From contig CANJNJ010000040.1 of the NCBI GenBank assembly GCA_947474995.1, forward strand, positions 1 to 37,815: a stretch of DNA of 37,815 bases, given 5' to 3'. How positions within the stretch are numbered: position 1 is the first letter of the stretch; every line of letters starts with the position of its first letter. This stretch comes from Opitutaceae bacterium (lineage in GTDB: Bacteria > Verrucomicrobiota > Verrucomicrobiia > Opitutales > Opitutaceae). The translations under genes were made by a program, and so were the position numbers. Positions 1 through 37,815 of the stretch are shown piece after piece. A model generated the notes under the pieces. It was given only the letters and a program-made list of their open reading frames with translations, did no database searches and was not told the origin of the DNA.

Positions 1-4
1 GGCC

Positions 5-23
5 GCGCCGCGAAAAGCGGCGC
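5..23. terminator. Hairpin downstream of thrH
   Basis: A perfect 7-bp stem (GCGCCGC / GCGGCGC) closes a 5-nt A-rich loop, 22 bp beyond the thrH stop. There is no T-run on the minus-strand side, so it is at best a weak or factor-dependent terminator or a 3'-end stabiliser. The window edge hides what follows. Confidence 0.3.
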
Positions 24-45
24 CAGGTCGCCGCACTTCAAAATT

Positions 46-648
46 TTAGATGCGCTCCAGGATGAGTTTCAGCAGCACGTCGTATTCGTTCACGGCGGGA
101 AATTGGGGAAACTGCCGGACGACATTTTCCGGCGCGTGAAACAGGATTCCGTGATCCGCCTGGCCCAGCATCGTCGTGTCGTTGAACGAGTCACCCGCGG
201 CCACGACATTATAATTCAGCGACTGCAGGGTCGCGACGGCGGATTTTTTCTGGTCCGGCAGGCGCAGCTGGTAGCCCGCAATGCGGTCCTTTTCGACGAG
301 CAGCCGGTGGCAGAAAAGGGTCGGCCAGCCCATTTGCCGGAGAAACGGTTGGGCGAACTGCTCGAAGGTGTCGGACAGAATAATGACCTGAACCCGCTGC
401 CGGAGCTGGTTGAGAAAGTCGAGGGCTCCCGGGAGCAGCGCCAGGGTGCCGATGGTTTCCTGGATTTTCGGGAGCGTGATGCCGTGGCGATCCATGAGGT
501 CGATCCGGTAATGCATCAACTTGTCGTAATCGGGCTCGTCCCGCGTGGTGCGGCGCAGGGCTTCGATGCCCGTGCGCTCGGCGACCGCGATCCAGATCTC
601 GGGCGTGAGGACGCCTTCCAAGTCGAGGGTGACAATGCTGTGCTTCAC
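46..648 (-). CDS. thrH: ThrH-type phosphoserine phosphatase / phosphoserine:homoserine phosphotransferase
   Basis: A 200-residue HAD-superfamily phosphatase, the usual length for ThrH. It is expected to remove phosphate from L-phosphoserine, and in Pseudomonas ThrH can also pass it to homoserine, linking serine and threonine synthesis in the cytoplasm. HAD motif I is DLEGV (D9, E11, with glutamate in the second position as in ThrH/SerB). Motif II is SDT (92-94), the conserved lysines are near 134-135, and motif IV is GDSFND (152-157). The stretches LTPEIWIAVAERTGI and GILFHAPENV closely follow the ThrH pattern I remember. The ATG start follows directly on the conserved beta strand, so no N-terminal extension is needed. 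It reads away from glnS with the YceH gene 71 bp upstream on the same strand, so the two may be co-transcribed. Phosphatase family is clear; the transferase activity is inferred from the family. Confidence 0.9.
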   Translation of the reverse strand: MKHSIVTLDLEGVLTPEIWIAVAERTGIEALRRTTRDEPDYDKLMHYRIDLMDRHGITLPKIQETIGTLALLPGALDFLNQLRQRVQVIILSDTFEQFAQPFLRQMGWPTLFCHRLLVEKDRIAGYQLRLPDQKKSAVATLQSLNYNVVAAGDSFNDTTMLGQADHGILFHAPENVVRQFPQFPAVNEYDVLLKLILERI

Positions 649-719
649 AAGCGATCAGTGAACCAGAGATTTTTGGGCGACTGCAAGCGCGGGGGGAGAA
701 ACCGGCGCTTCTTCCCTTC

Positions 720-1394
720 TTACTCGAGCTGCCGGCGGAACGTCGCGAGTTGCTCTTTCAACTCGGCCACCTCGCGGCGGAGGGCGGCGACTTCGGTTTC
801 GAGTCGGTCGACGCGCTCAGCTTCCGGCGACGCGACGGCTGACGCGGAATGTGCCTGGACCGTGGGTTCAATCGCGGCGGACGCGATCGGGCCGCCCAGC
901 AGATGAGCATAGCGGGCTTCTTTGGTTCCGGGTTGGCGGGGGAGTTTGGCGACGAGGGCTTGCGGCTGATGGCTGGCGAGTGCGGCGAGGACCTCGCCAA
1001 CTTCGGCGAGCGTCTCGAACGCAAACATTCGCTCCGCCCGGGTGCGCAACTCGCCGATCGTTTGGGGACCGCGGAGCAACAGGACGCAGAGGAGTGCCAC
1101 TTCGGCGGGCGTGAGCAGCAGCGCATCCGTCAGGGCATGCTTGTATTTCGCGACGCGGCTTTCCGCGCCCTGGAACTGCCCGGCCAGACGTTTTTCGCGC
1201 AGGTCTTCGATGGCGCGGGTGACGGTGGATTCGTCAAACGCCACGACGGGTTCGCGATTTGTGAGCTGGTTGCACGCGTTCACGAGCGCGTTGAGCGTCA
1301 ACGGATAGTAGTCAGGCGTCGTGAGTTGCTTCTCGACGAGCGCCCCGAGCACGCGGACCTCGGCCGGATTCAGCGCTGGAATCGGATTGTCCAT
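720..1394 (-). CDS. YceH/DUF480 (UPF0502) family winged-helix protein
   Basis: A 224-residue protein of the YceH family, whose biochemical role is not established. The N-terminal part (about residues 5-170) has the family pattern: LNPAEVRVLGALVEK, then YYPLTLNALVNACNQ and NREPVVAFDE, then a second winged-helix-like half beginning LTPAEVALLCVLLLRG. Residues about 190-224 form a heptad-patterned coiled coil rich in Glu, Arg and Leu, which suggests dimerisation. E. coli YceH is of similar length. The start ATG directly precedes the first conserved helix. Family membership is well supported; a DNA-binding role is only an inference from the fold. It lies between glnS and thrH on the same strand; a palindromic repeat fills the gap to glnS. 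Confidence 0.85.
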   Translation of the reverse strand: MDNPIPALNPAEVRVLGALVEKQLTTPDYYPLTLNALVNACNQLTNREPVVAFDESTVTRAIEDLREKRLAGQFQGAESRVAKYKHALTDALLLTPAEVALLCVLLLRGPQTIGELRTRAERMFAFETLAEVGEVLAALASHQPQALVAKLPRQPGTKEARYAHLLGGPIASAAIEPTVQAHSASAVASPEAERVDRLETEVAALRREVAELKEQLATFRRQLE

Positions 1395-1417
1395 CGGGAG
1401 AACGGGTCGAGGTTTAA

Positions 1418-1480
1418 TTTCACGCGGAGGCGCGGAGAAAACTGGCTCGATTGATTGCTATTGGCTCACTCCGCGTGAAA
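1418..1480. repeat. 12-bp perfect inverted repeat of the 'CACGCGGAG' type
   Basis: TTTCACGCGGAG at 1418-1429 is matched by its exact reverse complement at 1469-1480, with 39 bp between. The left arm continues as GCGCGGAG, giving the serial 'cgcggag' look of a short palindromic repeat that I recall from many unrelated bacterial genomes. It occupies almost the whole gap between glnS and the YceH gene and could form a hairpin at the 3' end of the glnS transcript. Confidence 0.6.
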
Positions 1481-1494
1481 CCGGTTTCGGAGAA

Positions 1495-3309
1495 TTACTT
1501 CTTTGCCCAAGTATCCTTGAGCGTGATCGTACGATTGAAAACCAACCGCCCCGGCGCGCTGTCCTTGGCGTCGAGAGAGAAATAGCCGAGCCGCTCAAAC
1601 TGGAATCGGTCTTCGAGCTTGGCCGGAGCCAGGTACGGTTCCAGTCGGGCGGTGACGACCTCGAGTGAGTGCGGGTTTACCACTTTGAGAAAATCCTCCT
1701 CGGCCCCCGGTTCCGCGACATTGAACAGGCGGTCGTAGAGGCGCACCTCGGCGGCAATGGACTGGGTGGCGCTGACCCAGTGGACGGTGCCCTTCACCTT
1801 GCGATCGACATTGGGTCCGCCGGCGCGGGTCGTGAGGTCGGCGGTGCACCGCAATTCGGTGACCCGACCGCTGGCGTCCTTTACCACCTCGTCGCAGCGG
1901 ATGATGCAGGCGTACTTTAGCCGCACCTCGCCGCCGGGCTTGAGCCGGAAATATTTTGGCGGCGGGACCTCGGCGAAGTCATCGGATTCGATCAGGACCT
2001 CGCGGGTGAGTGCGACCTTTCGCGTCGTGGAATTTTCGTCCTGCGGATTGTTGGTCGCATCGCACTCGATCGTTTCGTCCGCGGCGATGTTGGTCAGAAT
2101 CAGCTTGATGGGCTTCAGCACGGCGAGCCGGCGCTGGGCGACGGGATTGAGATCGTTGCGGACCGCGTTCTCGAAGACGGCAACCTCGGTGACCGAATCG
2201 AATTTGGTGACACCGACGCTTGTCACAAACGTGCGAAGCGCGCTGGCGGAAATTCCGCGCCGGCGGAGTCCGGAAAGCGTGGGCATGCGCGGATCGTCCC
2301 AGCCGCTGACGACCTTTTCGGTGACCAGCTGGAGCAGTTTGCGCTTCGAAACGATCGTGTAGCCGATGTGGAGCTTGGCGAATTCGTACTGGTGCGGGAG
2401 GGCCCGGGGCAAATCGAGGCTTTCGAGAACCCAGTCGTAGAGCGCGCGGTGGTCGACGAACTCGAGGGTGCAGATGGAATGGGTGATGCCTTCGAGGTAA
2501 TCGCTCAGGCAGTGGGCGTAGTCGTAGAGCGGGTAAATGCACCACTTGTCACCAGCGTGGTGATGCGGCACGTGCCGGATGCGGTAGAGCAGGGGATCGC
2601 GCAGCCAGAGGTTGGGCGCAGTCATGTTGATCTTGGCGCGGAGGGAACGGGCGGCGTTCGGGAATTCGCCGGCTTTCATCCGCTGGAAAAGATCGAGGTT
2701 CTCCGCGACGGTGCGGTTGCGAAACGGGCTGTCGCGACCGGGCTGATCCGGGGCGCCGCGGTACTTGTCCGTGTCTGCGGGGCTCAGATCACAAACGTAG
2801 GCCTTGCCCTTCCGGATCAACGTCAGCGCGTATTCGTAGAGCTGGTCGAAGTAGTCGGACGCGAAGAAGGGCTCGGCGGAGGCGGTTGGGAGTTGATCGC
2901 TGGGAGTTGAGGGAGGGACGGCGGCGCGGTGAAAATCGGGGCGACCGTTGCTGGTGACGGCGACGGGATGAGCGCCCTTGGGCTTGAAGCCGAGACAATG
3001 GTCGGCCCAGCCGGCGATGAGCCAGCGGACGTCGGTCGCGATGGAGTCGACGTACTCGACCTCCTCCTTGGCCGGGTTGGTGTCGTCGAAGCGGAGGTTG
3101 CACTGACCGTTGTTTTCGCGGGCGATGCCGAAGTTCAGACAGATCGACTTGGCGTGACCGATGTGCAGGTAGCCGTTGGGTTCGGGGGGGAAGCGCGTGA
3201 TGATCTTCGCGTAACGCTGCGTCGCGACATCCTGCGCGACGAGGTCGCGAATGAAATCGGTGGGCGCGGGCGGTGCGGCGGCGCTGCTCTCGGAATGCTC
3301 GGCGGACAT
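1495..3309 (-). CDS. glnS: Glutaminyl-tRNA synthetase with an internal repeat-derived insert
   Basis: Class I aminoacyl-tRNA synthetase, charging tRNA-Gln in the cytoplasm. From the ATG at 3309 it has 604 residues. The HIGH signature is at 49-52 within PPEPNGYLHIGHAKS, the KMSKS-like loop appears as VVSKRKLLQLV, and the C-terminal half has the GlnRS anticodon-binding beta-barrels (for example FNRTITLKD near the end). An ATG at 3384 would add 25 residues, but those come from repeat DNA and a hairpin and look unlike a GlnRS N terminus, so I prefer 3309. Residues about 102-147 form a Pro/Ser/Thr-rich insertion before the conserved SDYFDQL, longer than in E. coli GlnRS. Part of it (about 131-144) is encoded by a short repeat that also occurs between genes elsewhere in the window. 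Identity is secure; only the start is uncertain. Confidence 0.93.
   Translation of the reverse strand: MSAEHSESSAAAPPAPTDFIRDLVAQDVATQRYAKIITRFPPEPNGYLHIGHAKSICLNFGIARENNGQCNLRFDDTNPAKEEVEYVDSIATDVRWLIAGWADHCLGFKPKGAHPVAVTSNGRPDFHRAAVPPSTPSDQLPTASAEPFFASDYFDQLYEYALTLIRKGKAYVCDLSPADTDKYRGAPDQPGRDSPFRNRTVAENLDLFQRMKAGEFPNAARSLRAKINMTAPNLWLRDPLLYRIRHVPHHHAGDKWCIYPLYDYAHCLSDYLEGITHSICTLEFVDHRALYDWVLESLDLPRALPHQYEFAKLHIGYTIVSKRKLLQLVTEKVVSGWDDPRMPTLSGLRRRGISASALRTFVTSVGVTKFDSVTEVAVFENAVRNDLNPVAQRRLAVLKPIKLILTNIAADETIECDATNNPQDENSTTRKVALTREVLIESDDFAEVPPPKYFRLKPGGEVRLKYACIIRCDEVVKDASGRVTELRCTADLTTRAGGPNVDRKVKGTVHWVSATQSIAAEVRLYDRLFNVAEPGAEEDFLKVVNPHSLEVVTARLEPYLAPAKLEDRFQFERLGYFSLDAKDSAPGRLVFNRTITLKDTWAKK
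2891..2913. repeat. Heptanucleotide-type repeat inside glnS
   Basis: Three 7-nt units, AGTTGAT, CGCTGGG and AGTTGAG plus two bases, lie inside the glnS coding strand's complement. TGGGAGTTGA occurs twice here, 14 bp apart (2887 and 2901). The 23-nt block matches the intergenic block at 4200-4222 at 20 of 23 positions. Read in the glnS frame it encodes part of a Pro/Ser/Thr-rich insert. Confidence 0.6.
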
Positions 3310-3316
3310 AAGCGGT

Positions 3317-3358
3317 GAAATTGCGAAGCGCGCGGGCGCGAGGCAACGCCGCAATTTC
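3317..3358 (-). promoter_or_regulatory. 5'-leader hairpin directly upstream of glnS
   Basis: GAAATTGCG (3317-3325) and CGCAATTTC (3350-3358) form a perfect 9-bp stem with a 24-nt GC-rich loop. In the minus-strand transcript it ends 7 nt before the preferred glnS start, where a ribosome binding site would lie. It could affect translation of glnS or act as a repeat remnant. No T-box features were seen. Confidence 0.4.
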
Positions 3359-3360
3359 AG

Positions 3361-3382
3361 CGTTGGCCGTTGAGCGTTAAAC
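3361..3382. repeat. Heptanucleotide-type repeat upstream of glnS
   Basis: Three 7-nt units (CGTTGGC, CGTTGAG, CGTTAAA) run in tandem in the gap between glnS and the tRNA gene. They have the same 7-nt period and GTTGA core as the blocks at 2891, 4200, 13787 and 21283. Confidence 0.45.
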
Positions 3383-3449
3383 ATGAGGCGTTGCGCCGAA
3401 GGCGCGTCTTCGCGTCTTCCTGCGCGAAAATCCCCGCCGATACGCGGGC

Positions 3450-3478
3450 TTGACGCGGTGGTCCGGCACTTCTCTGAT
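3450..3478 (+). promoter_or_regulatory. Probable sigma-70-type promoter of tRNA-Arg
   Basis: TTGACG (3450-3455) and TCTGAT (3473-3478) are separated by 17 bp, and the tRNA begins 15 bp after the -10 box. The -35 box matches 5 of 6 consensus bases and the -10 box 4 of 6. The position is what one expects for a single tRNA gene. Confidence 0.5.
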
Positions 3479-3493
3479 GCACAGCTCTGCCTT

Positions 3494-3568
3494 GCGGGCG
3501 TAGCACAATGGATAGTGTAGCGGTCTCCGAAGCCGTCGATCCGGGTTCGACTCCCGGCGCTCGCACCA
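3494..3568 (+). tRNA. tRNA-Arg (anticodon CCG), CCA end encoded
   Basis: The sequence folds as a full cloverleaf. The acceptor stem pairs GCGGGCG with CGCTCGC (one G-T wobble), the D arm is GCAC/GTGT, the anticodon arm has loop CTCCGAA giving anticodon CCG, and the T arm is CCGGG-TTCGACT-CCCGG. Discriminator A3565 is followed by an encoded CCA (3566-3568). It reads CGG codons. The broken integrase-like gene just downstream suggests this tRNA once served as an integration site. Confidence 0.95.
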
Positions 3569-3600
3569 GTCTTTCAGAGGTAAAACAGAAATAAGGCGGT

Positions 3601-3630
3601 TACTGTTGTCACAAAATCGTGGCAACAGTA
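3601..3630. repeat. 30-bp near-perfect palindrome between tRNA-Arg and integrase remnant
   Basis: Arms TACTGTTGTCAC and, on the other strand, TACTGTTGCCAC pair over about 12 bp with a single T/C difference, around a short A/T-rich centre. The site lies 33 bp after the tRNA and 35 bp before the integrase-like remnant. There is no T-run, so it is a poor intrinsic terminator. It could be an operator or recombination arm site left from the element. Confidence 0.5.
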
Positions 3631-3664
3631 AGTTGATGCCGGCCGGTATGGCATGGAGGCAACC

Positions 3665-3904
3665 ATGAAGGCCGGGTTCAAAATCAAATCCGTTACGGTG
3701 CAGAATGGCGGGTTTGAGTATCGGACGCACCGTCTCGCCGGCTGACTGAACGGCCAGCGCATTCGCGAGCAGTTCAAGAGCCGCGCCGAAGCTGAGGGCC
3801 GAAAGAACGAGCTCGAAGTCAAAGCTGCGAATATCTTCTGGCGCGAGTTTTCATTTAGCTGGCCGCCCACGCGGCTCGGCGGAGTCGTCGCGCCGGTCGG
3901 TTAA
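3665..3904 (+). pseudogene. Broken N-terminal fragment of a tyrosine-integrase-like gene
   Basis: An ATG frame opens with about 26 residues (MKAGFKIKSV ... FEYRTHRLAG), meets TGA at 3743-3745, and continues in the same frame with LNGQRIREQFKSRAEAE, then GRKNELEVKA, ending at TAA 3902-3904. The phrase 'G-x-R-x-R-x-x-F-K-S-R-x-E-A-E' is the style of the N-terminal arm-binding domain of phage-type integrases. Only that domain is present; there is no core-binding or catalytic domain. The last 20 codons look random. The position directly after a tRNA gene fits a decayed island integrase. It might instead be a different AP2-like or hypothetical gene; identity is moderate at best. Confidence 0.45.
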
Positions 3905-3950
3905 AACTGAACCGTTGCGCTATCACGTGGTCGGCTATACGCTGCTGGCC

Positions 3951-4187
3951 ATGCCCGATCCAATCATTGCTCAAAAGTCCCCCTATGTCCTCGATATGAA
4001 GCCCGGTACCTATTATTGGTGCACGTGCGGCGGCTCGAAGAATCAGCCGTTTTGCGACGGCGCGCACAAGGGCACCGCCTTCTCGCCGAAGAAAGTGGAT
4101 GTAACGGTCGAGGGCAAAGTGGCCTGGTGCGGTTGCAAGCACAGCAAGAACGGCGCGTTTTGTGATGGCGGTCACAAGGCCGTGTAA
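3951..4187 (+). CDS. Double CDGSH-type iron-sulfur protein
   Basis: A 78-residue protein with two CDGSH zinc-finger-like [2Fe-2S] motifs. Ligands of the first are C24, C26, C35 and H39 (ending PFCDGAH); of the second C60, C62, C71 and H75 (ending AFCDGGH). The 3Cys-1His coordination is complete in both. Small tandem CDGSH proteins are common in bacteria and are thought to act in electron transfer or iron-sulfur/redox homeostasis; the partner is unknown. A TTG start at 3915 would add 12 residues, but MPDPIIAQKSPYV is the typical beginning of the family, so the ATG at 3951 is chosen. It stands alone between the integrase remnant and a gene-free stretch. Confidence 0.85.
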   Translation: MPDPIIAQKSPYVLDMKPGTYYWCTCGGSKNQPFCDGAHKGTAFSPKKVDVTVEGKVAWCGCKHSKNGAFCDGGHKAV

Positions 4188-4199
4188 GCCGGGTCAGGC

Positions 4200-4222
4200 A
4201 GTTGAGCGCTGAGAGTTGAGAG
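4200..4222. repeat. Heptanucleotide-type repeat after the CDGSH gene
   Basis: Three 7-nt units: AGTTGAG, CGCTGAG, AGTTGAG, then AG. This is the cleanest copy in the window, starting 12 bp after the CDGSH stop codon. It matches the copy inside glnS (2891-2913) at 20 of 23 positions. Confidence 0.6.
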
Positions 4223-4262
4223 CAAAACCAAACCACCCGACGCCGAGTGGAGACGGGCTTCA

Positions 4263-4297
4263 CTTGCCTCCCGGTCCGAAATACCGGGTCTGGCAAG
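4263..4297. other. Two-part hairpin
   Basis: CTTGCC (4263-4268) pairs with GGCAAG (4292-4297), and inside it CCCGGT (4270-4275) pairs with ACCGGG (4283-4288), leaving a 7-nt loop. Twelve base pairs in total with a small internal bulge. Confidence 0.5.
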
Positions 4298-4363
4298 GTT
4301 CCGGCAAGGATCGTTGTGAAAGATACCATCAGCCGGCTCGCGATGAGGCGGTTGCGGTTATGC

Positions 4364-4380
4364 CCGGATTTTGAATCCGG
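4364..4380. other. Short perfect hairpin
   Basis: CCGGATT and AATCCGG form a perfect 7-bp stem around TTG. It lies between the hairpin at 4263 and the cloverleaf element at 4539. Confidence 0.45.
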
Positions 4381-4538
4381 AAGCCAGGAAGCCACCAAGC
4401 GATCGGCTACTCACCTGCTCGATGCGCGGAGGTCGTAAACCATGCGACACGGCTCCGGCGAAGGGTGCGTACCTGACCTCGGTCATCCGTTCAATCCGTC
4501 GTCTAGGTGCATTCACGCTCCGAAAGCGAAATCACTGA

Positions 4539-4618
4539 AAGGTGGAACCCGATGTCCGCATCGGGTTTTGGAACGCACACTCTTGCGGCAGCCCGTTGAG
4601 GATAACGGGCTCCACCTT
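4539..4618. ncRNA. Cloverleaf-folding 80-nt element, possible structured RNA
   Basis: An outer 8-bp stem (AAGGTGGA 4539-4546 with TCCACCTT 4611-4618) encloses three hairpins. P2 is ACCCGATG/CATCGGGT with a 4-nt loop (4547-4566). P3 is CGCA/TGCG (4574-4587). P4 is GCCCGTT/AACGGGC with a 6-nt loop (4591-4610). P2 and P4 directly abut the outer stem, giving a compact four-way junction. It lacks a T loop and an anticodon arm, so it is not a tRNA. Being nearly symmetrical, the opposite strand folds similarly, so strand is unknown. It might be an RNA or a DNA-level palindromic repeat. Confidence 0.35.
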
Positions 4619-4666
4619 GAACTGCCCACTTCCCGGCTCAGGTGGGACAATCGGGTGGCGGATCGG

Positions 4667-4684
4667 CACGCCGGTCACGGCGTG
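4667..4684 (-). terminator. Hairpin overlapping the stop of the DUF1737-like gene
   Basis: CACGCCG and CGGCGTG form a perfect 7-bp stem with loop GTCA; the gene's TGA (complement of 4675-4677) lies in the loop. No T-run follows on the minus strand, so terminator strength is doubtful. Confidence 0.35.
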
Positions 4685-4860
4685 TCGCGCTGAACCCTTA
4701 CCATCGCTTGAAAAAGTCCGTCGGCGATTTCGTCGTCGTGTCGCGGCAGGATGCTCAGGTTGCCATGCGGTTCCCAGCCGCGCTGCAGGAGTTCGTTGAT
4801 GGCCTTTTCGAACCGCTCGTTGTTCACTTCCTCCACGATTTTGTATTCAAGGTATTTCAT
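4675..4860 (-). CDS. Small DUF1737-like protein
   Basis: A 61-residue acidic protein beginning MKYLEYKIVEEVNNERFEKA and containing INELLQRGWEPHGNLSI. The pattern 'E-x-x-V-N-x-x-L-x-x-G-W-x-P-x-G' is that of the short DUF1737 domain, found alone or attached to other proteins; its function is unknown. An upstream ATG at 4947 would add 29 Arg/Pro-rich residues that look non-coding, so the ATG at 4860 is preferred. It is divergent from the adenylate kinase gene, with 195 bp between the two starts. Confidence 0.6.
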   Translation of the reverse strand: MKYLEYKIVEEVNNERFEKAINELLQRGWEPHGNLSILPRHDDEIADGLFQAMVRVQRDTP

Positions 4861-5055
4861 GATTGGGTTCGCGGTGCGGTGCGGTGGCCGGAAGCCGGTT
4901 AATTCGAGGTGACGGCCCACTATCCGCGCGCGCGGGCGGAACTGCAACGTAGGGGAGGGACGAAGCCATAATTCGCGGCAGGAAAGTCAATAAACGCGCA
5001 GCGATTCCCGGGCGGACCTGCGATCCTCAGTCCGCTTCTTTAACCCCGTGTTTTT

Positions 5056-6480
5056 ATGAATATCGCCCTTCTGGGTCCTTCTGGCGTCGGTAAAGGCACC
5101 CATGCGGCCAGCCTCGCGGCACGCTTCCGGATGGTACACGTGGCGACGGGCGACTTGTTCCGCCGCAACCTGCAAAACCGGACCGCCCTCGGCCTGCAGG
5201 CGCAGGACTACCTCAACCGGGCGGAGCTGGTGCCGGACGAGGTGGTGGACGCGATGATGGCGGAGTGGGCCACCCGCCTGCCGGCGGACCGTGGCGCGCT
5301 GTTCGATGGATTTCCCCGAACCTCCGATCAGGTGCATTTCCTCGATGAGCTGCTGCAGCGGCTCGGGCGCCGGCTGGACGCGGTGGTGTATTTGCGCGTG
5401 CCGGACGACGAAATCATGCAACGACTTTCGGGGCGGCTGGTCTGTCGGGCCTGTCAGGCGCCGTATCATACGCAGTTCAATCCGCCGGCGCAACCGGGGC
5501 GCTGCGATGAATGCGGCGGCACCTTGTACGCGCGCCCGGACGACACGACCGCCTTGGGCCAGGCGCGCTTGCGGATTTTTCACCGCGTGACCGAACCGGT
5601 GTTGGTTCATTATGCAACCGACCGCAAACTCGTGGTCGTTCCGGGCCACGGCACCGTCGCGGCGGTCGAGGCGGCGTTGGCCGAGGCTTTCACTGCGGTG
5701 GAAAATGGTACGGTACGCTTTGCCGCTTCCGACGAGGTGGCCGGTTTCACGCCGCCCCGCCTAGCCCTGCCCGCCGGGAGCGCGTCACTCGACCTGGTGC
5801 TACTGGGTGGCCCAGGCTCCGGCAAAGGGACGCAGGCGGAGCGATTGCGTGCGGCGCTGAAAGTTCCGCATGTGGCCACGGGCGATCTCTTCCGCGATAA
5901 TCTCCGCCAAGTCACCGCGCTCGGCCAGCTCGCCAAGACCTATATGGACCGGGGTGAACTGGTGCCGGATGACGTGACGGACGCGATGGTCGAGGAACGC
6001 ATCGCCCGGGTGGACGCCCGCGATGGTTTTATCCTCGACGGCTTCCCGCGCACGCTGGGCCAGGCCGAAGCCCTGGTCGAAATCATGATGCGACTGCACC
6101 GCCGTTTGGCCGGAGTCATTTATATCAAGGTTTCCGACGCGGCCATTATCGAGCGACTCGCCGGCCGCTTGATTTGCCGTCGTTGTCAGGCGCCCTTCCA
6201 CCGACGTTACAACGCGCCCCGCGAGGAGGGGAAATGCGACCACTGCGGCGGCGAACTTTATACGCGGACCGACGATGCGCCCGAGACCGTGGGCGCGCGC
6301 CTCGTGACCTTTCACCGGCAAACCGAGCCGCTCATCGCCTACTATCGGAGTGCGGGATTGCTTCACGAGATTGCCGGGGAAGGCGACGTCGGGGAAATCT
6401 CGGCTCGGTGCCTGGCCACCGTGCAGCGAGTCATCAAGCGGCCCGAAACTTTCTCTCTGCTCGAAACCGCCACCCCTTAA
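5056..6480 (+). CDS. adk: Tandem adenylate kinase (two complete domains in one chain)
   Basis: A 474-residue protein made of two full-length adenylate kinases, about 1-213 and 245-474, joined by a linker of roughly 30 residues. Each interconverts ATP + AMP and 2 ADP. Domain 1 has the P-loop GPSGVGKGT, ATGDLFR, FDGFPRT, and a zinc-binding LID with C130, C133, C150, C153. Domain 2 has GGPGSGKGTQ, ATGDLFR, LDGFPRT and C374, C377, C394, C397. Both keep the LID and core arginines (R-x-DD and R-L/R patterns), so both may be active; the first has His where Gln usually follows GKGT. Normal bacterial Adk has one domain of about 215 residues. The next gene, 14 bp downstream, makes ADP from AMP and polyphosphate, a direct metabolic partner. 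No clear ribosome binding site precedes the ATG. Confidence 0.92.
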   Translation: MNIALLGPSGVGKGTHAASLAARFRMVHVATGDLFRRNLQNRTALGLQAQDYLNRAELVPDEVVDAMMAEWATRLPADRGALFDGFPRTSDQVHFLDELLQRLGRRLDAVVYLRVPDDEIMQRLSGRLVCRACQAPYHTQFNPPAQPGRCDECGGTLYARPDDTTALGQARLRIFHRVTEPVLVHYATDRKLVVVPGHGTVAAVEAALAEAFTAVENGTVRFAASDEVAGFTPPRLALPAGSASLDLVLLGGPGSGKGTQAERLRAALKVPHVATGDLFRDNLRQVTALGQLAKTYMDRGELVPDDVTDAMVEERIARVDARDGFILDGFPRTLGQAEALVEIMMRLHRRLAGVIYIKVSDAAIIERLAGRLICRRCQAPFHRRYNAPREEGKCDHCGGELYTRTDDAPETVGARLVTFHRQTEPLIAYYRSAGLLHEIAGEGDVGEISARCLATVQRVIKRPETFSLLETATP

Positions 6481-6494
6481 AACCCACGCCCGCC

Positions 6495-7991
6495 ATGTTT
6501 GAAGCTGCTGAATTGGGTCAGACACTTTCGCCGCAACGCTATGAGGCCGGGTTGGCCAAGCTCCGCAGCCGGTTGCTGGCTGCCCACCTTGCGCTGCGTT
6601 CCCGGAAATTTCCGGTGATCATCATCGTATCGGGCGCCGACGGAGCGGGCAAAGGCGAGCTGGTGCACCGGTTGAACGAGTGGCTCGATCCCCGCGGGGT
6701 CGAGACCCACGCCTTCTGGGAACAAAGCGACGAAGAGAGGGAACGGCCGCCCAACTGGCGGTTCTGGCGCGCCATGCCGGGTCGCGGGCGAATCGGTATC
6801 TTTTTCGGCTCGTGGTACACCGCGCCCATTATCCGCCGGGTTTTTGGCGAAATCCGCGACGGGGAATTCGACGGGGCGCTGCACCGGATCACTGTCTTTG
6901 AGCAGATGCTCGCGGACGACGGTGCCGTGATTCTAAAATTCTGGCTGCACCTGTCCCGCAAGGAGCAGAAGAAGCGGCTGAAGAAACTGGAAGCCGCCGG
7001 CCGGCTGGGGCCCGATGATTGGAAGCACTTCAAGCGTTACGAGAAGTTCACGAGAATTTCCGAGCACGCCCTGCGGCACACCGATACCGACGCCGCGCCG
7101 TGGAAGGTCATCGAGGCCGCGGACCGGCGGTATCGCGAATTCACCGCGGGCACGCTCCTGCTCAACGCGATCGAGCAGCGGCTCAAGGCGGTGGCGGCCA
7201 AGGCGGTCGCCGCGAAACCACCCGTCGCCAAGGCTGCGGCCGCGCCGGCCAAAGTGGCCCCGCGCCAACGCCGCGCCGGTTCATCCATTCTGGCGCACGT
7301 TAACCTCAAGCAGCGGCTCACCGACGCCGAGTACGCCAAGAAGCTCGAGGCGGCCCAAAGCAAACTCAGCAAACTCGCCTGGGTGGCGCGCGAGAAACAA
7401 GTCTCCATGGTGATGGTGTTCGAGGGTTGGGACGCCGCGGGCAAGGGCAGTGCGATTCGCCGCGTGACGCAGGCGATGGACCCGCGGCTTTACCGGGTGG
7501 TCGGAATTGCCGCGCCCACCGATGAGGAACGGGCGCAACATTACCTGTGGCGTTTCTGGCGGCATTTGCCGCGGGCGGGACTCACCACCATTTTCGATCG
7601 GTCCTGGTATGGCCGGGTGCTGGTCGAGCGGGTCGAGGGCTTTGCGCCCGAGGCGGACTGGCAGCGGGCGTATCACGAAATCAATGATTTCGAGGAACAG
7701 CTCGGCGCGCATGGCATCGTGATTAACAAATTCTGGGTGCACATCAGCGAGGACGAGCAACTCCGGCGCTTCAAGGAACGCCAGGGCGTCGCCTACAAGC
7801 AGTACAAGATTACCGAGGAGGATTGGCGGAATCGCGCGAAGTGGCGGCCTTATCAGGCCGCGGTCGATGACCTGGTGGCCCGCTGCAGCACGGATGTGGC
7901 GCCGTGGACTCTGGTCGCGGGCAACGACAAGAAATTCGCCCGGGTGCAGATTGTGGAGACCGTCGTGAAGCGACTGGAAGCGGCGCTGTAG
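6495..7991 (+). CDS. pap: Polyphosphate:AMP phosphotransferase (tandem PPK2 domains)
   Basis: A 498-residue protein with two PPK2-like domains, matching the layout of Acinetobacter Pap, which phosphorylates AMP to ADP with polyphosphate as donor. The N-terminal domain has Walker A SGADGAGKGE (K53) and the sequence FFGSWYTAP. The C-terminal domain has Walker A EGWDAAGKGS (K317), the DRSWYGRVLVERVEG motif with D368/R369, and NKFWVHIS. In such enzymes the C-terminal half carries catalysis; the N half here lacks the DRSWY aspartate. An Ala/Lys/Pro-rich linker (about 232-262) separates the halves. The frame is open further upstream, but the ATG at 6495, 14 bp after adk, gives the expected start. 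Together with adk it forms a polyphosphate-driven ATP-regeneration pair. Class II assignment is by architecture. Confidence 0.9.
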   Translation: MFEAAELGQTLSPQRYEAGLAKLRSRLLAAHLALRSRKFPVIIIVSGADGAGKGELVHRLNEWLDPRGVETHAFWEQSDEERERPPNWRFWRAMPGRGRIGIFFGSWYTAPIIRRVFGEIRDGEFDGALHRITVFEQMLADDGAVILKFWLHLSRKEQKKRLKKLEAAGRLGPDDWKHFKRYEKFTRISEHALRHTDTDAAPWKVIEAADRRYREFTAGTLLLNAIEQRLKAVAAKAVAAKPPVAKAAAAPAKVAPRQRRAGSSILAHVNLKQRLTDAEYAKKLEAAQSKLSKLAWVAREKQVSMVMVFEGWDAAGKGSAIRRVTQAMDPRLYRVVGIAAPTDEERAQHYLWRFWRHLPRAGLTTIFDRSWYGRVLVERVEGFAPEADWQRAYHEINDFEEQLGAHGIVINKFWVHISEDEQLRRFKERQGVAYKQYKITEEDWRNRAKWRPYQAAVDDLVARCSTDVAPWTLVAGNDKKFARVQIVETVVKRLEAAL

Positions 7992-8039
7992 TCGCCGCGC
8001 CCTGGCTTCCAGCGCGGCCTCATCCTGGTTCCTCCTGTC

Positions 8040-10286
8040 ATGACCGCCGAAACGCTCAGCCCGACCCAACCGCGCCGAACCGATCGCGCGGGCGATGTCT
8101 GGGGCGGATTGGCGGCCATGCTGGTCGCGTTGCCGTCGGCGATTGCCTACGGGGTGGCGATGTACGCGATGCTCGGCGCGGACTATGTGGGGCAAGGGGT
8201 GCGCGCCGGAATCCTCGGTGCGATCGCGATCGGCATCGTCACTCCACTCCTCGGCGGCGCGCCGCGATTGATCTCCGCGCCGTGTGCGCCGGCGGCGGCG
8301 GTGATGGCGGCGCTGGCGGGTGAATTGCTGGCGGGGACCCGCGGTGCGGCGGGGGTGGCTGGCCCCGAGCGGGTGGTGGCCCTGCTTGCGCTGGTGGCCC
8401 TGCTATCGGGCGCCTTGCAGTTCCTCTACGGGGCGGCCGGCGGGGGCCGGTTGATCAAGTATATCCCGTTTCCGGTGGTGTCGGGCTACCTGAGCGGTGT
8501 CGGGGTGTTGATTTTCCTCAGCCAGGTCCCGAATTTTCTCGGTCTGGCCAAGGGCACGGGGTTGTGGAAGGCATTGAATTCAGCGCCACTCTGGCAGGTC
8601 CCTTCGCTCGTGGTCGGAAGCGTGACGATCGCGGGGGTTGTCTTCGCGCCGAAGCTGACCAAGGCGGTGCCGGCCACGATCCTCGGTTTGCTGGCGGGCG
8701 TGCTGGCGTACTTTGGCCTCGCGTACTTTCGCCCGGAATTGCGCGAGCTCGCGCAAAATCACTTTGTCATCGGGACCCTGGGCGGCGGCTCGGGTAGTTT
8801 GCTGCCGTCCGTCGGTGAACGTCTGGCGGTTTTCATCGGCGTCGGCTGGGCCGACGTCCGGGCGTTGCTGATGCCCGCGCTCACCTTGTCCGTCCTGTTG
8901 TCCATCGACACGCTGAAGACTTGCGTGGTGGTCGACGCCCTGACGCGCACCCGGCACAATTCGAACCGGGAATTGATTGGCCAGGGAATTGGCAACCTCG
9001 CCTCGGCGTTCATCGGGGGCCTGCCGGGAGCCGGCACGATGGGGGCGACGCTGGTCAACGTGGAAAGCGGCGGCAAGACGCGAGCCTCGGGGGTACTCGA
9101 AGGCGTGTTCGTGCTCGCGGCGCTGTTGATTTTTGGTCGCCTGGTGGCCTGGGTGCCGCTGGCCGCGCTCGCGGGGATCCTGATCGTGGTGGCCTGCCGG
9201 ATGTTCGACTGGGGCAACTTTCAGCTCCTGCGCCAAAAGTCGACGATGCTGGATTTCAGCGTAATCGCGGCCGTGGTGATCGTCGCCGTCGCCGCCAACC
9301 TGATCGCCGCGGCCGGCGCGGGCCTGAGTCTCGCCATCCTGCTTTTCATCCGCGAGCAGATCCGCGGTTCCGTGGTGCGGCGCAAGATTTCGGGCGCGCA
9401 GCTTTCCTCCAAACAACACCGACTGCCGGAGGAGCAGGCGGTGCTGGCCCGGCACGGGGCGCAGACCACCATTTGTGAACTACAGGGCAGCCTGTTTTTC
9501 GGCACGACCGATCAGCTCTTTTCCGAACTCGAAATCGATCTCAAGACGTGCCGTTACCTCATCCTCGATATGCGGCGCGTGCGTTCGGTCGATTTTAGCG
9601 CGGCGCATTTGCTCGAGCAATTCGAGGCGCGGCTCGCCGAGCGCGGGGGCTTTCTGCTCTTCAGCCGGTTGCCGGCGACCCTGCCGTCGGGCCACAACCT
9701 CCAGTCCTACTTCGCCCAGGTGGGAGTGATGAAGGCGAAGAAAAATGTGCGAAGATATGAGACGCTCGATGACGCGCTGCAATGGGTGGAGGATCGCATC
9801 CTCGCGGAGGAATTGCCCCGCGCGGCGGCGGCGGATGTACCGCTCGCGCTCGCCGAACTCGAGCTCTTCCGCGAGTTTGAGAGTGACCAGACCTTGTCGG
9901 CGCTGGCTTCCTGCGTTGTCGAACGCTCCCTGGCCGCGGGCGGACGGGCGTTCTCCACCGGCGAGGCCGGTGACGAACTCTTTCTGGTGCGTCGCGGCAT
10001 CGTGCGGGTCGCGCTGCCACTCACGGACGGCAGCTACCACAATCTCGCGTTCTTTGGTCGCGGTAACTTCTTTGGCGAAATGGCCTTCCTGGATCGCGGC
10101 ACACGCTCGGCTGACGCCTTTGCGGTCACGGCGACGGACCTGTTCGTGATTTCCCGGGGGCGATTCGACGAGGTGTGCCGGACGCAGGCGCTCGTCGGGG
10201 TCAAAGTCTTTGCCCGCCTCGCGCGGGCGCTCGCGTTGCGATTGCGACACACGGACGCCGAAATGGGCGCGTTGTACGACGCCTGA
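8040..10286 (+). CDS. SulP-family anion transporter with STAS and cyclic-nucleotide-binding domains
   Basis: A 748-residue inner-membrane protein. Residues about 15-440 hold the many hydrophobic segments of a SulP permease (LPSAIAYGVA, SAPCAPAAAVMAAL, SGVGVLIFLSQVPNFLG, GLPGAGTMGATLVNVESGG). A STAS domain follows at about 470-585 (ICELQGSLFFGTTDQLF, LILDMRRVRSVDFSA). The C terminus, about 606-735, is a CRP-type cNMP-binding domain (RAFSTGEAGDELFLVRRG; phosphate-binding cassette FFGEMAFLDRGTRSADA). SulP proteins carry sulfate, bicarbonate or dicarboxylates; the substrate here cannot be told. The cNMP domain suggests gating by a cyclic nucleotide, though the cassette reads R-S-A in place of the usual R-T/S-A and ligand binding is unproven. 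It starts 48 bp after pap on the same strand; a functional link is not evident. Confidence 0.88.
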   Translation: MTAETLSPTQPRRTDRAGDVWGGLAAMLVALPSAIAYGVAMYAMLGADYVGQGVRAGILGAIAIGIVTPLLGGAPRLISAPCAPAAAVMAALAGELLAGTRGAAGVAGPERVVALLALVALLSGALQFLYGAAGGGRLIKYIPFPVVSGYLSGVGVLIFLSQVPNFLGLAKGTGLWKALNSAPLWQVPSLVVGSVTIAGVVFAPKLTKAVPATILGLLAGVLAYFGLAYFRPELRELAQNHFVIGTLGGGSGSLLPSVGERLAVFIGVGWADVRALLMPALTLSVLLSIDTLKTCVVVDALTRTRHNSNRELIGQGIGNLASAFIGGLPGAGTMGATLVNVESGGKTRASGVLEGVFVLAALLIFGRLVAWVPLAALAGILIVVACRMFDWGNFQLLRQKSTMLDFSVIAAVVIVAVAANLIAAAGAGLSLAILLFIREQIRGSVVRRKISGAQLSSKQHRLPEEQAVLARHGAQTTICELQGSLFFGTTDQLFSELEIDLKTCRYLILDMRRVRSVDFSAAHLLEQFEARLAERGGFLLFSRLPATLPSGHNLQSYFAQVGVMKAKKNVRRYETLDDALQWVEDRILAEELPRAAAADVPLALAELELFREFESDQTLSALASCVVERSLAAGGRAFSTGEAGDELFLVRRGIVRVALPLTDGSYHNLAFFGRGNFFGEMAFLDRGTRSADAFAVTATDLFVISRGRFDEVCRTQALVGVKVFARLARALALRLRHTDAEMGALYDA

Positions 10287-10291
10287 CGCCT

Positions 10292-10304
10292 GGCCGGACC
10301 GGCC
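10292..10304. terminator. GC-rich palindrome between convergent genes
   Basis: GGCCGG and CCGGCC flank one base, within a longer complementary stretch (GCC...GGC) between the SulP gene and the convergent small gene at 10329. It could act as a bidirectional stop, but there is no T-run. Confidence 0.3.
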
Positions 10305-10328
10305 GGCGCCTAGTGAATTTGGTCTCGG

Positions 10329-10619
10329 CTAAGCGGCAAAGCCAAAGCGATGGCGTTCTTCCTCGGGCTTGATATGGAGCGAAGCGCAGATGCGCTGCGA
10401 GGCGAGGGCGCCGGCGGCGACCTTGACAAGGCGGTCAAACTCGTGGGTCGGCAGGGCGACGCCATCGTGGAGAATCGCATGAATGCCCATGTTTTTATCC
10501 AACAACTCTTGGACAAAACCTTCGCACGTGAGCGGGTCGTCCGTGTAGAACATGTGGTGTTCCGGCGGCGAGTGTTTGCGGAACTGGAGCCTGTATTCGA
10601 CGGAATATTTTTTGAGCAT
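10329..10619 (-). CDS. Small conserved-looking hypothetical protein
   Basis: A 96-residue soluble protein starting MLKKYSVEYRLQFRKHSPPE. I do not recognise a named family. It has a charged N terminus, a central stretch FYTDDPLTCEGFVQELLDKN, then GIHAILHDGVALPTHEFDRL, and ends HIKPEEERHRFGFAA. No signal peptide or membrane segment is seen. A longer frame to 10712 would add 31 residues with no coding look; the ATG at 10619 is preferred. Codon use resembles neighbouring genes, with high GC in third positions. It is convergent with the SulP gene. Coding potential is good; function unknown. Confidence 0.65.
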   Translation of the reverse strand: MLKKYSVEYRLQFRKHSPPEHHMFYTDDPLTCEGFVQELLDKNMGIHAILHDGVALPTHEFDRLVKVAAGALASQRICASLHIKPEEERHRFGFAA

Positions 10620-10843
10620 GGCCGGGTTTGTTTTAAACCGAATGGAGTGCGTTTGAGTGCGTGACCTGATTACGGGCCACGGTAATCCGCCGTGGCGCCA
10701 CTCGCTCGGCATTATTTGGCGTTCACCCGTCGGTTTTTGACGGTGCCGTCACGCGGCGCCGCCCCCTAATCGTATCGGCAATATATGCATAGCCAACCGC
10801 AAAGGCTGCGGAGCGCGGGAGCGGTCACTTCGGTAAAGTCAAA

Positions 10844-10861
10844 GGCCAGAGGTATCTGGCC
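10844..10861 (+). promoter_or_regulatory. Hairpin just before the DUF2934 gene
   Basis: GGCCAGA and TCTGGCC form a perfect 7-bp stem with loop GGTA, ending 5 nt before the ATG at 10867. The only SD-like bases (AGAGG) lie within the stem and loop, so the hairpin could mask ribosome binding. Confidence 0.35.
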
Positions 10862-10866
10862 GCCAT

Positions 10867-11094
10867 ATGAACAAAAAATACATTCCTCCGCACGACCCGA
10901 CCGAAGCTGAAATCCAGCATGCCGCGTACCTGCTCTGGATCGATGAGGGTCGGCCCGAGGGTCGCGATCTGGCGCACTGGCTGGTCGCAAAGGAGCTTAT
11001 GGCTCACCACCACGGCCGGACGCTTGAACCCACGCGGGGCCCGCACGCCGCGCGGCCTCCTGCCCGCGGCCGGGTCAAGAAGGCTGCGGCCTGA
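10867..11094 (+). CDS. DUF2934 family small protein
   Basis: A 75-residue protein with the DUF2934 signature AAYLLWIDEGRPEGRDLAHWL (about residues 18-38), a short helical motif of unknown function common in small bacterial proteins. The C-terminal 25 residues are Arg/Pro/Ala/Lys-rich and look disordered and basic. It starts at ATG 10867 and lies 53 bp upstream of the cbb3 oxidase genes on the same strand, but it may be transcribed separately. Confidence 0.75.
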   Translation: MNKKYIPPHDPTEAEIQHAAYLLWIDEGRPEGRDLAHWLVAKELMAHHHGRTLEPTRGPHAARPPARGRVKKAAA

Positions 11095-11147
11095 GCGATC
11101 CGGTGGCGCGTGCCTACCCACCTGCACCAAGTTTAATCCCCTCCCTC

Positions 11148-11375
11148 ATGGCCGTCGTACCTCTCACCCTCGCGATTAGTCTCTGCCTCGCGTTCACCTT
11201 CATCCTCTTCTTCCTCTGCGAACACGCCCGCGGGCGTTTAACCAGCGCCGAGCGAGACTCGCTCCTGCCGCTGACAGAGGAAACCTCCCGGCTTGCGCGT
11301 GCGCGCGCCCCCCTCGATTCGGCCGGTCACGACTGCCGTCGCCCTGCAAGCGACGTTACGCCCTGCCTCCGCTGA
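11148..11375 (+). CDS. Small membrane protein heading the cbb3 operon, CcoS-like
   Basis: A 75-residue protein with one clear membrane segment near the N terminus (about residues 4-24, PLTLAISLCLAFTFILFFLC) followed by a charged tail containing TSAERDSLLPL. Size, topology and position 23 bp upstream of ccoNO recall CcoS, an assembly protein that in other bacteria is needed for haem and copper insertion into cbb3 oxidase. The tail is longer than in typical CcoS and I see no firm sequence signature, so the assignment rests mainly on context. ATG 11148 is chosen over an upstream GTG at 11103, which would add 15 Pro-rich residues. Confidence 0.55.
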   Translation: MAVVPLTLAISLCLAFTFILFFLCEHARGRLTSAERDSLLPLTEETSRLARARAPLDSAGHDCRRPASDVTPCLR

Positions 11376-11398
11376 CTCCGGCGCGATCTTTAACGCAC

Positions 11399-13762
11399 GT
11401 GCAACCTATTCCTCCCTCCACTCCCGGCTCCCGTACCCGGCCCGGGCTCACCCTCGAATTCAACGACCAAATCGTCCGCCAGTTCGTCCTGGCCACGGTC
11501 GTCTGGGGCATCGTCGGCATGCTGGTCGGTGTCCTCGTCGCCTCGCAGCTGAATTTCTGGCAGCTCAACTTCCAGACGGCGTGGCTGACCTTCGGCCGGC
11601 TGCGGCCGCTGCACACGAACGCCGTCATCTTCGCGTTTGTCGGCAACATGATGTTTGCCGGGGTCTATTATTCGACGCAGCGGCTCGTGAAGGCCCGCCT
11701 CGCGAGCGACTTCCTCTCGTCGCTGCATTTTTGGGGCTGGCAGGCGATTATCGTGGCGGCCGCCGTGACGCTTCCGCTCGGGCTCACCCGCGGCAAGGAG
11801 TATGCCGAACTCATCTGGCCGATTAATATCGCCGTGGCGCTCATCTGGGTCGTGTTCGGCGTGAATTTCTTCTGGACGCTCGCTCGGCGGCGGGAGCCGA
11901 GTCTCTACGTCGCCATCTGGTTCTACATCGCGACGATCATCACCGTGGCGATGCTGTACATCGTCAATCACCTGTCGCTGCCGACGAGTTTCACCCACAG
12001 CTATCCGGTGTTTGGCGGCGTGCAGGATGCGCTGGTGCAGTGGTGGTATGGGCACAACGCCGTGGCGTTCTTCCTGACCACGCCGATCCTCGGTATCATG
12101 TATTATTTCATCCCGAAGGCGGCGGAGCGGCCAGTCTACTCCTACCGCCTTTCGGTAATACATTTTTGGTCGCTCGTTTTTGTCTACATCTGGGCCGGGC
12201 CGCACCACTTGCTGAACACGTCCCTGCCGGGCTGGCTGCAGACGCTGGGCATGACGTTCTCCCTCATGTTGTGGGCGCCCTCGTGGGGCGGCATGCTCAA
12301 CGGCTTGCTCACGCTCCGCGGTGCCTGGCACAAGTTGCGGACGGATCCCGTGCTCAAGTTCATGGCCGCCGCCGTGACGTTTTACGGCATGGCCACCTTC
12401 GAAGGACCCCTCCTGTCGATCAAGTCGGTTAACGCGCTGGCCCACTACACGGACTGGATCATCGGGCACGTTCATGCGGGCGCGCTGGGCTGGAACGGTT
12501 TCATGGCCGCCGGCATGATTTATTGGCTGCTGCCCCGCCTGTGGAACAAGCCGTTGCATTCTGTCCCGCTGGCGAATTTGCACTTCTGGCTCGGGACGGT
12601 GGGCATCCTGCTTTACGTCTCGGCGATGTGGACCAGCGGGATCACGCAGGGTGTGATGCTGAATGCCACGACCGACAACGGCACCGTCCTCGCGTATCCG
12701 AATTTCCTCGATACGCTGAACACGATTCGCCCGCTGATGCTGATGCGGGTAATCGGCGGCGGGCTCTACCTGCTCGGTTTCGTTCTCCTCGCCTACAATG
12801 TCTGGCAGACCGTTCGCGGGGCGCAGCCGGTCAACGGCACTATCGAGGTCTTCGCCGATGACGAACGGCCGGATGCAGAGCACCTCGGGTTGGTGGCGTC
12901 CGTCTTGAATCCGCCGGTGGTTTTCTCCGTGCTGGCCGTCGGATTTTCCTGTGCCTGGATGTTTGGGCGCGAGGCGCTGAGCATCATCGGCTTGGTCGGA
13001 CTGTTGTTCTGCGTGGCGGTCGCCATCGCGCATTTTCAGTCCAAGGGCAAAGCTTGGGCCGGATGGTACGAACGACTGCTCGTGAACACGGCGCCGTTTA
13101 CGATTCTTACCTTTTTCGCTGTCGTGGCCGGCGGGTTGATTCAAATTATTCCCACGGTCCTGGCGGATCACACGGCCAACTCGGAAGACCGCCTGCAGAC
13201 GCCGTATACGCCGCTGGAACTGGCCGGGCGCGACCTCTACGTGCGCGAGGGCTGCTTTACCTGCCATTCGCAGATGATCCGCACGCTGGTGCCCGATGTG
13301 CTCCGCTATGGCGATTACTCGCGGCTGGGCGAATCAATCTACGACCACCCGTTCCAGTGGGGTTCGAAGCGCAATGGTCCGGATTTGGCCCGCGTGGGCA
13401 TCAAATATCCGAACGTGTGGCATCTGCGTCACATGGAGGACCCGCGGTCCATTTCGGTGGGTTCCAACATGCCGCCGTATCCCTGGCTCCTCGCCAACAA
13501 CCTCGATGCGGGCATCCTCCCCGCCAAAGTCGCGGTGCAGCGGGTGCTCGGAGTACCCTATCCGAATTGGACCCCCGCGCAAATCGCCACGCGGGTCAAC
13601 GAACAGGCGAAGGGTATCTCCGCGGATCTGCGCGCGGCCGGCGCCTACGTTGCCCCCGAGAAGGAAATCATCGCGCTCATCGCCTACCTCCAGCAACTCG
13701 GCCGGGTCGGCAACCCCACGCCTCCCGCCACCCTCGCCGCCACGCCTGCGCCCAAGGGTTGA
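11399..13762 (+). CDS. ccoNO: Fused CcoN-CcoO subunit of cbb3-type cytochrome c oxidase
   Basis: A 787-residue membrane protein joining the catalytic subunit (CcoN, about 20-500) and the membrane-anchored mono-haem cytochrome (CcoO, about 560-775). It reduces O2 to water with cytochrome c electrons. Visible ligands include H72 (low-spin haem b), H219 and H269/H270 (copper B), and H357/H359 (haems). The CcoO part has one haem c site, C619-x-x-C622-H623, with likely axial Met M691 in SNMPPYP. A hydrophobic linker (about 505-545) joins the halves and keeps the CcoO N-terminal anchor afterwards. In most proteobacteria the two are separate genes; fusions are known elsewhere, for example in Bacteroidetes. 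The start is GTG at 11399. It is followed by ccoQ-like, ccoP, ccoG and ccoI genes. Confidence 0.93.
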   Translation: MQPIPPSTPGSRTRPGLTLEFNDQIVRQFVLATVVWGIVGMLVGVLVASQLNFWQLNFQTAWLTFGRLRPLHTNAVIFAFVGNMMFAGVYYSTQRLVKARLASDFLSSLHFWGWQAIIVAAAVTLPLGLTRGKEYAELIWPINIAVALIWVVFGVNFFWTLARRREPSLYVAIWFYIATIITVAMLYIVNHLSLPTSFTHSYPVFGGVQDALVQWWYGHNAVAFFLTTPILGIMYYFIPKAAERPVYSYRLSVIHFWSLVFVYIWAGPHHLLNTSLPGWLQTLGMTFSLMLWAPSWGGMLNGLLTLRGAWHKLRTDPVLKFMAAAVTFYGMATFEGPLLSIKSVNALAHYTDWIIGHVHAGALGWNGFMAAGMIYWLLPRLWNKPLHSVPLANLHFWLGTVGILLYVSAMWTSGITQGVMLNATTDNGTVLAYPNFLDTLNTIRPLMLMRVIGGGLYLLGFVLLAYNVWQTVRGAQPVNGTIEVFADDERPDAEHLGLVASVLNPPVVFSVLAVGFSCAWMFGREALSIIGLVGLLFCVAVAIAHFQSKGKAWAGWYERLLVNTAPFTILTFFAVVAGGLIQIIPTVLADHTANSEDRLQTPYTPLELAGRDLYVREGCFTCHSQMIRTLVPDVLRYGDYSRLGESIYDHPFQWGSKRNGPDLARVGIKYPNVWHLRHMEDPRSISVGSNMPPYPWLLANNLDAGILPAKVAVQRVLGVPYPNWTPAQIATRVNEQAKGISADLRAAGAYVAPEKEIIALIAYLQQLGRVGNPTPPATLAATPAPKG

Positions 13763-13786
13763 TCACTCGGCGCCCGATTGCGGCCT

Positions 13787-13809
13787 CGCTCAACTCTCAT
13801 CCTTCAACC
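13787..13809. repeat. Heptanucleotide-type repeat between ccoNO and the ccoQ-like gene
   Basis: The complement of this 23-nt block reads in 7-nt units with the GTTGA core and matches the copy at 4200-4222 at about 18 of 23 positions. It fills most of the 65-bp gap and ends 18 bp before the ccoQ-like ATG, in the place of a ribosome binding region. Confidence 0.45.
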
Positions 13810-13827
13810 CTTCACTCACCACGCCCC

Positions 13828-14031
13828 ATGTTCCGGCGCCTCCTTCTCGACGGCTCGGCCGCACTTTTCACCATCACGGCGTTTGTCACCGCGGCCTCGA
13901 TCTACGTCGCCATTGCCTGGCGCGCGCTGCGGATGAAGCGTCCGCAACTCGAGCGCTTCGAAAATCTCCCGTTTGCGATCGCCACGCCCGCCGCCGGGGG
14001 CACGCCGCCCAAGTCCGGCGCCCGGGAGTAA
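13828..14031 (+). CDS. ccoQ: CcoQ/FixQ-like small cbb3 oxidase subunit
   Basis: A 67-residue protein with one membrane segment (about residues 9-31) and a cytoplasmic tail that is Arg-rich, then Pro/Gly/Ala-rich. In cbb3 operons the small gene between ccoO and ccoP encodes CcoQ, which stabilises the complex. Topology, size and position fit; the sequence itself carries little family signature. ATG 13828. The ccoP start lies 21 bp downstream. Confidence 0.65.
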   Translation: MFRRLLLDGSAALFTITAFVTAASIYVAIAWRALRMKRPQLERFENLPFAIATPAAGGTPPKSGARE

Positions 14032-14052
14032 ATACCGGCTGATTTTCCCGAC

Positions 14053-14655
14053 ATGCCTACGATGCCACCCAACGCTCCCGTCCCGCCGCCTCCCTCGTCC
14101 GAGGACTCCCTGCGTCCGCACGTCTTCGACGGTATCCAGGAATACGACAAACGGCTGCCCAACTGGTGGCTTTACACGCTCTACATTACCATCGTGTTCT
14201 GGGTGGGCTATTGGGGCTACTTCGAATGGTTCGGAATCGGGCTAAACGGACCGCAAAAGGTCGAGCAGGGGATGGCCAAAATCGAGGCGGCGCGACTCGC
14301 CTCCGTCACCACGATCGACGACGCCAGCCTCTGGAAAATGAGTCAGAACCCCGTGTTCGTAGAGGCGGGCAAGGTCGTGTTCAATTCCAACTGTATTGCG
14401 TGCCATCTCGCCAGCATGCGGGGCAAGGGGGAGAGTCCGGCGGCGATCGGTTCCGATCTCACCGATACGACTTGGCTGAACGGCGGCCGGCCGACGGAAG
14501 TTTATAATACGATTACCAAGGGAATCCTCTTGAAGGGCATGCCCACCTGGGGCCCCGTGCTCGGGGCGAAAAAAATCACGGAAGTTTGCGCTTATGTGAT
14601 GAGCAAGCATCAGGAGGGGGAGCCCATCATTCCCGCGGACGTGCCGCCCAAGTAA
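14053..14655 (+). CDS. ccoP: CcoP-type cytochrome c subunit with a single haem
   Basis: A 200-residue cytochrome that passes electrons to CcoO/CcoN. The N terminus is Pro-rich and contains HVFDGIQEYDKRLPNWW, the classic CcoP beginning, then one membrane segment (about 38-58). The periplasmic domain holds one haem c motif, C114-x-x-C117-H118, with axial Met M163 in LKGMPTWG. Canonical CcoP has about 300 residues and two haem c domains; here only one is present, and the protein stops cleanly after it with no sign of frameshift. ATG 14053. Identity as CcoP is strong from the N terminus and operon position. Confidence 0.9.
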   Translation: MPTMPPNAPVPPPPSSEDSLRPHVFDGIQEYDKRLPNWWLYTLYITIVFWVGYWGYFEWFGIGLNGPQKVEQGMAKIEAARLASVTTIDDASLWKMSQNPVFVEAGKVVFNSNCIACHLASMRGKGESPAAIGSDLTDTTWLNGGRPTEVYNTITKGILLKGMPTWGPVLGAKKITEVCAYVMSKHQEGEPIIPADVPPK

Positions 14656-14665
14656 CCCATTGCTG

Positions 14666-16216
14666 ATGCCGGATGAAAACCCAACTCCGATCGCAAACCG
14701 CCCGGCCGCCGCCCCGCAGCGTGCGACCGGCGTTGCATCGGCTGCGGTGCGCCCATCCGCACCGCGCCCACCGGACCGGAATTCGGTTACGACCATCCGC
14801 GCCGACGGCTCGCGCGTATTCCTGTTTCCCGCCGACACGCAGGGACGCTTCACGCGGGCGCGGGAGATTTCGGCCTGGGCGCTGATCGCGTTCTACCTGT
14901 CGCTGCCGTGGATCAAGATCAACGGTTACCCGGCCGTCTTCCTCGATGTCGCCGAACGGCACTTTCATCTCTTCGGTATCACGCTCGCGGCGCAGGATCT
15001 TTGGCTGCTGTTCTTCCTGATCACGGGCCTCGGGTTCTCGCTCTTCTTCATCACCGCGCTGCTGGGACGGGTTTGGTGCGGCTGGGCCTGCCCGCATACC
15101 GTATTCCTGGATCAGGTCTATCGGCGGATTGAACGCTGGATTGATGGGGACGCCCTGACGCGCCGGGCGCTGGCGGCTGCCCCGCTCACCGCAGCAAAAT
15201 TTGGCCGGCGGTTCGCCAAGCATGGATTGTACCTTTTGGTTTCGGCGATTATCACTCATCTCGCCCTCGCGTATTTCGTGTCGTTGCGGGAAGTCTGGGT
15301 GATGATCAGCGACGCGCCGGTCGAGCACTGGAGCGCCTTCGGTTTCATCGTGGTCGCCACCGGGGCGCTCTATTTCAATTTTGCCTGGTTTCGCGAACAG
15401 CTCTGCATTGTCATCTGCCCTTACGGTCGCATCCAGTCCGCCCTGATCGACGATCATTCGCTGGTGATCGCCTACGACTCCGACCGCGGTGAACCCCGGG
15501 GCAAGGCCGGCACGGTCGACGCGGGGGCCTGTGTCGACTGCCATCGCTGCGTCCAGGTCTGTCCCACCGGTATCGACATTCGCCAAGGGCTGCAGATGGA
15601 ATGCGTGGGTTGCACGGCCTGCATCGACGCCTGTGACGACGTCATGACGCGGCTGCACCGGCCGCGTGGTCTGATTCGCTACGATTCGCAGAAAGCCTTT
15701 CAGGGCAGCCGCACGCGCTGGCTCCGGCCGCGCACGATCCTCTACTTTGTGCTTTTGTTGATCGGGGCCAGCGTCGCCTTCTGGGCTCTCTCGACCGTCA
15801 AGCCGGCGAACTTCGGGGTCACGCGGATGACGGGCTCGCCTTACATCATCGAGCCGGCGTCGATTCGAAACCAATTCCTCGTTCGCATTGTCAACAAGCG
15901 GAATACGCCGGTCCAATTTGTGCTGAACGTGACCGACGCACCGGCGAACCTGCGGCGGACGGGTTTCGAGGGCGCGATCGAAGTCGGCCCGCTCGGCGAA
16001 ATGGTGCGACCGCTGATTTTGCAGCAACCGCGGGCCAGTTACACCGGCCCGTTTCATTTCACGGTCAAAGTGGGAGACGCGGCGGGCAAATTCACGCTGG
16101 GCCGCGCCGTCGATTTCCTCGGACCCGAGGCGCGGCTGCTACGCGAAGAGGAAGAGGAAAAGCGCGAGCACGGAGCCTCGCGCGAGCACGAGGAGGAAAA
16201 ACGTGGACACAAGTGA
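14666..16216 (+). CDS. ccoG: CcoG/FixG/RdxA cytochrome c oxidase accessory protein
   Basis: A 516-residue membrane iron-sulfur protein, needed for cbb3 oxidase assembly in other bacteria, where CcoG has been shown to reduce copper. Residues 1-60 are Pro/Ala-rich and cytoplasmic. Several membrane segments follow (about 70-135, 185-205, 225-245 and 357-375). The sequence VWCGWACPHTVFLDQVYRRI (about 137-156) is the FixG hallmark, with CPYGRIQSAL at 251-260. Two 4Fe-4S sites use C289, C292, C295, C299 and C313, C316, C319, C323. The C-terminal part is the immunoglobulin-like FixG domain, ending in a Glu/Lys/Arg-rich tail. A TTG at 14660 is possible; the ATG at 14666, 10 bp after ccoP, is preferred. 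Confidence 0.93.
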   Translation: MPDENPTPIANRPAAAPQRATGVASAAVRPSAPRPPDRNSVTTIRADGSRVFLFPADTQGRFTRAREISAWALIAFYLSLPWIKINGYPAVFLDVAERHFHLFGITLAAQDLWLLFFLITGLGFSLFFITALLGRVWCGWACPHTVFLDQVYRRIERWIDGDALTRRALAAAPLTAAKFGRRFAKHGLYLLVSAIITHLALAYFVSLREVWVMISDAPVEHWSAFGFIVVATGALYFNFAWFREQLCIVICPYGRIQSALIDDHSLVIAYDSDRGEPRGKAGTVDAGACVDCHRCVQVCPTGIDIRQGLQMECVGCTACIDACDDVMTRLHRPRGLIRYDSQKAFQGSRTRWLRPRTILYFVLLLIGASVAFWALSTVKPANFGVTRMTGSPYIIEPASIRNQFLVRIVNKRNTPVQFVLNVTDAPANLRRTGFEGAIEVGPLGEMVRPLILQQPRASYTGPFHFTVKVGDAAGKFTLGRAVDFLGPEARLLREEEEEKREHGASREHEEEKRGHK

Positions 16217-16442
16217 TCTTGGTCGCATCCCACTGGCCCTGCCGCGGACCGAGGCGGAAGGCCCCGCCGCGCCGCCGCCGTCACGCGTGTGGCTTTGGTT
16301 TGTCGCCGTCTTCGCGTTTCAATGGGCGGCTTGGATCGCCTGGTTCGTGATCGCGTCGCAGCACCAGGTTCAGGAAGTCCCGCTGGCCCCGCGGGTTTCG
16401 GCCCCGGCGGCGGACCGCGGGAAGAAAACCCCCGACCCGTGA
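16203..16442 (+). CDS. Small membrane protein in the CcoH position
   Basis: A 79-residue protein starting with GTG and overlapping the end of ccoG by 14 bp, which suggests translational coupling. It has one membrane segment (about residues 28-50, VWLWFVAVFAFQWAAWIAWF) between a Pro-rich N terminus and a short charged tail. In standard ccoGHIS operons this position holds CcoH/FixH, a protein of about 150 residues with a periplasmic domain. Here only the anchor-like part is seen, so it may be a reduced CcoH or an unrelated small subunit. Coding is supported by the tight spacing with both neighbours. Confidence 0.6.
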   Translation: MDTSDLGRIPLALPRTEAEGPAAPPPSRVWLWFVAVFAFQWAAWIAWFVIASQHQVQEVPLAPRVSAPAADRGKKTPDP

Positions 16443-16445
16443 CCC

Positions 16446-17153
16446 ATGGACTACGCTGCCGTTAACTCTCCGACCGCCGCGTTCCTTGCCGGCCTGGTGA
16501 CGAGCCTGCACTGCGTCGGGATGTGCGGACCGCTGGCGTGTGTGCTGCTGCCGGTGCGCCACGCTTCGGGCCAGCCCGGCGAGGATCCGCAGATCGTGAG
16601 TTCCGTCTATCATGTCGCCCGCCTGATCGGCTATGCGGCGCTGGGGGCGCTGGCCGGCGCCCTCGGGCAGGCGCCCCTCGCGTGGCTCTCGCATTCCGCG
16701 CTGCGCTGGCTGCCGTGGATCATGGTGCTGTTCTTTGTCGCGCTGGCCCTGCGCTGGGATCGTTATCTGCCAAAGTTGATGGCGCTGACCCGAATCACCT
16801 GGCAGTTGCAGGGTTGGATGCGCGGTCGTTCCCGGGTTCAGGCGGCGGCGGCGCTGGGCCTCGCGACGCCGTTGCTGCCGTGCGGCCCGCTCTATTTCAT
16901 GGCCATGCTCGCGTTGCTGGCCGGTTCGGCGTTGCGCGGGGTCGAGGTCATGCTGGCCTTCGGACTGGGCACCATCCCGCTCCTGTGGTTTGCCCAATCG
17001 CAATTTCACTGGATTCGTCAGCGCTTGTCGCCGCTTTGGCTTGGTCGCGTGCGGGTAGCGCTGGCGCTTTCTGTCGCCGCCCTGATCGGTTGGCGGTTGC
17101 GCGGCACGCTGGGGTTCGCCGGTCCCGATCCGTCGGCGCTCTTTTGCTTCTGA
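16446..17153 (+). CDS. SafE/DsbD_2-type membrane protein of the cbb3 assembly cluster
   Basis: A 235-residue polytopic membrane protein with about six hydrophobic segments. Near the start it has LVTSLHCVGMCGPLACV, and later LGLATPLLPCGPLYFMAML. The paired C-G-x-C-G-P and P-C-G-P motifs are typical of the TauE/SafE-like, DsbD transmembrane-like family often encoded beside ccoI. Family members are linked to metal or reductant transfer across the membrane during oxidase maturation; the precise role is not settled. The start lies 3 bp after the preceding gene and the stop 1 bp before ccoI, so it is firmly in the operon. Confidence 0.8.
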   Translation: MDYAAVNSPTAAFLAGLVTSLHCVGMCGPLACVLLPVRHASGQPGEDPQIVSSVYHVARLIGYAALGALAGALGQAPLAWLSHSALRWLPWIMVLFFVALALRWDRYLPKLMALTRITWQLQGWMRGRSRVQAAAALGLATPLLPCGPLYFMAMLALLAGSALRGVEVMLAFGLGTIPLLWFAQSQFHWIRQRLSPLWLGRVRVALALSVAALIGWRLRGTLGFAGPDPSALFCF

Positions 17154-17154
17154 G

Positions 17155-19608
17155 ATGAATGCCGTCTCCCTTGCTTCCGGCCAGCCGACCGAACTTCCCG
17201 TCGAACCGATTCGGGGTGAAGGTCCCGCCACGCGGAAAGGCCAGCCGGTCTGCCGGCACTGCGGGTCGGCGTTGATCGACGCGCGAATGGTGGAGCGCGG
17301 CTTTTGTTGCGCCGGCTGCGCGTATGTTTACCGGTTGGTGCAGGAAAGCGGTCTGGGTGGCTACTATCGCATCAAGGACGAGGTCACGACTCCGGCCGAC
17401 GCCGCCGTATTCCAGCCGCGCGATTACGCCTGGCTGGAGGTCGCCCAACGCGAGGCCGGGGAGGTGGCGGGTGGGACGGAGGCCCGCTCGCGTATTCCCG
17501 AACTCACGCTCGACGTCCAGGGCATCTCGTGCGCCGGCTGTGTTTGGTTGATTGAGCGGGTGTTTCAGCAGGGTGCGGGCGCGCGGGATATTTTCGTCAA
17601 CGCCCAGTACGGCGCGATGCGTCTGCGCTGGATACCCGGCGAATTCTCCGCCGTGGACTTCGCTCGACGGTTGCAATCATTCGGCTATGCGGTCGGCCCG
17701 GCCGGCGCGGCCAGCGCGGAGCCCGAAAGCCGCGCGTTGGTGAAACGCCTCGGGCTGTGTGCCGCGTTTGCCCTGAACGTCATGTTGTTCGCGTGGCCCG
17801 TGTACTTCGGGATGGAACCCACTTTTCAGTACGCGGGTTTATTTGGCGTTCTTTCGCTGGCCTTTGGCACCCTGAGCTTTCTCGTCGGGGGGACGTATTT
17901 TGTCGGACGAGCCGTGCGGGCGTTGCGCGAGGGGGCGATGCACATCGATCTGCCGATCGCCCTCGGCATTGTCGCCGCCTACGCCGGTTCGCTCTACGGC
18001 TGGATGGCTGGCCAGGAGCGGTTCGTTTACTTCGATTTTGTTTCCGCGTTTATCCTGCTGATGTTGGTGGGGCGCTGGGCGCAGGTCGTGGCCGTCGAGG
18101 GCAACCGGCGCCGGTTGCTGCGGCAGCAGACCCGGTTGCCCCGGATTCGTCTGGCCGATGGCTCCGCGGTCGAAGTGGGGGAACTGCGCCTCGGCGCCAC
18201 GGTGGTGCTCGCGGCGGGAGAAACGCTCGCGGTCGAGTCCCGGCTCGAATCCGCGGCGGCGATCTTCTCGCTCGCGTCCATCAACGGGGAAGCGGAGCCG
18301 AGAAATTTTTCCGCCGGACAACGTGTGCCGGCGGGCGCGATCAACGTCGGCCGCGGCGAGCTTCGACTCGTGACGCTGCAGGTTTGGGCTGATTCGCTTT
18401 TGGCGCAGTTGTTGCAACCCGTGACTCGGCCGGGCGACCGGCAAGGCCTGCTCGAGCGCATCGTGCGTGGCTATTTGATCGGCATTCTGGCCGTGGCCGC
18501 CCTGGCGGGCGCGGGTTGGTGGTTGGGCACCCACGATGCGGTTCGAACCTGGGCGGTCGTGACGGCCGTCCTGGTGGTGTCGTGTCCGTGTGCGGTGGGC
18601 CTCGCGTTCCCCTTGGCGGATGAAATTGCCACCGTCGCCTTGCGGCGCCGCGGTGTCTTCGTGCGCGACGGTGACTTGTGGTCGAACCTGGTTCGCGTGC
18701 GCCAACTTGTTTTCGACAAGACCGGCACGCTGACCCTCGAAACGCCCACGTTGCAAAATCCGGAGGCGGTGCACGCCCTCGACCCCACCGCCCGCTCGGC
18801 GCTGTTCGCACTGGTTCGTGACAGTGCCCATCCGATCAGCCAGTCCGTCCTGGAGTCGCTTCTCGCCGACGGTCCGGCCGAGGCGCTGGCGGGTGAGATC
18901 ATTGAATCCATTGGCGCTGGCGTCGAACTGGGCCCCTGGTCGCTGGGCCGGCCGGGTTGGCGCGGGTTCCCTGCAAGTGAAAAAAATGCGGCGGTTGCTG
19001 CGGCCACCGATGTGGGTGACGCGGTTTTTGCCTGCGGCGGACGGGTGCTGGCCCGGTTTCACTTTACGGACACGGCGAGGTCCGACGCGCGCGTTGAGGT
19101 CGGGGCGATGGCCCGACGGGGATTGGCGATATTCATTTTGAGCGGCGACCGGCGCGAAAAGGTGGAAAAACTCGCGGCCGAATTGGGTCTGCCGCCAGCG
19201 CACGCTTTGGGTGAACTCTCGCCGCAGGCCAAGGCCGACTGGCTGGAAAGTCACGGCGCCGGGTCGACGCTGATGCTGGGCGACGGGGCCAACGACAGCC
19301 TTGCCTTCGATCGCGCGCTCTGCCGCGGCACGCCGGTGATTCACCGGGGGGGGCTGGAGCGCAAAGCCGATTTTTATTATCTCGGACGTGGCATCGGCGG
19401 TCTCCGCGCCCTTTTCGAAATCGACGCTCTGCGCCGTCGCACCCACCTCCTCATCCTCGTTTTCTCGGTGGCCTACAACGTGGCCGCGGTCGGTCTCGCG
19501 CTGGCTGGGCGGATGAATCCGCTGGTGGCGGCCGCACTGATGCCGGCCAATTCCCTCCTCACGCTGGCCATCGTCACCGGCGGCATGCGCCGCGTCATCG
19601 CCCGCTGA
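17155..19608 (+). CDS. ccoI: CcoI/FixI copper-translocating P1B-type ATPase
   Basis: An 817-residue heavy-metal P-type ATPase that in cbb3 operons exports copper for the CuB centre. The N terminus has a Cys-rich metal-binding region typical of FixI (C33, C36, C51, C52, C55). A heavy-metal-associated domain follows with GISCAGC (C126, C129). Eight membrane segments surround the ion-binding CPC (C477-P-C479). The phosphorylated aspartate is D521 in DKTGTL, and the hinge motif GDGANDS begins near G709. The ATG lies 1 bp after the upstream stop. It is the last gene of the oxidase unit; overlapping palindromes follow at 19639-19676. Confidence 0.93.
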   Translation: MNAVSLASGQPTELPVEPIRGEGPATRKGQPVCRHCGSALIDARMVERGFCCAGCAYVYRLVQESGLGGYYRIKDEVTTPADAAVFQPRDYAWLEVAQREAGEVAGGTEARSRIPELTLDVQGISCAGCVWLIERVFQQGAGARDIFVNAQYGAMRLRWIPGEFSAVDFARRLQSFGYAVGPAGAASAEPESRALVKRLGLCAAFALNVMLFAWPVYFGMEPTFQYAGLFGVLSLAFGTLSFLVGGTYFVGRAVRALREGAMHIDLPIALGIVAAYAGSLYGWMAGQERFVYFDFVSAFILLMLVGRWAQVVAVEGNRRRLLRQQTRLPRIRLADGSAVEVGELRLGATVVLAAGETLAVESRLESAAAIFSLASINGEAEPRNFSAGQRVPAGAINVGRGELRLVTLQVWADSLLAQLLQPVTRPGDRQGLLERIVRGYLIGILAVAALAGAGWWLGTHDAVRTWAVVTAVLVVSCPCAVGLAFPLADEIATVALRRRGVFVRDGDLWSNLVRVRQLVFDKTGTLTLETPTLQNPEAVHALDPTARSALFALVRDSAHPISQSVLESLLADGPAEALAGEIIESIGAGVELGPWSLGRPGWRGFPASEKNAAVAAATDVGDAVFACGGRVLARFHFTDTARSDARVEVGAMARRGLAIFILSGDRREKVEKLAAELGLPPAHALGELSPQAKADWLESHGAGSTLMLGDGANDSLAFDRALCRGTPVIHRGGLERKADFYYLGRGIGGLRALFEIDALRRRTHLLILVFSVAYNVAAVGLALAGRMNPLVAAALMPANSLLTLAIVTGGMRRVIAR

Positions 19609-19638
19609 CCCGCCCCGGTCTCCTCTGCTGCACCGGGG

Positions 19639-19676
19639 AAACCCGATCCGGGTTTGTCATCTATTAGATGACAAAC
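19639..19676. terminator. Two overlapping, mutually exclusive palindromes after ccoI
   Basis: Palindrome 1 pairs AAACCCG (19639-19645) with CGGGTTT (19649-19655). Palindrome 2 pairs GTTTGTCATCT (19652-19662) with AGATGACAAAC (19666-19676), 11 perfect pairs with a 3-nt loop. They share GTTT at 19652-19655, so only one can form fully. Lying between convergent ccoI and yqjK, they probably act as a bidirectional 3' end, without a long T-run. Confidence 0.5.
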
Positions 19677-19700
19677 AGGCCGGTCGCGGACGTGACGGCA

Positions 19701-19712
19701 GGGGGGGGGGGG
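19701..19712. repeat. Run of twelve G
   Basis: Twelve consecutive G residues directly follow, on the minus strand as C12, the TAG stop of the yqjK-like gene (complement of 19713-19715). Such tracts are prone to slippage. Being just outside the gene, length change would not alter the protein as drawn. Confidence 0.8.
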
Positions 19713-20021
19713 CTACGGGCTTGTGGGGCGCGTGGGAGAGCGGCGGAAGGCGTGCACGAGGAGACGGGCGAACCGGAACAGCCATCCGAATTTCCGGCCG
19801 GCGTTCGACTCGGTGCGGGTAAAAATGGAGGCAAGGGGGCCAGCCGCCAGGTCCACGTACGGCGAGATTTGACGCCCCAAGGCGATCGCGCGGTCGAGCC
19901 AGGTGAGCGGCCGCAGCACGGTGGTCGCCGCGTGCGCGCACTCCGTCCGCCGCAAGGCGATCCGCAACTGCAGGACACTCTTGCGTTGGGCGATAAGCGC
20001 TAGTTCCCGTTCCGGATGCAT
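19713..20021 (-). CDS. yqjK: YqjK-like protein
   Basis: A 102-residue basic protein starting MHPERELALIAQRKSVLQLR. The pattern of an N-terminal helix with R-x-x-L-x-x-Q-R, a central hydrophobic part, and a basic Arg-rich tail follows enterobacterial YqjK, whose function is unknown. It overlaps the end of the yqjE-like gene by 22 bp. The longer frame to 20438 is only the shadow of yqjE. Identity is supported mainly by gene order (yqjD-yqjE-yqjK) and length. Confidence 0.6.
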   Translation of the reverse strand: MHPERELALIAQRKSVLQLRIALRRTECAHAATTVLRPLTWLDRAIALGRQISPYVDLAAGPLASIFTRTESNAGRKFGWLFRFARLLVHAFRRSPTRPTSP

Positions 20022-20401
20022 GTGCGGTCGGCCGTGAGTTCCTGCACGGTGCCTTCGAACGGCTGCGGCTGGCGGGCCACGAAACATCGAAAGGCGAAGA
20101 GGCCGGCCACGAACGCAACCGCATAGGCTCCGGCGAGGAGCGCGAGGACGGCCAGTCGGGCGCTTTCCCAAAAATAATATACCAGCGCCAGGCTGGCGAA
20201 CGTCAGTGCTATTATGCCCGTAAAAACGATGACACGGATCCAGGCGAATAACTGGATCAACCGGAGTTTCTCCTCCTGCAGTTCGAGGCCAAGTAATTCC
20301 ACCCGTTCCTGCAGGCTCGCCAGCAACCCGTCGGCCAGCGCCCGCAGCGCGGCGACGAAGCCGGTCGGAGGTGCAGGAGCGGGTTCCCTGACGGCGAGCA
20401 A
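20000..20401 (-). CDS. yqjE: YqjE-like membrane protein (holin superfamily III / DUF1469)
   Basis: A 133-residue membrane protein with two membrane segments in a hairpin (IRVIVFTGIIALTFASLALVYYF region, then LAVLALLAGAYAVAFVAGLF). Before them is an amphipathic helix LQERVELLGLELQEEKLRL, the mark of the YqjE/DUF1469 family. The role is unknown; relatives are associated with stress or stationary phase. A GTG at 20479 would give 26 more residues overlapping yqjD with Arg/Pro-rich sequence that is just the shadow of yqjD. TTG at 20401, 5 bp after the yqjD stop, gives a length close to E. coli YqjE (134). Confidence 0.75.
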   Translation of the reverse strand: MLAVREPAPAPPTGFVAALRALADGLLASLQERVELLGLELQEEKLRLIQLFAWIRVIVFTGIIALTFASLALVYYFWESARLAVLALLAGAYAVAFVAGLFAFRCFVARQPQPFEGTVQELTADRTCIRNGN

Positions 20402-20406
20402 TCGCG

Positions 20407-20724
20407 TTACTTCGTGCGACGTCCAACCAGGAGGCCAATCAGGAGACCGGCTCCGAGGACGGCCGCGGTCGATTGACACGGGTGCTCGCGAATTGTCGTG
20501 TCGGTGGCTTTCGCCCCAGCGACCACCTTCTTTTTGGCGGCCGCATACAGGTCGGCCGCGCGTTCCTGCGCGGCGGTAAATCGCGCCTTGAGGGCGGTCA
20601 GGGCATCGGCTGAATGTTCGGTGACGGAATCGGCCAGCATCTTTTCAGCTTCGCCGACCAACGTGCGTAGTTCGTTCAGCAGTTCCTCAGGTGTCTGGGC
20701 GGTGGGCTCAGTTCGATTTTTCAT
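20407..20724 (-). CDS. yqjD: YqjD/ElaB (DUF883) family protein
   Basis: A 105-residue protein with a long amphipathic helical region (residues about 12-75, rich in Glu, Ala, Lys) and a C-terminal membrane anchor LGAGLLIGLLVGRR. This is the DUF883 plan: in E. coli, YqjD and ElaB are tail-anchored inner-membrane proteins that bind ribosomes in stationary phase. HPCQSTAAVLGAG is close to the family's HPWQSVGVAAG-like motif. First gene of a yqjD-yqjE-yqjK set with 5-bp and overlapping junctions. Confidence 0.85.
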   Translation of the reverse strand: MKNRTEPTAQTPEELLNELRTLVGEAEKMLADSVTEHSADALTALKARFTAAQERAADLYAAAKKKVVAGAKATDTTIREHPCQSTAAVLGAGLLIGLLVGRRTK

Positions 20725-21282
20725 ATGGGTGGAGGTTCAATCTATCGCTGCTGCTGTGACACGGAAAGGTACGCCTCGGTGTCAGGAGATGCTGCGCCCG
20801 GGTTGCCAATTTTTAGGCGAGCTTTGACCAGCGCGATTTACGAAAACCGAACTCGTGGGTGTGACGCCGGCCGAAGCGCCGGCCGAGCGCGGCCAACTGC
20901 TCAACGGGCTGGGCGGCGAAACTTGGCCAGCCCTGCGCAGGCTCCCGCAGGCGTCGCCGGCGGCATTTCGGGCCAAATTTATGAGATGGCGTGGCAATTC
21001 TACCCCGGCCTGCCAGGCGGTCATAAGGTCAATACGCGGAGGCGGGACCCAATCGTCTTTCGCTTGCTGGAGGGGTGGAGGAACGCCCTTTGACCAAAAT
21101 TTTTCGAGGACGGGCGCGAACTCCCGCACGACAATTTTCCGATGTGGTTGGCCACAAATTGCCCCGATAGGGGTGAAATAAAATTCGCGACACGTGTTCA
21201 GCCGTTGTGCCCACCGGTGTAGTTTGTGGCAAAAACAGCCTTGGGCATTCGCTTCGGCCGTGACCCCCGCGGGCAGAATTGA

Positions 21283-21305
21283 AGTTGGGGGTTGAAAGTT
21301 GAAAG
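21283..21305. repeat. Heptanucleotide-type repeat upstream of dnaX
   Basis: 7-nt units with the GTTGA core (AGTTGGG, GGTTGAA, AGTTGAA). It matches the copy at 4200-4222 at about 18 of 23 positions, and lies 88 bp before dnaX. Confidence 0.5.
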
Positions 21306-21351
21306 CCGCTGCGCTCGCTAGGGGACGTCGGGGAGAAAAGTCGGCCGTGGC

Positions 21352-21386
21352 CTTAACCTTTACTCCTTAAACTTTAAACGCTCAGC
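21352..21386. repeat. Diverged heptad repeat just before dnaX
   Basis: On the complement, TTAA-containing units recur with a period of about 7 nt (AAAGTTT, AAGGAGT, AAAGGTT). It ends 7 bp before the dnaX TTG start, leaving no usual Shine-Dalgarno sequence. Confidence 0.35.
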
Positions 21387-21393
21387 TATCCGC

Positions 21394-22584
21394 TTGTCTT
21401 CCCTCTACCAGGTAATTGCCCGCAAGTGGCGGCCCCAGACCTTCGACGATGTCGTGGGGCAGGATCATGTCGTGCGGACCCTGAAGAATGCGATTGCGCG
21501 AGGCCGGATTGCCCATGCCTACCTGTTGGTCGGACCACGCGGTACGGGCAAGACCTCCACGGCCCGGATTTTTGCGAAAGCGCTCAACTGCACGGGTGGA
21601 CCCAAGGCGGATTTCGACGTCAACGATCCGGTGTGCCAGACGATCGCGAACGGCTCGCACCTCGATGTCATTGAGTTCGACGCGGCGTCGAACACGCAGG
21701 TGGACAAGATTCGCGAGGCGATCCTCGATTCGGTCGCCTATGCCCCCGCGTCGGCGAAGTTCAAAATCTACATCATCGACGAAGTGCACATGCTTTCGGC
21801 CGGCTCGTTCAACGCGCTGCTGAAGACCCTGGAGGAACCGCCGCCGCACGTGAAATTTGTTTTCGCGACGACCGATCCGCAGAAGCTGCCCCTGACCGTC
21901 ATCTCGCGCTGCCAGCGCTTTGATCTGAAGCCCATCCCGAATGAGCTGATCATCGCCCGGCTGCAGAAAATCGCGGTGGCAGAGAAAATCAAAATCACCG
22001 ACGGCGCGCTGGCCTGCATCGCGCGGCTGGCGGATGGCGGCATGCGCGACGCCCAATCCTTCTTTGACCAGATGATTTCGTTTTGCGGCAACGAAATCGC
22101 CGAGCCGGACGTATTGGATGTCTACGGGTTGGTGGCGGCGGACAAGATTGCCGCGCTGGCCGCAGCCCTCGCCGCGGGCGACCACCGGCAAATTGTCGCC
22201 CTGGTCGACGAATGTGACGCCGCGGGCCGCGATCTGGTGCGGTTGCTGATCGATTTGCAGGCCTTGGTGCGGTCGGCGTTGCTCGATGCGATTGCCCTCG
22301 GCGGCCAGAGCGAGGCCTTGAGTGGACCAGCCGGCAAGGGTGCTGGAGCCAATGCGATGACGACCGAGCAGTTGACCCGCCTTCTCGATGGACTGCGGGA
22401 AGGCGAAGGCAACGTTAAGCTCGGACTGGCGGAAAAGATTAACTTCGAAGTGACCTTGTTAAAGGCCGTCGAGGCAAGTCGCGCGCGCGCGATTGACAGC
22501 TTGATCAAGGAACTGGCGGCCCTGGCCGATGAAGTTCCGGCGACTGGCCCAGCCGCCGGCGACGGTGAAAAAAAAAAGGGCTGA
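21394..22584 (+). CDS. dnaX: DNA polymerase III subunit gamma (zero-frame product of dnaX)
   Basis: A 396-residue AAA+ clamp-loader subunit, loading the sliding clamp during replication. It starts [19 protein letters not shown], has Walker A GPRGTGKT (47-54), Walker B IIDEVHML (DEVH 129-132) and the SRC sensor (171-173). Of the four zinc-module cysteines usual in DnaX only C66 and C81 remain. The zero frame ends KKKG-stop right after a run of ten A (22568-22577); a -1 shift or one extra A opens a further 139-codon frame, so this product corresponds to gamma and the shifted one to tau. Start is TTG at 21394; no ATG fits the conserved N terminus. Confidence 0.92.
22568..22577 (+). promoter_or_regulatory. 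A10 slippage/frameshift site in dnaX
   Basis: Ten A residues followed by GGG, read in zero frame as GAA-AAA-AAA-AAG-GGC-TGA. It contains the heptamer A-AAA-AAG in the same phase as the E. coli dnaX frameshift signal. A -1 shift, or RNA polymerase adding one A, joins gamma to the tau extension. GGGCTG (22578-22583) can pair with CGGCCC (22617-22622), a possible downstream stem. No upstream SD-like stimulator is seen. Confidence 0.8.
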
Positions 22585-22994
22585 TTGATCGCCTGGAGTC
22601 GCGGCTGAGAGCGGCGCGGCCCGTCGCCGTTTCGGAGCCAAGCGAATCTTTGCCCGCCGAAGCCCTGAAGCCGACGCCGCCCGAGGTGCCCGGCGGAAGC
22701 CCCGCGACCAAGGACGTGGGCGAGAGCGAAAGTATCAACGCTTGGCCTGAAGCCACCGCCGAGGCGGAGTTCCTGGCGTCGGCGCAGGCGACCGGCGAAA
22801 CCGTGAAGCCGCCGGCCGCCGTGACCGTGGCCGTGGAAGTGGAGTCGAGCCCGCTGCCGGCGCTCGACGATCTGGTTCCGCGGATTCCCGCCGACGTGCG
22901 CGAGATGCTGGATGATCTCTTTCGCGTGAAATTTGTCAGCGTCCGGCGAATTTCAAAGCAGGCGCTGGCCCACTCGCCCGCCAAGCCGACTTGA
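22575..22994 (+). CDS. dnaX: Tau-specific C-terminal extension of DnaX (reached by -1 shift)
   Basis: In the -1 frame 139 codons stay open from the A-run to TGA at 22992-22994, giving a tau of about 533 residues. The extension begins [17 protein letters not shown], has a Pro/Glu/Ala-rich linker, and ends in a folded-looking segment [20 protein letters not shown] followed by KFVSVRRI. Third-position GC and amino-acid make-up are those of coding DNA, and no stand-alone start with a ribosome site is seen. In other bacteria the tau tail binds polymerase alpha and the helicase. The alternative is a frameshift mutation or assembly error in the homopolymer. Confidence 0.75.
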
Positions 22995-23007
22995 GCCGCG
23001 ACACGGA

Positions 23008-23367
23008 CTATTTCGTCCAGACCGCCCCGAGGTCGGTCCGGCCGGCGACACTGCGCAGGTAAAAATACGCTTCCAGCTCTTGATCCGCGAAAGGAGGGAG
23101 CAGTGACACGCCCCTTCGCTGGTAGAGCCCTTCGGCCAGTCCTTCCAGTTCGTCGAGCCGCGCCAGACACTCCGCATCGACCGACCAGACCTCGCCGGCG
23201 ACGCCGTCACGATCGCCGGCGTGCGGGACCATCCCGGGATAGCCACCGACTTCGAAGAGCCGAAAGCCCGGGGTGGTGCGGGCCTCGCCGACAAATTTCT
23301 GCCCGGCGAGAAAGTGATGGTTCTTGTCCCCGCGCTTGAGGGTGCCGTAGACAAAAATCAAGGCCAT
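23008..23367 (-). CDS. Gamma-glutamylcyclotransferase-like (YtfP/AIG2 family) protein
   Basis: A 119-residue protein with the family signature VYGTLKRGDKNHHFL at its N terminus (the YGTL loop binds the gamma-glutamyl group) and a conserved acidic region LARLDELEGL, which holds the usual catalytic glutamate. Members release 5-oxoproline from gamma-glutamyl amines or peptides, or act in cell-envelope metabolism; the substrate cannot be predicted. ATG 23367. It lies 15 bp downstream of the PP2C gene on the same strand, so probably co-transcribed, and its end is only 13 bp from the convergent dnaX end. Confidence 0.85.
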   Translation of the reverse strand: MALIFVYGTLKRGDKNHHFLAGQKFVGEARTTPGFRLFEVGGYPGMVPHAGDRDGVAGEVWSVDAECLARLDELEGLAEGLYQRRGVSLLPPFADQELEAYFYLRSVAGRTDLGAVWTK

Positions 23368-23382
23368 GGCTCGACGGTGCGC

Positions 23383-24246
23383 TCAGGGCGCGAGGAGTTC
23401 GACCACGACCGCGGTCGTATTATCGCGGCCGGAATTTTCCACCGCCTGTTCCACGAGGCGTTGGGCCGGACTCGCGGTGGAGTCGGGCGGCGGCGGGGTC
23501 CGCAGGATTTCGTCCAGCTGCCGATCCCACAAGCCATCGACCAAGCCATCCGAGCAAATCAGGAATTGGTCCCCGGCGTGAAATTCGACGACGCCCAGGT
23601 GGGGGTCGACAAACTGGTGACCCGCGCCCAACGCTTGTTGCAGCGCATTGCGCCGCGGATGGGAACGGGCTTCGCGTTCGGTGAGGGTGCCCTGGCGCCG
23701 GAGCCAGCCAACGTGGCTGTCGTCGTGAGTGAGTTGGACGAGGTCGCCCGCTGCCGGCAGTCGGTAGAGCCGGCTGTCGCCGACGTGACCAAAGTACATT
23801 CGTTCCCGGGTGAACCAGCAGAGCGTCAGCGTCGCCCCCATGCCGGCGCACTCCTCGTAGGAGAACCCCAGTTTTAGCAAATCCCCGTGGATCGCGGCGA
23901 AGAGTTCGCCGAAGAGATCGGTGAAACTGGCGTGCTGCCCTTCCGGCGAGCGTCGAAAGGCGCGCGGAAAAAGCCGGGTGATGCGGTCGACGGCAATGCG
24001 GCTCGCGAATTCGCCGGACTTGGCCCCGCCCATGCCATCGCTGACCGCAAACACGAAATCGGCTTTGGCGAGGGAGGAGCGGCCGATTTTGCCCAGAAAG
24101 CGAATCTCATGGGCATCGCCGGTGAGCGCGAGAAAGGTATCTTCGTTGTTTTTTCGCACCCGGCCGACGTGCGTCAGGCCCGACCATTGAATATCCAAGG
24201 GCGCGGCGGGAATCGATGGCGGTGAAAATGGTGGATTGGAGGCCAT
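23383..24246 (-). CDS. PP2C-type serine/threonine protein phosphatase
   Basis: A 287-residue PPM-family phosphatase that removes phosphate from Ser/Thr of proteins, using two metal ions. Motifs in order: HVGRVRKNNEDTFLAL (metal-binding E35, D36), VFAVSDGMGGAKSGEFAS (D70, G71), YFGHVGDSRLYRL, TLTEREARSHPRRNALQQALG, LICSDGLVDGLWD and GRDNTTAVVVELL. All metal-binding aspartates appear present. No signal peptide or membrane segment, so cytoplasmic. Three bp upstream ends a small kinase-like gene, suggesting a matched kinase/phosphatase pair. Confidence 0.92.
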   Translation of the reverse strand: MASNPPFSPPSIPAAPLDIQWSGLTHVGRVRKNNEDTFLALTGDAHEIRFLGKIGRSSLAKADFVFAVSDGMGGAKSGEFASRIAVDRITRLFPRAFRRSPEGQHASFTDLFGELFAAIHGDLLKLGFSYEECAGMGATLTLCWFTRERMYFGHVGDSRLYRLPAAGDLVQLTHDDSHVGWLRRQGTLTEREARSHPRRNALQQALGAGHQFVDPHLGVVEFHAGDQFLICSDGLVDGLWDRQLDEILRTPPPPDSTASPAQRLVEQAVENSGRDNTTAVVVELLAP

Positions 24247-24249
24247 GGA

Positions 24250-24663
24250 TTAGCCCGACGGCTTCAGGGAGATAGATTTACCGGTGCCGTCATCGAGGAT
24301 GGTGGCAAATTCAAAGTCGATGACGCAGAACCGACCGTCCGATGTGCGGTAAGTAATGTTGCGCAACTCCCTGTCCTCGTGACGCACGCCAAAGGTTTCG
24401 AGCTCGGCGAAGACCTCGGTCCGGCGCTCGGCATTGAGCTGATCGACGCGCGAACCGCAGTTGGTCGTGACGATTTTTAGGTTCTCGGCCTCCACTTCCA
24501 TGAGCTTGGGCACGAACGTGCAGCCGCGACCTGCCAAATAGCGCAAGACCAGAACTTCGTGTTCGAAGCGCTCTTTCGCCTGATGGCCCCGGAAGATCTT
24601 GTGCACCTTCCCATCGTAGCCGATGCGCACGCTGGACCGGGCAGTGTCTTTCATTTCGCGCAT
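24250..24663 (-). CDS. Minimal protein-kinase-like protein
   Basis: A 137-residue protein with the core motifs of the kinase fold but about half the usual size. K22 in KVHKIFRG resembles the ATP-binding lysine, E36 in FEHEVLVL the helix-C glutamate. HEDRELRN (H95, D97, N102) has the catalytic-loop spacing, and DFE (D116) replaces DFG. These recall small bacterial kinases of the RIO/Kdo/aminoglycoside type; a glycine-rich loop is not evident and the C lobe is almost absent. The target is unknown; the adjacent PP2C gene, 3 bp downstream, suggests opposing activities. ATG 24663 or 24654. It could alternatively be a catalytically weak pseudokinase. Confidence 0.65.
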   Translation of the reverse strand: MREMKDTARSSVRIGYDGKVHKIFRGHQAKERFEHEVLVLRYLAGRGCTFVPKLMEVEAENLKIVTTNCGSRVDQLNAERRTEVFAELETFGVRHEDRELRNITYRTSDGRFCVIDFEFATILDDGTGKSISLKPSG

Positions 24664-24790
24664 GGTGGCGGGGGCAAAACGACAGTTTGCGGCGTTATTC
24701 CCGCTGGCAAGCGTAGCCGAATGGAAAATTCAGGCATGTAAGGCATTTATTCTTCAGAAAAGTGTCATGAACGAAACTTCTGATTGCCTC

Positions 24791-24806
24791 TGGCACGTGA
24801 GCTGCT
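24791..24806 (+). promoter_or_regulatory. Candidate sigma-54 promoter of glnII
   Basis: TGGCACGTGAGCTGCT matches the consensus TGGCACRNNNNTTGCW at every fixed position except one (C for the first T of the -12 element). The GG and GC pairs have the exact spacing required. It lies 94 bp upstream of the glutamine synthetase ATG, a gene class often under nitrogen control. Confidence 0.5.
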
Positions 24807-24825
24807 GATTTCAACCCAATGATTC

Positions 24826-24842
24826 CGGCTGGATTTCAGCCG
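24826..24842 (+). other. Hairpin in the glnII leader
   Basis: CGGCTG and CAGCCG form a 6-bp stem with loop GATTT, about 60 bp before the glnII start and just after the expected start point of the sigma-54-type promoter. Confidence 0.3.
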
Positions 24843-24900
24843 AAATTTCACGCTACACAGCCACTGAAAAACGACCGCGCATTGCCCAAACCACCACATT

Positions 24901-25932
24901 ATGGCCAAAATCAAACTGGAATACATCTGGCTCGACGGGTACACCCCGTTGGCGAACCTGCGTTCAAAAACCAAGATCATCGACGGTGATCCTGCCAAGC
25001 TGAAGCTGGCGGACCTCCCGGCATGGGGTTTCGACGGCAGCTCGACCCAGCAGGCCGAGGGCAAGAGCTCGGATATTATTCTGAAGCCGGTGGCGCTTTA
25101 TCCCGATGTCACCCGGAAGAATGCATTTCTCGTGATGAACGAGACCTACCTGCACACGGGCGAGGCTCACCCCTCGAACTCACGCGCGACCATCGCCGAC
25201 GATGCGAACACGTGGTTCGGTTTCGAGCAGGAATATTTCTTCTGGCAGGACGGCGCGCCGCTCGGTTTTCCCGAGGGCGGCTATCCGTCCCCGCAGGGTC
25301 CGTATTACACTGGCGTTGGCTACAAGAATGTCGGTCCGATCGCGCGCAAGCTGGTCGAGGAGCACATTGATTTGTGCATCGCCGCCGGCATCAACATCGA
25401 GGGCATCAACGCCGAAGTCGCCAAGGGGCAGTGGGAATTCCAGATTTTCGGCAAGGGCTCGAAGACGGCCGCCGATCAAATGTGGGTGGCCCGCTACCTC
25501 CTGTCGCGTCTGTGCGAGCCATATGGCATTGATGTCGAGTGGCAGTGCAAACCGGTTCGGGCTCCCTTCAACCAACCGCTCGACTGGAATGGCTCCGGCA
25601 TGCACACGAACTTCTCGACCAAGTTTCTGCGGGAAAAGGGCGGCAAGGAGTACTTCGAAAAACTCATGGCGGCCTTCAACAAGTACCGCGACGAGCATAT
25701 CGCCGTTTACGGTCCGGACAATCACCTCCGTCTCACAGGGCTGCACGAGACGCAGTCCATCGACAAGTTCACCTACGGCCTGTCCGATCGCGGCGCCTCG
25801 GTGCGCATGCCGGTCAACTTCATCAAGGATGGCTACAAGGGTTACCTCGAGGATCGTCGTCCGAACTCTGCCGCCGACCCGTATTTGGTCGCGGGCCGGA
25901 TCATCAAGACGATCCAGACGGTGAAGGTCTAA
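24901..25932 (+). CDS. glnII: Glutamine synthetase type II (GSII)
   Basis: A 343-residue glutamine synthetase of the eukaryote-like class II, making glutamine from glutamate, ammonia and ATP in the cytoplasm. Class I enzymes have about 470 residues and an adenylylation site, absent here. Motifs: AWGFDGSSTQQA, WFGFEQEYFF (metal-binding glutamates), GINAEVAKGQWEFQ, WNGSGMHTNFSTKFLRE, HETQSIDKFTYG and DRGASVRMP. It begins MAKIKLEYIWLDGY, the usual GSII start. It stands alone, with a possible sigma-54 promoter upstream and a strong terminator 30 bp after its stop. Confidence 0.95.
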   Translation: MAKIKLEYIWLDGYTPLANLRSKTKIIDGDPAKLKLADLPAWGFDGSSTQQAEGKSSDIILKPVALYPDVTRKNAFLVMNETYLHTGEAHPSNSRATIADDANTWFGFEQEYFFWQDGAPLGFPEGGYPSPQGPYYTGVGYKNVGPIARKLVEEHIDLCIAAGINIEGINAEVAKGQWEFQIFGKGSKTAADQMWVARYLLSRLCEPYGIDVEWQCKPVRAPFNQPLDWNGSGMHTNFSTKFLREKGGKEYFEKLMAAFNKYRDEHIAVYGPDNHLRLTGLHETQSIDKFTYGLSDRGASVRMPVNFIKDGYKGYLEDRRPNSAADPYLVAGRIIKTIQTVKV

Positions 25933-25961
25933 GCGAAGACGATTCGAGTCCTTTTCTTCAC

Positions 25962-25992
25962 GGCGTCGCCTGCCAAGGCGACGCCTTTTTTT
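25962..25992 (+). terminator. Intrinsic terminator of glnII
   Basis: GGCGTCGCC and GGCGACGCC form a perfect 9-bp stem with a 6-nt loop, followed directly by seven T. The clearest factor-independent terminator in the window. Confidence 0.9.
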
Positions 25993-26042
25993 GTCCGGTT
26001 TAAGCGGTGTGTTATCTCGCTCAGCAGACGTCTAAAAAGGCG

Positions 26043-26140
26043 TGTCATTCTGGGTGGGGATACCAGCGGGGGACCGCTGCGTGGGTCGTCACCATGAACT
26101 TTTCGCCTTTTTTCATTCTTCGCTAACGCGCAGAATGACA
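26043..26140. repeat. 98-bp element with TGTCATTCTG inverted ends
   Basis: TGTCATTCTG (26043-26052) and its exact complement CAGAATGACA (26131-26140) bound a gene-free stretch. The right side reads ATTCTTCGCTAACGCGCAG, the style of a palindromic repeat ('TGTCATTCTGAG...GAAGAATC') I recall from many bacterial genomes. A related decayed copy lies at 32819-33048. Confidence 0.6.
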
Positions 26141-26220
26141 ATCGAGCGACCCTTTTTCGACGCCTTCTCAGGGGGTGGCTGTTCTTTACAACGATTCTTT
26201 CGGCGGCGTAGCGTGCGCGC

Positions 26221-27294
26221 ATGCCAACCCGTCGCGAATTGCTTAGGTCCGCCAGTCTGGCTCTGTTCGGGGCGCTGCTGGCCGGCTCGCGCTCGGTTGG
26301 CGCGGCGGAGGCAGGCGGCAGTCAAAACGCATCGTCGGCGGTTGGCCGTCCCGTCAAACCGCGTCGCCTGAAGCGAGGAGACACGGTTGGTCTCGTCCTG
26401 CCATCGAGTGTGGAGTGGGACCCAACCGCGATCGACATCCTGCTCGATTCGCTGACGGCCCTCGGGCTCAAGAGCAAACTGGGCAAACACGTGTCCGATC
26501 GACGAGGCTACCTGGCCGGTCGCGACGAGGACCGGGCCTCTGATGTGAATGCGATGTTTGCGGATCCGGAGGTCACGGCCATTCACTGCGTTCGCGGAGG
26601 GTGGGGCGCCGCGCGCTTGCTGCCGCTGCTCGATTGGGCGGCGATCGCCAAATCACCGAAAATTGTCGTGGGATACAGTGACATCACCGCCTTGCTGCTC
26701 TCGCTGTACGCAAAGACGGGGTTAATCACGTTTCATGGCCCGAATGGAAACTCGCAGTGGAACAGCTTCAACGTGGACTGGATGAGGCGCGTCCTCTGGA
26801 ACGGCGAGGCCGCCACGTTTGCCAATCTCAAGGAAACGACCGACACCCTGGTTCCAGTGAAGAATCGCACGCGGACGATTGTGCCGGGCAAGGCCCGCGG
26901 CCGGTTGCTCGGGGGTAATCTCACCGTTCTGACCACGATTATTGGCTCGGGCTACCTGCCGGATTTCAAGGACTGCATCCTGTTTCTGGAGGACGTCGAC
27001 GAGGAACCCTACCGCCTCGATCGCATGTTCACCCAACTCAAACTCGCCGGCATCCTTGGCCAGGCGAGGGGTGTGGTCTGGGGGACCTGCGAAAAATGTG
27101 CGCCCGGCGCCGGGTTCGGATCGCTGACGATTTCAGACATCCTGGACGATCACTTGAAGTCGCTCGGCGTGCCGGTGTACTCGGGCGCGATGATCGGCCA
27201 TGTGAGCCGGCAATTCACGCTGCCGCTGGGCGTGCAGGTGGAGATCGACGCCGACGCGGCCACGCTCACCATGCTCGAGGGCGCCGTCGTCTAG
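26221..27294 (+). CDS. ldcA: Muramoyltetrapeptide (LD-) carboxypeptidase, S66 family
   Basis: A 357-residue serine peptidase of family S66, which removes the terminal D-alanine from murein tetrapeptides during cell-wall recycling. The catalytic triad appears as S153 in VVGYSDITALLLS, E257 in LEDVDEEPYR, and H327 in IGHVSRQF. VRGGWGAARLLPLLDW is also typical. Unlike E. coli LdcA it starts with RRELLRSASLALFGALL, a hydrophobic stretch with twin arginines and an Ala-x-Ala-like end near residue 30, so it is probably exported, perhaps by the Tat route. The dipeptide epimerase gene follows 24 bp downstream, a functional pairing. Confidence 0.9.
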   Translation: MPTRRELLRSASLALFGALLAGSRSVGAAEAGGSQNASSAVGRPVKPRRLKRGDTVGLVLPSSVEWDPTAIDILLDSLTALGLKSKLGKHVSDRRGYLAGRDEDRASDVNAMFADPEVTAIHCVRGGWGAARLLPLLDWAAIAKSPKIVVGYSDITALLLSLYAKTGLITFHGPNGNSQWNSFNVDWMRRVLWNGEAATFANLKETTDTLVPVKNRTRTIVPGKARGRLLGGNLTVLTTIIGSGYLPDFKDCILFLEDVDEEPYRLDRMFTQLKLAGILGQARGVVWGTCEKCAPGAGFGSLTISDILDDHLKSLGVPVYSGAMIGHVSRQFTLPLGVQVEIDADAATLTMLEGAVV

Positions 27295-27318
27295 TCCGCG
27301 GCGGTGGTCGGGCCAGAC

Positions 27319-28335
27319 ATGAAACTTCGCTTCTATCCGTACACGCTCGAACTGCGGCACGCCTTCACCCTTGCGACGAGTTCACGCACGTCGACTCCGG
27401 CCATGATGGTGGAGGTGGAACGCGACGGAGTGATCGGCTACGGGGAAGCCGCGATGCCGCCGTATCTCGGCGAGAGTCAGGAGACGGCGGCGGCGTTTCT
27501 GTCGAAGGTGGATTGGGACAAATTACCGGATCCGTTTCAGCTCGAGGAAATCCTGCCGGCCATCGACGCGCTCGCCCCGGGCCATCCCGCCGCCAAAGCC
27601 GCGATCGACATCGCTCTGCACGACTGGGTGGGGAAGAAGTGCGGGGCGCCCTGGTTCCGCCTGTGGGGACTCGATGCGACGAAGGCGCCGGTCACGTCCT
27701 TCACCATCGGCATCGATCTGCCGGACGTCGTGCGCCAGAAGACGCGCGAGGCGGAGGCCTACAAAATTATCAAAGTGAAGCTCGGACGTGAAAATGACCG
27801 GGCCATGATCGCGGCGATTCGCGACGTGACGGACAAACCCATTACGGTCGACGCGAACCAGGGTTGGACCCAGCGCGACGAGGCGTTGCGGATGATCGAA
27901 TGGCTCGCCGTCCGCGGCGTGCTTTTCGTCGAGCAACCGATGCCGCGGGCGCAGCGCGCCGATACCGCGTGGTTGCGGGAGCGCAGTCCGTTGCCGCTGA
28001 TCGCCGATGAAAGTTGCCAGCGGCTGACTGACGTCGCCGCGCTCCGCGGAGTCTTCGACGGGATCAGCATCAAGCTCATGAAATGCACGGGCCTCCGCGA
28101 GGCGCACCAGATGATTCTCCTGGCCCGCGCGCTCGGATTGAAGGTCATGCTCGGCTGCATGACGGAGACCTCGTGCGCGATCTCGGCGGCGGCGCAGCTT
28201 TCGCCGCTCGTCGATTGGGCGGACCTCGACGGTGCGCTGCTCATCAAGAATGACCTCTTCGACGGCGCGAGGATCATTGAGGGTAAGATATCCCTGCCCA
28301 ATCGCCCGGGGATCGGGATAGTTAAACGCACCTGA
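27319..28335 (+). CDS. L-Ala-D/L-Glu (dipeptide) epimerase, enolase superfamily
   Basis: A 338-residue enzyme of the muconate-lactonising subgroup of the enolase superfamily, which interconverts L-Ala-D-Glu and L-Ala-L-Glu so that murein peptides can be degraded. Catalytic lysine pair K152-x-K154 (KIIKVKLG), metal ligands D178 (VDANQGW), E205 (VEQPM) and D230 (ADESCQ), and the second base K252 (ISIKLMKC) are all present, with DLDG near 302-305, a dipeptide-epimerase mark. ATG 27319 begins MKLRFYPYTLELRHAFT, typical for the family; a GTG at 27304 is less likely. It follows ldcA by 24 bp and fits the same pathway. Confidence 0.9.
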   Translation: MKLRFYPYTLELRHAFTLATSSRTSTPAMMVEVERDGVIGYGEAAMPPYLGESQETAAAFLSKVDWDKLPDPFQLEEILPAIDALAPGHPAAKAAIDIALHDWVGKKCGAPWFRLWGLDATKAPVTSFTIGIDLPDVVRQKTREAEAYKIIKVKLGRENDRAMIAAIRDVTDKPITVDANQGWTQRDEALRMIEWLAVRGVLFVEQPMPRAQRADTAWLRERSPLPLIADESCQRLTDVAALRGVFDGISIKLMKCTGLREAHQMILLARALGLKVMLGCMTETSCAISAAAQLSPLVDWADLDGALLIKNDLFDGARIIEGKISLPNRPGIGIVKRT

Positions 28336-28381
28336 AACAGTATCGGGTGGGACCGAGGTCCGGTGGTCCGCGGTCTTTCAG
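28332..28381 (+). terminator. Stem-loop after the epimerase gene
   Basis: CTGAAA (28332-28337) pairs with TTTCAG (28376-28381), with GACCG (28351-28355) and CGGTC (28371-28375) inside. It spans the epimerase stop codon. There is no T-run, so terminator function is uncertain. Confidence 0.3.
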
Positions 28382-28484
28382 CGGCAATCTCCTTGCGTGA
28401 ACCAGGCCCTTAAAATAGTTCACTATCGTTGCAAGGCTGGCTGCCGGCACGGTGAGTTGGCAATTATCATGCAGCCCAACACCT

Positions 28485-31436
28485 ATGAACAAACCCTATA
28501 ATTGGAAGACGGCGGCTTGGTTGTTGATCGTGACCGCGGCCAGTGCGACGTCAGTGGCCATGGCGCAGGCCGTCGCCTCCGTGGCACAGTCCAAACCCGA
28601 GGAGGCCATCAAGCTGGATAAATTCTTTGTGACCGGCTCGTTGATTAAGCGCATCGCCAACGAGGGTGCCTTGCCGGTGCAATCCATCTCAATTCAGGAT
28701 ATCGAACAGCAGGGCATCGGCAGCGCCGAGCAACTGGTCATGGCGCTCAACATCAACGGCAATGGTCTGGACAACCTGGCCGGCAACGCCGATGTCGTCG
28801 CAGGAGCACAGCGGGGAAACAACGGCGCGACTGCAGCCAACCTGCGCGGCCAGGGGTCCGGCGCCACCCTGGTGCTGCTCAACGGCCGCCGCGTTGCCTC
28901 CCATGGACTGAGCGGCTCGGTCGTTGATCTCAACTCGATCCCGTTTGCGGCGATCGAGCGCGTGGAAGTCCTCAAGGACGGCGCGTCGGCCATCTATGGC
29001 ACCGACGCCGTCGGTGGGGTCATCAACTTCATCCTCAAGTCGAATTACCAGGGCCTGTCCGCCAGCGTCGCCACCGACGTCACGCAGGATGGCGGCGGCG
29101 CCATCCACCGCGCGTCGGTGCTGGCCGGCGTCGGCGATCTCAACCGCGACAAGTACAATATCATGGCCTCGCTCTCCGTGCAGGAGAACAAGGTGCTGCG
29201 CGGCGACCAGCGCAAGTTCGTCAACACGTTCCAGCCCGACCGCGGCTTGTCGCCCGATACGACCGGCGCCCCGATCGCGACCGTCTGGCCGAACCCGGGC
29301 ACGGGCACCGGTTCGTTCTACAATGCGCTCAGCCGCGACAACCTCGACGCCACCGGCCGCTCCACCGGCCCCGCCGACCCGGCCAACCCGGCGGTGCGCC
29401 TGAACCGCGTCAACATCGTCGATCTACCCGGCGGCCCGGGCTACGCGGGACTGGATGGCATGGGTCCTTATGACGATTTGCTGTGGTCCGCGCCGGGGTC
29501 CAAGTACGCCTCCGCCTGGGACACCGGGCGCGCGGCGGTACTGCAGCAACCCGTGCGCAACACCAATCTCGTGGCGCGGGGCACGTTCAAGCTCGGTCAG
29601 CACCGGCTGATCACGGAGGCCGTGGTCGGCCGCTCGGAATCGACCAAGAGTTTCTCGCCCAACCAAATCTCGACGGCGAGCGCGACTAGCAACAGCACGC
29701 TGCCCAACGGCACGGCGATTCCGAATCCTTTCCGCAATCTCGGTTACCCGAGCACGGCGCCCGATTACAACCGGGTGTTTAATGCCCTCGCGGCCTTCCT
29801 CCCGGAGATCCTGCCCAATCGGGGACAGCCCCTCTTTTTCCGCTGGCGCGCGCTGCCGACGGGCAATCGCGAATATGCGACCCGGAGCGACACCACGCGC
29901 TTCCTGGTCGGAATGGAGGGCCCGCTCGGCTTCCTCTCGCAGTGGGATTACCGCGTCGGCGTCTCCCAGGCCGAGAGCAAGGGCAGTTCGACGCTGAACA
30001 ACGGCTACGTTTACCAGCAGCCGTTCGCGGATCTGCTCAACAAGGGCATCCTGAATCCCTTTTCCTATACGCAGACCCCCGAGGCGCTCGCCGCGCTCGA
30101 CAAGGTGCGGGCCAATGGCGTCAAGCTCTACGGCGGCACCTACACGACGGACCAGGCCGACTTCACCGCCTCCGGCCCGTTGTTCAAGCTGCCCGCCGGG
30201 CAGGTGATGGCCGCCGCCGGGCTCGACTGGCGCGAGGAGAGATATTTCTTTGCCGGCGACCAGCGCCCCAACGCGAACACGGTCGAGGCGCTCATCTTCA
30301 ACGCGCCGTTCGACAACGCGCTCGCCACGGCCGGCACGCTCAAGCGCACGATCAAGGCCGCGTTCGCCGAATTGCAGGTGCCCGTCGTCAAGGGCCTCGA
30401 TCTGAATCCGGCCGTGCGCGTCGACCAGTACGCCGGCTTTGGCCGCACCACCAACCCGAAGGTCACCCTGCGTTTCGCACCCACCGAACAATTCCTCGTC
30501 CGCAGCACCTACAGCACCGGCTTCCGCGTGCCCACCTTCAAGCAGATGTTTGATCCCACCACGCTCACGACCTACGCAGGCAACGATCTGGCCGATCCGG
30601 CGCGCGGCACCAACGGCGTGGTCACGGCCAGCGCGCCGGCCGTCAAACCCGACATTTACGGCGGCGGCAAACCCGACCTGCAGCCCGAGACGGCCAAGAT
30701 GTACTCGGCCGGCTTCGTCATTGCGCCCAACGGCCGCTTCAGCGGGAACGTGGACTGGTGGTCGGTCGAGCGCAACGGCCAGATCCAGACGTTCGGCCTC
30801 ACGGAACTCGCCAGGAACTACGCGGTGTTCAAGGACAACTTCATTCGCGACAGCGCCGGCACGCTCACCGGCGTCGACACCCGCTGGGTCAACACGGGCA
30901 CGGTGGTCACCCGTGGCATCGAGGTCGGCCTGAAGGGCGGCGCCGATGTCCGCGGCGGCAAGCTCTCCGCCGGCTTCGATGTCTCGTGCCTGCTCGAAAA
31001 GAAATCGAAACTGCTCCCCAGCGCACCCTTTGGCGTCAGCGAAGTCGGCCAGTTTACGCGGTCCAGTGACCTGGGCATTCGGTGGAAACACACGGCCAAT
31101 GTCAGTTACCGCCGGGGCAATTGGATGGTAATGCTCAACGAAATGTACCGCGGCGGCTATGTCGACGCTGTGTTGCCCGGCGTGGCCAATGGCACGGTCA
31201 AACCGGTCAACTGGCAACCGAACGTCAAAGCCTACGATATCTACAGCTTCAGCCTGACGTACCGCGGGTTGAAAAATATGACGGTCGTCGCCGGGGTGAA
31301 GAACCTGTTTAATACCGATCCCCCGTTCTCCGCGGCCTACGATACCAACACGGGTGCGGGCAGCAGCTGGGAGCCGCGCGTGGCCGACCCGCGCGGCCGG
31401 TCGTTTACTTTGCGGCTGGACTACGAGTTTCGGTGA
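28485..31436 (+). CDS. TonB-dependent outer-membrane receptor
   Basis: A 983-residue receptor that imports a large substrate through the outer membrane using TonB energy. A signal peptide (KTAAWLLIVTAASATSVAMA, cut near residue 27) is followed by a TonB-box-like IKLDKFFVTGS. The plug domain spans about 55-185 (LPVQSISIQDIEQQG, NLRGQGSGATLVLLNGRRVA, VEVLKDGASAIYGTDAVGGV). The rest is a beta barrel ending FTLRLDYEFR. The style is that of the many Opitutaceae receptors, whose ligands are mostly unknown. The start is ATG 28485; the 11 residues upstream are not part of the signal. Its nearness to ldcA and the epimerase could mean murein-peptide or other peptide uptake, but this is conjecture. Confidence 0.92.
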   Translation: MNKPYNWKTAAWLLIVTAASATSVAMAQAVASVAQSKPEEAIKLDKFFVTGSLIKRIANEGALPVQSISIQDIEQQGIGSAEQLVMALNINGNGLDNLAGNADVVAGAQRGNNGATAANLRGQGSGATLVLLNGRRVASHGLSGSVVDLNSIPFAAIERVEVLKDGASAIYGTDAVGGVINFILKSNYQGLSASVATDVTQDGGGAIHRASVLAGVGDLNRDKYNIMASLSVQENKVLRGDQRKFVNTFQPDRGLSPDTTGAPIATVWPNPGTGTGSFYNALSRDNLDATGRSTGPADPANPAVRLNRVNIVDLPGGPGYAGLDGMGPYDDLLWSAPGSKYASAWDTGRAAVLQQPVRNTNLVARGTFKLGQHRLITEAVVGRSESTKSFSPNQISTASATSNSTLPNGTAIPNPFRNLGYPSTAPDYNRVFNALAAFLPEILPNRGQPLFFRWRALPTGNREYATRSDTTRFLVGMEGPLGFLSQWDYRVGVSQAESKGSSTLNNGYVYQQPFADLLNKGILNPFSYTQTPEALAALDKVRANGVKLYGGTYTTDQADFTASGPLFKLPAGQVMAAAGLDWREERYFFAGDQRPNANTVEALIFNAPFDNALATAGTLKRTIKAAFAELQVPVVKGLDLNPAVRVDQYAGFGRTTNPKVTLRFAPTEQFLVRSTYSTGFRVPTFKQMFDPTTLTTYAGNDLADPARGTNGVVTASAPAVKPDIYGGGKPDLQPETAKMYSAGFVIAPNGRFSGNVDWWSVERNGQIQTFGLTELARNYAVFKDNFIRDSAGTLTGVDTRWVNTGTVVTRGIEVGLKGGADVRGGKLSAGFDVSCLLEKKSKLLPSAPFGVSEVGQFTRSSDLGIRWKHTANVSYRRGNWMVMLNEMYRGGYVDAVLPGVANGTVKPVNWQPNVKAYDIYSFSLTYRGLKNMTVVAGVKNLFNTDPPFSAAYDTNTGAGSSWEPRVADPRGRSFTLRLDYEFR

Positions 31437-31529
31437 ACCCGTTTGGCGCCGTGGCGCCCCGCCTGGCCATCCGGGACCCCAGGCGGGTGGGGATTTCCGC
31501 CCGGCTGTGCGTCGCGCGGCGCTTTGCCG

Positions 31530-32738
31530 TTAGCGCCGCGAGGGCAGCGTGGTTTCCCCGGCGGCGACGCGATGGAGGAAGAGCGCGACGATCTGCGCGC
31601 GTGGCGCGATCGTCTCGACGCGGCAGAACTCCCGGTCGCTGTGCAGGTGGTCGCCGAGGGGCCCGAGCGCGTCGAGGTTGGGCAGCCCGGCCTCGCTGAG
31701 AAAGTTTCCGTCCGAAGCTCCGGCGGTGTGCACCCAGTTGAAAGGGGCGACCCCGACGTCGCGGGCGGCGCGCTGCCATTCCGCAAAAGCGCGAATCTCG
31801 GCGGGCACGCATTCCTTCGGTGGGCGATTGAAGCCGCCCTGCAACTCGAGCTTTAGTCCGTCGATCGCGTTGACCCGGTCCGCCAGCTCCCGGAAACGCG
31901 CTAGGAGTGGCTCGCGATTCGCCGGCGTCGTAACGCGCACATCGATTTCCGCCTTCGCCCAATGGGGGACGACGTTCGTGGCCGCCGTGCCGCCGTGGAA
32001 ATTGCCGATGTTGACGAGCACGCCGGGCATTTCCGCCGGAATCTTGGCGGCCTCGAGCACGAACCCGGCCAGCGCGAGCAGGGCACTCCGGCCATCATTG
32101 GGCACTTTCGCGGCGTGCGCGGCACGACCGTGGCAAATGGCCATAACCGTGCCGGTGCCCTTGCGCGACTGGACGATATCACCCGAAGGGCGTCCCGGCT
32201 CGAAGACGAAACCGAAGTCGCTGCGGCGGGCGGCGGCGCGCAGGAGTTCGACCGAACCATGGGAGCCAGTCTCCTCGTCGGGGGTGAGCAGGACTTCCCA
32301 CCCGACCTGCGCGGCGTGCGGCGTCTGCTCGAAGGCCTGCAGTGCCGCGAGCATGGTGACGAGGCCGCCTTTCATGTCGGCCGTTCCCGGGCCGTTCACC
32401 GTTTGCGCGTCCAGCCAACGGCAGGTTTGAAACGCGTCGTCGGCTTCGTAGACCGTGTCGTAGTGACCGCAGAGCAACACCCGACACGGAGCGTTGGGCC
32501 GCAGGCGCAGGCTCAGCGAGCACACGCCGGCCGGATTGTAGCCGGGCGCGTTCGCCGGGATTTCTTCGACCATCGCAGCTGGAAATGCGCGCACCCAGTC
32601 GTTGCGCAGCGACGTGCGCATCCGTTCGAGGCCGGCGGCGTGACCGGAGCCGGAGTTGATCGCGGCCCAGCGTTCCAGCAACGCGCCAAGTTCTGGTGTG
32701 CGCGCGGTCAGCGCAGTGATCGAGGCTGGGACGGACAT
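31530..32738 (-). CDS. M20-family metallopeptidase (carboxypeptidase G2/ArgE-like)
   Basis: About 402 residues from ATG 32738 (an ATG at 32750 would add four). A di-zinc aminoacylase/peptidase with the M20 ligands in order: CGHYDTVYEAD (His, Asp), GPGTADMKGGL (bridging Asp), PDEETGSHGS (catalytic and ligand Glu), FVFEPGRPSGD (Glu), and ASDGNFLSEAGLP plus LHSDREF near the C terminus. The central dimerisation domain is about residues 175-290. There is no signal peptide, so it is cytoplasmic. Family members hydrolyse N-acyl amino acids or dipeptides; substrate unknown. It converges on the TonB receptor gene and could process peptides taken up, but this is context only. Confidence 0.88.
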   Translation of the reverse strand: MSVPASITALTARTPELGALLERWAAINSGSGHAAGLERMRTSLRNDWVRAFPAAMVEEIPANAPGYNPAGVCSLSLRLRPNAPCRVLLCGHYDTVYEADDAFQTCRWLDAQTVNGPGTADMKGGLVTMLAALQAFEQTPHAAQVGWEVLLTPDEETGSHGSVELLRAAARRSDFGFVFEPGRPSGDIVQSRKGTGTVMAICHGRAAHAAKVPNDGRSALLALAGFVLEAAKIPAEMPGVLVNIGNFHGGTAATNVVPHWAKAEIDVRVTTPANREPLLARFRELADRVNAIDGLKLELQGGFNRPPKECVPAEIRAFAEWQRAARDVGVAPFNWVHTAGASDGNFLSEAGLPNLDALGPLGDHLHSDREFCRVETIAPRAQIVALFLHRVAAGETTLPSRR

Positions 32739-32818
32739 GGCGAGGTACATGACTAAGACGGGCCATATGCCCGGTCCAAGGACTTTCTACCGGGAGGTTG
32801 TCGGAAACGCTCCCTGCT

Positions 32819-33048
32819 TGTCATTCTGAGACTCGTCACGAAGCGCGTGCAAGGTGGACCGGGGCGCTCCGCGCGCGGTCAGCGTTGGGCTCGATCTCAC
32901 GTTCGATGGCCGCGCACGGAGTGCACGGCCCACCCGGTACGCCTTCGATGGGCTTTGGCATGACGTATTTCCGAGACGTCATCAGCAGCGAAGCAAAGAA
33001 TACGTGGTCCCGACGGGGTGGATTTTTCACTAACGCCTTAGAGTGACA
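32819..33048. repeat. Decayed TGTCATTCTGAG-type element
   Basis: TGTCATTCTGAG (32819-32830) and CTTAGAGTGACA (33037-33048) are inverted ends matching at 10 of 12 positions. The right end resembles that of the element at 26043-26140 (shared CTAACGC and a TGACAA end), and AGCGAAGCAAAGAAT near 32987-33001 is the inner part of the same repeat type. Confidence 0.5.
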
Positions 33049-33066
33049 AACATTGGTTTTTCGACC

Positions 33067-33092
33067 CGCTCTTGGCGCGGGCGCCAAGAGCG
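33067..33092. terminator. Perfect 11-bp hairpin after dacB
   Basis: CGCTCTTGGCG and CGCCAAGAGCG form an 11-bp stem with loop CGGG, 17 bp beyond the dacB stop. No T-run follows in the minus direction, so it may protect the 3' end or act with a factor. Confidence 0.5.
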
Positions 33093-33108
33093 AGCGATGG
33101 GGTGGTTG

Positions 33109-34641
33109 TCAGTCACGCCCGTCGTACCTGGCCAACATCAGCGCAATCTCATCGAGTTCGTCGCGAGAGTTCTGACCGGGGGGAGGCACATTGCGGTTTA
33201 GCAATAGACTAAACACGAGCCGTTCGCCCGCCGCCGTCGTGACATAACCGGAAAGCGCATTGGCCCAGCGCAGTGTGCCGGTTTTGGCGCGAAGATTTCC
33301 CTCGGCCGGGGTGCCTTTCATGCGTCGAGCAAGTGTGCCCGTGGTGGCGGCCACCGGGAGGGAACTGATGAACGCATCCTTTTCGCGATGCGCGGCCATG
33401 AACTCCAATAGCCGTACAAGGGCTGCGGCGGTCGTGAGATTATTGCGGGAAAGACCCGAGCCTTCCTCGAAAAAAACTTCGTCCGGGCGCAGCGCATTCG
33501 CCCGCAGGAAGTCGTCCAGCGCTGTGACGGCTAGTTCGTCCGCCCGCTGCCACGCCGGAGTTTTTTCCGTACGTTGGAGTTCGCCGAGATGGGAGAAAAT
33601 TAAATCGGACTCCAAATTCTGCGATGAACGCAGTACTGTCCCGATCAATTCTCGCAAGGGGGCCGAGGTCACTTCACCCAGCGGGAGTGCGACGGCCCGG
33701 GCGGCCGGCGCTTCCGGCCAGCGCAGGCCGCGCGCCTGACCGTCAATTCGGATGCCCCTGCGGGCCAGCGCTTCGCGCAGCGCCCGGGCAAACCAATCGG
33801 CGGGGCGGGGCACGGTCGCCTCCGTGGCCACGACTTTGCCACCGGCGGGCAATTCGCCCCAGACCCGCACCTGATTTTCGCCGGACAAGCGCAGCACGCG
33901 AATCTGCGGCGTGACGCTCGTGCTGCCGGTGGTGAGGCGGTTGTCAATGACGAGGCCGGTGGACGGTTGCAGGAGTTCGATCGTGCACGGTGTGCCGGCC
34001 TCCCGGCCCGGAGCGATCCGGAGGTCGGCGTAGTTGTCCTCCAGACTGATCGCGGAGATTTCCGCGCCATAATCGTCGCTCAGGTCGTCCGCGGTCCAGC
34101 CGGCGCCGTAAGGTGGAGCATGGAAATAGGTCGCGTCCGCCACGAGCTCGCCGGTGATGTGGCGGACTCCGGCCCGCTCGAACACGGCCACGAACGGCTC
34201 GAACAGCGCCCAGAAGTCCCGCCGATCGCGGCGACCGTTCCAACTGGGATCGCCCCGCCCGCACACGATGACGTCACCCTTGAGTTCGCCGGCCCCATTC
34301 ACGGCGGCCGTGGCAACTATCGGGGTGACGATGCGATAATCGCCGCCGAGTTGGGAGAGGGCCAGGGCGGCTGTGTAGAGTTTAGTGTTGGACGCTGGGC
34401 TCAGGCGGCGGTCCGCGTGGTGTTCGAACCAAACCGTGCCTCGATCGAGCGAGGCAATCTTAACGCTCCAGCTGGCGCCGGCGAATCGAGGCGAACTGAC
34501 ATAGGCTTCGAGACCCGGGCGTAGTTCCGCCAGCGAATGGAAAGCTTGGGGCGGGAGTGAATCGCCGCCAACTCCCCATGTGGCCGGCGCCAGGGCCGCG
34601 ACGAGGCCCCACGCCAAGCCCCACGGGAATGAAGGCATCAT
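33109..34641 (-). CDS. dacB: D-alanyl-D-alanine carboxypeptidase/endopeptidase (PBP4 type)
   Basis: A 510-residue penicillin-binding protein of family S13, which trims or cleaves peptide cross-links of peptidoglycan in the periplasm. The N terminus (MMPSFPWGLAWGLVAALAPA) is a signal peptide. The three PBP motifs are S84-N-T-K87 within SPASNTKLYTAA, SRN in EEGSGLSRNNLTT, and K453-T-G within NLRAKTGTLRW. A large insertion between motifs 1 and 2 with VIVCGRGDPSW and ISLEDNYADLRI is typical of DacB. Either of two adjacent ATGs may be used. It lies 94 bp downstream of ilvB but is functionally unrelated; it pairs in theme with ldcA and the epimerase. Confidence 0.92.
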   Translation of the reverse strand: MMPSFPWGLAWGLVAALAPATWGVGGDSLPPQAFHSLAELRPGLEAYVSSPRFAGASWSVKIASLDRGTVWFEHHADRRLSPASNTKLYTAALALSQLGGDYRIVTPIVATAAVNGAGELKGDVIVCGRGDPSWNGRRDRRDFWALFEPFVAVFERAGVRHITGELVADATYFHAPPYGAGWTADDLSDDYGAEISAISLEDNYADLRIAPGREAGTPCTIELLQPSTGLVIDNRLTTGSTSVTPQIRVLRLSGENQVRVWGELPAGGKVVATEATVPRPADWFARALREALARRGIRIDGQARGLRWPEAPAARAVALPLGEVTSAPLRELIGTVLRSSQNLESDLIFSHLGELQRTEKTPAWQRADELAVTALDDFLRANALRPDEVFFEEGSGLSRNNLTTAAALVRLLEFMAAHREKDAFISSLPVAATTGTLARRMKGTPAEGNLRAKTGTLRWANALSGYVTTAAGERLVFSLLLNRNVPPPGQNSRDELDEIALMLARYDGRD

Positions 34642-34713
34642 GGCCCGGTTAAAAAGAAGCCGCCGCGGCCCAACGGGGTCCGTTAGAAGGTAAGACTGCG
34701 ACCCGGGAGCCCA

Positions 34714-34736
34714 AGGTTTTCGCCGGGCGAAAACCT
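34714..34736 (-). terminator. Hairpin at the ilvB stop codon
   Basis: AGGTTTTCG and CGAAAACCT form a perfect 9-bp stem with a 5-nt loop, overlapping the ilvB TAG. No T-run follows, so termination may be partial. Confidence 0.4.
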
Positions 34737-36513
34737 ACTTCAGCAGCATTTCCTTCACTGACTTGCCCGCCGGGATCATCGGCAGCACGTGCTCGGTGTA
34801 GGGCACGATGACGTCGAGAACGTAAGGGCCGTCGTGATCCAGCATCTCTTGGATGGCGGCCTTTAGCTCGCTCTTCTTAATGACGCGGCGACCCTTCACG
34901 CCGAAACCCTCGGCGATCTTCACGAAGTCGGGATAAAGCGCGTCGGGATTGTCCGGGCTGCCGACGTTCGATTCGTCACCGAGGATCGTGTTGCCGCGGA
35001 CGCTGCCATAGAAGCGGTCTTCCCACTGCACGACCATACCGAGGTGCTGATTGTTCAGGATCATCGCCTTCGCCCCGATCTTCTCGATGTGCGCGGTCGC
35101 GAGTTCCTGGATGTTCATCACGAATGAACCGTCGCCGTCGATGTCGATGACCTGTTTGTCGGGAAACGCGACCTTGGCCCCAAGGGCCGCGGGATAGCCG
35201 AAGCCCATCGCGCCGAGACCGAGTGAGCTGATGTACCGGCGGGGCTCGTCAAAGCGGTAGAATTGCGCGGCCCACATCTGGTGCTGGCCCACGCCCGTTG
35301 TGATAATCGCGTCGCCCTTGGTCAGTTCGTAGAGCGCCGCGACGGCCTCCTGGGGGACGATGTGCTTGCTCTGCTCGAAGCGGAACGGCTGCTCCTTTTT
35401 CCACGTCGCGATTTGCGCGTGCCACGCCTTCGTGTCGGGCGGGGCGAACTTTTGGGCGGCGGCGAGCGCGGTGAGGCGGGTCAGCGCGTGCTTGATGTCG
35501 CTCGTGATGGCGAGCAGGACGCGCTTGTTCTTGTTGTGCTCGGATGTGTCGATGTCGATGTGGACGATCTTCGCCTGCGCCGCAAACTTGGTCGTGTCGC
35601 CGGTGATCCGGTCGTCAAAGCGCGCGCCGAAACAAAGCAAGAGGTCGCACTGGTCGACGGCCCAGTTGCCATAGGCGGCACCGTGCATGCCGAACCATTG
35701 CATGGAGAGACGGTGCGACTCCGGAAAACCACCGAGACCCATGAGCGTGGTGGCCACGGGAATATTGGTCGTCTCGGCGAACGCCTTCAGTTCCTTGTGC
35801 GCTTCGGCGGAGATGATGCCCCCGCCGGTATAGAGAACGGGGCGCTTGGCTTCCGCGATCAGCGCGAGGAGTTGCTTGAGCTGGTCGTCCGTGGCATGCT
35901 GGGTGGCGGTGGCGTAGCTGCTGCGAAATTCCACGGTGGCCGGAAACACGGGCTGGAACTTGGCCTGCTGGATGTCCTTCGGGATATCGATGACCACGGG
36001 ACCGGGTCGGCCGCTGCGGGCGAGGTGGAACGCTTCCTTGAAGATGCGCGGCAGCTCGTTCACGTCGATGACGAGATACGAATGCTTCACGATCGGCAGC
36101 GTCATCCCGTAGAAATCGGTCTCCTGAAAGGCCATCTTGCCGATGTACTTTGATAACACCTGCCCGGTAATGGCCACCAGTGGGATGGAATCCATGTAGG
36201 CGTCGGCAATCGCCGAGACCAAATTGGTCGCGCCCGGACCGCTAGTCGCCATGCACACGCCGACTTTGCCGGTGGCGCGGGCAAAGCCTTCAGCCGCAAA
36301 CGAACCACCTTGTTCGTGGCGGGGTAGGATGGTGCGGATCTTGTCGGTCCGGGCCAGCGCCTGATGCAGTTCCTGCGAGGCGCCGCCGGGATAGGCGAAA
36401 ATGACATCGACGCCCTCGCGGATCAGGCACTCGACGACGCAGTCGGCACCCTTCATTTCGCGGCCGATCTCGGCCTGAGGAAACGCTGCGGGAGAGGTGG
36501 TGTCTTTTTTCAT
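34735..36513 (-). CDS. ilvB: Acetolactate synthase large subunit
   Basis: A 592-residue thiamine-diphosphate enzyme, the first common step of valine, leucine and isoleucine synthesis. The catalytic glutamate is in [17 protein letters not shown], the FAD/substrate region in [17 protein letters not shown] and ITGQV, and the ThDP-Mg motif in [20 protein letters not shown] with [24 protein letters not shown] is also conserved. An in-frame ATG at 36660 would add 49 residues with no family match; [10 protein letters not shown] at 36513 is preferred. The regulatory subunit ilvN/ilvH is not next to it: dacB follows. No clear leader-peptide attenuator is visible upstream. Confidence 0.94.
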
Positions 36514-37013
36514 GTCTAGGCTTCGATTAAAAAGCCCGCTAGCAAAAACCATTGGCTGGCGACGACGCAAGCCCGGTGTGGACGGTTGGCCTGCCAAACT
36601 GGGTTTTTCCCCGTCGGCCAGATTGGAATTAAGGCAATTTCCGCCTTCTATTTCATCCACTTGTGTCCATTTGCCAATGGGCGGCCAGAAATGCGGCGGG
36701 CGAAAGATTTGGTTTGGAGCAAGGCAGGTTACCTGCGCTTAGGCGCAACGGCGGCGAGATTTGCCCAGGAGTCAATCCAAGGTTCCTGACTAGCCGGACC
36801 ACTCCTCACACGAATTCTCCGCCCGAAATCCGAGATCCGCGGTGTCCCGTCTATCGGGCAAGTCAGTATGGTGAGCCCTTCGGATCACCCTCCGCCGGGC
36901 CGGTGCTTTTGAGTGCGAGATCCGGATGGCCGTTTCTCGGCACCTTGGCGCTTCGGCGCGGGCACTGGCGTAAAAAGGCTGGCGAATTGCAATCGTCCCC
37001 ACACGTTGCCGCC
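36514..37013. other. Divergent intergenic region, ilvB to ymdB
   Basis: Five hundred bp between two divergent starts. No convincing gene is seen. Small palindromes occur: TGCGC/GCGCA (about 36733-36746) and GGTGA/TCACC (36870-36889). It should hold both promoters, but no strong -35/-10 pair stands out. Confidence 0.4.
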
Positions 37014-37796
37014 ATGCTCAAGCTGCTCTTTATTGGCGATATCGTGGGTCGGCCCGGCCGGGATATTGTGGCGGAGCGGCTCGCGAGAATTCGCCAGGAG
37101 CACGCCCTCGATTTCGTCATCGCCAATGCCGAGAATGCGGCGGCCGGCGCGGGTATTACCGAAACAATTGCCAAGTCGATTCTCGGGTGCGGGGTCGACG
37201 CCATCACGTTGGGCGACCATGTTTGGGACCAGCGCGGCTGGGAGAACGAAATCACCCAAATGGAACGCGTGTGCCGGCCGGCAAATTTGCCCAAGTCAAA
37301 TCCTGGATGGGATCACTTGATCCTCGAAGCCCGGGGCTTTCGCGTGGCGGTCTTTACGGTGCTTGGACGCACCTTCATGAACATGAAGGCGGACTGTCCC
37401 TTCCTCTGTGCCGATCGGATGATTGCGCAACTGCGTCCCCAGTGCGACGCGATCATCGTGGAAGTCCATGCCGAAGCCACGTCCGAGAAGCAGGCCCTCG
37501 GCTGGCACCTCGACGGACGCGTGACGGCGGTACTTGGCACCCATACCCATGTTCCGACCGCCGACGCGTGCCTGCTGCCGAAGGGAACCGCGTTTATCTG
37601 TGACGTGGGGATGACCGGGCCCTACGCGAGCGTGTTGGGTCGGGAGGTAAAACCGGTCGTCGAGCGGTTTCTTGATGGGATGCCCCGGCGGTTTGAAGTC
37701 GCCACTGAAGATGTTCGGCTGTCCGGCGCGATGATCGAAATCGGAGCTTCGATGGCGCGGGCAAAGAAAATCGAGTTGTTTACCGTGCGGGCCTGA
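37014..37796 (+). CDS. YmdB-family metallophosphoesterase (TIGR00282 type)
   Basis: A 260-residue di-metal phosphoesterase. In Bacillus subtilis YmdB cleaves 2',3'-cyclic nucleotides and influences biofilm and nanotube formation. Metal and active-site residues: D9 in [12 protein letters not shown]40 and N41 in [10 protein letters not shown]68/H69 in [10 protein letters not shown]152 in [10 protein letters not shown], and H177/H179 in [18 protein letters not shown] also matches. In the usual motif GNHTWD an Asn occupies the place of D68; the substitution may alter metal binding or be normal for this group. The frame is open far upstream but MLKLLFIGD at 37014 is the family start. It may be the first gene of a unit running off the window. 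Confidence 0.9.
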
Positions 37797-37815
37797 TCCG
37801 CAGGAATTCAGCGGA

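Follow-up and report, generated by a model that had tools for sequence, protein, structure and literature searches.

The locus considered here raises the question of how one dnaX gene could supply two clamp-loader subunits when its reading frame breaks off at a run of ten A. The window, that is the whole stretch of 37,815 nucleotides of Opitutaceae DNA that was analysed, carries a zero-frame ORF at 21394..22584 on the forward strand, as are all the features given below; it has a TTG start and encodes 396 aa that include the clamp-loader ATPase, the lid and domain III. Its product scored 412.3 bits with TIGR02397 dnaX_nterm (cut-off 250) over residues 5-358, which makes it a member of DnaX; the Pfam domains found in it are DNA_pol3_delta2, DNAX_ATPase_lid and DNA_pol3_gamma3, and PDB chains named DNA polymerase III tau/gamma match it with a best E of 1.5e-80.

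The putative slippage run, A10, lies at 22568..22577, where the zero frame reads GAA AAA AAA AAG GGC TGA, and the TGA at 22582..22584 ends the product regarded here as gamma. In the -1 frame the letters of this stop are part of CTG ATT (Leu-Ile), and ATT GAT of the same frame holds the first +1-frame stop, TGA at 22586..22588, which closes the third frame after 5 codons. The -1 frame continues at 22578..22994 as the presumed tau tail, with a conserved C-terminal motif of 38 residues at 22854..22967 that served to locate the tail frame in relatives. An earlier note, made from the letters of the window, had described most of this arrangement correctly: the -1 frame is indeed open for 139 codons (138 sense codons and a TGA at 22992-22994), it ends 13 bp from the convergent ORF (which ends at 23008), and the run contains A-AAA-AAG in the E. 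coli phase. The zero-frame stop is just after the run, as that note held, but not three codons after it: one codon, GGC, stands between the codon of the last A and the stop. If the mRNA had 11 A, the common part and the tail would add up to a tau of ~533 aa.

From the window alone, it is not decisive that the A10 run is beyond chance: A8 gives 3 overlapping matches against 0.93 expected, and 12 of 100 shuffles reach 3. Across the source genome (5.24 Mb in 261 contigs, 96% completeness), A9 gives 14 matches on both strands, corresponding to 13 sites; the dnaX run is the sole site reaching ten, and the remaining 12 have a length of 9 each. A side observation is an A9 run within a long open frame at G000:C3:50997-51005 (L298), a candidate for a further slippage or phase-variable site; the local sequence around it is presumably FeoB-like.

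The split dnaX with its A10 run is confirmed as real, and not as a product of chance, because the run is conserved in relatives: an A9+ run was found in every one of the 161 family-level dnaX loci that extend as far as the site. A first set of 110 dnaX loci, 109 reaching the site, was made of 30 loci from a search of 150 family-level genomes, the window's own included (all matched, several only weakly, and these need not be dnaX), and of 80 from a scan of named contigs. In all 109 loci, or 97 once loci with the same flanks are counted as one, the run is A9 or A10, the zero-frame stop starts 1-7 nt past it, and the -1 frame is open; their tails end 105-233 codons from the run, with L015 at 90 codons cut by a contig end. 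The split A-run dnaX is shared by L092 (CP011265.1, titled complete genome) and by L106 (Geminisphaera colitermitum TAV2), and the nearest relative found, L003/L032, also has A10. In the larger family set, 82/82 coded and 79/80 named loci reach the site; L052 (contig end) and L002 (a distant second match) were dropped. Families are given as codes (f1 and so on), and the name Opitutaceae is taken from named records that share their sequence context with coded ones; two of the named records are titled Akkermansia muciniphila. AAA makes up 30% of the Lys codons in the gene bodies of the family, yet the run is kept.

Regarding the frame, the tail is in -1 in 136 of 138 distinct family contexts and in frame 0 in the other two, which have A11 and A12. 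The comparison with relatives that the earlier note had proposed thus returned no family locus without the run, and a continuous frame in only 2 of 138, both keeping a long run; it favours the proposal made there, namely that both subunits would arise by slippage with gamma as the zero-frame product.

As for the tail, it is conserved as a protein, judging by how its codons vary: over 35 aligned motif codons from up to 135 relatives, the entropy by codon position is 0.94/0.68/1.61 bits, and this third-position excess bears out its coding-like look. It opens with GLIDRLE in the majority of the loci in an 11-row alignment; a linker that varies leads on to the C-terminal motif, whose consensus is LPxLxxLVxRIPAEVRExLDELFRAKFVxVRRVPKxALK. 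The tail has no match in Pfam or NCBIfam up to E 1, nor in PDB up to E 10, so its equation with tau rests on its position and on fusions: in two same-family loci, L258 and L270 (A11 and A12), the motif is fused in frame to dnaX. On these grounds the tail is presumed to be the polymerase-binding part of tau.

The picture changes when the whole order is considered. Outside the family, 95 genomes were searched, 86 matched and were fetched, and 9 had no match at 1e-40; an A9+ run is kept in 71 of the 86 loci and missing from 15. Leaving unscored L172, L193 and L180 (contig ends) and L182 (two open frames), 67 loci from 20 families and 39 genera have the tail in frame -1 (27), 0 (24) or +1 (16), and their runs are A10 in 48, A9 in 15, A11 in 3 and A13 in 1. 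The longest, A13, occurs in L170 (G162:C106), which has its tail in frame 0. Further out, 48 loci were fetched of 120 matched outside the order, partly picked for short open frames and thus not a fair sample of class and phylum; in six of those from other classes of the phylum, L222-L226 and L232 (f61, f42, f54), dnaX is likewise split, with A10 and the tail in frame -1, and the tail motif of the family was not found in these 6 loci. With identical run contexts (60 nt each side) counted once, A9 to A13 is found at the equivalent place in 221 distinct loci, and it is A9 or A10 in 215 of them; because these loci were picked for having a run, the purity of the run was judged on the family set only.

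A FastTree tree built from the DnaX body of 215 loci (168 with frame -1, 31 with 0 and 16 with +1) requires at least 16 frame changes, and an IQ-TREE quick tree of 115 rows, of which 90 have a scored frame, at least 15. The family motif model places the tail in the open frame in all 165 loci with a match (51 had none); after three rounds of iteration, in which the matches of all frames were taken in, the two agree in 178 of 179 loci, with 37 lacking a match, and the matches are distributed as 149 at -1, 21 at 0 and 8 at +1. The odd one out is L182 (G236:C61), which has A9, two frames open for >115 codons and the motif in frame 0.

Two registers coexist inside 5 coded genera. Within one genus, L258 has A11 and frame 0 versus A10 and frame -1 in L261; within another, L133 has A10 and frame +1 versus A11 and frame -1 in L136. 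Same-genus pairs that differ by one A allow direct tests. L177 (A11) and L180 (A10) are identical in the 27 nt after the run, the contig of L180 ending in the tail. Most of the named loci being MAGs, the register changes seen in single genomes may include assembly errors; the frame states are not single-genome noise, however, because each of them recurs in genera with several genomes: +1 in g64 (five genomes), g79 (four) and g70 (three), frame 0 in g68, g78 and g50 (three each), and -1 in g80 (three). Two of the +1 loci, L137 and L163, belong to genomes assembled as one contig.

Where the run is lost, the tail is in frame 0: this holds for 6 of the 6 motif-bearing loci without an A9+ run, and the Fisher test of run versus frame gives p 3.6e-6, both count and test being uncorrected for relatedness. 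It was also observed that no A9+ run occurs in L204-L206 and L208 (f25), L203 and L212-L215 (f27), L201 and L202 (f7) and L207 (f6), and that these four families have small genomes, of about 0.8-1.3 Mb; among them, L202, L204 and L205 have the motif, in frame 0. Family f26, with small genomes as well, keeps A9 with a -1 tail, so that reduction is not a sufficient explanation for the missing run. In a different family, f8, L126 and L130 (genus g56) have no A9+ run and a continuous frame; g56 is the sister of g79, mostly +1, and the slippage site appears to have been lost or gained within this one family.

Whichever frame the tail is in, the other frames are usually closed soon after the run. 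Summed over family means, closure of both non-tail frames within 12 codons is found in ~24.8 of 29 families, with 5.2 expected. Within the same distance, loci with -1 tails have the +1 frame closed in 163/167 (58.3 expected from other places in the same tails) and the zero frame in 165/167 (42.2); those with +1 tails have the -1 frame closed in 16/16 (4.6) and the zero frame in 16/16 (6.8); and those with frame-0 tails have each of the other two frames closed in 28/31 (10.9 and 17.7). L182 and L277 were excluded from the stop distances; L277 is the exception, as its +1 frame is open for 83 codons, and with it the third-frame count is 163/168. In many family loci both stops are supplied by CTG ATT GA, where TGA occurs in two frames. 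Among the 82 loci that have the Leu-Ile motif, 66 encode the Ile as ATT, whereas gene usage would predict 14.6. A CTT codon for the next Leu is seen in 12 of the 15 loci scored when Ile is ATC, and in 4 of 66 when it is ATT (Fisher p 1e-8); this trade-off is only a hint, because it is not significant once relatedness is counted by pairing on the tree (median p 0.125).

In view of these data, it is very likely that a single dnaX yields two clamp-loader subunits through slippage of RNA polymerase on the A10 run, with a register that drifts. The polymerase would slip on the run and release mRNAs with differing numbers of A. Those with the templated 10 A would give gamma, of 396 aa, with its stop two codons on; those with 11 or 8 A would join the N-terminal part to the -1 tail and give tau; and those with 9 A would enter the +1 frame, meet a stop within a few codons and give a gamma-like product. 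As all three frames would be supplied by slippage, selection would keep the run, together with early stops in both frames that do not carry the tail, and would leave the register free; across the order, the tail would have shifted between the -1, 0 and +1 frames with the run retained. It is also likely, and stated with slightly less confidence, that dnaX throughout this order is a register-free slippage gene, in which a run of ~10 A and the stops are selected and the frame of the tail drifts among three phases; in that case, the frame of an essential replication gene would be close to neutral, since each frame would always be provided by RNA polymerase.

The genes bear the marks of slippage genes: a homopolymer of >=9 kept against codon usage, stops near the run in both other frames (with L277 as the exception), and a shift direction that differs among orthologues, a criterion found in PMC3711429. 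From the run, the split frames, the conserved tail, the early stops and the changes of register, all of them features of the sequences, it is inferred that slippage takes place, that it is transcriptional, that it sets a ratio between the two products, and that the tail would bind the polymerase. The mixed registers favour transcription over the ribosome as the level of slippage, and RNA-polymerase slippage is the best explanation because -1 ribosomal shifting of the E. coli type cannot serve the +1 arrangement, found in 16 loci.

That ribosomal process, a programmed -1 frameshift at A_AAA_AAG with tau as the shifted product, is an unlikely cause. The heptamer is present in 120 of the 168 loci with a -1 tail (105/135 in the family), the other 48 having different heptamers, and PMC5009743 mentions one reversed candidate, from Chlorobium phaeobacteroides, with potential E. 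coli-like signals. SD-like tetramers precede the run in 57 of 216 loci, about twofold the 28.5 expected from the gene body. Downstream RNA structure is not general: in 120 loci sampled of the 216, with mononucleotide shuffles, the mean z is -0.41 and z < -2 occurs in 11%; Rfam returned only sub-threshold matches, with E 0.53-0.89. Moreover, a -1 ribosomal shift needs no closed +1 frame, yet this frame is closed in nearly all of the -1-tail loci, as given above. The shiftiness of the E. coli site is ascribed in PMC5009743 to the sole tRNA-Lys of that organism, whereas the source genome of the window has tRNA-Lys(CUU) besides UUU among its 40 tRNA loci. Because of the excess of SD-like tetramers and the few strong folds, ribosomal help may nevertheless operate in some lineages.

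Sliding of the ribosome on the poly(A) of a homogeneous mRNA would reach all frames, and it has been described in E. coli on iterated AAA codons (PMC4363877); it is very improbable here, as the reporters of that study gave robust product at A11 and little at A9/A10, the lengths of 215 of the 221 runs. The idea that gamma alone is used, the tail being a separate or dying ORF, could appeal to the missing Pfam, NCBIfam and PDB matches, and is hardly credible for a tail that is conserved as a protein, with a third-position excess, and fused in frame in L258 and L270. Lastly, an assembly or sequencing error in a true genome that is continuous with 11 or 8 A, which the earlier note had named as one way to be proven wrong and which a 261-contig assembly might invite, has almost no probability left, since all 109 first-set loci, L092 and L106 included, share the A-run and the split frame, and L003/L032 has A10.

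With RNA-polymerase slippage as the preferred reading, the orthologues with their tail in three frames amount to a natural experiment, in which only an all-frame process suits all of them. They suggest that drift of the reading frame is possible in an essential gene whose slippage site stays conserved; in practical terms, reading dnaX in one frame misses the tail in these bacteria. It should be noted that the window gene, with its stop just after the A-run, its -1 tail and its conservation in relatives, belongs to the reversed type already published, so that a tau in need of recoding was known (PMC3711429). In the openly readable literature searched, no report was found of a +1 dnaX or of a drift among three registers within an order; the order-wide freedom of register is new as far as this search reached.

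Regarding known systems, the reversed type was described by Antonov et al. 2013 (PMC3711429) for 17 dnaX genes from 12 genera, in which tau depends on a -1 shift and nine of which have A10; transcriptional slippage was proposed, and a shift direction that differs among clusters was taken as a sign of slippage. The window gene resembles these in having two ORFs, a -1 shift at the DNA level and a tau that needs recoding. The main text of that paper does not contain 'Opitut', and its dnaX cases are described as -1 only, whereas here the arrangement is family-wide and its register varies across the order. A drift of the dnaX frame has a precedent in Blochmannia (PMC3017870), because related genomes differ there by a poly(A) indel, for which slippage was proposed as the cure; those bacteria are obligate endosymbionts with gene erosion, and the indel lies downstream of the gamma/tau site and is not reported there as a conserved site. 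Shigella mxiE (PMC1088944) likewise uses slippage to obtain the longer product, but on a U run and in an unrelated gene. E. coli dnaX (PMC3711429, PMC5009743) has A_AAA_AAG in the same phase and makes both gamma and tau, but with tau in the zero frame and gamma obtained by a -1 ribosomal shift with an SD-like element and a hairpin, neither of which is general here.

In the papers covered, support for transcriptional slippage in dnaX consists of experiment in Thermus and analogy elsewhere. In Thermus thermophilus, where slippage was shown by experiment (PMC1088944), dnaX has A9, nearby stops in the other frames and two products from one gene, as proposed for the window. The zero-frame product is tau in Thermus, whereas it would be gamma in the window, and the loci of the order that have a frame-0 tail match the Thermus arrangement.
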